Assembly (NCBI GenBank): GCA_017506865.1
Contig: JAFCMP010000135.1
Location: 1,207,170 to 1,271,169, forward strand
Direction: 5' to 3'
DNA: 64,000 nt
Source of the DNA: Tribonema minus
Taxonomy: Eukaryota; Sar; Xanthophyceae; Tribonematales; Tribonemataceae
Of this stretch, positions 1 to 64,000 are shown piece by piece. The notes under the pieces were generated by a model, which did not search any database, was not told the origin of the DNA, and was given only the letters and a program-made list of their open reading frames with translations. The position numbers and the translations under genes were made by a program. Position 1 is the first letter of the stretch, and each line of letters starts with the position of its first letter.

Positions 1-26
1 TGCAGAGGGCGCCATTGCACTACAGT

Positions 27-398
27 CTAGGCAGTCGCCTTCGCCTGGACATCTGAACAAGCAGCGCAGAAACTGCTCTCACAGCGGCCGGCAATCATTG
101 CGACTTCAACAGGTGACTCACCAACAGGTGACTCACCAGCACGCCCTGCACGCCACACCCATAGCCGCGCACGAGCAGGTACAGCGCGGTGCCACACGTC
201 GTCGGACCCGTCAGTGCCAGCACTGTGAGGCGGCGCGTGGTAGACCACCAGCAGTATGGCGGCAGGCAACACGCCCAGAGTGTTGGCGTCGAGCCAGCCG
301 CAAGCGCGGAGCAGCGCTGCGCGCCACTGCTGCTCCTCGTCGGGGTGGGCGGCTAGGTAGGTATGTATGGCAAGGCCGCGGCGTCCGCTGACCATACC
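27..398 (-). CDS. Unrecognised coding exon, partial gene at left edge
   Basis: A long open frame reads leftward from an acceptor-like site (CTGCAG just above position 398) to a stop at 27. It encodes a GC-rich, protein-like sequence with an acidic stretch (HPDEEQQW), a DANTLGVLPA segment and a short hydrophobic run (AAILLVVY). A repeated GESPV motif near the end comes from a direct repeat of aacaggtgactcacc at about 108-137, which contains a donor-like site, so the true exon may end near 135 rather than at 27. I do not recognise the family. It may be the next exon or the neighbour of the exon at 1206-1812, but the phases do not connect directly. Confidence 0.45.
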   Translation of the reverse strand, partial: GMVSGRRGLAIHTYLAAHPDEEQQWRAALLRACGWLDANTLGVLPAAILLVVYHAPPHSAGTDGSDDVWHRAVPARARLWVWRAGRAGESPVGESPVEVAMIAGRCESSFCAACSDVQAKATA

Positions 399-1205
399 CT
401 GCAGACAAGTGCATTCATCCAGGTGGAATGTTGACTTGCTGACAAGGCGGCGACGGCCCAAGAAAGATACAGTAGGCGAGAGCTCTGCAGGTGAGGAGCA
501 TCCAAATCGTCGTGCCTACATACTACTAGTAAGCAGAGCAGGGGAAGAATGGCAGCAGCATTTGCAGCCGGTGCCGCTGCTGCCACTTGTTTCAGCTCGT
601 CAAGTATGGCTACGACATTTGCTGCCCATCCCTGACAGGGACCTCAGCAGCGGGACATCGCAGCGTTGAAATAGGCAGACTCTTACCGGCGCACGTGACC
701 ACAAGCAGCAGCTGACAACCAGCACGAGACATTATATTCTACGCATGCTGGTCACTCAGAAGTTGTTGCTGAGCGTTGTCATACTAGGTCATCCAAATGC
801 TGGTGTGTGCTGCAGTATGGCGTCGCTCAGATCAGACGGCGGGTGCGCCCCTTGCAAGGTGAACACTCCCCCCCTGCTCTTTCTAAAGTACCCGAGCCTC
901 ATGCCCAGCCACCTGCCCCTGGCCATCGTCCGCAAGTGATGACAGGCTCATCATGATATATCCCTCCTCACGTAATCCTCAAAGCGCGCTCAATGTTGCC
1001 AGCAGCGGGCGTACCGAACCGTGCAGGTTCATGCACCGGAGCAGCATCTTACACGCAAGGGCCTGTGCGTCAATACTTCATCAGCCTGAAGGAAGGGTGC
1101 ATACCTGTCCTTCTGAAGCCCTGTAGCAGCACGTGATTGTGGTGCATCATGTTGGCACGACATGCTCTGTGAGAACCAGCACTAGTCCGCAGGCAGGCCA
1201 TCTCT

Positions 1206-1812
1206 TCACCTGAACGCCGATGCAACCGCCGGCTTAACATTTCTCAGCGCAGGCGCCGACTCCCCGTCGTGAGACGGCAAGCGCTGCGCCGGCAGGCACG
1301 CCGGCAACTCCGCCGCCGCGGCGAGCGGCGCCGCCGCGCCATCCAAGTAGTCATTGACGTCGTTGAAGGCGGGCTTCCTCAGGCGCACCAGCTGAAAGCT
1401 GTTCCAGAGCACACTGTTCGTCAGCCTGATGCAGGCGAGGCTGAACTCGATGCGCTCGCGCTTCAGCGCCGCGTCGGGCGCTGCGCGCTGCGGCGCCGCC
1501 GCCGCCGCTGCCGCTGCTGCTGCTGAGCGCTTCGTGGCCGCCGCTGCCTCGTGCCTGAGCACTTCTCTCTCGGCCTTGGCCGCGAGAATCGCGCGCAGCA
1601 GCGCGTCGGCGATCTCGCCGAAGATGTCGAAGCGGTAGAATTCTTCCAGCAGCTTCTCCAATGCAGTGATGCGAGGATCGGTGCTGTGAAGCGCTTGCGA
1701 CGAGTCCAGGTGGATGCTGCGGCTCCGTAGCGCCCTGGTAAGCTCCTCCATCGCCAGTGTTTTGTGGAAAACCGTGTCTGTCCGGGCGCGCAGCAGCTGT
1801 ACCTGAGCATGC
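1206..1812 (-). CDS. Unrecognised coding exon, partial gene
   Basis: The exon begins after a good acceptor (TATGTCGCAG, just above 1812) and reads about 200 codons. Its first part is convincingly protein-like (LEKLLEEFYRFDIFGEIADA, then AKAEREVLRHEAAA), followed by an Ala-rich run and a second ordered part (FSLACIRLTNSVLWNSFQLV). The end is ambiguous: the frame stops with TGA at 1206-1208, but the same place is a donor (TTCAG|GTGAAG after 1210), so this may be an internal exon. The start phase needs two bases from an upstream exon, which must lie between about 1840 and 2500 and was not found. No family recognised. Confidence 0.6.
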
Positions 1813-2518
1813 CTGCGACATATAAAAAAATGTGCCACTGGTTGAGTCAGACAGGGGGGGCAGCCAGGTTTTCATGCAAGGATCCGCAGCGAAAAGCGCT
1901 CAAAGGCCAGTACAGGAATGTGGCAGCGTACACAACACAATGATGCAGCAGTTGCACGTGAGCATGCACTGCAAGGAGGGTGCACCAGCGAGGAAGGTCA
2001 GCTAGTCAGCAGCCAGCTGCTCGCTCTCATGAGGGACGCAAATCTTGACAACGCAACGGTCATTGTCCAGCAATTTATTTACAAGTAAATACGTGCCAAC
2101 TTGAAACAGTCAGGTGAGTTTCATGTGGGGACCTTCATGAAAACCGGTTGCAACTTGCTGGACACTGGCGCATCATGAGGCGTACTTGATTTGAAAAAAA
2201 AAAATGCTGATGGGGCGCCGCCTGCATTGTCATTAGTGACTGGAGTTCGCAAAATTGTCAAGTGCTTTTTTTTTTTTTGCGAGTGGGGTTGCAGACAAAA
2301 TTGTATGGCAGGCTGAATATGACTTGAGAGTTCATGGTCACCACAGCACACAATTTACATGCAGCATAGATAACATCACGGCCAAGTTATCAAGAAAGGA
2401 GGGGACGTGGTAATGGACGCACAAATGAAGACACCTAAATGCGCATGGCGATGGCTGACCTTGTGGTGCTCACACTACATGCACCGTGATAGCAGATGGC
2501 TGTTCTTTGAGGAAGGGT
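1813..2518. other. Non-coding spacer or 5' introns of the left gene
   Basis: No supported gene. Because the exon at 1206-1812 starts in mid-codon, a 5' exon of that gene probably lies here or the stretch is its intron. Two opposite homopolymer runs occur (A tract near 2195, T tract near 2268). Confidence 0.4.
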
Positions 2519-2534
2519 GGTGTATAGATACACC
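2519..2534 (-). terminator. Histone mRNA 3' stem-loop of H2A
   Basis: On the minus strand the sequence reads GGTGTA-TCTA-TACACC: a perfect 6-bp stem with a 4-nt loop, followed directly by ACCC, starting 70 nt beyond the H2A stop codon. This is the geometry of the replication-dependent histone mRNA 3' element (GG/CC stem base, UYUN loop, ACCCA-type flank). The H2B gene has the same structure with a different stem but the same loop and flank, so the stems covary. A processing role (SLBP binding, cleavage without polyadenylation) is inferred from the known element. Confidence 0.8.
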
Positions 2535-2603
2535 AGTGTTTTGTTGCAGTGCACCGAAAGAGGCACAGCTGCACCGCACGCAAACTTCACTGCAGTAGAG
2601 CGT

Positions 2604-3725
2604 TTACTTGGCCTTGGCGGCGCTGGCGGTCTTCTTGGGGAGGAGGACAGCGTGGATGTTGGGGAGCACACCACCAGAGGCGATGGTCACATTGCCCAGC
2701 AGCTTGTTCAGCTCCTCGTCGTTGCGCACCTGCACGGTGGAGGGGGGGGGAGAGAAGCAACCATGAGTGCATGCATTTGACAGCACGAGAATGCATGGGA
2801 ATCGGTGGCATGTGACATGCACAATAAACACGAGTGCTCCAGTAGACGGTGCACAGTTTTCTCTTATACACAAGGACAAGCGGTACAGCTAAGCAGCAAA
2901 CAAAGGACTTGGTGGCCCATTGAATGCACACCCAACTACTGTAGAAGCGGTGATGACGTACATGGCACGCCACAGCAACATGGACGCAAGCCAGCATATC
3001 AAGACAACAGAAACACTCATGTCGCTGCTCAATGCAAATGCAAATCGTACACCGAACACAGGCCACTCACCGCGAGCTGGATGTGGCGCGGTACAATACG
3101 GGACTTCTTGTTGTCGCGGGCGGCGTTGCCAGCGAGCTCCAAGATCTCAGCGCACAGGTACTCGAGCACCGCCGCCAGGTAGACGGGGGCGCCCGCTCCC
3201 ACGCGCTCGGCGTAGCGGCCCACCTTCAGGAAGCGGCCCAGACGGGCCACGGGGAACTGCAGCCCAGCTGTTGTGCAGGTGGGCAAGGCAGGCGAAGAGG
3301 ACGAGGTGAGAGGGCGGTACTTACTTGCACAAGTCAAGGCGGTGAAGGCACGTTGCAGAGCCAGAAAAATGTTGCAGAGCTGGAGACTAGGGCTATGTCG
3401 GGCAATGAATGGCACGACAAAGCAGCCAAGAGGGGGGATGCTACCTGTGAGGCTTACGCTAAGGTTTAGCTGTCAACTGCCAAATGGGTACGACAAAGCC
3501 ACGGAGGATCTGCAAGAGTAGCAACGGCGACTTTGAAGAACCTGCACGCTGCTGCAAGGAAATCTATTCAGGCTACGCCGCCGTCAACATCGCATGGACA
3601 CCTTCCAAACTGTCAAAGCGGCATGATGTGTTTTGATCACCAGACGATGTGTGCTCACCCTTGGAAGACTTGGACGTGCTCTTCTTGGCCTCCGCGCCAC
3701 GGCCGCCCTTTCCTTTGCCAGCCAT
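2604..3725 (-). CDS. H2A: Histone H2A (three exons)
   Basis: Core nucleosome histone H2A, which dimerises with H2B. Exons are 3725-3659, 3267-3071 and 2729-2604, spliced GGGTGAGC...AACAG and GCG|GTGAGT...TGCAG, giving 129 residues from ATG at 3723-3725 to TAA at 2604-2606. The histone fold is intact: [15 protein letters not shown], then [15 protein letters not shown], then [10 protein letters not shown] and [15 protein letters not shown]. The tail is a short Ala/Lys end with no SQ(E/D)Φ motif and no SPKK repeats, so this looks like a canonical H2A rather than H2A.X. It is divergent to H2B 527 bp away and carries a 3' stem-loop. Having introns together with the stem-loop is unlike animal replication-dependent genes. 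Confidence 0.97.
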
Positions 3726-4252
3726 TGTTGTTGAGAGGGGTGTTGTTTACCTTAGAGAGGTAGCGTGTGTCTGTGTGGAATGCGGCACAGAGACCTTCAG
3801 AGTTTACACTAGTTTGGTGATGATGCTCAGCTGGGTGTATTCTCGATTCTGCATCGTGATTGGTCAGATGCCCAGAATACTGGTGCGGTGATGATCAGCG
3901 ATTTTCCAGGCTTGGCCTCCCTGTCACATCGCCACTCACACACCGCCTGGACAACACCAACCTAAAAGTGAGTGCGCAGAGCGAGCTGGCGTGTGGTGTG
4001 GCCTTGCTGAGTTTGGTGGCGCTCGGCTCTCTGGACTTGATTTTTCGTTTCTCATTGTTCCGTAGCTGTGGTGTATTGAGTAGTGTCTGCTCACGGTGGT
4101 ATCTGAGATGGTACAGCAGCTTTTTGTAGGCATAGCATCGCCGCTAGATACACTGCCGTTGCATCGCCATTGCCTGCGCGATCGCATACCTTTGTTCCCC
4201 TTCTTCCGCCAACCACCAACTGACTTTTTTCTACATGTTGTGCTTTTACCAG
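3726..4252. promoter_or_regulatory. Bidirectional H2A-H2B promoter region
   Basis: The 527 bp between the two start codons must carry both promoters. An inverted CCAAT box (attgg, 3859-3863; CCAAT in the H2A direction, about 134 bp before its ATG) is visible. No convincing TATA box was seen. A pyrimidine-rich tract ending ttttaccag abuts the H2B ATG, so H2B may also have a 5'-UTR intron that would shift its promoter leftward. Confidence 0.6.
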
Positions 4253-4609
4253 ATGGCGAAGATCCCCAGCAAGAAGGCCGCCAAGGCTCCGAAGAAGGCA
4301 GCGGATGGCAAGAAGAAGAAGGCCAAGCGCACTGAGTCCTACGGCTCGTACATCTACAAGGTGCTCAAGCAGGTGCACCCCGACACCGGCATCAGCAAGA
4401 GGGGCATGTCCATCATGAACTCGTTCATCAACGACGTGTTCGAGCGCATCGCCTCCGAGGCCGGCAAGCTCACCCGCTACAACAAGAAGTCCACCCTCTC
4501 CTCCCGCGAGATCCAGACTGCCGTCCGTCTGATGCTTCCCGGAGAGCTCGCCAAGCACGCCGTCAGCGAGGGCACCAAGGCGGTCACCAAGTTCACCTCC
4601 TCGGCCTAA
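4253..4609 (+). CDS. H2B: Histone H2B
   Basis: Single-exon histone H2B of 118 residues, ATG at 4253 to TAA at 4609. A short Lys/Ala-rich N-terminal tail ([20 protein letters not shown]) leads into a highly conserved fold: [54 protein letters not shown] and a final [11 protein letters not shown], with the Lys ubiquitinated in other eukaryotes in place. An in-frame upstream ATG at 4241 is not chosen because MAKIPSKK is the normal start and the preceding tttaccag resembles a splice acceptor. Paired head to head with H2A. Confidence 0.97.
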
Positions 4610-4720
4610 GCGACACCGCAGCGGCGCAGCAGCTTGGCGGGAGCAGTGGCGGGCGCTGGGGCAGCTTACTCTGGTACCTCAGCGCGTCCGCTTGCGCACT
4701 CCAGCCTTGCACAAACAACT

Positions 4721-4736
4721 GGTATCTCTAGATACC
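4721..4736 (+). terminator. Histone mRNA 3' stem-loop of H2B
   Basis: GGTATC-TCTA-GATACC forms a perfect 6-bp stem with loop TCTA, followed by ACCCC, starting 112 nt after the H2B stop. Loop and 3' flank match the H2A element at 2519-2534 while four of six stem pairs differ, which is the compensatory pattern expected of a functional hairpin. Confidence 0.82.
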
Positions 4737-7136
4737 ACCCCTGCGCACAGGAAATGCCCACAGCGCCATCTGTACTTTCTCTCTTTTAAGATTGTCTTGC
4801 AGCAATGTTTGTGCAGAATAAGTTTGGGTAGATCACATATGCAGTCCTTGTGAAAGTCAGGCTTCTCTTCATATGCAGTTCTGCTGGTTTGTAGTCTTGT
4901 GAGCGTGCAGGTGCAGCAGTTAGCATAAATTCTTGTGTCTGTTGTGTTGACATGGTTCTTTTTGTGTCAGGACGCTGCATATGGTTTGTACTACAATGCT
5001 TGTGACGGTCATTGCATGCGTCTCATCTCTTTTCGGTTCATGCACCAACGTCTACCTGTCAGCACGCAACTGCTGTATGCACTTGTAACTCTCCTTGATT
5101 CATGCGGTGTGGCGTTGATGTTGACATGGCATTCTGCGGCTTTTGCTATTGAAATTGCAATTTGCAGCTTGAAGCTTGTTCTCGTTGCGAGTTTGCGTGC
5201 GCAGAGGCGATGCTCTGTGATGCCAGTAATGCGCTGCACATGTGCCTTCAAGCTTAGGGAACTGCAGCTGTCAGTGTCTGTGCTTTACTTTGTCAGTGTC
5301 CGTGCTGCGTTTCAATGCTACAGCACAAGAGTGAGGCATGAAACAAAATATGCTTGCATTAATTTGGCAGGCAGTATCGTACTCAGAGCATGCAAAGCAG
5401 TGTCGTCAATCATGGGGGAGCAGCGAGTAGAGGGAGTGAGAGTGAGTAAGGGAGTGAGCAGGATCTGAGAGGTGCTCACGGCACTTACGGCTAACCCTAG
5501 TTGCCAATCAGCTAACCCTAAGGTTGAGTTAGGTCAGATCCAGCTAAGTCCTTGCATGTGGGGGCAAATGAAGCAGGTCTCACACGTGAATGTAGACTTC
5601 AAGTTACTGGTGCATAGACTCACGGTCAAAACAGTGGCCCATCGCTCTGCTGCTTCGCTGTTGCCGCCCTGCTGCAGTGCAGGCGTGCTTCTCGTTCCTT
5701 GATGTCAGTACCGGCCTTGCGCTTTCTTGGCCGTTGCTGCCACATCATCGTCTGATGGCAGGACTTCCTTGCTGCTGCATTGTTTGATGCCGTGCCCTGC
5801 TGTTCTCGTGATCGTGATGCGATGCAGCTGTTTCTTGCACGAACTCTCGCAGACGCTGCACGCCACGCATCAGAATTAGTGCGCTTGTGGTGCACAAGGT
5901 GGTTTCCTCTTCTTTGGGCATGCTTTCATAGCGCTTCCACCACCGCGCGCCCTCCCCCAGCTCGCTCCCAACCACCGTTCAAAAAAAGTTGAAGTTCGAG
6001 TTCAAGTTGAATACAAACTTCACGTAGGTCTTACATCAACTTCAACCCCAAGCCGGGAGTGCCGGGAGTGAGTGGGATGCGGGGTCCTCAAGGGGGAGCA
6101 CGGGAGTGTGAGGTTCAGAGTGCAGTGTTTTTTAATAAACAACACTGATCAAAGCAGCGGTGTATGCTGAAAAAAATGCACGACTACACACCTCAAATAC
6201 TTTCTGTTTGTGCCCTGTCTCCATTGCGCACCAGCTCTGAACATGCCTTTGGCACAAACGTTTAACCAGCAATTACTACTACTTGCCAATTAGCTTCACG
6301 TTGCAAACAGTTGGCCACATTCTGCATGACATCACAACAGCCGACAATGAGCGCAGCACAGGATAAGTGCAGTGTCAAGTTTGTCAGACGTTTTTTATTG
6401 AGCGCTCGTAAAGAAGCGCACGCACCGCTTTGCGGGAGTGCTGTTTTGTGCCCAACATGCCTGTTAGGCGCGCACATAAAACCCGATCAGGGTATATGTA
6501 TGTACAAACGTACACTATCTGCTGATGCAAGTAGCTGCCCTGCGTGTCTGCATGGGGCTTGCTACAGCAGCACTTCTGAAGCCCTCTCTGTGTTGTGTCT
6601 TTGGCGTGCACAATATCCATATGGTGCTAGGTGCGTGTAAAACGCACCCCATTTTGCATTTGTGACAATACAGTAGAACCCACTGCCTCGTCAATTGTGT
6701 ATGTAGTTCCTAGGTGCCCCGCATTTCCTCTCAATTCTTGAAGTTTGACATCAGTGCTCAGAAAGCACACCCCTGACGTTCATGCGTGCCTGCGGTGCGC
6801 TCACAATTGCTTGGCGCACACGCGGTCGCTGAACAGATCTGCATCAAGTGGCTGAAACACAAGCCCATCTAACTGCGGAGGCTTGGAAGTCATCGTCGTC
6901 GTCGTTGGCTTCGATTGTAGCTGTTTCAATGCACTGAAATGCAGGCCAGCCTATGCTACCAGTAGTGTGTGGTCTGACAACGCGGGAGGCCCCTTACATG
7001 CGCCGCAATCAGCAAAGCTGCACAAAACCCCTTCTCTCCATGAGGGTTGACTGACACTTCAAGTCTGGAAGACAGCGTTCGCGCGCACGCTGACCCCCCC
7101 CCCATTTCCCCCCTGCGCACGTCGGGCTCAGACCCC
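4737..7136. other. Intergenic region between H2B and DIS3L2 3' end
   Basis: About 2.4 kb with no supported gene. A 177-codon open frame (4935-5468, plus) has no family resemblance and poor codon bias, so I treat it as chance. Near 5996-6050 there are several copies of a TTGAAGTT-type motif that recurs in introns across the window. TTACA at 6994-6998 gives TGTAA on the minus strand about 140 nt after the DIS3L2 stop, which is the usual chlorophyte polyadenylation signal, but a 5-mer is weak evidence. Confidence 0.5.
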
Positions 7137-10100
7137 TCATGACGAGGCCCCTGAGATGGGCCCCAGGAACGTCACGCGCACCTGCACCGGCACCGTCTCC
7201 TGCGCGGAGCACACGATCCACACCTCGCGCATCACGCGCAGGTCCAGCTTGCGCCACGACTTTGACGCCATGGCAGCGCCGTAGCTATCGTCGCCGCTGC
7301 CGCCGCTGCCGCTGCCGCCGCCAGCAGCAGCAGAGCCGCCGGCAGCATCATCGGCAGCGGGCGCGCTGGCAGCTTCGGCGGCTGCGCTGCTGCTGCTGCC
7401 GGCGTTAGGAGCACTGCCGTCACCTGTGTCGCCATTCGCGCCACCTGCAGTGGATGCGCGTGGCGCTCCAACGGCAGGGGCGCTATCGCCATCGGCGGTG
7501 GGAGCGGCAATGCCGGTGTCAGCGACAACAGCACTGCCGTCGGTAGCGGCATCTGCAGCGTCTGCTGCAGTAGTGCCGCCACCGGTGGAGTTGCCGTTGA
7601 CGGGCCCTGTCGTGGCCTCTTTCCATATGTGCATTAGGCCCTCTTCAGTCAGGACTTGGCCGCAGCACTTGAAGCCTCCTGCGGTGCATGGCATTGCAAG
7701 TGGTGACGTGTCAGCCTCGTTCATTCATCTGGGAGTGAGCGAGTGAGCCAGTGCTCGAGCTGCGGGCCACACAACAACTGTTGCTGCATGTGCTAGTTGA
7801 AGCAGGATGTTTTTGTTGAAGTAGGCGTGACATGGCGGACGCATGCTGCGTTGCATGGCGCATTGCGCGGGCATTGCAACTGACTATACGCTTCTCACCC
7901 AGACGCATGCGTTAAGCCTTCCAGCTGCAATGCAACAGCAGCGCCGGTCCATACTGAATGCTTTCGCGGTTCAAGCCAGTGCCGGAGTCTCAAGCGAGCT
8001 TCTCTTTATGTAAATGCTACGGCGGCCCAAGGTCCAAGCGAGGCATGTCAAGTACAAATATGCTCAAGTGCCATGCGCACGCATCACGCACTGTTAAGTG
8101 TCACGGCCAGCAGGGTTGTTGATGACGTAATGACGCCAAATTACGCCAGAGAAAGTAAGAGAGTAAGTTACTGCAAACTCATAAAGTACGGCAAATGACG
8201 GCAGACTTCAAGTTGAGCTTTGTACTTCAACACCGCGTATTATGTTGATGCTCTGGTGACAGCATAACTATAAGATGCAGGACAAGTGACACTGCATGCA
8301 CAATGCCTTTGTATACAACTGAATGCGCTTAGCAGTTGCTGTAAACTGTGCATAGTAACTGTGCAATGGCCGAGGGCAGTTGCGTTCGCGCTTGGTCACG
8401 CAGGAGCTCTGTGCACCTCTGTAGAACGAGCATCATCATGATGCAGATCTTGAAAGCATATTGAATGCTTTTTGCAACTACATTGAAGCATATCTGCAGG
8501 CCACCTCAGCGAGGTGCACAGGCCACCTCGCGAGAGAGTACTTGCACAGAACTTCATCCCCACCACTTCTCCACGCCAGCAGCAGCTACAGTCACGGTGT
8601 ACACATGCCAGATACTGATTTTATTGCTAGCGGCAGACACTCTAGTGCAGCGAGGGCGCGCTGAAGCGAAGGAACCCACGAAAAAAAGTCACAAGTTGAA
8701 GTTTCAAACCCTTGAAATTGACAAGGTGTTGAAGTTGAACTACAACTAGAGTCGTTTGAAGTGGCCGTAGCCGTAAATGCCGTAAGTCAGTCTTACCGAG
8801 TGACGGACGTAATTACGCGTAAGTAACTACCTCGATGTGCCGTAATTAACAACCCTGACGGCCAGCATGACGCACAGCGGCGGCAAAGCCAGACAGTCCC
8901 TTCAAGCTGCTCGAGCAATATACTTTTTGTTTGTGGTCTCACCCTCTCTACCAATGTCTTCCAGGAAGAGGCGTGCGGTCACGCCGAGGGCCGGCACAAA
9001 GACGGTGAAGCCGGTGGCGCCGTATGACATGACCACAGCGCGCTCCGGCCCTCGCGGAGGCGAGGCACGCTTCAGGTACCTGCGCGCATGTGCAGAAACG
9101 GCCGGAACATCTTGATTGTAAGCTTGTGAATGAATGATTAATTCATGATGATGAGTTCATGGCGTCAGGCAGAGTGTGTGTTGTTCATGTTGTTCGTTGT
9201 AGACAATTGGCATGTAGCAGCAGGCTGCAGCGTCCAAGAACGGTGGTGGGATGGCTGGCGAACACGCTGCTGTGAGCTGCATTGTGGGGGATGGAAACTT
9301 GGACACGGCATGCTGCTCGATGGACACACCATCTGTTGGCGGTTCACTCGGGTCACAAAGCATTGTGAGCAAGAGTGCTCCCCACCAAAATAAAACAAAC
9401 CCACATCAACCTACAAGTCCCAGATTCGCTCAACCTATCAGCTGTCGTCTATTCAGCCTGAACTGTCAATCTTTATCAGATGCCCGTTCTGGTCACATGA
9501 GCATCAGCCCAGAGCGCGCAGCAGTGGCGGGTATCGTCCAACTCCTACTGTGACATGCATGGACTTGGGCACTCATGCGCACAGAAAGATGGCATCATAC
9601 AGTTTGCAGCTGACATACACAATGTACTATACAGACATTGAGGTATATATTGTAGTAGCAGAATCAAGTAGACTACTAGCAACAAGAGTGACTGTTAAAG
9701 TTTACTTGAAGTTAGGCACTCGTGCCCGGCGCTGACTGATCAAGTATACTTGAGGTATAAACACTCACGCGCAGAGGAAGACGACGTCGCTGCGCTCCTG
9801 TGCCTTCTTTGACGCGTCGCGCTTGTTGTTACAGTGACGTGCAACCTCCTCCACCTCCTGCGCGATAACAAGACGGAATCCGCAGGTTACGCAGACAGCG
9901 CAAGTCAATTGGTGATGGGGGGTATGTCCATTGTATTGGTGTGAGGCAGACCCTGGCGTTTTTTTTCGGCTGTCACAGTGTTTCTTGGAGACCTATGAGC
10001 AGCGCCATGGTCTCACCAAGATGGCGGCAGCGGCGCTGCATCAGCCAAGGGAGGCAGTATCATAGCGCAAACTGACCATCAGCGCTGCTGCAGCTTGTAA

Positions 10101-13100
10101 GCTTCCCGTCCGACAGCGTGATGTAGTTCGCACTTTGTTCTCAGAGGCTAAGTAGGGTTCTTGTGCACCTCTCTTGGACAGCGCCGTGGCTACGGCACGG
10201 CGCTTGACGCCGCTCGCGTCATAAGGTTTCTAGAGCAGAACGACCTGATAACAGCTGTCAGATTGCTCGCGTATGCAGTAGGTAAAAAGTGAAAAGGTGA
10301 GGCGTCGGGTGATGTAATCTCAGGGAGAGACCTGAGTACTAACGTTTCCAGGAATTTAAAAAAAGAAACAGTTCTCTGATCTTCACACACCGAGGGTGTG
10401 CACCTCATGTGATTTACGCTTGAGTGATGTACGAAGCAGCACCTTCATTCGTTCACGTAGTTGATTCACCGTAACTTTGTGGAGGTTTTCTGGGTCACTT
10501 CCGGCATGTGCCAGCGCAGATGACACCCGATGGAGTTCAGTCAACATTGGACGTAAACCAGGTATACTTATATCCCAGTATTAAGTGGCAGCATGTTTCA
10601 CTGTGCCAGGAACTGGTGCACGGCAATGAAGCCGATCCATATGCGGGTGATGCATTTTGTAAAAAGGGGCATTTTGTAGGTCCGCACAAGAAGCATGACT
10701 AACTGCTGCGGGCGACCGCTGAGCAACAGGACAGTGGCTCATACTATGCAATCTGAAAGCTGATGTCAGTGATGTGATGTGGGCATGCTGTGCCACCAGC
10801 AGATGCTCTTAAATGTACTGCATGGGGGGCATGTATGCTGAGCATCATGTGAAATGCACATACTGAAGTGAATGCATACAACTTGATCGTAGCGAGCCCT
10901 ACAGAGTACTGTAGGATGCTCGCTTCCATATTTCTGTGCGTTACTCCAAGGGTACTGCAGAGCACAAAAGGCTCGAAAGCATACGGTATGTTCCTCTGTG
11001 GTGCACTGACGGCGCGCATGTAGGATGGCGAGATACGCAAAGGGTACTTAGTGCATAGGCTTGAGTGGTCGATAGCATACGGTATGTACCTCTGTGGTGT
11101 ACTGTGCAGGGCGCCCGTCCCGAAAGGCGAGATACTCCTAGGGTACTTACTGCATAGGTTCAAGTGCTCGACAACATAGAGTATGTACCTCTGTGGTGTA
11201 CTGTGGGCTCTCATCCGAGGGTTCTGCATAGCACTAGGAGCTCAAGAGCATACGGTATGTACCTCTGTAGTGTACTGTGCAGGGCGCTCATCCAGGATAG
11301 CACCGAGCAGCCGGTGCACCATGAGGTCGGCGTAGCGCCGAATGGGGCTGAAGGGCACAATACGACAAAGCAAAGGCAGCATGTTGAGCAATGATCATGT
11401 CGTCTTGTCGCACTGAGCCGGAGGTGCAGCCTGCCTGCACCCTCGCAGCGTATCACACGTGAAGGTATCTACGCTGTACATGCATCAGGCGTGTGCATGG
11501 GGATCAACCTCAGATGTGGTGCCCAATGACTACAATGTCGCCTGCAGGGTCAATCAAGATCGGCAAGGAGCACAAGGGAGCAAGAGAGAGAATTGTTCCA
11601 TGCCTCTGGTCTGCCCTTACGCCTCAGTCCGCCTCACAGAGAATAAGCAGCCACTGCACGCTGCTTCAACGGTGGCGGGCACATGGCATGCAGGCACTAT
11701 AGGCATACAAGCATTGCCACAGGAAACAGAGAAGTGAAACCAGTCTGCGAAGTTCGACAAAACGTGACGTGCCCCATGAGCGCCAAGCCATACGCACGTT
11801 CTGACGGTGCCAAAGATCTGCGCAGTGGTACCCAATATCACAGTTGAGTCACATTTGGGCCCTGCGCTGAGCGGCCGCATGCGTTTTTCTACTGCACATC
11901 CCCAGATGCAGTGCAAACAACTCATGCACGGTCCCGTGGGCCTAGGGTTAGGGTTTGGGTGAGCCTGTGGCACCGCGTGCCCGTACAAGAAGCAGCCATG
12001 GCATGTACCTGGTGAAGTGGGTGTAGCAGCCGATGTTGAGCGCAAAGTGGCGCCACACGTTGGGCGGGTACTTGGCGGCGGCAATGTACTGCGCGGGCTT
12101 CATGGGCCCTGCCACCAGGTTATCCACGACCTGCACGCACACAACACAGCACAGCGGCATGAACGTCCGCGCTCAGCTGATGATTTTAAAATTAAAAATG
12201 ACATGACATTGTGGGGATTTGAAGAATGGAGGGTCTGCTGAGGCGGACCGGATGCAGTGAAGGGGGGATGGTGCACAGCAGTCAAGAAGGTGGGGGGGGG
12301 GGGGGGCAGTGGCCCATAGCCATAGAATTCAACATCTACAAGCCATCTTCATGTGCATATAGAAGTATATATATCATGCTGCATCACCACACCACAACGC
12401 TCAGCGGCAGATCTCATTTTAAAACTGGAGCCATCTGCCGTGTTCCAACGCGTGTGGGCGTCCGCTCAGACAAGAGCAGCAGCGCCCTGCTAACACAAGC
12501 AGTTGGCTGCCGGTGTCTGCAGCACCAGCACCACACGTTGAGGCTCGCGCGCCATGCGGCAGCAGCCACTTCAACGAGTGTGTTTAAGGTGAGATCCACA
12601 ACTTGAAGTACAAACACGCTTCACGCCGCTCTCCGCTGATGATTTTTTCAGCATCACGCGTTGAAGCTGGCTGCAAGGCGCGCAGCAGCCGTTGCAGCGA
12701 CCAGCGTCAAGACAAAGCTGTCACAGCCGTGCGCGTGCGTGGCAGCGCTCACCTGAGGCAGCAGCGAGCCCGGTGCGCAGCTCTGCGCCAGCGCCTGCAG
12801 CGAGGCATTCATGGCCGCTGACGACGCTCCATCAAACTCCACGCCGCACAACTTCAACAAGTCGCACACCTGCGGGGTCACAGTTGCGGCCGTTGCAACA
12901 AGTGGTGGTTGAGGAGGCGACCACGTGATGATTGAGGAAGCGAAACGACCTCTCATGCAATTGTGCTCAAGCCCCGCTCCTGAGTTGAGAGATGCAATGT
13001 CTTGACCAAAGCATGGTACTTTTGTGCATTGGCCGAGCAGACCACTGCTGCTTCACCGGGACACCACCCGACAACCAGCACAACAGACAGCGCGCTTGGC

Positions 13101-16100
13101 AGAAGGCGGCCTGCCGCAGATCGGTCTGCGGCACATGGCAGAGGGCCTGACCGCCACGCAGAGCGCTGCCTCAGGGCCCAGTCCACCACAAACAAGACAG
13201 CCCAAACCAGTGACATGCAGCGCACGGGACTGCCCCCCAGCAGTGCCCCAGGAGCAGTGCTCAGCATTGCCGATGTGCGGTGCTCACCTGGCGCAGCTGC
13301 CGCGGCTGCGGCGGCGGGTGGCGCCGCAGCAGGGGGCCGGGGCCCCCCACCGCCGCTGCCGCCTGCGCACCGCTGCCGCCAGACTGAGCACCATTGCTGC
13401 CGCTGCTTCCACTGTCGCCGGCGCCGGGCATCGCCTGCACGAGGCGGCGCGCGACGAGGTAGTTGGCCAGCAGCATGTACTCCTCTACGAGGCGGTTGGA
13501 GTCGCGGATGGGGTACGCCGTCATGTCCAGCGCCAGGTTGTCGTCGACGATGCCGCTGTCGAGGCGTAGCGGGCGCCCCGTGTCTACCGCGCGCAGGCGG
13601 AAGGAGAGCTTGAGCCGGTTCATGGAGAGCGCGCCGCCGCCGCTGCAGGGGGGGGATTGGGGGGGGGGGGGGGGGGACAAGGGGTGGGCAGTATGGGTGA
13701 GGGGATTGAGGCGAGAGCTTAAGTGCGTGGTGGTTTTGATCGCACGCAGGGGTGTGTGATGAATACAAAGAAATGCACCGCAACTTGCACTTCGGAATAT
13801 CACTGGTTAACCTCTTCCTTGCTCATATGTCATCTCACGAACGTGAGCGAGAAACACATGCAAGCCTCACGCACGGCGCAGCAGCAGCGGCAGTCTGCTC
13901 AGCAGCGGCTGTGCACGCGGGCAGTGCGTAGGAACGCCTCATGTGTGCTGTCACGCGAGACGCACTCGCACCAAGGCACAAACGCAAGCCTCACCTTGCG
14001 GCGAAGCGCAGCTGTCTCCGCGCGGCAGCGATGGTGTGCATGAGCAGTATGTCTTGTGCCACGGCGTAGAGAGAGTGGCCACCGGTGGGGCGCCTCGCCG
14101 ACTCCCACTGTTCCTCAGACAGGGATCCGGCGCGGCACGCAGGCAGGGCGATCTCCCCCTCAATCACTTTCTGCACAGTGCCTGGAGGTGACGGGGACGC
14201 GCGCAAGTAGGGTTTGGTCAAGGTGCTTGAGTACTCGGTTGTGCGAGGCCTCGTTGACTTCAAATGCTTGAAGTATTCGGAAGTATTCGCTGTTTTGAGT
14301 CAATTGTATGGAAATGAGAGGTTGGACGGCTGTCGCCGTCATTGCGGCCGAGGTTTGCAGGATGCATAGCAAAGCATGCTGTTACACACGGTCACATAAC
14401 ATACACTTCAACTTCCAAAACAAAGTAGAATACGTTGACATCCTCAACCAGAGGTGTACCGTGGCATTGACAGGCGAATATTGCGCTCAACCAGCCATCT
14501 CAAAAACTTGAGTGTACACTACACTAGCTGCTGCTCAGGCAGAGTCTTACGCCTGACTACTACAGCAATACTATACAGCGGATTGCATCAATGCGATTAA
14601 TTGAAACTGAGTAGATTGGCTCACCATAATCCAGCGTGCAGCAGGAGCGAATGATGGTGCGCCCAAACCATGGCTCCTCGCCTGTTGCAGGCGCAAAAAG
14701 GCACACATTGCAGCCATACAAGCTCATCAGAGCCAGCTGTGCACAATGCTGAGTGATGAATCACTGACAATGCATGGTGCGTCACCGGTGCTAGTGCCTG
14801 GACATCCGCGACTTCTGCAATTGCTGAAGCGTACATGTGGCCGGCTCGCTTGAGGCACACCCCCAGACAAACATCAACATGACAGCATTGGCCTGGAGCG
14901 GGCACAGATGCACAATGCCTTCCGTGGCACTGAATGCAACAGCTTTCAGGAACAACATCAAAGACCAGGTGAGCTGCTGATGGGTGTACTGAGCACTGTT
15001 GCCTTTGACGGGAACCCATCCGAAGTTCAACTGCTAGCGCACTATGGCGTCGTACCTGCCCATACCCACACTAAAAAATACAAATAAATATTGTAATTCT
15101 TTTAGGAAGTCCACCAGAAGATTGGACGGCGTGGGCGTTCACACACATTGCCAGCCCACGACTCGCGACACGACATTAGTAGTAGTAGTTGCGGCACGTC
15201 AGCACCCCCCTAACCCTCAATGCTGAGCGCTGCTGCCTGCACTGACCTTCGACGAGCGTGCCGTCGCGGTTCATGCGCCAGATGGCGGAGAACGCGAGCC
15301 GGTCTACGCCCGGGTTGAGGCTGCACAGCCGCTCGCACAGCAGCGGCGGCAGCATGGGCAGCGCGCGCTGCACGAGGTAGATGGTGGTGGCGCGGCGCTG
15401 CGCCTCGCGGTCGAGCTCGCCGCCGGGGGGGACAAAGTGGCTTACGTCCGCTATGTGGACGCCGATCTGCAGCGCTCAGGAGGGAGGGGGGGGGATGCAT
15501 GGTGAGGGGGGGGGGGGGGGGGGGGCAGATGCGTGGTGAGGGGGGGAGGGGGGGGCTAGGCCTCTTGGTTTGGGAGAGCGAGCTCTGCAATCAGTAAATA
15601 TGTTGCCATCAGTTATGTTGATGCACGATAACCTAGCATAAGCTGTCAACATGAAAGCTTGCAACCAGTCGCTGTGTGCCATCCCCGAGCTTTCTTCGTA
15701 TCAACAAGCAAAGCTTGCCGATGGGGAACCCCTACCTACTTGCGTTGATGATCCCGGCCACCGCCACTTCCTCAGCGTCAGCGCCTAATTTCCAGCGACA
15801 GGGCCATGGTGCCCGCAGGTGAGCAAGCTCGCATGTGAAAGTGTACATGTTGAAGTTGACAAAGTTCAACGCCGACTCACGTCTACCGTGCCGTCCGGCA
15901 GCGGCGTGGCGTGCAGCGCGTCGTCAAACATTGCGTGCGGTGTGCGTGTCCATGGTGAAGATGAATGTTGTCTAAGTTACCAAGTTGAAGTAAAACAAAG
16001 TTCAACACTGTGACGCACCGCTACCGTGCCCTCCGGCAGCGAGCTCTGTGACTCACCTCTACAGTGCCGTCTGGCAGCGGCGTGACGTGCAGCGCGTCGT

Positions 16101-19100
16101 CCAGGTCACGCGCGGTGGGCGGGTCGATGGTGAAGATGCGTGCGTCCCTGAGGTCGCGCCTGACGGCCGCTTCTGACGCCGGAATCTTCCAGCCTGAAAG
16201 ACGCAGACACCAAGAAAAGCAGCTACGATTGATGTGGATGCTTGTGTGAGGTGTATTGAAGATCACCGGCGTCAGTCTGTCGCATGGTGTGCGGAACAGA
16301 GACTGTTGCAATGCGGTATGTCGTGTTGTTTGGAGGTGCAGTGCAGGGGCGTAGGTATCGTGCTGACGCCGTCACCTTCCTGCCTAATGGACGCAGACGC
16401 CGCGGGCAGAAGCAGGGGTGATGACACACAATAACAAATGGCCTGTGAAGCATGGAACATGCGTACCAAGTATGCGTTGGTCCTCACAGGAGCGAGCTCG
16501 CTTGCAATTGTTTTATGAGCGGGGAGGTGTGGATAAATGACATTTGTGTGAGGGATCGAAGAGGTGTGTTGTTGATCGCCGGCGTGTGCTGCGCAGTCTG
16601 CCGTGCATGGTGTGCGGAGCGAAGACTTTTGCAAAGCGGTAAGTGGTGTTGGTTAAAAGGACAGCAGATACACACAGAGGCAAGAAGCCAGCTCCACAGC
16701 GGCTACAGCACATTGTGCGGGTGACATGCGTTGCTGCATTGCGAATGAACCGTGCCAGTGTCACACGACAGAAATCGCCACGGCAGCACATTCTCCTACG
16801 CAGACATTGCAGCACCACAACAGACACAGCACCCATCGATGACACAGCGCTCAGCACGGTAGCATGCACGTACGCACCGCCATCCACTCCGCCCGCGTCC
16901 TGGCCGTTGAGCAGCAACTGATCCAGCGCATGCAGCAGCGAAGGGGAGAAGTCCCCGTGGTTGACGCCGTTCTGCGAGAGCAGCGCCGTGGTCTCCGCCT
17001 CCACTTCGCCAGCATGGCCCAAGAACCAGACGCTCTGCGGAGGCACATGTGATGGGTAGGAGAGGGGTTAAGTGCAGAGCGCCGCACAGCCATGGAGTGA
17101 AGTGAACAGTTGGTGTTGCCTCACCTGATGTTGGCTGGGAGTACACCTGCAATCAGAAATACCTTCCAGACATGTTTGACGTTGACCTTACTGGTGTTGA
17201 GTACTTACTTAGCACACCTCCCATGTGAAGAACTCAACTACAATGTTGGTGCAGTGTTCAAAAGTGCAAGAGTAGGGGACCTGATGCAGCGCCCAGCCCG
17301 CAACTAATACCAGAAGATGAGGTCCTGGAGCTTCTGCATGACTTGTAGAGCAGCCTGTCAGCATTGACAGGGTTTTAAAGTGTACTTGCAAATTGCAAGA
17401 ACTGCCAAGTCCTGACTTGAACTTCAATTTGACTTAAAGTTGCAAGATTTGACTTGAAGTTTATGATCTTGACTTGAAAATCAGGGGCTTACTGAAAGAA
17501 TGAAGTACGTAATAGAGTGCAGTGTCACCTGAGCGAATGGCATCTTGGACTGCGCACTCCAGCGCGGCACGTCCATCATGGCGGCAAACAGGCTCCTGTC
17601 CGAGGTCTCGATGCACTGCCAGAACTCCCGCGGCAGCATGCGTATCGGCACCAGCATGTTGGGGGCGCGGCCGTCCTGCGGCTTGAACACCACATTGCTG
17701 GGAGTGGAGGTAAATCACAAAACACGACGATGCTCAGCTCTGATGAGAGGACTCATAGTTGCGCAGCTAACGGAACTGGTGAGTTCAACATGTGTGCTGA
17801 GCGAGGACTTGTCTGACATGGCTCTGAGCAGTGATGCACGATGCATGATGGAGTGTGGTGCAGGGGTGTCAACTTGACAGAGTCACGCAAGGGAACTCTG
17901 GTGATCACTGGCCTGCTGCAAGAGGGAATGATGCACTTGAAGTTGAAGTTGAAGATCCTCCTGCACGTCTCTTCAGCTTCTTCGTGAAGCATGCCGCGAG
18001 TGCGGCTCTTGCACAAGGGCCGTAATAAGTATTTCCTATGAGGCATGGCCATCACCATCACGAGCAGGTGCCACATCTGGTCATACCTGCTCAGGAATGT
18101 AGGGTAAGTATACGTACGCATGCATGTTCAGTGCAGAGTTTACCTGTCTGAATAGGGTATGGTCATCTCCCCATCTTTGCCGCGCACCAGAGGCGAGAGA
18201 GGCACTAAACAGCCTGTGAAGCACCCCCTTTCCTGCCGCTTTGCCACGCGTATGATCCTGCCCAATCACACACACGCACGCACACACAAAAATATAGGCA
18301 GGCAGGTCAGTTGCTGCATAGAGTCAGCGACATCATGCAACTTGCCTTGATGCAGTGTGTGAGCCCGCGTGCCACCGACCTGTAAATAACCACTGCAGCA
18401 CTCAAACGAAATCAAGGTTGGGATTAGGGTTGGGTGTGGTTGGGATTATGGTGTGCTTGTAGCACACTGAGTGTCAGCCTGTCACAGTAGCTTCTCATGC
18501 AAGCTGAAACCAAGTAAATTCTCAATGTACACAGGCCAGTGCCCTCAGCCATGATCTGAGCCATCACGGTGAACCACACAGCACGGTGAAGTGAAGATCC
18601 AAATGTCAAACATCAGCATCACCCCCTCTTCCCCCCCATCTGAGCACTGACCTCCCCCGGGGTTGCACCCCCAGTGACTTGGCAATCTCGCCTGCCGGGC
18701 ACAGCTTCCCCCCTTCCCCAGTCTCCTGCGAGAGTTTTGCACAGCCCCCGCCGGCCATGACAGGCAGCGGGCGCCACAACCGCGCCTCAGCTTCAACGTC
18801 CAGAGCCAATTGAGCGTCCTCCTGGTGAACAGCGCACGCCATCGTTTGGGGGGTGCAGGGGGGAATGTATCGGTATGTATGTATTCAGTAACATGCTATG
18901 TATGTATCAAAGCAGTGTGCTGCAATGCGCAGCCGCAGTCCGGTCTAGTTGGTACATGCCGGGAATCAAAGTAGTGTGCTGCAAATGCGCAGCCCGCAGT
19001 CTCCACTTTGGAAGTTGAAGTTGCAATATCAATTGACAAGGCGCCTATGGTGCAAACGTCCGCGTTGTAAGGTTTGAAAGAACCATATTGTGCGGACCAC

Positions 19101-21510
19101 TTGCATCCAGCGCTGGTGCATTGGTGAACTTGTCAACAGTGCGCACATATTCAGAAACATCATTCCTCAAAGTGGCATACCTCAGATATGTCCTCGTGCT
19201 GCGCCAGGGTTCCGAGCGAGAGCCCGACAAAGTCCGTGTCCTCTGCCTCCTCCTCGCTCAGCACTTCGTCCAGCAGCAGTCCCGACATGGCGTCCGCCAG
19301 AGTCGCGTCCTCGCTGCACCAGCCGAAGTTCAAGTGTGGTGACAAGTTCAACAGGGACGTCAGCGCTCAGAGCGTGAATGAAAGCGCCACTTTTGGATGA
19401 GCTTGCCGCCGCGACAATTGATGATGGTTGTAAAAAGACCAGATATGCATTTATATGGTGCCAGATAATGTGCAATGATGTGTACAGCAGATGCTCGCAC
19501 TAGATCTTCGATTTAGATGTAACAGTCACAACGACTTAGATGTAACAGTCACAAAACCGCAAGATGCACTGGCAGTAAACAAACAGAGGCAAGAGCCCCT
19601 GCTCATACCCTACCATGCACTGGCAAACAGACAATGGCGAAGCAATGCTACTGGTGCAGCCAGGCTGCATCGTCATACTTCAAGTTTGATGTTTAACCAC
19701 GTAACGCGAGTGAGGTACCTAACAGAACCGAGGTTGCAAAGCCGTTCTACCTTTGTACATGCACTCGCTGAATTGCTTGCTTTTAAAACATTGTTGGCCA
19801 GAGAGCATGGACTGATGGACAACACTCACGTCTGCGCCTCCGCCGCCATTCCCGCTAAAGGCTTCCACGTGTCCTGTGGCAGCAGCTCTATGTACACCTG
19901 TTCATGCAATGCACATGGTGCATTGGGGCCCTCGTATGTGAGACATGACCATGGTGACAGCATAAAACACAGGTGCGTGTACGCATGAAAGTAGATGATG
20001 ATGGAACTGGCGATCGCGAACTGCAGCGGCAATTTTCATGGAAACTACAGGTCGTGGATAGCAGCGACTGGTCATTGTTGCAGAACTTGATCGCTGTGTG
20101 GAGTTGTGAGTGCAGGCGGTACCAACCGCGCATTTCTGTGAGCACGATGCATGGAGAAATGCTTCTATGCAGCAACCGATGCAAGTCAAGGAGCTGAGGT
20201 GGATGGTGAACGCTGACTATGCAGCTGCAGCAACAGGCCTCCACTTACCTTGTTCAAATAGCACGATTCAATATACTTCTGCATACTGAAGTTAATCAAC
20301 TCTTCGTAAAGCAGCCCAGTGTGTGTCCGCAAGAGCAGCGCCACAAGCTCACCTCGTCGCCGTCGAGCGCACGATTCCGCGCCTTCACGCCGTCAATGTA
20401 CACGTCGCACGGCAGCACGCCGCCGTCCACCGTCACGTACGCGCTCTGGAAGTTGCGCGCGTTCACGCGGATGCCGCCGCGGTACGCCGCGCCGTCCGCG
20501 ACGCGCGCCAGCGCCTCGTCCTCCGTCACGTACTCTTCGTAGAAACCGGGGCGCGGCTTGCGGCCTGACCCATTCCCCTCGCCGCCGCCCCCACCGCTGG
20601 ATGCGCGCTGAGGGCGCCTGTTGGGGCCCGAGCTGCCGGGGGTCACGACGTACAGGCTGCGCACAGGGGTCGCGCCCTGCGGCGTGCCCTGGTGGCCAGC
20701 GGAGGCGCGGTTGTAATCGTGTTGAGCCATGCTGCCATCGGCAGGGGTGCCTGGGGGGGCTGCGGCGCGCGCGGGCGTCACGACTACAGGGCCGCTCTGA
20801 CGGCCGCCAGAGGCTGTCTGGCGGTACTGCTGGGGCTGTTGGTGGTAGTGAACCTGATGATGCAGCACCTGGCGCTGGTAATAGTTTGGAGTGGCACCAT
20901 CTCCATATGCTGGCTGCTGAGGGGTGTTGTAAGGAGTGCGCCCGCCGGAGAGATATGGATCGTAAGCAGGAGGCGTAGCGTGCACTGGCGTCCGCGCCCG
21001 GGAGTCGCGGCCTCTGCCGCCATGACTGCCGCCACGTCCGGCCGCACTTGCGATGGGTGTATGGGCAGTTGGGGCACGGAACTGGCTGTGGGACATGGGT
21101 TGACGAATGGGGGATGCACCGACTCCAAGCGGCGCATTCGCTTCAGCGACTAACTCGCTACCGGAGTGTCTGCGCACAAACTCCGCTAGATCGTACTGAG
21201 ACGAGCCCGGCTGCTGCAGCTGCTGCAGCTGTCGAGGGCCACCGGCGCCTGGATCCACTCTTGACGCAGGATCTACTCCAGCACTTCCGTGAAATGGTAC
21301 ATAGGATCCGGCCGGTCCGGCACCATCAGAGTGGCTCCGAACCACGTAGTCCAGATCAATTGTTGGTGGTGCCTGTTGCTGCTGCTGATGGTGGAGGCTG
21401 CCGGCTTGCTGCATTGCTCCAGCACGTTCGCTATTTCTGCCTCTCCCCCCCCTGTGTCCTCGGCCTCTTCCAGGTGCTCTGCCTGCATGAACATTGTCCT
21501 GGCCCTCCAT
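7137..21510 (-). CDS. DIS3L2: DIS3L2/SOV-type 3'-5' exoribonuclease (RNB family), 18 exons
   Basis: Processive 3'-5' exoribonuclease of the RNase II/R family; DIS3L2/SOV act in cytoplasmic mRNA decay independently of the exosome. Exons (minus): 21510-20353, 19897-19830, 19313-19181, 18821-18652, 18257-18144, 17697-17529, 17034-16878, 16193-16057, 15466-15247, 14681-14625, 14181-13995, 13642-13288, 12869-12753, 12130-12009, 11347-11263, 9857-9769, 9079-8943, 7678-7137; all phases close, giving about 1,338 residues. A disordered Gln/Gly/Arg N-terminus (about 1-325) precedes cold-shock-like domains ([15 protein letters not shown] at the end of exon 1; [10 protein letters not shown] in exon 6). 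The RNB catalytic motif [12 protein letters not shown] keeps all four Asp (about 680, 686, 688, 689); [11 protein letters not shown]-type, [14 protein letters not shown] and [14 protein letters not shown] blocks follow, then an S1-like end. There is no PIN domain, which argues for DIS3L2 over DIS3. The first ATG (21510) is chosen; an upstream exon is possible. Confidence 0.93.
7294..7600 (-). other. Low-complexity insert in DIS3L2 last exon
   Basis: Within the final exon a Ser/Gly/Ala/Thr-rich run of roughly 100 residues separates the [18 protein letters not shown] part from the last ordered segment ([17 protein letters not shown] ... VQVRVTFLG). The tail after it resembles the C-terminal strand region of the family, so the run is an insertion in a loop rather than a disordered end. 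It is GCN-repeat-like in DNA. Confidence 0.7.
8103..8865. mobile_element. hAT-like non-autonomous element (MITE) in DIS3L2 intron
   Basis: Element body 8111-8857 (747 bp) is bounded by a perfect 8-bp direct repeat ACGGCCAG (8103-8110 and 8858-8865). Its termini are inverted repeats: left CAGGGTTGTTGATGACG, right (complement) CAGGGTTGTTAATTACG, 15 of 17 matching. An 8-bp target duplication with CAGGG-type ends is the signature of the hAT superfamily. Subterminal regions carry clustered tacgg/ccgta and gtaa motifs on both sides. No transposase is encoded, so it is a MITE needing a helper. It lies in the last DIS3L2 intron, 77 bp from the exon 17 donor. Confidence 0.85.
10180..10204. repeat. Strong hairpin in DIS3L2 intron
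   Basis: AGCGCCGTG and CACGGCGCT form a perfect 9-bp GC-rich stem around a 7-nt loop. It lies in the intron between the exons ending at 11263 and starting at 9857. It could belong to a small RNA or be chance; no C/D or H/ACA box set was convincing. Confidence 0.4.
10985..11290 (-). repeat. Minisatellite of exon end plus splice donor (DIS3L2)
   Basis: Four tandem units repeat the end of the RNB exon (coding [10 protein letters not shown]) plus its donor GAG|GTACATACCGTATGC. The true donor is at 11262; copies have the equivalent point at about 11188, 11089 and 10993, so spacing is about 74, 99 and 96 bp. Copies two and three keep a GT donor; the last has GT changed to GA. The repeats lie downstream of the true exon in transcription order. 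Confidence 0.85.
15876..16040 (-). pseudogene. Decayed duplicates of the RNB catalytic exon
   Basis: 15876-15955 is a diverged copy of the exon at 16057-16193: it still reads TPLPDGTV before a GTGAGT donor, but the catalytic stretch ARDLDDA has become ARNV then a frameshift before DDA. A second, shorter copy (16019-16040) repeats only the LPDGTV end. Both lie in the intron after the real exon. They are intronic debris, not alternative coding exons, since the frame is broken. Confidence 0.75.
16256..16665. repeat. Two-copy tandem repeat in DIS3L2 intron
   Basis: A block near 16256-16345 (atcaccggcgt ... catggtgtgcgga ... gtgttg) recurs near 16575-16655, about 320 bp later, with moderate divergence. 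Both copies lie in the intron before the RNB catalytic exon. Not coding. Confidence 0.6.
18906..18999. repeat. 58-bp tandem duplication in DIS3L2 intron
   Basis: The segment starting atcaaagcagtgtgctgc at about 18907 is repeated from about 18965 with a few changes. It lies about 85 bp upstream (in transcription order) of the acceptor of the exon 18821-18652. Confidence 0.65.
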
Positions 21511-21855
21511 GTTCGGCAACTCCTGCTGCTGCTGTTGCTGCTGCTGCTGCAGGTTCACGTGATAGTTTGCTTTTCAGATATTTGAAGTTCACATGCGAAG
21601 TTTGTCAGGACCTTTCTTTCCTCAAAGCACGCGCTTTGCAATCAGGAACCGCGGGCAGAAAAGAGCTCACGCTCACGGTTTGACGGACCTGGCGCAGCTG
21701 ATTGGCCTCGCCGAGAGCTTTTGCAGCCCTGCGACGCTGCCGCACTGCCGTGGCGCTGCAACAACAACTCCGCCAAAAGCCGCTTCCAGGATTTGCTTGC
21801 TGGTGGCCTCTTTTTCAGGCGTCAACACAGTGGGGTAGCTTGTAGTTTGGAGCGT
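21511..21855. promoter_or_regulatory. Divergent promoter region, DIS3L2 / 21.9-36.4 kb gene
   Basis: 345 bp separate two divergent start codons, so both promoters probably lie here unless there are unseen 5' exons. It begins with a (CTG)n tract that would read as poly-Gln on the minus strand and may be 5'-UTR. The plus-strand frame stays open upstream of the chosen ATG at 21856, so the plus gene could start further left. Confidence 0.5.
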
Positions 21856-24800
21856 ATGCCAAACCGAGCCGGTAAAGAGAGGTCCCGCAGTCTGGAGGAG
21901 GAGCCACTGGACAGCGCTGACGAGGGCCCTCTCCTGCTGCGCAAGGGCTTCAGCGTCAAAGTCCTCAAGACAGAAAACACCACTGCAAGTGAGTGCAGTG
22001 GTGCTGGTGCAGAGCTCGCAGCGCATCACGATGGCGTTTCGATTGGATATTTTGCGCTGCTGATATGTTCGCTGGTTGCATGCAAGGACGGTTCCATATG
22101 CCGATCTCAACTCAACTCATCATGCGCCAGTCACCCCGCACTCTCATATGCATGGGCGCGCTCGGTACTGTTTGTGCTCCTCAGGGTTCCCATACCTGAT
22201 CGGTTGCCAGGGCGTCATCCAGGACGTGCCGCAGCACCCCAATACGTGGTACAAGGTACAGGTCGACAACCGCATCTACACTCTCCGTCCCTCTGCACTT
22301 GAGCTTGTCGACGAAGGGGGCGAAGCAGGGGACGAACCTGGTGACACCACAGCAGGTGTGTTACCTTCCCATCATTGGCAGTATTTTCTGAACTCGCCGC
22401 TGATGAGGCGTGCTTGTGATCAATCCACGATGGCGCACATTGGTGCAACTCCGAGTGCTCAGGTGCAGCGCTGTGCCAGTAAGTATACTTCGAAGTATAG
22501 CCGTTGCCATGCTACGCAGGAGACTGGCCAAGACTGATGTGGGAAGGCAGCTAATCGACATTGACTGGCATCGTATTCACTTTGCAAAGAGGCCAGAATG
22601 TTGTGTACTTTGCGCAACAGGCTCCTTTTGAACCATGCTGTATGTTGCTGTACGGCCTTCCCCCAGTGAAGTTGGTGCATGGTGCTGAGTGCAGCTGCAA
22701 GGTCGTGCAGCAGATGCTCTAGAGACAGTCAGGAGTCAATGACCTGTACGACTGCTGGCCATTGCGCAACGCATCTGAACAGCCCACCAGCCTCCGCCAA
22801 AGCCCTCTGTTGCTCAGCTCGACTTGACAGTTGAGCGCCAGCTCCCCTCACTGTCCACTTCGCATTGCATGCTGGTTTGCTGAAGTGACCTGAAACGAAA
22901 CGGCCTTGTCCTGACCTTGTGGCATCTTGTATGATGCCCTAGAATGACTGTGCTACGGAGTGCTGGTCACATAAACGGGGGCCCCCATACCCATCCTCTG
23001 TCACAACATGAATTGCAACAGCTGTCACTCAAAGCAAGTTCGCCAAGCAACCCCAGCCATCAGCGTCAGGCTGGCTGGCATAAGGAAGTATTAGCGAGTG
23101 ATGAAGCGCTCATCTGTGGTGACCAAGAACCGGCACTGACCATGCCACACTACAGCCATCAGTCGTGCCACCATGCACGCGCCAGCGCGAGCAAGCGCGT
23201 GCGCGGTCTGCGGCGCCCTTGTCCCTCACGCAGCGCCCTCCCTATCGCCTGCCTGACCTGCAATTCTGTTGCACTCCACTGCCCCTGACCACCCCCCCCC
23301 CCCCCCTCTTCCCTTGGCAGTTGCGCCAAACGCTGACACGGAGCAGGCCGGAGCGGCGGGCGCGCGCGACGCGGACAAGATGGCCATCAGCCCCAGCAAC
23401 AACGCGCGCAGGCGGTCGCAGGCGCACGGCGACGACGCGCCCAGCAGCGCTGAGGACCCCGCCAAGCGCCCCATGCGCGACGCCGCCAGAGAGGTATGTA
23501 TGACTATTCGTAAGCTTATGTAGGTGTCATGACGCGTGGAAGTCAGGGGGTTGTGAGTATGGTGGGGGGGGGGGGGACGCCGCCAAGCGCCCCATGCGCG
23601 ATGCCGCCAGAGAGGTATGTACGCATGTGCAGGCTTGTTGAGGCTTCATGACACATGGTACTGAGGTAGGGAGGGGAGGGGGGGGAGGACGCCGCCAGGC
23701 CCTATGCGCGAGGCGGCCAGAGAGGTATGTATGTATGTGTAGGTTAATGTAGGGCGTCATGACGCGTGGAATTCAGGGGATTGTGAGTATGGAGGGGGGG
23801 GGGGGCGCGCCGCCAAACGCCCCACGCGCATGGTCGCCAGAGAGGCATGTACGTATGTGTAGGCTTATGGAGACTACTTCGTGACACATGGTACTGAGGT
23901 AGGGGGGGGGGGGTGGTGCTGTACTGGAGGTTTATGGAGACTGCTTTGTGACACATGGTACTGAGGCAGGGGGAGGGGCGGTGGTGCTGTACTGGAGGCT
24001 TATGGAGACTGCTTTGTGTGACATGGTACTGAGGTGGGGGGAGGGGGGTGGTGCTGGTGCTTGATCAGAAGCGAGGGCAACTGCCCTTTTTGGGGAGTGG
24101 GGGTGCTGCATGTCAGGTGCGGCTTTTGTTGTTTCGTAACAGCAGGCGGCCGCTGTGAGAGGGTATGGGTGAGGTTGGTTCGGTGGGAGGTTCCTCGCCA
24201 ATGAGAAGATGCTGCTGCTTGGTTTCATCTGTGTTCACTCATGCTGACATGTGGCCTTGAATCAACAGAGGTTGCGCAATTCGATGCCAGGTGCCAGATT
24301 CTTGTGCAGCAGCGGAGGCACGCCAATATGCTGCACGCTGTTTCCCATCCTGGAAACCTGCATCTGCCAGCACTCCTTTTGCTGAGCACTGGCGTGCTCA
24401 ATCCACAATGCTGCACTATGTGAAGTGTCAGAAGCACCTTTGCAGCGCAATCATCAAGTCCAGTCCTTCAAGTAGATGAAGTTCAGTACTTCAAGTGAAT
24501 TATGGATACGCTTCATGATCATGGCGCCTTTCCGTGCACAGTTACTTTGGCGTCTGCAGGTCTCGCGGCTGCCAAGAAGAGATGGCAGAGCATGCACTCA
24601 TTTTGAGGTGCACCATGTTGTCTCTGAGACGACAAGCCTCATCATCTGTCGTGATGAATCGTGCAGCGGCGCGCGCACACATCGCTCAGCTGTTCAAACA
24701 TTCAATACCAGCTGTTCAAACATTCCATATACCGCACTTCAGCCCCTTCTCTCCTCCACAATCGTCATGCAGAAGGACCCCCTCGCTGCTCCCAAGGATC

Positions 24801-27800
24801 GGCCGCAGAGGCCCCGTAGCAGCGCCAGCGGCAGCGGCGGCGGCGGCGGCAGCGCAGCAGACAGGGAGAGGAGCCCCGGTAGCACTGGCGGCGCCAGCAG
24901 CATGGGAGACAGGGACGACAGGGAAAGAGGCGGCGGCGGCAGCGGCGGCGGCGACGGCGCCGGTGGCGAAGTCGCGCAGCACACGCTGGAGTCGGCGATG
25001 GAGGCCGTGAAGGCTGGCGTGGACGTGCCTTTGACGGCCATCGACACGGAGCTGTGGCCGGGCTGCTTTGTCAAGATACTTGCGGGCAAGCTGAAGGTGC
25101 GCGCTGGGAGGTGTACTGCCATATGTATATACTGCGAGCATGTGCTTTGAGGCATATACATTAAGTGAGTTGAAGTTGAGTGGGTTTGCCATTCTGTCTT
25201 CGCGCGTCTCGCGATGGCGCAACGGAGCAGTCGCGGATGACTGCTGTTTGTTCGAAGGCAGGTGGTGGGACTGCGCACACGATGAAGCATTCCCTTCTGA
25301 CCACGCACGTGCTGCAACGGACAGCCTTCCAGTTTGTGCACCACAAGCAACACTTGGCCCTGTAGATGTCACGTTTTGCGCTTGGCTCCACGGTAACTAT
25401 TGCTTTCGGCCCATGCTGGACATGTCCGGAAATGGGACCTCTTTTGAGGTTGAGCGCGCTGAAGCTCAACTTCAACTTCAACTTCAATGTCCCTCAGAGG
25501 CGGCGCGTGCGTGCTGGGGCGACATCGAACACTGACACATCGCTGGCGGCCACTTGTACATTTCAACAGCGCTTATCCGCTACTGTACTTGCTGCTGCAA
25601 TGCCTCATACATGCCCCTCTGCTGACCTGCCCTCAGGTCGAATACGTAGCCGATGTGTGCTATGCTGAGCCTTGCGCTGTGCTCACCCCGCCTCCGCGCG
25701 TGCGTGGCTGGTGCAGGGGAAGGTGGGCAAGGTGCTGCGCAGCGGCAACGGGTGGGTCAACCTGATGACGCAGCTGGGGGAGAAGGCCACGCGCGCGGGG
25801 GACCTGCTGCTGGCCCTGGAGCAACCGGCAAGTAACGCTGCAGCAGACACCGCGATTACACCATGTACAGTAGTGACACGCCACGAGCGTCAGCTGAATG
25901 TCTATGGAGTCAGTGTATGTGTCGTAAGCTTCAAACAGTTGTGAACACGGTGTGTAGACACGTGGCACGTGGCTGACAAGCTTGCTTCCTCTAAAGGGGC
26001 TTAGGCTCACTGAGCACTGATGGGGTCATCCGAAGCGTGTTTCAAGTTTTGTCGATGAGTTTTCGGGCCGCCTCCTGTGCGCTAGAAAGCCTTGCCTGTG
26101 GCGATTGTCTTACAATGGTCTGGCGGGTGCAGAGAGGCGCAGCACATGCTTTTAGCTCAAGCCGAGGATCGGTACCGCATCATCAGGGCCAGTGTTTTGA
26201 ATTTACTCGGCTTGGGGGCACCAGCAGTCACTGGTATAGTCTACCCAGATAAACCGGTAGTGGACAGCGAGTGCATGCGCCCTTGACACAACAGCGCCCT
26301 GTTATTCACCCCCACGCAGTGACCACACCAAACGACCATCAGTGCTCAACGTGCAGCAACGCTCAACTCTCTTCCGCGCAGAAGGAGGCCGTCGAGTACC
26401 ATCCCTCAAACAGGGCTGCAGAGCGAACCGGTCACGCCAGCGGCAGCGATGACGATGACGATGAGTCCTTCGCAGACAGGCAGGAGGCTGAACTTGATGC
26501 CGGTCCTGGCGGCGGCGGCGGCAGCGGCGGCACCAGTGGTGGCGCTGGCGGTGGCGGCGGAGGTGGCGGCGGACGCATCGGCCGCGGCGGTGGTGGTGAA
26601 AGGTATGCTTTGGTTCGGCAAACGCGCACGTGTGTGTGCGTCAGCACGGATGGCAGGTTGTGGGTGCGCACTGATGACAGTTGCAGCGGCGGCGCAAGCG
26701 GCGGCTGTAGCGGTCATGGCGGCTGTGGCTCGCTTCCCAGTAGCGATTCATCTGCTGCCAACGTGCAAATCGTGTGTGTGTCCTACACATGAGCGACAGT
26801 GCGGTGCGCTCACGCTGCCGCTGTGTGTTGCTTGCGTGCTCGCGCCGCAGTTCGCGCCACCACCCCAGGCGTCGGAGCCGTGCCACGCCCGTCGACGACG
26901 CCGACACGGAGGAGGCCGCGTTTGAAGGGGGAGGGGGCGCCACGAAGGCGGAGGCGCGTGCCCTAGGGGGGGCAGGGCACAAGGTGTCGCCCAAGCGCGG
27001 CAGCACGGCAGCGGCGGCGTGGGATGCGGACGAGCGCGACAAGCGGGACAAGGGCGCCGACGGTGAGCGCTGCTGTGGAGTTGAAGTCATGATGCTGTAG
27101 AGTTGAAGTTAGGCTGTCGTGCAGCGGCGGAAGTGTTGCTGCGCGGTCGCAGCGCGAACGGAGCAGCAGTGCTCACATCAGAGCCGGTGTGTCTGATGCA
27201 GCGCGCGGCGCGCGGGGCCTCGCGCAGCTATGCGGCGCCTGCGGCTGCTGTGGACGGCACGTGCAACAGAAGCGTCAACTGTTGCTGCGTGCTGCGACAA
27301 ACCTTCATGTAATGCCATGCAGCTGTATTTGCTTTGAAGGTCAGGGTAAAACATGCGGGCTGACCTGACGGTGAGGATTGGGTTTCAGGAGCTGCTGAGT
27401 ATACTGACAATGTGAACGTCAGGTGTATCCGCGGCGCCCCCCCCCCCGTCGCAATGCGCTGTTGCTGCTGCAACGGTACCCACCACTGCTGATTGGAGTG
27501 ATGCTTCTCAAGGTGCCAGTGCGTCACATGATGTCCTTGCGTTCAACGCGAAAACCTGCCGCGCAGGCGCCGCGCGCAGCGAGGAGCCGCGCCTGCCGCA
27601 GCGCGCCGCGGCGACCGCCCTCCCGCCTCTTGCAATGCGCTGACGCTGCCACGTAGTATGTAGCACTCTACTGGTGATTGCGTCCGATCTCCGTTCGATG
27701 TCAGTGCGTCACATGATGTCCTTGCGTTCAACGCGAAACCCGCCGCGCAGGCGCCGCGCGCAGCAAGGAGCCGCGCCTGCCACAGCGCGACGCGCGCCGC

Positions 27801-30800
27801 GAGGACCGCAGGGCCGCGCAGCTGCGGCGCGGCCACGACGACGACGGCGGCGGCGGCGGCGGCGAGGAGCGCGGCGGCGGCATGGAGCGCGATGATGCTC
27901 CGGCGGGGCTGCCGAACAGGGGGAGGGACAGGGCGGCGGCGGCGCGCGCTGCACGGGCTGGTATGTATCATCATTGAGTGGAGTGTTTGTTGGGGCAGAT
28001 GGGGGTGGTGTTGAGTGCGCGCCAGGGTGCTTGTGAGGGATGGGGGGCAGCCACTTGATGGCGGTGGCAGTTACGACAAAGTCTTGGCACGGCTCTGGGT
28101 CAGGGGAAAGGGTCCATGCACCGGAAACCTTGTTCTCAAATGATAGATACCACACCAATGCCACTGAAGTTGCAGCTGTCGCCATAATGTATTCATAGGC
28201 ATCTCTGATTTTATTCTCCGTCTGGCCTGAGACTGCAGACTGCTCGAGACAGACTGCATGTCTCGCGCCGCCTGTATGCCAAGGCACATCAGCAGCACGT
28301 GCGCACCGCACGCCGCCAGAGCTCATCTCCTCTGCCCCGCACCCACCTTTGTGCGCTGCGCCGCAGCCGCAGCAGCGGCGCGCAGCTCACAGCCGACGCC
28401 CATGGAGGAGGACGCAGACGACGCTGCTGCCACTGCCGCACTGGCCAGTATGCCCAGCGGCGGCAGCGGCCTCGGCGCGGCGGCAGCGGCGGCGGCGGCG
28501 GCGCGTGCGGAGCGCGAGCGCGAGCAGTACCGGTGAGCACTGCCTTGCAAGTTTCTATTTGAAGTTTGAACCATATTTCCAGCTTAGTATTATATGCTGG
28601 TACAGCCCTGCGTGGTGCGGCGCTGGGCTGTGCCGTTCTTCCAGTGGTGCTGACGCTGCTGCGAATCTGAGGCTCACAACAACGACGTCACTCGCTACAC
28701 CAGTCGTTCCTTGAATGTGGCAGCGGACGTGCTCCGTGATGCATGCTCTTATATGATGCATGCTCTTGTATGATGCATGCTCTTGTATGACTGCTACGTT
28801 GGCCATAGCAGCGCTCATTGCAGCGTTGGCGCAGCCACAATGGCGGCGGCAGCTGCAGTACTCACATTGCAAACGCCGGCGGTGGCACCCTTGCTGGTGC
28901 GCTTTACGTGGCTTTTGACGCATTCGATGCCGTGCGTGTGCATACGAACGCACCCCTGAGGTAGTGGGCGCTCCAGTGCTCAATAAGTGCTTGCAGCATC
29001 ACTGCGCGAGTGGCGCCAAGTCCAATCAGTCACCGCATGGCAGCAGCTGACATCAATTCTCACCGTGTCATTGCACATTTGTGACTGCAGCGAGGTGGCG
29101 CGGCGCCAGTGGGACGTGCAGATTCAGCGCGGGCGCGAGCGCCCCAACCTCACACACTGGCGCGATCAGATCGATGCCAGCGCGCGCGAGCCCGACCAGG
29201 ATCCCGAGGTACGTCGCTTGCGTGATGCACAGCCGCCACAGAATCTGATGATCTGCAGTACATTCTTAAACGAGAAGCAGCCCCATGCTACATGGCCGGT
29301 TCTTCTGCGTGCACATACGTTGCACGACGAGGTGCGCATGTCTGTGCATGTGGCAGTGCTCCTGCATCTGCGTTAGCGCGCAGCACTGTCACTGCAGGGT
29401 GATGCTCAGCTTCGCAATGGCACGTATGCTGCTGCCTCTGCCGCCAACAAAACGCCAACGCATGCGGTCACTGTGTGCTGAGCACTGCTAATCTTGGCGT
29501 GCCTCGACAGCCACTGCTCCGTCCACGCTCCTTACACATGTCACAAGGTGAAGTGTCTTACAGTTGGTGACACAGCACACTCTGTGATGACTCGGCGATG
29601 TGCCAGCGTGTGACATTTCAGAGCGGCCGTGCCACATCATGTGCAATGGCACTCAGTCAAAACAACTTGATTTCATCCAGGAGTATGCAGGAGCGTGGTG
29701 ATGCGCCATCTTGTGTCTCACGATCTGTTTCGTTATTGTGCTTTGTATCTGCGGCGCAGGCGGTGGACCTGAACTTTGACCTGATGCCGCTGCGGTGCTG
29801 TGTGTGCTACGTGGAGAAGCCGGTGAGCACTGCCTCATTCCAGTTGCTGCAAGGGACTCTTGTGACAGATGCGTGTGGTCAACAGCATGCTCACTTCTTC
29901 ATGGCTTCAAGTGCGAGATGTTTGCATGTGTGAGCTGTGTGCCGGTGCAGCTGTGAAGTGGCTCGTCGTCTGTGCAGCACCTACAGATGCACCCCCTGCC
30001 CTGATGTGATCTTTTTCAGTATATTCCAGCGCTTTCTACGCTGCAGCGGCGCAACAGCAGGTTGCGCAGCATACAATGACCCCCCCCCGCGCGTTGTTTT
30101 GTTGTCTGGCATTTGCTGATTACACATCAGTAGATACACTTCAAATCGAATTTGCTGCGCGCTGCCACCTCAGGATGGGGACCGCTTCTGCTGGAACTCT
30201 GAGTGTCTGGCGTCCCCCATATTTGAGGAGTTTGTGAAGCCCATACCCGGCGTACCCAGCGCCAGTCTGGTCAAAGAAGACCACAAGGATGCATCCAAGG
30301 TACATGCATCATCAGAAGTGCAGTGGGCAATGGCGCTGAGCACCAACTTTCTGTAACCATGGCCAATAACTTTGTGAATGGGGGTCTGAGTGTGACGCAT
30401 GATTCTTGAAGTACATAATATTGCAATCATGGTGCTTGCTGTTCAGTCTGGTACCAGCTTGCAAGTGTTGAATTGATGAAGGAACAAGCGGCAGGCAGAT
30501 TACTGTTGCATGTATGCTTCGATCTCTCTTGGTCTAAATGACTATCCATTTGCAAGTGCAGCACGTGCAGTAGTAGGCGCGTACGATGTGAATCTGCCAA
30601 GTACTGCAACAGGGCAAATGGGGTCAAGTGCCGCTTCGCTCAAGTATATGATTGGTGATAGTCACATGAATGGCACTATTGACTATCAAGTGACACGATT
30701 CATAGTTGAGTTTCCGCTTACACATGTGGCGTTTAATAATCTCAAATGCCACCTAGGTGTCTGTGCAACACAACGACCTACACACTGACATGAATCAGCA

Positions 30801-33800
30801 GTATGCAACGCGCAGCACAGCCGCGTGCCATTGCATCAGCAGAGTACAGAGGCGTGAGCACTCAACAGATAGCCGGCCTGAGCATAGCTGTGATGACGGC
30901 ACCGAGGACTGACAACCTGCAACCTACCTACTGTTGCTCAGGGGCTGCATCACTGCGTAGCATGAGTTGCTCTGCGTGTAGCGGCATCACGCTTTTGCTG
31001 ACGTGATGGTGTGCTTCACGTCATGTGATGATGTTCAGTACGGTCAATGTCGGTCACAAACACAAAGCAACAGCTGAGACATCTGACACCCTGGGTTCTG
31101 CTGTTCACACCACTCGTCTATCCAAGGTAGCTTGTGTAGGCGATGGTGTTGAATGATCAGTGCCATTGCTGTCTCTGCTTGCTCTGCTTCACCAGGGATT
31201 TGGCGGGGGTGACAAGTCTGTTGGTGTCAAGAAGGTGTGTGCCGCAGTAACTTGAAGTTATCAAGTGTGCAAAGACTGCTCATGATTGCAAGTATGCCTC
31301 ACTGTCGGCAGCGGTACGGCTACCAGAATTGCACGTCGACACTACATACCAGAAGTCAAGGTCGAAGCATCATGTTGTTGAAGTTCCTCCAATGATTCAT
31401 GATGGGCGTCACTGGATGGTACGAGCGAAGCATGTCAAGCCATTTGCTCGCTAGTCCCACTGCATGGACTGTTTACAAACTAGTGGCATGCTTATTGCAC
31501 GCGGCCAATCATGGATGTGGAATCGGTCCCTTGCACTCGTGCAGTGTCATACGCAACACACTTGCTAACATTGACAAAGTACAGACCCTCTCAAAAAGTT
31601 ACACCTGACTGACACAAACTCACAACCACTTACGAACTGTGTGTTGTTTTTTTCCCGATCTTGACGTCGCAGGACCCTGATGCCATGGACACAGACGAGG
31701 GGGCGCCGCGTGCGCAGAGAAGTGGCAGCCTTACCACCAAGGGTGAAGAGGGAGACGAGGAAAAGAAACTGCCGTATGAGAACACGTTCAAGAGGACCAC
31801 GCTCGTGGACGATGCTCTCGCATACGTGCTGCACGCACCGGTCAAGGTGAGCTACATAGCTGTCACCGTGTTCACGGATGAGCCACGTGGTGAATTATGT
31901 ACATGCAAGAGGTTGTGGTTACTGGGGGAGGGGCGCGGAAGGAAGCGGCAATAGGAAGCCATGTGCTGAGGCCTGAGCCATGTGCAAGAGACACATGCTT
32001 TTAGACAAAGTTGTTGCCTGCATGCACCGCACGCGATTGGTCAAGCATAGGCCATGTGACAGTTATAATTGCAGCACGTGGGTTACCATCTGTGCATGGG
32101 GTTAGGGCAAGGGACGGGCGAAGCCGGTTTTTTGTTTGCGCCTGAGGAGGTGGCATGTGAAGATGGAGCCAGCAATAAATAGGCCATGTACTGCTGCAGT
32201 ACGTCAAGTGTACTGCAGTTTTCGAACATGGTTTCCAAGGACAGTGGATCAGTGAGTAAGTGTGGGGTCAACCCGAGACCAGAGAGAGAAAGAAAGAGCT
32301 GGTGCACACATGTACACACGCAATGCAAGGGTCTCTGGTCAGCGATGAACGTACAGTGGCAGTGCGGCATTTGTTAGGTGTGCGTGTCATGGCGCGCTTC
32401 TCATGTGGCACTGCACGTCATAGCAATGCCCCATGCACCAATGTTCCGCTTCATCTATGAATCAACTACTTCAAAATATGCTCCTCCGGGCCATGTGCTC
32501 AAGCAAGTAGCCGTTTCAGACCACTGAGAAGGGTCCCCAGGTTTTGACTCACCATCATCTGCAACTTCAAACTTGCCGCTGTGACGCGCAGTGGCTGGAG
32601 GCAAAGCGGCGCAAGGGCACGCCCTTTGAGAGCTTCTCTCTGGCATCGCCCGCGCTGTACCGCTGGCAGTGCTGGGCGTCACTGGAGGATGACCCTGCGG
32701 TGTCAGACGTTGACTACGAATCTGGTGAGCTGCTGTAGTGGCAGGCGCACTCTTGGCCTGTTTCCCTCTTTGAGATGTGTGAGCGCCTTGATGTTGAGGA
32801 CCTCGAATGTGACTTGCCAACATGTGCGTCAGCTCATGTTGGCATGAGCTCACGTACGTGCATGCATGCGCACACATACCTCTGCTTATGGGGGGTAATG
32901 GCAGGGTCGCGTCGGCAACAAGTGTGCCTCTGCATCATGCGCTGCAACTATTCAGTGCCCACAGGCACTTGACTCAGCAGCGTCGGCGCGAATTTTCAGC
33001 ACCCTAGCCCTTGATGCGTTCCGCGTTGATAGGCCTCCTCACCTGATGTATGTTACTGCTCACCCTTGCGCTCACCGATGCAATTCGAGCATCTGTACTT
33101 AAGGCGGCCTTCACTGTCAGCTAGCAAGTATACCTGTACTTCATCGCTTTTTCGGATATCTTGAACACATGCAAGTATTCTGGACAAGAAGTTGTATCAT
33201 TCACAAAATGCACACCAACGGCAGCCATGTGCCTTTGTACCATGACATAACGTCTCAACAGTACGCCTGCGGTTCTGCAGTGCCCATGTCTACATGTTTG
33301 CAACTGCTGACGGCTGACATCTGGAACTCAGCAACGCAGCAATTCTTGGTGCCGCTTCTTCCTTTTTTTCCTGATGTATGCATCCTGGCAGGCGTGGGCT
33401 CAAAGCGCAAGGGCATGCGGCCAACCTTGGTGAGTGCCATTATCACACGCTTTGACAAGCACTGTTCTGGGTTGCTCCTGGCCTTCGCAAGCGCTGAAAT
33501 GCGCGTCGCACCGCTGTTTATTGCCTTGCTGTCGCCGTCACGTGTCAAGTCGCAATTTAAGCGTGCCAGGTGTTCAAATTGTTTCTTGCCACCTTCGCTG
33601 AAATTCGATGCATCGGCAAAGCTTTGTACAGGCGCTCTACATAGTCGCAAATGTCACTGTCCATCTTCCTTAGCATACCTCTACAAGCACCTCGGCAGGT
33701 GGACTCACATGTCCGCGATTGGCCTCCTCTCACTTCGCCCCCCTTCGTCGCTCACGTGCGCAGATGACCGGCACAAGCACCAGCAAACCGGCGCAGCCGC

Positions 33801-36357
33801 TGCGCAAGCGCTCCACCAAGAGCCCCATCCCCGGGGACGCCCATCCGCTGGACGCGCCCCACCCCCCCCCCAACCCCCCGCGCCCGCAACAGCAGCAGCA
33901 GCAGCAGCAGCGGCCGCAGCAGCCCCTACCATCGTCGCTCCAGGAATTCGCCACCAAGACGTGGCAGCGCAGCGGCGGCGGCGGCGGCGGCGGCGGTGAT
34001 AGCTTGCCGGGCCACGCAGCGGCGCCCGCGCAACGGCCGCCGTCCGGGCTGCCGCTTCAGCAGCCGGCGCCCGCACCGCAGCAGCAGCAGCAGCAGCAGC
34101 GCAGCCCCATGGGCCTCGTCGCAGCCATGATAGGCGGTCCGCCGCCGGCGGGGATGCAGCCGTGGCGTGGCAGCGGCCCTCCCCCAATGTCGACTCCTGT
34201 TGGGGGGATGGCACTGGGGAGCCCCCCGGGGCCGCATGCGGGGCTGCTGCCGCCGTCGGTGCAGCGCATGGTGCCGCTGCTGCCGCCGCCGCCGCAGCCG
34301 CGCGCATTTCCTCCCGGTACGACTGGTAGTGCAGCGTCGCATGTTGGTCAGGGAGGGTCAGACAGGCTGACCTTGATGCTGTCGAACTCAAGTGAAAAGT
34401 AGATAGAATCGATAGGTGTACCCCTGGGCAAGTTGTCACGCACTTCCTTGTCCATGTTCAATGACATTTTTCGATCTCTTCATTCACAACGATGCTGCAA
34501 CTCTGGGCTTTGCGTGGGTGCAGCAATGATCCCAGCTGCGAAAACGGTATACGTAAGAGTCCTGTACCTGTCACAGGGAAAGCCATGGGTCATCATATAG
34601 CTGCCAGTGGGCACAAGCCATAGTGTCTATATCCTCGCGAACGGTACACGCAGGTTGCCGCATTGCCAGTTGCCGCCAATGCTGGTGAGTACAAGCGGGT
34701 AGCCGCAGTTGCAGTCGTATGTGCTGGCAGTAACACACCATGCGCCAGTCTGCTCGTGTGACAATGGGCCTCATGATATGAGGCAGGTCCATGAGCAAGA
34801 CTGCATAACCCCTGGTGCATCACGAATTGTTGCTGATAGGCCAGCACTTTGCACTCTTCATCAGGCGGTGGCATCAGCAGCGGCGGAGTGGCCATCGCGC
34901 CTGCGCCGTCGGTCGCGGCAGCAGCGCAGCAGCAGGCGGAGGCGGCAGCAGCAGCGCGACGCCGCGAGGAGAAAGCTGCCGTCGCAGCGCGCATGGGCAG
35001 GCCCAGGGTACGTGCTGCGCAGCTGCACCAGCTCGTAGCGTTGCATGCTGTAGTAGGCTGCTCCATTGGTGTGATGCGAGATGCTGCCCAAAACACCAAG
35101 CCATTGCTGACTCTGCCCCCCAACTTTGAGGCGTCCACGATCCTCGTGCAGGCTCGTGGCACCCTGACAAGCAATTTGAGTAGGTAGGCTGGTGAACACT
35201 GCATGTTGCATACCTGTGGCTCTAAAACTTGCCGGCCTTGACTATACAGACATCACGACCAACACCCCGTTGCGAAGGCGGAACCAGCAGCCCCTTTTGC
35301 ACGCTTGCAGATTGGCAATTGGTAGACCCCTGGGTACGCTTTAACGGCGCTGGACGGTGGTGGTAACAGCAACTGCAGACGCTATGCATCAGTGGTTAAT
35401 GACAAGACACGCCTCTGTGAGAATAGGCGCAGAGACTGTTCCTGTTAACTTGTCATGGAATGTACTATCACTAGTCTATCAGGACTTTCTGACAGTGCAC
35501 AATGAACCTGCACTACAGCTTGACGACATGCTAATGGAAATTCGTTTTTCTCTCCTGCTTGCCCATTCAGCCGGCCTCGGCACTGGTGCCCATTGCGATG
35601 GCACCTGCAGAGAAAGCCTCTGCCGCTGCACTGGGAGCGCCTGCAGCTGGCAATGCCAGCGGCAGTGGTGACAACGGCAGCAGCGGCGCGATCAGCAGCG
35701 TGGGCGGCAGCAACAGCATGAGCACCTCCACCATGGCCAGTGGCAGCGGCATGCCTAGCGGCATGGCAGCCAGCGGCGGCGCAAGTGGCGCCCCCAGTGG
35801 CGGTGGCGGCAACGTCGGCGGCAGCAGCGGCGGCGGCGGCGGCAGCATCGGCAGCGGTGCCATGTCTGGTAGCGCCATGCGAGAAGCGCCGCGGCCGACA
35901 GGCGCAGCGCCGTTCAAGGTCTCAATGTCGCCGCACATGGTGGCACAGCCGGGGCAGCATGCACCGCAGCCGCAGCCTGTGCTGCCACCTGCATCTGGCG
36001 CAACTGCGACTCTGCCGCCGGCGATGCCTCTGCCGCCGCCAGCGATGGGGGGCGGCGCGCCGCGCCCGGGCGCTATGCCGATGGTCAGTGCGTGCTCATC
36101 GGTGTTCATGGTGACATTGGCATGGAATCGGGATGGTGTCATGCCAGGCAGCATTGGTATGCGGTCACGTGGTCTCACTGTAACAGTTTCAGCGTTCGGT
36201 CTGTTGCTCGCTCTACACAGAGGAGCAGCCGTTGTGCTTGAGTCCGTCAGCCATAGACCTGTTGTTGTTCTGTTTGCAGCTCACACCCGGAAGGGCAGAG
36301 CAGGCTGCCTTAGATCTGGTGCTTTTGCAGCTTGCGCTTCCTGATTGCGTGAGCTAG
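21856..36357 (+). CDS. Unrecognised low-complexity protein with KOW-like and four-Cys motifs, 20 exons
   Basis: Exons: 21856-21988, 22185-22355, 23321-23493, 24773-25096, 25717-25827, 26382-26602, 26851-27062, 27751-27960, 28367-28532, 29091-29208, 29760-29822, 30174-30299, 31196-31234, 31673-31846, 32592-32724, 33392-33429, 33764-34316, 34865-35007, 35571-36083, 36280-36357 (TAG). Phases close throughout, giving about 1,232 residues. Ordered parts: WYKVQVDNRIYTLRP (exon 2); a KOW-like segment across exons 4-5, PGCFVKILAGKLK then GKVGKVLRSGNGWVNLM (about 253-285); and a Cys motif across exons 11-12, RCCVCYVEKP/DGDRFCWNSEC (Cys 626, 629, 640, 645, plus 627). Between them lie Gly, Ala, Arg/Glu, Gln and Pro runs. 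A nuclear, nucleic-acid-linked role is an inference only. Intron 5 seems to use a GC donor. Exons 13 and 16 are micro-exons (39 and 38 nt). Confidence 0.8.
23484..24060 (+). repeat. Tandem array copying exon 3 end plus donor
   Basis: The end of exon 3 with its donor (GCCAGAGAG|GTATGT, donor at 23494) is repeated three more times with equivalent points at 23615, 23725 and 23845 (spacing 121, 110 and 120 bp). Copies two and three keep GT; the fourth has GCATGT. Each unit also carries a long G run. Further on, a shorter unit (cttatggagactgctttgtg ... actgaggtaggggg) repeats at about 65-bp spacing to 24060. All within intron 3. Confidence 0.85.
27505..27805 (+). repeat. Duplicated acceptor and exon start (exon 8)
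   Basis: About 110 bp holding the intron end, acceptor (CCGCGCAG) and the first codons of exon 8 occurs twice, at about 27510-27620 and 27703-27805. Both copies start gtgcgtcacatgatgtcc. The downstream copy continues open for 70 codons; the upstream copy runs into a stop after about 25 codons, so I take the downstream acceptor (exon starts 27751) as functional. Confidence 0.75.
28737..28790. repeat. 17-bp triplicate with ATGCAT core
   Basis: Three tandem copies of tgatgcatgctctt(a/g)ta in intron 9 of the 21.9-36.4 kb gene. Each contains the palindrome ATGCAT/GCATGC. No function is evident. Confidence 0.7.
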
Positions 36358-37145
36358 ATGAGGGTGAGAACATCAACGCACCAGGGCTGGTACCTGCTTC
36401 TCAGGAATCGATCTTGCGCTTCTGCAACATTCATCCCATTCCGCCTGCCATCATTCACGAACTTGTCTGCTGCCATGTTCTGGCGCTAACACTTAAGCCA
36501 CTCTACCTATTCGTCACGTCTGCACCTTTGTCGCCAGGATCAGTAATCACTCAAGCGGCCAAGCAAGATCTGCCACAGCCTGCAACACCACTGCACAAGC
36601 CATCAACCAAGTGGTCATGGCAAAGCGGTTTGCAGCGCCAGCGTGATCCACCATCAAGCAACCGTTGGTGGCAGTAGGACGCGACACACCAGCATGCCGT
36701 CTTGCGCCGTTGTTGCGCGCACACACAGACGTTGCTGCTGTCAGCAAGAGGCACCAAGGGTACAAGAGCGAGGCGCAGTGCTCAGCTGCCTTAGAGGCAG
36801 TTGGAGTGTGTGTGTGCTGTTCAGGATACCCAAACAGACATAATGCCCATGTGTGTGTGCCCGCCCGACTCAGCTGTGGTCTCTCTGCGGTCTCTCTCTG
36901 CTCTCCTCCTTTTTGTTGTTTCTGTTTGGCGAGAACTGTTTCTAAAAGAAGTTTTCCAGTGAGTTGAAGTTTTCGTTGAAACTGTTCTTCTGTGGCGTTA
37001 TCATCTCGACAAAGCACACCACCAACAGCATCTGCGTGTGAGTGTGCGCTGGAGACGTAATCTTGCAAGAGCAACAGCCAGTCCGCTGAACCAGCAGCTG
37101 CAGGCGGGCCTTTGAGCTCGCCAAATTATCACCACCACTGCACCC
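36358..37145. other. Intergenic spacer before the ZC2HC-like gene
   Basis: 788 bp with no supported gene. It must hold the 3' UTR of the preceding gene and the promoter/5' UTR of the next. A pyrimidine-rich stretch (ctctctctgctctcctcc, about 36892-36909) lies about 240 bp before the ATG. Nothing else was seen. Confidence 0.5.
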
Positions 37146-40100
37146 ATGATCAGTGTAGACATGGCAGCGCCCGGAGTGGTGGCCAAGGCGCCCAAAGTGC
37201 GAATCTGCTACATCTGTGGGCGAGGATTCGGTAAGTAGCGCACTTGGCTTGCGCAGCTTCCTGAATCGCCACACACAGATGCATACTGCTGCAGGATCTT
37301 GTGCGTTCGAATAGCATTCAGCGACACACCACAAACTGCCATATTAACGCTGCCATCGAACAGGCAATTTGCTGTACGCGTTTCATCTGCTCTGACTTCA
37401 CTTACCTTATGAAAGCATCAGCTTGCGACCTCAAGGTTGTTGGTGGCGTGTAATCAGACTGAAACCGACGCGAGTTGCTCTCAGAAAGCGCTGTATTCAG
37501 CGAGCTTATTGCAAAGGTCAGGACGGTGCACTCCATGCATGTACGGGCTCAGAGCATAACATTAAAGCTGAACTACATAGGCAGCCTGGCAGCAATGGTA
37601 AGCAGTGGCCTCACCTACTCAAAACATATTTGTTGGCCTTTGCCTTTCTCTGTTGCATGCCTCAACGTGCGCTCATCAGGCATGAGCAGCATTGATATCC
37701 ACGAGAAGCAGTGCAAGGAGCTGTACATTGCCCAGCAGGAGAAGCTGCCACCAGACCAGCGCAAGCCCCTGCCTGCTAAGCCCGCAATCCTCGGAGCAGC
37801 TAAGGCAGCTGCGGGCGAAGGTGAGCTTGGCAACACAACGCTTGCTTTAGGGCACAAAGAGCTCCATGTCATGTATTCTTTGAGGTGATGCATGCTAGAG
37901 CGGTCGTTGTCGTGTCATGAGTTGACTTGTCTCAAAGTGCTCAGCTTTGCGAATTGGGACGGCCAAGATGCACACGTGACCTGGTTTCAAGCTTCAGTGC
38001 CCTGGCCTACACGCCTGAGCTACAGCTGGAATGCACATGGTTTTCCACATGCTAGCGACATGCTAGCAAGAAGCTGGCAGGCGTAGGCACAGCACAGCTA
38101 ACTTAGCCAAACATTTTGCCCTGCATATTCAAATCGCGTCACAGGTTGTTGTCATATATTTCTACAAGCAAACGAGGTGATAGCCACATGCGCCCCTGTG
38201 CTTTGTGCTGCGTCATTAACATTTGCTGCACGCACTCTGTGCACAGATGCGGAAGCGCTGCTGCAGCTGCAGAATGAGGCGGCAGCGGCTACGTTCAATG
38301 ATGCCGTCATGGAGGCCTGCGAGCACTGCGGCCGGACGTTCATCGCCGACAGGCTCAAAGTGCATCAGAGAAGGTGCACAAGTGTGTGTGTGTGTGACGG
38401 CGCTGTTGGCAACATGTTTCAAATTACACTACTGCGTGAAGTGAGGGCATTGGTGCCAGTGGTTGTGTTGTGGGGCAGTGATGATGAGTGCGTCCAGTGG
38501 TCCCGAGTTCCGCATTCCATGGGTACAATGACAAAGCGCAGCGTTGTGCATTCCGACACATTTCTCAAAAATGTTTTGTTCATTGTCGCCAACGATATGA
38601 ATGTAAGCCGCCGTGCCAGCCTGCTGCGCTGTACCTGTAGTCTGTGTTTGATGCTGAGAAATACAAGTATCGGACACATTCAGCCCAGGCACTGATTTAT
38701 CAAACCTGACAGACTCAAGGGGCCACATTGACAGGTTTGTGCATCGTTCGCTTGCTGCTGCAGCTGTACAGCAGAGAAGCCATCCCGTCCTGTGGGCACA
38801 AGCCGCCTATCAGAGGGCACTGCAGCACCAGTCTCCTCTGTCAGGCCCAAGGTCTGTACTGCCCAACTCGCCCTTACGAAGTTGCATGTTGTGTGCGTGT
38901 GACGCGCCGCCTACTTGCTGAAAGCCTGGTCTGGAGCGTAGTTGAACATTTCAAATTTTCAAGTAGGGGATATGGCACATGTTTAACACTGTGGAGCTGT
39001 GGTCGAATGCGTCTGCTTACTGCAACTCTGTATGAGAAAGCGTGACTGCTATTTAATGCAGTGTGAGCTTGCAATGCTGGCTTGAGCCGCTTGTGCTACA
39101 TCATCAAAGTGAGCGCCTTTGCACAAGTGACCATAGGAACACTGCAGCCATTCGCTTCGCACAAAGTATGTGGCGGTGGAGGCTGCCATTCGGCAGATAT
39201 CTGTGAAAGAGTGTGATCAGATTATCTGGCTGGCCACAAAGTGTCAAGTGCTGTCAAGTGCAATTGAGGTGCGCAGCACGTCCGTGCGGGTGAATGCGGC
39301 ACATGTGGACCAATTGCAGGCCCTGAACCTGTCATACCAGCCAGACTTGCTCTCTTCGTACTGCCATTCAAGACACTTCTGGTACATGGTCACTCAGAAA
39401 GTGTGCAGTGGTTTAGACAGCAACCTCGCTTGCTCACAAGGTTTTGCTGTTCATGCTTCTTTGAATCGCTGACAGACATCCGGCGGCGTTGTGGCGGGCC
39501 ACTATGGGGGTGCTGCAGCAAGGCACAGGCGCATGATTGCTGCAGGGGAAGGCGAGACTGCAGCAAAGTAAGCGCAGGCAGCGATTGACAATAAGACCGT
39601 TGCTTGATTGTCTACAGCCAGTTGAGCTACACACACTGTGGGTGCATGGACAAGTACTAGTGGTCAGCTGAGCTCTGCCTGAGCTTGCTGCAGCCTTGCC
39701 TTGCTACCCTTCAAAGGCTTAAGGAGGTTATGGCAGCTGTGGACAGGGCGACTGGAGTGCGCCACGGCTAGCAATGTGTCACCAAAATGTAAATGTACCT
39801 TCCGTCTCTGGTGATGAATCATTGATGATACACCCTGGTGAGCCCTTTCATCTCCGGTCGGCACAAACAGATTTACTCCTTGAAGTCAGCAACACACTCT
39901 GTGAAGCAAGGTCTTCAGTCTTAGCAACTCATTCCCAATGCATGTCACAGGACACTTTGGCCATAGTGAATTCGCCTCGTGCTTGGATCTGGCAACGGTC
40001 TGCAGTGCATGCATGTACAATTGTTTGCTGATGGGGTCGTCACCAGCAGCTCTGCGCCCTGCCGCACATATCCCCCTGTTGTCTTGAATGCAGTGCATGT

Positions 40101-40907
40101 GACATCTGCAGACACCAGCCACTGAGCAACTACTGTGCTGCGTGCTATATGTCCTTGGCAGGGGTTTTTCGATACAGCCACCCGAATCGAGTGGGGACGC
40201 CGCTGCCATGAACGCTCGCATCACAGAACTCGAGAAGGCTTTGAAGCTGGTGCTTGCTGAGGTGAGTAGCACGGTGGACTGGATCTATGCTGCAGGATCT
40301 CTTTGTCTCTCAAGTCATCCGGATCCACTTCTTGCAATGTGTGTTCCAGATAGCAGTTGACACAGAGCTGAATTCAATTATTTGAGCATCAAAGCCTTCT
40401 GCTACAATTGCTCTGATGATGGTCTGCAAGTGAGACATCAGCGTCACTAGTTCTGTGCAGGTACGTGGAACTCTTTCTTGTTCAGCAACATGCTGAATGT
40501 GGCTGCTGCTCAGGGCCCTGTTGAGTGGCGCAGTGGCATAGCAGCTACCAATGCAAAATATGAAATCAGCGATGGGCATCGTATCAGTCAGCCACCTGAC
40601 GCCAGGTAGCTTGTGGGCTGACCGAATTTCCTGTGCAGTTTGTAGCTTGAGCACCAACATTGCTTTTTGGGCATGCAAATTGTCCCAAGGCACCTATATG
40701 CTGATTGGCCCATCATTTTGTAAACGGAATGATCGGGCGGAACATTCCAACTTTGCACAGCTGCTCATGCGCTGCATTTCATCTGCAATGCCATCATTGC
40801 AGGTGGCCACACTCAAGCAGACTGTAGCAACGCTTCAGAAGGGATCAGCAACCAAGGCCATGGATCCAGCCAAGTCTGTGGCCGTGGCCCCAGGGTCAGG
40901 GGTATGA
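37146..40907 (+). CDS. Double C2HC zinc-finger protein, ZC2HC1-like, seven exons
   Basis: Exons: 37146-37230, 37680-37820, 38247-38373, 38764-38851, 39476-39567, 40162-40261, 40803-40907 (TGA); phases close, giving 245 residues. Two zinc fingers share the same spacing, C-x2-C-x11-H-x3-C: Cys21/Cys24/His36/Cys40 (CYICGRGFG...DIHEKQC) and Cys100/Cys103/His115/Cys119 (CEHCGRTFI...KVHQRSC). The linker EKLPPDQRKPLPAKP is typical of the zf-C2HC family (ZC2HC1A/ZNF474). The last Cys is created at the exon 3-4 junction, which supports the splice model. Residues from about 180 to 230 look like a coiled coil (ARITELEKALKLVLAEVATL). The C-terminus is short and disordered. The family's biochemical role is poorly known; a ciliary link would be a guess. 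An alternative start is Met6. Confidence 0.88.
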
Positions 40908-41690
40908 ATGGCACTCCATCAGAACTGCTCCCCACCACCTGGGACAACACAGCAGCATATCCCACATCGTCGTATATGTCCACGGTCTGCCACACACACA
41001 CTCGCAGCACCGTGAGGTTTGAGTCTTTAGGCAAGAGGGGACAGGGGGGCACTGATTTCAGCCCTATGCCCCTCATTCATGTCCGGCGCTCATTACAACA
41101 ACGGAGAAGCGGAGCGGAGTTGCATTGGGCAGAGGCGCAGGCATTTGCAGTATGCCACTTGCGTTGTCACATGCAAATACTATCACAGGCACCACAGGCT
41201 CACCGCCAGCGCTGGCAACAGTCTTGCTGCTACGTCACAATGTCACATTCTTGAACACACTTGCATTGACTGCATGTACACATATTCAAGAACTCTGTTG
41301 GGCGTTGGCTATCTCAGGTTTCTTATATAAGCTGTGCTATGTGGTGGGCAGCGCTGAGTGCAAGCCCCTCACATTTCTGTGCACTGAACTCAGTTTTAGC
41401 GCTCAGGCGTTGTCGGTACAATGCATACCGGTGCCTGTACGACAGCGTCTGAACGACATTCATACAATGCCGTACAGGTAGCCAGACAACTTTTGTGGAG
41501 GTACTGAGAATTAATAAAAAGTACTGAGATGCTGTCCAAGATGTATTGTATCGGCACTGTCGTACAACCTATATTCGTTGTATCGACAGCAGCTGGGCGC
41601 ACGACCTTTCCAAACACAAGAAAGCACACTTGCATACCCAAGACTTGTGCGTGTGACTTGTGATCTTTAGCTCCAACAACTTCTTTCGAT

Positions 41691-43096
41691 AATTCTCATG
41701 TAGGGCGCGAGAAAGCCCAGATTATGGTGAATGTCCAGCTTGCTACCAGAATCTACCTGTCGCTTGTGAACACTTGAGAGTGTCTCAATGTCCATTACAA
41801 TTACTTCTAATGACCATCATCAACTTGAAGTCCCACCAAAGGTAAGCGTGAGCAAGGCCCGAAGTTGGGCTGTGAGTATTTGGGGCAACTGGAAAATTTG
41901 CAGGCCAGTTTTGGCTCATAGCCTTGGGGGTTGGGCATAGTGCACTAGTTGAGGTGAATCATTGCAACAGTGTCCCGATCTTTGAGCAAACATAGCAGGA
42001 GGTGCCTCAAACAATCATTGCGGCCAAAGACAACCAGTTCCACAATCATTTCCAAAGCCTGCTGCTGGCCAAGGTCCTGGTTTCCTGTGCATTCATTCGG
42101 CTCACGTTGTGCGCCCAGGTGGTCAATGCAACGCATTTCGACCTGTACGACAATATCCAGGTGGTCAATGCAACGCATTTCGACCTGTACGACAATATTG
42201 GTCAATGCAACGCATTTCGACCTGTACGACAATGCAACGCATTTCAACCTGTACGACAATATTGTCGTACGACAACATTGACAATATTGTCTTACGACAA
42301 CATTGACAATATTGTCGTACGACAATATCCAGGTGGTCAATGCAACGCATTTCGACCTGTACGACAATATTGGTCAATGCAACGCATTTCGACCTGTACG
42401 ACAATATTGTCGTACGACAATATTGTCAATATTGTCGTACGATATATTGTCGTACGACAATGTTGTCAATATTGTCGTACGACAATATTGACAACATTGT
42501 CGTACAGGTCGAAATGCGTTGCATTGTCGTGCAGGTCGAAATGCGTTGCATTGACCAATATTGTCGTACAGGTCGAACTGCGTTGCATTGACCACCTGGG
42601 CGCACAACGTACAATGTAGAGGCTGACACCAATTGGATCAGATCTTCCAGCATCCCTGCCGCTGCCTTGAGCAATGCCTTGACAACACACACCATGCATG
42701 ACCCAGCATTTACCCTCTGAACCGCAAGATTGCACAATGCTCAACAAGTAGCTAAACGACATTGCATGTGGCGCATATGGCGCCAGCATATGCTTTGTAA
42801 TTTATTATCACTTAGTGCGCCAACATGTACTCTTTATTAATTCTCGCTCAGGGCGCGAAAAAGCCCAGATGATGGTCTAACCTGAAGCTGCTGTGCGGAA
42901 TCTACATGTCGTGTGACTTCTGAAAGTGTCTCAACGACAACCACTCAAACGCCGCCGCCGCCAAATGGCATCTCGGGATCCTCCCCTACGTCCTCCTCCA
43001 TGTGCCCCCCCCCCCTGGATTCTGCCATCATGTGTGTCATGACACGGCCAGAGTGTACTTTATTTATTTCGCTTCGCTAGGGGCGCGAAAAGCCCT
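41691..43096. repeat. Degenerate direct repeats with GGGC...GCCC hairpin
   Basis: About 100 bp at 41691-41790 (aattctc ... gggcgcgagaaagccc ... gtgtctcaatg) recurs at 42839-42936 with scattered changes, and the first part appears again at about 43045-43096. Each holds a small GGGC/GCCC hairpin. The first two flank the palindrome. They could be remnants of a mobile element or of a segmental duplication. Confidence 0.65.
42104..42610. repeat. 507-bp nested inverted repeat (palindrome)
   Basis: The ends are inverted copies of ACGTTGTGCGCCCAGGTGG joined to gtcaatgcaacgcatttcga; the left arm starts at 42104 and the right arm ends at 42610. Each arm holds several copies of a unit of about 35 bp (ggtcaatgcaacgc ... 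cgacctgtacgacaatat). The centre is built of ATTGTCGTACGACAAT, itself a perfect palindrome, repeated with variants. The whole could fold into one long hairpin. No target-site duplication is visible at the arm ends, so a classical DNA transposon is not proven. Confidence 0.85.
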
Positions 43097-43229
43097 CTCT
43101 TTGGATATGCACTCAATGCAACATTCCTTCTCCGAAGAGAGACTTAAACGCAAACAGGCTTCCCCCTCTTCTTCAGACTACCACCAACACCGTGACCCCA
43201 CAACCAAATCCTACTTAGGGTTGCCCAGC

Positions 43230-43690
43230 CGTGAGGCACACTTGTCCCGTCTTGGAAAAGATTTATGCAGGCCTGGGTCGCCTTTGACAGCGCCCATAAC
43301 TGAGGACCATGCTGACACGTCTGAATCTAGCCTCTAGGCAAAGTGATAACTGGGCACCGGGCACTGGTGCTCAGGGTATTAATGCTGTTGCTACGAAGAG
43401 TGCGACCCAACCCCAACAAACCCCACCCAAACCCTGCTTGGTCCCCACCATCATGCTGCACCAAAGTGCCTAAGCTACCGCCTCTACACAACCAGACCCA
43501 CTTTGAGGCCTCCGTGTCTCTGCCAAAACGGTCCTAACTGTGGACAGGTTTGTGCAGGCCTGGGCTACTGGTAGCAGCGCCCAGAACTGAGGACAACGGT
43601 CATGGATCACTAGGTGCCAGGCACCGGTGCTGTTAAGGCTGATGCTGTCACTAAAGCAAGCATATCTACTGAAGCCCGCCCCTAATTGCT
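43230..43690. repeat. Diverged tandem repeat, period about 286 bp
   Basis: Two copies share ordered landmarks: tgcaggcctggg (43267 and 43553), gcgccca(t/g)aactgaggac, ggcac(c/t)ggtgct and atgctgt. The divergence indicates an old duplication. Not clearly coding. Confidence 0.55.
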
Positions 43691-44284
43691 AGTACTGCCC
43701 CCCCCGGTGTCCCCGGCCGCACACTGGAACCCCTGCATGTACTACCTGGCATGATTTGGGACAGCGGGCTGGTTTGACGTTGCGCAAATGCTGTGCAAGC
43801 ATCATGTGAACAACTGCTTGACGAGCATCATACAGCTGCTGCATACTACGTTGAGGTGTCGACATCATGGAGGCTGGTGCATTGCAGTACATTGATGTGT
43901 CGTCGCCATGTGTACGGCATCGTGCATATAGAAACACGCACTGCCACGTCAAGCAAATTTGGTTCGTGTCTGTTCGAGTGTAATCAGGGATTGTGTTGGC
44001 TGACCATGCAGATCCAAAGGCAACACTGAGGTGTGAGTCCATGAGAGCTGTGACACCCTGCAAGTGCCAGATCACTAGTGCCACGCCACACCACTATGTC
44101 TACCACATGCTATGCTGCTCAACCTGGCAATGCCACATAAAGTTGTCCCCCATACATCTGTTCACCAAACAGCTGCCGCTATAACCCCACGACTAGGTCA
44201 ATAAAGTTTGTTTAACCCCCACGCTGGACAGGCAAGGGACCTGTCGACTAGGTCAATGAATTCTTGAGTTCGAGGGGCAAGGGA

Positions 44285-47200
44285 CTAGTCATCATCATGG
44301 CGCACCACTGTGTGCTCTGCCACTTGCCTACGCGTCATTCTCCTTGAACCACCAGCCTCACTACTGACCTCTGCAACGCCACTGAGCTTTGCGACAGCCT
44401 GTTGCCCCGTGACTAGCCAGGATTCGTGGGGCACCTCAGCAGCCTGCGTGCATTCCTGATGCTGGTGGGGGTGGAGGGTGTGCTTGTGGATTTTGGCCTT
44501 GTCATCAAGGCCCAGAGGAGGGTATCTGGTAGTCAACACACATGAAGAGGGGCGGGGGGGAAGTTGTTGCGAGGTGAGATTGAGGGTCAAGCTGCTGTAA
44601 TGCTTGCATGCATGGCATTCAGCATCAAACTATCGCTACTGAAGTACATGAAACCAGTGTCTATGATTGAATCAAGCAATTGCCTGCAGGCTGTGCATGA
44701 TGGCAGGAGCAGCATGATGGCAGGAGCTGCACTTACATCACTCTTGCCACGCAGAGTGCCCCTTCAGTTATGCCATCGCCGTTGACGTCCAAAATTTTTG
44801 CGTGATACCAGCCCTTGGCCAAAGTGGGTTTGTTCCAGTAGCACCAGAGCTCCCTCCCAGCCTTCAGGGAGGCCATCAGGTCAGCGCGACCATGCGGCGC
44901 AGGCGCAGCAGTGCCGGATATCTGCAGTCCGCTGCGCTTTTTGCCAGCGCCCGTCTGTTGTCGCTGCACAGCACCGCAGTCACTGTCCACTGCATTGGAA
45001 GCATCCGGCAGTCTTGGTATTTTGACACGCAAGGGCTTGCCAGGAGTGGCGGCAGCACATTGAGGCTCAGTTCCGCGGCTCTGTCGTTGGCTCTCCTCTG
45101 TGCGTGATGAATGGCGGCAAGCGCGCTTAGTGGCAGCAGCAGCGGCATGGGGCGGCGTGGCAGCAGGACTGATATCGCGCTTCCGGCCCCGCCGCTGCTG
45201 TGCAGAGCTACCGCTGTGCAGAGGCGCTGGCACTGGTGGATTGGGAATGGCAGCACTGCAGCTGTCCAGAGCACTCAGTCTGGGGCCACAGATGCCGCCC
45301 TGTCTTCCATGCAGCACGGGCACCTGGCCGCCTTTGATTATGTGCTCAACAGCTCTCATCTGGTTCTGATAGGAGTTCGCCAGGCGTGTGCAGCCGTGAT
45401 CCTGCGGCATCATGCAGTGTGTTGTGCCATGCATCACTGCGGACGACTTCCAAGCTACGATGACACCGTCGCCCACGTTGCTGATGCTGCGCGCATTGCA
45501 GACAAGCAGAGCCGATGCAATGACACAATCAATCCAGGATGGTTGTGCTTGCGATGCATGGCGATGGTGACCGTTTGTTGGATGTGGCTAGCAGCTTCAA
45601 CGCAGATTTACATTGCGATTGCAGAACTGGCAGTTGCATAGAGCGATTGTCGAGCAGCTGACCTGGATAGGTACTGCACCGAGTGTAGTGGCCATCGTAG
45701 CAAGCTTTAAAAAGCATAAACCTGTTGTGGTACTTGAAATGACTTCGGATGAAGCATGTTGTGTTCTCGAGAGGCGCCAATGACATCACTCCAAGATCAT
45801 CGAATGTTGTCTGAGGTACAGCTCGAGATGCAATTGCCTGACGGACAACTCTACTTAAGTGATGCCATATGGCTACGCAGCAAATGCAATGTGACTGAGC
45901 CTTTGTGGTAGGGCAGTGACAAGCATGCAGCACTGTAGACTGTTGTGCCAGCGCAGGATGCACTATTTAGTAGTACATTGTAAGCCGGACTTGGACACTG
46001 CGATGCAGCAAATGCAAATCAAATATTGACGTTTATGACTACGCACTCAGTGTCAGCATGTGAGAGAAACTCGACCCATCAACGTCCACTAAACGTTACA
46101 AGCGGCCTAGGGCTTGACTCTCCACGTCTGCTATGGGTATACAGAAGCCAAGTAACCCATATTACAAAGCAACATACTTCGAGGTACTATATTAGAGGGT
46201 GATTCCTGTTGGAATATGGTGCTGCTTTGCGGGCTAGGATGTCACGCTCTATGTGTTGGCTGTCACAGTGCACTTGAGATTGGCGCTTGACATTGCTGTT
46301 GAAGTAAAGTTTTGTATGCGAGGTGTTCAAGGTCAGCTCCAGATCATTCATCAGGTGACTCAGCGATCCTGAACTGGCACGCGCAGGTTTGCTGTGGATA
46401 GTAATTACTCATCACTCTGCAAACTCCTTCCTTTCCAGTTGCACCATGAAGTGTGCATGTCATCTTCTGGCTGCCTCAATTTGCCTCTGCGCTATGCATT
46501 AGTATGGTCAGCTGTGCGAGCCTGCCCGCATGTTTTTTCCACCATTTCATTGCTGCAGCAAGCCTTAGGGTGACCAAGTACATCTCAGAGGTATGCACTT
46601 TTTTCATGTAGTGCCAGATAAGAATACATGAAAAAATCAGCTGTGACGAGACGGCTGAGCACTCACTCAACGTAGGCGCAATATTCAGACCAGAAGAAGG
46701 AGCCCCCAGTGATGCAGCCGGGATACTTGCAGTCTTTGTGGTGAACGGTGGTCCAGTGGGCGATGGAAAACCTGCAAGGCACAGCACAAGAGCGCAATGA
46801 TCAGCAAATCCCTTAGTCATTGAAACTCTGGCCGCATGGTCACGTGCATGCAGCCATAATTACCACATGTGGACGTGCTCAGATTGAACTCGTGCAGAAG
46901 GCGCGGACGCGGGAGCCGCGGCGGTCGTTCGCCCGTCGCCCGTCCTCCCGCGGATCGCAGCGTCGGCGCAGCCGCGCTGCGCGAAGTCCAACCTCCGCAC
47001 CGAGGCGGTCTTGTCCGTCATGTACACGTCGGTCGCGATCTGTGGGCTGTTGAGACAGCTGCAGTGGCCATGCTGACTATGTAATGTGGTGCCAGTTCTC
47101 TTGCACTCATGTACCGTCCTTTCAAATTGAGGCCATCCTATAGTCAAGCCTGAAGAATACTTGGCACGGTCAAAGCAGGAGGGCAAAACAGTGTCGGATG

Positions 47201-50200
47201 CTGTACAGGTTCTCATACACTCTGCTGTCATCACCAGGATACCCTGAATCTTAACGAAATTTGTACTATGTCCTGCTGAAGTACCCATGAGTTACCAAGT
47301 AATACATCCAATAACTTCAAAGTGTTGCGCAGAGCACACTGACAAGTGCAATGGTAGAACCTGCCTGGTCTCATGCTCAACACTACAACTTCAAGTTCCA
47401 CAGCTGTAATGCACCTACAATATTCCTGAGATTCATATGGGTTTATAGGGCAACACTCACACACGACAGGCACCAGGTCCCAAGTTCATGTCTTTTGTAG
47501 TTGCGTGGTGCAATACAGTGCTTGACACATGCACACTTTGGGTGTAGCGATCGTGGTCTCGAGCAAATGAGTGCAGCAGCCTGCTGAACTGGCTTGTGCA
47601 ACCACAGAAGCCTTCATTATGATGCTCCAAACCAGGTACACCATCGCCAAATTCTTGAAGTGCACGAGTACAACCAGGAAATGAGCGCAATTACTCTTCG
47701 TGCAATAAAAAGGTGGCAACATCTGTCCTCCCCGGGGCCCTACTCATTTCGGGTCCGGCCTACTCTGGTGACCAAAACAGCCTTGCCTGGTGGACGTGCC
47801 CTTCACTACTGTACAAGAGGCTCCATCCCCTTTTCTGAAAATGTAATTCATGTGCATAGTACAAGAATAAACGTTTTCTGATGAAGAAACAAGCCAGAAA
47901 ATGATGCAACTTACTCGTTGCTGTCTTTGTCAATATGCTCAGCAGCTGCGAAGTTCTTGGTGATCTGGCCGTTGATGTATGGATCCTTGTCCGTCACTCC
48001 GAGCGCGGCAGCAGCAGCAGGCCCTGCCGACTTCCGAAACTTGTCGCAGTCGTCCTCCATGACGAGACCAATGTGCTCCCAGAGTGCACCCAGCAGTTCA
48101 CGGCGGCAAGCCATCAGCTGCGCAGAGTTGATGGTTGGCAGATGTGCACTGGTCAACTTAATCGAAAGCAAGCAACTACAGGTGGTGGCTCACAGGCTCC
48201 AGGTATTGCGATCCATTATGTGTATATGCTTTGAGGCTTACGCAAAGGACAGTGTGACAGAGTGATACGCACACCGTTGTGAATCAGCAGCAACTGCAGA
48301 CTGACTCAGATACTAGTGCTGCATGGAGCCTCGGGCTGTTGCACGAGCCCTCAAGGCAGTGGTAGCAAAAGGATGAAGCTGTGAGCTCTGCTGCATATCC
48401 TTACAGGCTTCACATACGCTGGACTACTGTCAAAGAATAAGCTGCATAACAGCAATACAATCCTCAAGCTAGGTCAACGCCGGCCCACATGCACACCACA
48501 ACAGGGCCTCGCCATGCTTGCAATGCAAGCGAACGGCGGGGTGCTGTCAACACATAGGCTAGGATGGTCGGAACAGGCTTGAAGCTTGCAAATCCAGTGT
48601 TTCGCGAAGCTACTCCAACCTTGTATTGTCATGCTTTTCCGAGTTGGGATGGAACAACTGCAAGCTTGTGCTACCCTTATTGTTCAGGCATGCTCATAAA
48701 CATACTTAGCCTGCATGTGTGCTCATACTCACATGTCGGGCTGCAATGATGCCACATCTTGCTCACACCTGACACTGTTTATTTCATGCATACACAACAC
48801 GCAATGGTCACCAACCGTGAACTCTCCATCTGCTGGTCTGTCACACGGTGCTGCTGTCTGCATCTCCGTGTGAAATGTTAACTCTATACCATTCTCATTG
48901 CCAGATTATCATGTTTGCATGCACAGGCCTGCACCATGTGCCTCCAGGCATTGATGCTGAAGGTCGCTGGCAGAGGGCACAATTTATTAAGCCACAAGCA
49001 GGCACAGATGTCCATGCACGTGTATCTGAATACTGAAGCGTCCGCCGATGTCAGCATCCTCATAGTGCGCACGCTGCTAAAGTGGACCTCCACGAGGTGG
49101 TGGCCAAGCCAAATGCTCATGCTGTTTATGTGAACATGCGAGGACTTGGTGCTAGGTGACTTGCGCTGATGTGCGCCAGCGCTTACTGATCGACCTATGC
49201 CACATGAGCGGCATGGAATAGACTGTCACCTTCGCTGTATGTTCTGGATCGCCAGCATATGGTCCCAGCTTGCCGTTGCACACCCTGACTCCATCCGCAC
49301 CATACATCCCTCCTGATCTCTTACTGCGGCCCTTGGCTGCACACGCGAAAAAGGCCAACATTTGCTGAGGCTACGTGGCATGCGTGCCCAAGTTTACAAA
49401 AGCAAATGAAGAGATGTGCCACCCAATGATATATATATATATATTTCTGCAGTGTTTGGCCCCCACATGGCTCATGTTCATGTGGTTGCGAGGCATAGTC
49501 AAAGCTGTTAGGAGAACAAGTGCTCCCGCATTGTAGACATTGAAGTGGCCGCCACTTGTCCACATTGCCACTTGCCATGCTTTACACAACATTTATAGGC
49601 TCAACACAAGTGCCAAAACAGCCACTTCATGATCACAAAGGCGTACATTGCTTCATGCGCACAGTACATATTTGAAGCACCCCATACTCCAGCGGCGCAT
49701 GCCATTCAGCATTGAACAAAATCTACCCAAGGCACAACGCAAACGGATTCAACGCACCATGATTGGTCCGGCAGCAGTCCTTGCCCTCCCCTGTTGCAGC
49801 AATTGTTGGTGCATGTTTCGCCAAGAGCTCCGTAAATTCCGCCACGCGCAACACCACGCCGAAGACTTCATCTGTGTCGTCGTCCATGAGTATGGTATTT
49901 GGAGTCACTGTCGTCCAATCTTTGATCTGGGCATCATAAAGAATTTTCGCTTCTCTTTGCGAGTTGAAGAGAGGAGCTTGCCGCCGGAAACGCGTTGTGT
50001 TGAACTTGACATGAGAGCAGACGCCCGGGCTGGCTTGGGGTGCAGCTGCGCAGGAGTCGCTTCGCAAGGCTGCTGCTGACGGTGTTGATGGAGGCTCGCC
50101 TATGGGTGAAGCTGATGCTGCCGGAGTGGCTGATGTTGGTGCCACTTGCGCAGCAGCAATACCAGCTGATTCTGGTGATGCAGCTGATGCTGCTGATGAC

Positions 50201-50541
50201 GATGATGCGGCAAAGGTTGGTGCTGCTGTTTGCAATGCTGCTGCGCAAAGTTGGGGTGTGACTGCTGATGGCGGCGGTACCGGAATTGCTGCGACTGCTC
50301 CCAGCGTTGCTGTTGGTGGCACTGGTGGAATTGATGGCACCGGAGTTGGTGGTGCCTGCGGCTGCGTCAGAGACCCGCCGTCATATGTGGCCAGGGCGGC
50401 AGGTATGGCCAGAAGGCTTGATACAGGCTGGTGAGCACCTTCGTCCTGGAGCACCAGCGTTGGACGAGCGATGTCATCGTTCACCAAGGATGCAGGCACG
50501 GGCAACGCTGCCTCAACAGCGGTGGCAGGAAAGGCTTCCAT
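44285..50541 (-). CDS. Unrecognised protein with Cys/His-rich block and Tudor/Agenet-like end, eight exons
   Basis: Exons (minus): 50541-49758, 49336-49230, 48117-47915, 47046-46864, 46771-46667, 45721-45663, 45232-44737, 44525-44285 (TAG). Phases close to 725 residues. The N-terminus is Pro/Ala/Ser-rich, then an ordered part (KFNTTRFRRQAPLFNSQ ... DDDTDEVFGVVLRVAEFTEL). Middle exons give WEHIGLVMEDDCDKF and a Cys/His-rich block (HWTTVHHKDCKYPGC, FFWSEYCAYVEF, ACYDGHYTRCSTYP) that could bind zinc. After a basic disordered stretch (AQQRRGRKRD) comes ELWCYWNKPTLAKGWYHAKI, which has the aromatic-rich look of a Tudor/Agenet barrel. The 59-nt exon and the 45232 acceptor are the weakest choices; an extra exon between 49230 and 48117 is possible. 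Chromatin association is inference. Confidence 0.68.
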
Positions 50542-50756
50542 GTTGCAAAGCAGGCCTCTCCGTGTAATATTTGCACACACTACATCAGCATCTTGGCGCC
50601 TGAGTGCAGCGTGCCTGCACCGGTGTGAAGCACACCTTGTCGGGAATCTGTGACAGCTGCTTACACGCCTTGCTGTGCCTGGGATAGCGCTGTGCACAGC
50701 TTCAGGTGCTCTCACATCTGCCTCGTGGTTCAATTTTTTTCCCGCCTTGAAGTTGG

Positions 50757-52642
50757 TGATCGTCACCTACCGCCGGCGCGCCCTCGTGGGCCGGCGGCGT
50801 AAGACCCGCCGATGGGTCCTGCGCCAGCGCGGCCACGGCCGCTAGCGTGATGGCGTCGAAGCGCCGTAGCTCCTCGTGCGTGAGGGACGGCGCCGTGTTG
50901 CGCGCGACATGCCCTGCGCGGGCGGGGACGGCAAGACGCAGAATGGAGAAGGCAGCTTGCACATCCTCCATCTGCACCAGCTCCGCCACCAGGCGGTCGG
51001 TGCCGGCATGCCGGGGGCACGAAGGGTCGCTGCCACGTGGGCGCGCACGAAGTCCTCGGTGCCGACCGGCACCCCCATCAGCGTGATGCTGTTGTCAATG
51101 CGGCGGTCGCGGCGGCGGCGGCGCCACCCTCTCTATGGGCGGCGGCAGTGGCATGGATACGCGGCGCCGACTGGGGTGGCGAGGTCCCAGTGACGCTACC
51201 AGCACATCAGCAGGTACACGTGCATCTGCGGCTGGGGAGCGGTGGCTTTGGCGTGCTGGGCGCGGCGCCGCGTGCATGTGCCGCATTTGCTGCACGTACC
51301 CTCCAGTGCATGGGACCGGCACTGGCGGCGTTTCCAGTCGCGGCACGCAGCCGCGTCCTGGAGCACGCCCGCTACGGCTTCACCTTCACACAAATAGCTA
51401 CCTGCCTGCAGCAGCTGCGCAGCAGCAGCGATGACGCCGCAGCGGCCCTTGCACTGCTCCTGCCCTCGGTCTGGTACCAGGACTGGCGCCAGGACGACGG
51501 CGCATGGCGGGCGCTGCGCGATCTGCTGCAATGGGCAGGCGGAGGTGCGGGGCTGGGCATGCGTACTCGCGCCGGCGCGCGCCGCGCTGCGCCAGCGGTG
51601 GCGCGCGAGCCAGGCTCAGCCCAGGCCCCGCCGGCTGCCGTGCTGCCGCGGCGTCAAGCGGCGCTATTGCGGGTGCGAGACGCAGCGCTCGCCGCCACGC
51701 AGCTGCGCCGGCTTGAAGCAGCAAATGCGTTGGAAGCAGTCGCGGCGTGGCGTAGCGGCGCCTCTAAGGGGGCCATGGGTTTCTTGGCGCAATTGCCGAG
51801 CACTGACCCAGCGGAGACCATGTCGCTGCCAGAATTCCGCGAGACGCTGCGGCGCCACCTGGGCATGGAGCGCCCCGCCCCCGCTGCGGTGCGGTGCCCC
51901 AAGTGCCATAAACCAGTGGACACAGGCGCCCACCTGCGCCGCTGCACACAAGGGCTTAACGTCACGCAACACAACTTGCTCGCAGACGCGCTCTTTCAGC
52001 TGCTCAAGCAGGCGGCCCACCTCCGCGGTCTCGACCGGGACACCCTTGCCCCCTTCCGCCACTACACGGCGCGCCACGGGTCCAACAAGTTTATGGACAT
52101 CGTCTTCGGCAGCAACTAGATTTGCCTTCCAGTCCCTAGAGTGCAGCCGAGCGCAGACGCGGTAGCGGCAGGCCGGTGCACTAAACTGCGCGGCGGCTTT
52201 GAAGTAGCTTAACAATTGTTGCATAGACGTCACCATACATGAAAGCTCATGCCCCTCCCGCCTCCGTCAGGCTCAGGGGGGCGCGCGCGATGTGCAGCGC
52301 GTGCTTGAATCGGCTTTGCAGGAAAAGATAGACACATGCGTAGTCTCAGGGGCCCTGGACCCCACTACACACACCCTATTTTCCGCAGCCTTTGACCACT
52401 TCGGCGCTATGTCACGCGACAGCCAAGCGCTGCTACATGCACTCGCCGAGCAGAGCTCGCAGGGCAGCTACAATCTCGCGCAGCGCGTTGCCTTCTGGCG
52501 CCGCCGCACCTCCCTCGCGCTACAGCGCGCGCTCACACGTGTCGTGAACGACAACTGGAACGCAGTCATTGCCCCCCTGATGCGACTGTTGCAAGTGCCG
52601 CGGCCCTCGCCGGCCAGCGCCGAGCCGCCGGCCCCTCCGTAG
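50757..52642 (+). mobile_element. Degenerate non-LTR retrotransposon with inverted 5' part
   Basis: Plus strand 51110-52119 encodes the C-terminal half of a LINE-type polyprotein: a thumb-like segment, then MSLPEFRETLRRHLGMERP, a CCHC motif (CPKCHKPVDTGAHLRRC) followed by QHNLLADALFQLL and MDIVFG, the pattern of a restriction-like endonuclease domain. 52262-52642 continues the same protein in another frame (YNLAQRVAFWRRRTSLALQR) with decay between. Minus strand 51110-50757 encodes the part that belongs just upstream: ITLMGVPVGTEDFVRAHVA ... DVQAAFSILRLAVPARAGHVA. The two halves meet head to head near 51110. The element is truncated, frameshifted and inactive. Confidence 0.75.
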
Positions 52643-53159
52643 ATTATTGCAAGCCCGATTTATCGTGTGCTCAGCCCATGCGGTCCAGGACATAATATAC
52701 AACTTCACTTCAGGTCGGGTTATGTTCTTAGTTTGAGGCGCGTTGGGAGGGTTTTGGCGAGTGAAGCAGACATTGAGAGGAAGTACTGTTTCATGTTTCA
52801 TGTGTGAGTGGTCTCCACAACAGTACTACAACTGCACGGGCACCAATTTAACCCCCCCCCCCCCCCTCCTTTGCTGGTTTGGCCTCCTTTGCCCACATGC
52901 TCAGGCTGCAACCAGAAACCTCTGCAGTGACAACACAATTGGCAATAAGTCATTACGTTCAATTATGAAATAGCTGGTAGCAATGGGTGTACACACAAAC
53001 ATGGATCAAAGCACAAAAATCAATTTCATGGCATGGCATGAAACTCTCCTCACATGATGCTTGATCAAGGGTTGAGGTATCCATAGTCATTGTGGGTTGA
53101 GCAACAACACTGAGGTTGTGACCATTTGAAACTGTGCAGCTGCGACACGCGCTTGCTGG
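52643..53159. other. Spacer with poly-C tract
   Basis: No gene supported. It holds a run of about 16 C at 52851-52866 and the presumed 3' end of the retrotransposon fragment, whose exact border I could not place: no clear A-rich tail or target duplication was found. Confidence 0.5.
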
Positions 53160-56100
53160 TCAACTGCTTGTGAATAGCCAGGGTTCAATGCTGCGGTCCA
53201 GCAAAAGCTGCCATGTGCCGATGGCAGACTTCTTGAGCAACAACCTGCGCACCAGCTGCGCAACCGTGTCCTCCAGGAGGGCGCCTGTCAGGAGGTGTGG
53301 CTTGTTGCCAACCTGCAGGACAAAAGTACGACACGAGTATGGGGTGCAAGTCAGGTACTGGCGACAAAACTGCTGTGCTGCATGGGAAAAACGATGCGGC
53401 GACTTCGTACAGTGCGGTGGTTTATGCTGGCAAACCAGCAGACGACAGTACGGAGTAGAGCAGCAGGAATGCCATAGCTGTGAGTCTATCAATAAGAGCA
53501 GTAGAATGCTTGCAAGGACACCTGCACAGCCACCCTGTCACAGAGCGAATGGGTGTCTTTCATATTTCACACATTGAACTGCTTCCAGGGGCACTGCTTA
53601 TGATGCAAGCAAAGTGCTGCATCTGTGCTTGTGTCAGGTTGTTCAAGGCCAGTACTTAGACCTGTTCAGATGCAGACCTTGAATAAGTGCAACATCTACC
53701 CTTCTGCGGCCCCTGTGTCATCAGGCAGACTTGAACTAGCATGTGATTGCATCAGTATGGTAACATGAGCTTATGGCGGAAGTTGAACATACCTGTCGTA
53801 TAAGCTCTGTGCCGCTGGTGTGCAGTGTACTGGTGGCGCAGGTATCAGCGCAATACGCCTGTGAAGGGCAACAGCGGCATAAGACGGCAGCCATGAGAAG
53901 CTGCAATGTCCGGCCCGCATGACCTGCAACCCTCGACAGTGGGCGGACGTGCGAAGCATATACCACAGGTATTTGCAACGTTGAAGCGCATGCAATCCCT
54001 GTCCTCATCTGACTGCATCCTCGTGTTGCATTACCTCAACTCCTTCTTGTGGGTTGGACATTTTTGGAGTTATGGTCGTACTCACCAGTGCCTCTCACCT
54101 GCACTTCTGCAAAGGGTCAAGCTTTTGCCAAGAAAGTTTGTCCACACGACTTGGACAAAGTCAACAGGGAGCTTACTTGGCGAGCATGCGTGGCTTTAGC
54201 AAAGAACAAGGAGCAGTGACTGCAGTACCAGCATATATCAACAACGTGCCTGCCAGATGAGCCCGCCGTTTGCGCCTTCAGGAACGGGCCTGCCTGAGCT
54301 CTGCTTGACCGTGAGTAGCACTCGAAGGCCGTTGAGGCCAATGACACGCTGCAACACAGGTGCACCGAAGCCGTTCGTGGACTCCCCGGGCGCAAACATC
54401 TGGAGTACAGGCAGGCAGTGAGACAAAGCAGCGGAAGAAGAAGAATGTCCAAATCTTGTCGAGTCAAGATATGTGTCGTGTGCCTGCAATTGCTTCAACT
54501 TTGATAGGTGCAGCTGATACACTGCCAGGATACGTGTGATTTAGAGGCAACAAGATGGGCATATCAACATGACATAACTGTTGCAACGAAAAATGTGGTC
54601 CGGCATAAAATGACCACCTTCTTCCAAGCCAGCGTCACAATTATATTCCCCAGCGTGGTGCTGCAAGCATCATAAAGCTTTTGGTGCCAGCATATGGCTG
54701 CCTTTATTGGCATCATGGCAGGGTCAGACTTTCATGTGGTTGGTTCCATCAGCCACTCCCTCCCCCCAAAATTTTCATTTTCGTTCCTCATGGCTTCGCT
54801 GCCGGAACTCAAGATGCGTACACACATACTCTCATTCACTGCCATCATTGCAAAAGTGAACGTAATGCAATCAACACCATTTTGTTAGGTAATTCAGCAG
54901 TGCAGCGGTCATGCTGCGGCAGAAGCTTGAATGTGCATGCAGCTGTGAACTGTTGCTGGTGCAGAGAGTGACGTCTGCTTACCTCTGGTTGCCCACGCGT
55001 TGTATTCAAAGGATCAGGTAGCGTGTCTTGCGCATCCAACTCGTTGTACGCAGCCAGCCACGGCTTCTCAGACCAGTTTTGCCGGAGCTGCAGCTTGATT
55101 TCCCTGCAAGTTCATCATCCACAACAGCAGCAGGATAGGCAGCCTTGAGTGCCCGTGCAAAATCTCCGTATCCTGGCAGCACTTGTGCTGTTGACGTCTG
55201 TCAGTGGCTTAGGCAGGCTTCTGATGCAGATTAATTGGGGTCAGTAAGGTATGGCAACACAGCTTTCTGCAGCGGCGCCGGGCAAGCACATCCTGCAAGA
55301 CGCGATGCAGCTTTACTGAAAGTGTGTGCATCGCATCTCACCTTGGTCCTGTGCTACTCAAAGGAAATGCAGCAATCAACACGTGAAGCAGTTAGCAGCA
55401 GCTCAGCTCCAGCTTGCAGGCATCAACAGCTCAAGCTCCTGCAATTTGCACTGATGCATGGCAATTGCCGTACGCTACTAAACGATCAGCAGCCCAGCTG
55501 CGCTTCATTGTCCTTCTCACCTTGTGGCATGCTCATGTTTTCCCACAGGCTTGGCTCCGCTCTCATCCAATGCCACGACCTCTACGAGCAGACCTCTACA
55601 AAACCTTCTGACGGCAGCTTCGCGTGCGGCGCCAGCAGGCAGTGACATGATGTCAGGCACTCCAGGTGGGCACCCAGCTTTAGGTGCCCCTGCTGCATTT
55701 ACATGGGCTCCGATGAGGGATCCAATGGTGGCCTCTGCAGCGCGGCCCAGCTTCGGCAGGTAGATGCTGAGGCAGACTTCCGCTCCACTGCTACTGTGGT
55801 TAGCCGCACCGCTGCTGCTGTTGCTGCTGCCGCTGGGAGCGCACGCGTCACCGGCTCCACTGTCAGCGCCGCCATGGACGACTTGCTCGCCGCTTCTGCC
55901 ACCAGTGATAGCATGGCTGTGGTCCGCTGCAATGTGCCTGCTGCCTGCTTTGCTGCTGGTGTTGCTGCCACTGGTGACACTCCCAGCACCATCAACTGTG
56001 CTGCCTTCCGTGAAAGCAGTTACCACAGCATCCCAGCCGTCAACACGGGCGCTGAATTGCGCAGCGATGACGGCACCGGGGGCTCGCGCGCGGGCCAGAG

Positions 56101-59100
56101 TCCTGTCTGCTCGAGGTTTGCCGGGCTTGACTGGCGACGTGAGGTTGATGAGAGTGCCTATGGGTCCGCCACTCCACGGTGCCAGCAGCTTGAGTGAGCC
56201 GTTGCTGTCAGCGTTGCAGCAGAAGTTGAACCAACAAGTCAGGCCATCAAGTCTGCGTGTTGTGCATGCAGGTGCCGTCTGTGTGGTCGCGAATTCAGCG
56301 TGTCAAGCACCCGATTGCAGCCACTGCTCCACCGCTGACAGACGCTTTGCATAAAGACAACAACCTGCACTCTGATCCTGCGGCATCAGTTCTTGACAAT
56401 ACTGCATACACACCTCACTTGCACCACAGTTGAATGCACGGCTTGCACGCATCCGCATGCTTGGCAAATGACTGGTCCAAAGTTGTAGCAGACGCAATCA
56501 TTTTCGTCTTGAAGCCTCAAACATGCTCACACCTCACAACAGTACCAACTGCCTTCGCTCCTGGCGTGTTTTGAGAATCGCTTGCATGCATACGCACGCA
56601 CTGCACTGCTTACCTTTGTATATCGACGCAAAGCGCCGCACACACACATGAGCCAAGCCTCTCTCGAAGGGCTGGAGTCGCTTCCTTGAGAAGTGGGGAC
56701 AGTGCCCCCCTGCTATCTCCTCTACCGCTGGTGGTGCAACGAAGGTCGCCAGCAGCGCCTGCATGCGCAGCATGCGTTTAAACATGCTGAATCAGTGACC
56801 TGCACTTTGGCCACAGCCAGAACCAGCTGCGGTATACAGGTTGTGAAATTGCGATGTGCTCAGAGGCATGTTCATAATGAAGCTTGTCAAACCTACTGGC
56901 ATCTTCTATGATGTGACGGCAAGAGTATATCATACGGCCCTCGCGCAATCAAGGCTTCCAATAACTGCCTTTCGAACACCACTCGCACATGCGTGTGAGC
57001 CGCTCACAGCGCTGTATAGCATGTGACACTCCAAGTTGGTGTTGCATCAGTTGCAATCTTTACAACATCAAATGTGCATGGGCTGCTGGCGTGCTTGTGG
57101 ACACTGCATGACTGTCGGAAAGAATTTGCAAGATTACATGATGCTTCAAATACAAAGCAAGACTGTTCTTTTATGCGCATCTATCAGTTCACTTTGAGGC
57201 AGTCGAACCAATCAAGCATGTGAAGGTATACTCCCCCCGTCAAGCTCATAAAACTGCCAGTGGCCCCCGCCCCCTGTGGGATCAAGTGGAGGGAATCAGC
57301 AGTGCCAGCAGACTCAATATGCTCTTTGAGAGCAGGGGGCACAGCAGTAAACCGCTGCAGTGTACATCGCTGGCACCATTTACCTGTGATCCGGATCGTA
57401 TGCAAGGCATTTGAGAGCAGGCGCGCCTCCAGGCACCTCCGCTTCAGCCTCTGTTTGGTGGCAGCTCATAGGCTGTGATCTGGTGATACACAGGGCAGCA
57501 CAGACAAGGATGGCGAGCATGTTCTTACATGAAATGCTGAAAAAATGCTTTGGCATTTGAAGTCAAGGTGTTTCATGCATGGCGCCAAATGCACAAGTTG
57601 TATTTGTGTCATAGCACAGTGGTCGCTAGCGCTTGACAGCGTTCAGCCTTGCACATGGAACATAGTAAAATAGCTATTTCTGCAATGAAAATGCCAGCAG
57701 GGAGCTGACCTGATACAGTACGCCACCGATGCGCCGAGCTCCGCGATAAATCTTCGTTCCTCTGCGGTGAATATTTTACGTCGTCCGTTGCAACCCGTTC
57801 AGTAGCATCGTCCACGATGAGCGTTGCTGCATTTGCGCGCGCATCAGCGCCGCCGCCCACGTGCACTGGCGTCTGCTTCACGGAGGAGTACAGGCGGTTG
57901 CGCAGCAGCCTCACAGCAATGTGCCGCTGTCGTTGCCAGCGCCCGCATTGCCGCAGGAGCTGCTAGGCCATCCACAGCCATGCTGCTCGTGTGTCCTCCA
58001 CCGCAATCGCCGACAGCATTGTCAATACCCTCTCCGCTGTTGCTACTGGCGCTGCCAGCAGCCACCACGTTGGTGTCACCGTTGCCATTTGTGCTGCCAT
58101 GGAGAGTGTCGTTGCACCACCACCTTCTGCACTACCGTCGGTGTGGCTGGCACAGCTGCCACTGCCATCATCACCGCCGCTGACGTTGTCAGTGCACACT
58201 ACAGTGAGGCGCTGCGTACAGATGAAGTGACACAAGTTGCAGTCGCATTGCTGGACCGCTGTCGCCGCCGCCGCCGCTGCCGCTTGTACCGCTGAAGATT
58301 TTGGGCTTGAAGTTGATGAGGCGGTAGCAGCGAGCGCATCGACCAGCGGCTGCTGCAGTGGCCCCACACACTCGCGCAGGTCCTTCTCGCCGGTGATGCA
58401 CGCCTCTGCGATGCGAGCACGTCTGGGATCGTACACCACGATGCGCAGTGCGCGCTGTGGTGGTGCATGAGCACAGCATGAGGAATGAGTGTGAGAGAGG
58501 GATCTCGCGGGCAGATTGTAATTCTCAACGAAAATCGCCTAATACTTTGAAGCAGGGCAGCACACACACTCGAGTAATTAGTACTTCTCGCTATCAACTG
58601 TGTCTCAAATCGGAAGTCACCGCTGCAATGTTGTCACAGGGCAAGCTCATATGAACCACATGCAGCAGTACTGCATAAGGCAAGCTCTGGCCCGGCTGCA
58701 GCTGTCATGCACTTATGATGCATCGCCCCCTTTGCACACTGCGGGGGCCTGAGGCTGGCTTGCCTGCATGGCTGCCGTTACATGTCGACACTTTGTATGA
58801 TTCCAGGTATCGGACCTCCAGTGGCTTTGAAGTTGGCCATGAGTAATCACTGACATGAAGCCACGTCCATTCTGTACCCCCCCTGACCCCCCCCCCCCCC
58901 CCCCCTTGCGATGCCAACTGGTTCGAGATAGGTCAGAAAGCTGAACCTTCATGATGTCGTGGCATTGCATACAACCGTAGCGATGCCACAGGATCTCTGC
59001 ATTCTGTCAGAATTGCGCGTCATTATCATGCAAAACAGGTAGAAAGGCGTAAGTCAAATTTCCTCAGGCAGCAATGTGCACCATGTCCACGAGTGGTTTC

Positions 59101-62100
59101 CGATAGAGCCTGCTACTCACATCTGTTGCGCTGCCAGCTTGCTTGACTTGACTTAAATTGTTGCCCCTTGCCCCCGCATTGCTCTTGGCGTAGATCGTGA
59201 CGATTGCTCCCGTGAGGAGACTGGCGGCTTCTTCCCATGGCCCCACCCGAACTTTGAGCACCTGCATGGAACAACATCAGAGCCGACCGAGAACAAATTT
59301 AGCACAATCGTAACAGATGAAGCAGTTGCTGCTGGTGGGCACTTTGTCACTCACGCAGTGCACTGGTGACAGGAGATGTAGTTGTCACTTCAAATCTCAT
59401 GCGTGGTAGTTGACCTTTGTGAACCAGCCATCGTGTACTTGTGCAACGCACGTGCCAGACAATTTTGATGCGATGGCGCAGGCCTGGGCACAAAACACAA
59501 CAACAAAGTGATGCTCTCAGACAGTACCTCAAGGTACTTCTTCATGAAGTACCTGCACCTTGTTGCAACCGTAACATCAGCCAGACTGTTAACGGTACAT
59601 GGTGCTTCCTCAAAGTGATTGAAACATTATCATCTCATTGTGTGGTTGCTTGGCCTCTCTTGACTTCATGTCCCATTTTTTAGCTCAATATTACCTGGTG
59701 GAAAATGACAGTCTCTCCATCCCGTGCCCCATGAGTCCATCTGCCCACCATGCAACCTTCTGGCGCCCTCTGCAAATCCCGAGACGCGGTGTCATCAGAC
59801 ACAGCAGGCAGCGCCGCTGTCACACCAGCAGCAGCCACCGTTGCTGGCGCCATCATCGCTGTCGCAGCAGCTGCCATGGCCGCCTTGGCAGCAGCAACAG
59901 CTGCAGTGGCATCAGAGATGGACGTTGTAGTAGTTGAGGCAGAAGTAGACTCGGAGTGTAGCCCTTTGCCTTTCTTCTTGCTGGTTGCCGCCCGTTTGAG
60001 TGGCTTTGTTGTGGTGGCTTTCTTCTTGCGGTGCTCGGGGGTAGTTGGGGGCAAAGCGGCATCGGCAGCAGCAGCTGAGGCAGTGGTATCAACAGCGGCA
60101 GCGATGGCAGCAGGTGGTGATGCAGGCGCCTCCATGGCAGTCGAAGGTGTTGCACCTTGGACACACGCACCGTTTGCGTCTGAATCTGCTGGTTCGCGGC
60201 TGTGGTGAACCAACGGCATCTGCGTGGGGACGAGCAAACGTCAGATGTGAGCGCACATGTTGATGACCACAAAACGTTGAAAGCGCAGTCAGTCCAGCTA
60301 GAAGCCTGCCGTCATACGGATATTGAGTGCTTCCAGCGGTACCTGTCGAGTGAGGCAGGTATTCTACACCCAACATGGTATTTGGCCTCCTGCGCTATAG
60401 AAGCATCATACTGAAAAAATTTGGTGACATGGCATGGTCTACATGCATATGAATGTCAACCCAGTCAGTAAATGTTGATTAGTAAAGATTGCATGCTACA
60501 CATTCGAGTCAATCACGAAGATGTACAGGGCCCCCTACGGGCCCAAGTACGGCAGCAGCAAAGGTACATCGCAAAGAGCATGAGCAAATTTCTCGCCTAG
60601 AGCTATACGATCTTTTGAATGGTTCCCATACACACATATATCTTTTAAGTGCTCAACAAGGTTGTGCCGCCACCAAACAGGAATCACTCTGTCATGTGCA
60701 CTGGGAAAGCATGAGCAAGGCTGAAGGCAATAGTCATGACTGTGATGATCTGACATGCATGGTGTGTGTGACAAACCACTTCGTCGTTCAGTGGAGTAGT
60801 CCAACACACATTCGAATGCACCTGGCAGTAGCGCCGACGCACAAAACCTGCCAGTGTGCCACTGGCTGGCTGGGTGACAGTAAGCTGTGATGGCGGCCGG
60901 GGCTGAGGAGCCCTCAGGGAGATGCCTTCGTCCACCTCTGTTGCAAACTTCTGCGTTGTGCGTGCCTAAAAAAGCAGAGGGGGCAATAGCAGTGCTGAGG
61001 CAGTGTCGCAAGCTTGTGTCCACTCACATGACATAGTGGTTGAAAACCTGCCCAACACGCTGCTTCACAGGCAATTTTTTTGCTATGCACAGTTAAAGAA
61101 GTCTGCATATGTACGAGCTGATGTTGCAGAGCTGCAGAAAATACCAGCTTCACCAGCACAAACAGTGAGTCTGCATGTAGGCAATCTACTGACAGGCACA
61201 GCGACAACAGGAGCTGTACATGATTGTCCAACGCAGGGACTCTCAGGCTGTGGCAGCAAAGATTCTTGGCACGCGCTGAAGCATGCACCGGCCGCTGCAT
61301 GGTCCCTCCTCGGCCACGACTGTCTCACCCACAGCTAGACACGCCAAAAAAATACGGCAATAACGTACGCTCGTGGCAGTACTTGCACCATAGGCATCGT
61401 GGTCACCTGCATTGAAACAAATCACAGCGCTCAGCACTCACATCAGCACCAACGCGCATGTCAACGCCCGCACCAGAGCACAGGAGGCAGAGCGTCCTGG
61501 CATCAGCATCAAATCGGAGTGCGGAGACCAGCGCATGTTGCACCATGCTGCGGTGCTCCTTGCTGCACACCAGGCACAGCCCTGCAGCAGCTGCCGGCAA
61601 CATATGCAGCCAACAAACTTTTCAGTATCTGCAGGACTTGTGTATGTCGCGAATAGCACGTTAGAGCGACATGCATGGATGCTGCGCTGCGGCGGACACT
61701 CAAAACATTGCCGTACAGTACGCAGTGCTGCAATTGACAGCTACGTCTCATAAATTGGCAATAGTGCCTAGGACGCGGCAATAAGCATATCCTTGACATC
61801 TGCTAATAAGGAGAAATCCCTGCAATGCTTTGCTTGTGAGTCGCATGCTTGGGGCATGTTGGGTGGTACTTGACTTGAAGTTGTATCCGCCTTGAGTTTT
61901 CTAGCATGGGGAGGTACTCAAGACACAGATGGCTGCTGACGATTGGGGCGCCCCCCTTCATAGCTTGTTTTGATGCAATGCGCCAATGATCAAGACAGCT
62001 CAGCAAGTACTTCCCTCAGCCCACATGCTTTCACTGTATGTGGTTGTGGTATCTTTGATGGATATCATTGGATAAAATTTGCTTCAATCATTTCTGCAGA

Positions 62101-64000
62101 AGATCCGCTGCATACTTCTTGAATACCACTAAAATCCGCAAGTGGCTTGTGCCCTAAGGTGCCAGCTCACGAGTCATTTGCAAGACAAAATACATTGCTG
62201 AAAAGAGAGACTGACCAGCTTGTACTGACCTGCACCATCTGCCGTTGCAGGCGACGCACGGCCATGCACAAGGCCGTGCACTTGCTTCATCGTGACCAGA
62301 AGGCGCCAGTAATCGCAGTGCTCCCTGCCGTAAGCCTCTACAGCAATGCGTGCTCCCCCTGACGCCGTGCCTTTGGCCGCAGCTGCCGCAATGGAGAAGC
62401 GCAGCCGCAGCAGCACGCCGTGCATGCGGGCTGGTTGAGCGCTGCCGTCATGGTGGCTGCTCAGCGCGTTGGGTACTGCGGAGGGGGGCGGCCTCAAGCG
62501 AGCCGCGCAGGTGTGGAATGTCCTGTTGAAGCATGAAGGAAACAAGCAGGAGGCATGTCAGGTATAGACAGCACTGGCCCACCTGATTGATCTCACATGA
62601 CTTGTGTATAGGTGATGCTACTGTTGTGGCAATATTGGTGCTCCTGCCTTGTAAGCCACATAGCCTGAACTATGCATTGGCAATTTTGACCATAACATAT
62701 CAGTATGCTGCAGCTCTTTGCCATAAGAGCAGTAGAGGAGCACTTGCTGCACCTCTGCTTTAGTGCACGCCAGCTGCAATGGAATGCTCCAACAAAACAA
62801 CAACCGCCACACTATCACTTCACACTAGCTTGCCAGTGCTCCAGGTACATGCAAGTATACTTCCTCAATGTGTTGCATGCTCAGCACATGCGGAGACGAA
62901 GCTTGCCTGTCTATGTGCAGCAGTCGAACAGTGTGACGCTGTCCATTTCCGTTGCCACCGATGTAGCCGCTGCTGCGCACGCAGCCCACTCTTGACCGCC
63001 GCACGCTCAGTCGCAGTAGCTGTCAATTTGCGCAAGCACATGCGGGTTGTCAACGGTGCTATGTAATAGCTAAGCGCAAGGAGTGACACCAGCAAACTCT
63101 GGACACCTGCATTCAGTGGCAACACGTCATCTAGGACCTGTCGCATGCACCACCAATGCTAACAATGATAGAAGCCCTGGAAGGTTGACAAGACATGGGA
63201 TCAGGTGCATGCTGTAATAGTATGATCACATGTGCCTCGTGCACTCTGACTCCTGTGATGGCATGCTGCGCTTTGATTGATGAAGGGACATCAGGACTGC
63301 ACTTACAATGTGCCTTGGGGATGCAGAGCAGCAACCACCAGTGATTTAACAGCTTGTGGCACGCCGCGTTTGCACTGTGTTTCAGCACATGCTGTCTCCT
63401 GATGTCAATGTCAGACTAGAGATCATTATTCCGCCATGTGGCAGTGCTTTCAGCAGGTAAATGCGACTGATCCTGTGAAGCGCACACTACACATGTTCTA
63501 CGCAATACCTAAGCACATCTCAACCTACGCCTTGTGCAGTCTGCCTGCTGCCTGTTGTGACATGTCCTGCTGAGAGTATGCACATGATGCGTGTCTGCCT
63601 CAGCAAGGTGCCAGTGTATTGCAGCATCCTGTGTAACATGGCAGCTGGAGTTTCAGCATCAGTGGGTTCAAATGCACGCAGTCACTGCCTGTCTCACCAG
63701 CTGCTGCTTCCATGTACGCCACCCGCCGGTGCCAAGCAAACACAGTTTTTCAGGTGCAGTGAGGTGGTCCTCCGCTGTATGTGCGTCGCCTGGGCAGTAG
63801 CAGCGCACACGCAAGGCGCCACCTTCCGCTTCTGCTAAAGTGACCACCTGCGCCAAACAGGGCCAGAAACACCATCAGTTTGCCTGTACTTCAAGACGCC
63901 CCCTTCAAAGGTGGCAGCTATCAAACAATTTCCGCTGGGACTGCATGACAACGCTCAGCAGTAATCGAAGTCTACATGTGCAATGCGCCAAGCCATGATA
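53160..64000 (-). CDS. Large unrecognised protein, C-terminal part, runs off right edge
   Basis: Supported exons (minus): 63847-63698, 62522-62230, 61581-61442, 61406-61369, 61247-61028, 60965-60822, 60219-59695, 59483-59415 (less sure), 59261-59121, 58454 to about 57763 (structure unresolved), 57761-57710, 57354-57232, 56758-56614, 56441-56414, 56204-55521, 55103-54983, 54399-54250, 53858-53793, 53312-53160 (TGA). Phases match between most neighbours; an exon between 63698 and 62522 is missing. Notable parts: a double CxxC segment (CLVCSKEH ... LCLLCSGAG), an Ala/Thr/Lys-rich linker with KKK clusters, RALRIVVYDPRRARIAEA, FERGLAHVCVRRFASIYK, LKLLAPWSGGPIGTLINL and FGAPVLQRVIGLNGLRVLL. I cannot name the family. 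The exon ending at 54250 needs a GC donor. Confidence 0.65.
57763..58454 (-). other. Exon block with in-frame TAG and frame changes
   Basis: Coding is clear at the start (RALRIVVYDPRRARIAEA ... ECVGPLQQPLVDALAA). Further on, one frame stays open to a single TAG at 57963-57965 and then continues (RHIAVRLLRNRLYSSVKQ); Ser/Gly-rich stretches appear in the other two frames. Short introns are the simplest explanation: for example GTATTG to CCTAG, 66 nt, would remove the TAG in frame. A frameshifted allele is the alternative. Confidence 0.45.

Follow-up and report, generated by a model that had tools for sequence, protein, structure and literature searches.

The window analysed here, a stretch of 64,000 nucleotides of Tribonema minus DNA, is the end of contig C135 in a 158-Mb genome. 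It contains a divergent pair of histone genes at positions 2604–4609, each followed by a short hairpin, and the question raised by this locus is whether the hairpins are 3'-end signals of replication-dependent histone mRNAs that are processed without polyadenylation. As judged by the sequence, they very probably are.

The H2A/H2B pair and its two hairpins

The H2A gene lies on the minus strand and includes introns (2604..3725 from the start codon; exon limits are approximate). The H2B gene, identified by direct reading and by profile and protein searches, is a single exon for 118 amino acids on the plus strand (4253..4609). Two hairpins with a 6-bp stem, a 4-nt loop and an ACCC flank had been proposed for this pair, and both were borne out at their coordinates by direct reading and folding. 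The H2A stem-loop, GGTGTA-TCTA-TACACC, occupies 2519..2534 of the minus strand, and its ACCC 3' flank is at 2515..2518 of the same strand, with cleavage expected just 3' of ACCC. The H2B stem-loop, GGTATC-TCTA-GATACC, is found at 4721..4736 of the plus strand and is followed directly by ACCC (4737..4740, plus). Model R1, which included both hairpins among its training sequences, gave them 56.4 and 63.7 bits, respectively. The distance from the stop codon is short, as claimed, though the exact values of 70 and 112 nt had to be corrected, there being 69 nt (H2A) and 111 nt (H2B) between stop codon and stem.

Compared with 200 dinucleotide shuffles each, the folds had z values of −3.17 for the H2A hairpin and −3.89 for the H2B hairpin, and equally good folds occurred in two and one of the shuffles, respectively. 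The predicted fold adds a seventh pair, U-A, between the T preceding GG and the A of ACCC. Further downstream, a putative histone downstream element was recognised behind each gene: AAAGAACAGCC at 2498..2508 of the minus strand, with GAA 13 nt past the H2A stem, and GGAAATGCC at 4750..4758 of the plus strand, with GAA 14 nt past the H2B stem. The 3' flanks of two H2B genes of C135 are near-identical, and the two H2A/H2B pairs on this contig look like recent duplicates.

Recurrence of the hairpin and its distribution among histone genes

A strict hairpin pattern that put no constraint on the closing pair had 51 matches in the whole 158-Mb genome, as compared with 1 for the reversed control pattern; hence the hairpin is not a product of chance. 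Pairing is fully Watson-Crick in 43 of these matches, includes a wobble in 3 and a mismatch in 5. The closing pair is AT in 23, TA in 16, GC in 3, CG in 3 and TG in 1, and is unpaired in 5. Histone genes precede 21 of the hairpins (20 core genes and one H1-like gene), a repeat module described below precedes 11, and by these criteria the other 19 were assigned to neither.

In the 20 hairpins of core histone genes, 120 of 120 cells are paired and 10 cells are changed on both sides. Their covariation score, calculated with rows that include some recent duplicates, was equalled by none of 500 shuffles. The claim that the stems differ by compensatory pairs is upheld by this score, but only two of the six pairs covary, namely pair 4 (GC/AU) and the closing pair (AU/CG/GC/UA); one pair changes on one side and three are invariant. 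The number of covarying pairs is not above that in the shuffles, 161 of 500 of which reach it, and neither is the count of pair types (229 of 500).

The second base of the stem (G7) is G in all 20 histone hairpins. Histone stem-loops follow a loop rule with U at the first and third positions, and the stated fit to the UYUN rule was borne out at these two, the first U being present in 20 and the third in 19 of the 20. The ACCC flank is likewise found in 20 of 20, having served as a search criterion for most of them. On the 5' side, T adjoins the stem in all 20 hairpins and is preceded by C in 18.

From profile and protein searches of the genome came 52 matches to core histones, counted by exon, and 29 to H4; 45 and 16 of these, respectively, were followed. 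The resulting 61 rows include 59 with 3' sequence; C112:1387884 and C445, the 3' sequence of which falls outside the stretch, were excluded. Neither these two loci nor the 13 H4 places left unfollowed have a match of the strict pattern nearby. A hairpin with ACCC was found behind five H3 (one a frame-broken copy), five H2B, five H4, four H2A (one H2A.X-like) and one H2A.Z-like gene, which makes 20 core histone genes. In the 14 H3, H2B and H4 genes with the final exon read intact, it lies 49–135 nt from the stop codon. The hairpin also follows a gene with an H1-like tail (C1:1792766), at 69 nt from its stop codon, and one with a 5-nt loop follows a further H2A gene (C55). At C52 and C536, H3 and H4 genes are divergent neighbours.

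No such hairpin was found behind the virus-like histone genes read on C223, C144, C278, C9, C12, C445 and C112, the H3 and H4 genes on C4 and C112, or the centromere-type H3 genes. The same holds for six cellular-looking genes (the C122 H2A, one H2A.X, one H2A.Z, an intron-bearing H2B, an H3.3-like gene and another H3 variant), the gene labels throughout having been assigned by eye, except for two fusions confirmed by Pfam. Relaxed scans of part of the hairpin-less loci revealed scattered chance-like hairpins only, and a search of virus-like and variant histone loci with model R1 gave nothing at E≤1, save the H2B beside the C122 H2A. The outcome named as a refutation of the original prediction, other histone genes without the hairpin, thus applies in part: such genes are present among the centromere-type H3s and among the virus-like and cellular-looking histones, alongside the 20 core genes that carry it. 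This pattern of presence and absence fits a division into genes with stem-loop mRNAs and genes with polyadenylated mRNAs, as far as can be predicted from the genes themselves.

For the H2A.Z-like (L047 and L046) and H2A.X-like (L052 and L051) genes, one copy has the stem-loop and one lacks it, as though each variant existed in both a replication-dependent and a replacement form. The C122 H2A gene (L035) has GCGCCA-TATC-TGGCGC followed by ACTG 3' of its stop codon, which may be a diverged copy of the stem-loop.

The virus-like histone loci (C223 at 0.46–1.01 Mb, C144, C278, C9, C12, C112 and C445; L023-L031, L037, L055-L057 and L063-L068) include an H3 fused to a Ulp1-type C48 protease domain and an H2B-H2A fusion, both recognised by Pfam, as well as H4s with long C-terminal extensions and H4 fusions. 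The gene content suggests that they represent a large endogenous viral region. A comparison of the H2B-H2A fusion with IMG/VR gave 10 pattern matches, none of which was a relative by tblastn.

SLBP, the downstream element and proposed mRNA processing

The SLBP gene that was sought in the assembly is present as a single match (C10:399275, 87 bits) with a canonical RNA-binding domain. This predicted domain scores 92 bits in Pfam and 75 bits against the highest-scoring SLBP chain of solved structure, and the alignment keeps the Arg of YS(R/K)R, LH.WDPP and the TPN motif (TPNP for TPNK). In the known SLBP, G7, the second G of the stem, is read by Arg181 (PMC10388802). The aligned Arg is kept in the predicted protein, residue 181 being placed by counting from Thr171 of the TPNK motif. 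Since the second stem G and this Arg are both kept, changes in the spelling of the stem would not require an SLBP tolerant of other stem pairs, which had been suggested. The minimal human site also includes two adenines 5' of the stem (PMC10388802), which are regarded here as characteristic of the human site rather than as a defining feature.

The Rfam Histone3 model (RF00032) gave no match in the window, nor on the two hairpins when applied to 101-base stretches at E≤10. Its gathering score of 34 bits was reached by none of the 75 candidates scored genome-wide; the model scores the non-histone copies best, the highest value of 31.7 bits, below the cut-off, belonging to one of them. The Rfam Histone3 candidates L014-L017 showed no match to model R1 at E≤1, and thus part of the Rfam candidate list may be due to chance. 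The hairpins of L015 differ in flank or loop. The real departures from the known signal are the 5' flank, with C-T for adenines, and the spelling, which goes unreported by Rfam Histone3. The original prediction that this lineage has its own variant of the histone processing signal gains support from the recurrence of the hairpin behind H1-like, H2A, H2A.X, H2A.Z, H2B, H3 and H4 genes, from the SLBP gene and from the failure of the Rfam model on the window hairpins.

A purine-rich core, approximately GAAAT(N)GCC, starts 12–15 nt past the stem in 17 of the 20 histone hairpins. The first element pattern matched 13 of the 20, as compared with a mean of 2.85 and a maximum of 9 in shuffles, a result that is not a test, as the pattern was derived from the same sequences. 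A rule demanding GAA at 12–15 nt was written after L069-L074 and before the letters of L080-L094 were seen. The latter are 15 further hairpins, out of 20 that were still unread at that point, and had been fetched by the hairpin pattern alone. Thirteen of the 15 pass, the failures being L081 (GAA at 16) and L086 (CAA). With a chance of about 5% each, the binomial tail would be about 1e-15 if the hairpins were independent, a value that is too strong since several are related copies. Pooling of these 15 with seven previously seen hairpins gives 19 of 22.

The position of this element is that of the animal histone downstream element (HDE), the target of U7. In C. elegans, a positioned AATCC element behind the hairpins is called no more than a possible HDE (PMC1924863). 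On the basis of position, composition and the analogous C. elegans element, GAAAT(N)GCC is read here as a putative HDE.

In the proposed mechanism, SLBP would bind the stem-loop in the pre-mRNA, and a second factor, by analogy with animals a U7-type snRNP, would recognise the GAAAT(N)GCC element. An endonuclease, which by analogy may be CPSF73, would then cut a few nucleotides past the stem to give a non-polyadenylated mRNA that ends in the stem-loop and about ACCC. The parts of this scheme that were established directly are the hairpins, their covariation, their genome-wide association with histone genes, the SLBP gene and the positioned downstream element.

A variant of this mechanism, compatible with it, is a stem-loop/SLBP system without U7, in which a protein, or an unrelated RNA that pairs with the element, would do the reading. 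This is a serious possibility, albeit on balance doubtful. It is in keeping with the C. elegans element being no more firmly assigned than as a possible HDE (PMC1924863), and with the outcome of the U7 search, from which no candidate was accepted. The Rfam U7 model had no match at E≤10, and a pattern combining the complement of the element with an Sm site gave 19 matches, as compared with 10 in the reversed control. However, one exact pattern and one Rfam model make a weak search, and the spacing and purine core of the element match those of an HDE. The genome includes 15 LSM-domain matches, without assignment to Lsm10 or Lsm11.

Five stretches, covering 6 of the 19 matches, were examined, and the U7 candidates were set aside as unproven, the pattern being hardly above its control. 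In L076 a hairpin is possible after an Sm-like site, and L077-L079 have no such layout. A pair on C368 (L075, C368:352500-353400) consists of perfect complements of the element, but it lies in a tandem repeat, the sister units of which lack them, and was rejected. This repeat contains TTAGGG-type stretches, and the occurrence of the two complements beside AATTTGT was judged a coincidence.

That the hairpins are instead conserved palindromes of another kind (a terminator, a DNA-binding site or a relic of gene conversion) behind polyadenylated histone mRNAs is favoured by the recent-looking duplicates on C135, but is hardly credible given that H1-like, H2A, H2B, H3 and H4 genes share the hairpin, ACCC and the spaced element, with compensatory changes, and that an SLBP gene is present.

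The probable histone 3'-end signal resembles the metazoan stem-loop (RF00032)/SLBP system in the 6-bp stem with its GG/CC base, the 4-nt loop with U as its first and third base, the ACCC flank, the short distance from the stop codon, the SLBP gene and the downstream element. It differs in the stem, GGTGTA or GGTATC here and GGCTCT in animals, in the loop, which is mostly TCTA, in C-T rather than adenines adjoining the stem, in the introns of H2A and in hairpins that are not reported by the Rfam model. Histone stem-loops and SLBPs of protists, outside animals, were reportedly described by Davila Lopez and Samuelsson in 2008, and the combination of hairpin and SLBP found here is like these. Divergent H2A/H2B pairs are shared with Chlamydomonas, most histone transcripts of which are non-polyadenylated (PMC8226298). 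A paper on Giardia histones, as far as consulted, reports no such hairpin in that species (PMC1872034). Stem-loop and SLBP outside animals are already known; the present variant would be new in its spelling and in the positioned downstream element. Here stem-loop, SLBP and positioned element occur together across a genome, with a signal spelled very differently from that of animals. Such an example can help to identify the old parts of the signal, and is a place to seek U7 or its substitute.

A ribozyme-like module and the non-histone hairpins

The repeat module was found at 158 places in the genome (≤3 mismatches), as compared with 0 for the reversed pattern. Eleven of the 51 strict hairpins lie 104–545 nt downstream of a module on the same strand, and all 12 of the 12 module-hairpin pairs within 1.5 kb share that strand and order. 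Among the 100 module places listed of the 158, 11 are followed by a strict hairpin at no more than 1.5 kb, the same one in two cases, and 89 are not; the link between module and hairpin was demonstrated for a minority of copies.

Seven flanked copies (L010, L013, L015, L069, L071, L072 and L074) defined the fold of the module, which comprises a 7-bp P1, a 5–6-bp P2, a 3-bp P3 with the 7-nt loop UUGNYGY, a P4 hairpin and C-N-A-A-G before P2'. The element order P1-P2-P3-L3-P3'-P1'-P4-J4/2-P2' is present in all seven. P1 and P3 consist of standard pairs throughout, and P2 has 6 of 6 pairs in six modules and 5 of 6 in L074; compensatory changes between copies affect P1 and the inner pair of P2. 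C-N-A-A-G in J4/2, conserved in 7/7, includes a candidate catalytic C, as judged by sequence. HDV-like ribozymes have characteristic details of L3 and a sequence rule for J4/2, and their P1 mostly starts with G; the first base of P1 is C in all seven modules.

In these seven copies the module folds like an HDV-type self-cleaving ribozyme, and it may be one. The HDV-like ribozymes of the R2 and L1Tc/ingi retrotransposons form a nested double pseudoknot (PMC3774820, PMC4908430, PMC4035085). The module shares with them this pseudoknot, a 7-bp P1 adjoining P3 and the candidate catalytic C in J4/2. In contrast to them, it matches no Rfam HDV-type model (module copies, E≤0.5 and E≤10), has no recognised protein gene beside it in the short flanks read, and is linked to a histone-type stem-loop. 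A generic descriptor, the ranges of which were chosen after the modules were seen, found six of the seven (L074 was missed) and nothing else in 360,842 fetched, partly overlapping bases. On shuffled sequence it gave 1 match in 800,604 bases.

Over some 900 nt on the upstream side of the hairpin, copies L010, L013 and L015 share 70–85% identity. For L069 and L072 the value is 71% over 804 nt, and L071 has only short shared stretches. The non-histone copies were rejected as protein genes, the L010/L015 and L010/L013 alignments showing many non-triplet indels and no consistent codon-position bias. Positions 640–879 of L010/L015 favour one codon position (11 of 18 changes), a lean that L013 does not repeat. 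Pfam gave nothing over cut-off for five frames of L012, and the Rfam families in the non-histone copies were limited to Histone3 below its cut-off and to chance-level matches. The histone signal thus appears to be common to a non-histone, apparently non-coding family.

It is put forward tentatively, as a proposal with somewhat less than even prospects, that the histone 3'-end machinery is not histone-specific here, a ribozyme-bearing non-coding family having acquired (or donated) the stem-loop and downstream element. The RNAs of this family would then receive one end from the ribozyme and the other from SLBP-directed cleavage, would lack a cap, a poly(A) tail or both, and would possibly be tied to S phase. 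This would provide a mobile or regulatory RNA with a means to couple itself to DNA replication and, if the ribozyme link holds, would break the rule that the histone-type 3' end belongs to histone mRNAs. A full-text literature search, with most subscription papers outside its scope, found no published link of a self-cleaving ribozyme with SLBP. Among the papers listed from the same literature, no histone stem-loop on a non-histone or non-coding RNA was found by title and beginning of the abstract.

The non-histone copies could alternatively be decayed fragments of histone genes. Such an origin is suggested by the H3-type TATC loop of C7:9617 and by C551:133940, a second hairpin 345 nt behind that of an H2B gene. 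Among the 19 hairpins with neither a histone gene nor a strict module, L074 has a module with a one-base deletion, C551:133940 trails the H2B, and for L012 and L070 the reading extended about 1.5 and 0.7 kb upstream. The other 15 were read as 71-base stretches (12) or as the match alone (3), which leaves room for a fragment origin. Against decay stand the eleven hairpins located downstream of a module on the same strand, the uniform order of the 12 pairs, and two pairwise comparisons in which no reading frame is kept. An origin from histone genes is thus improbable.

Tandem copies of the stem-loop were observed at three loci. The two hairpins of the C551 H2B gene (L034) are at 1415 and 1760 of the minus strand, and model R1 located further copies at 787, 881 and 970 of L069 (plus) and at 35 and 128 of L072 (minus).
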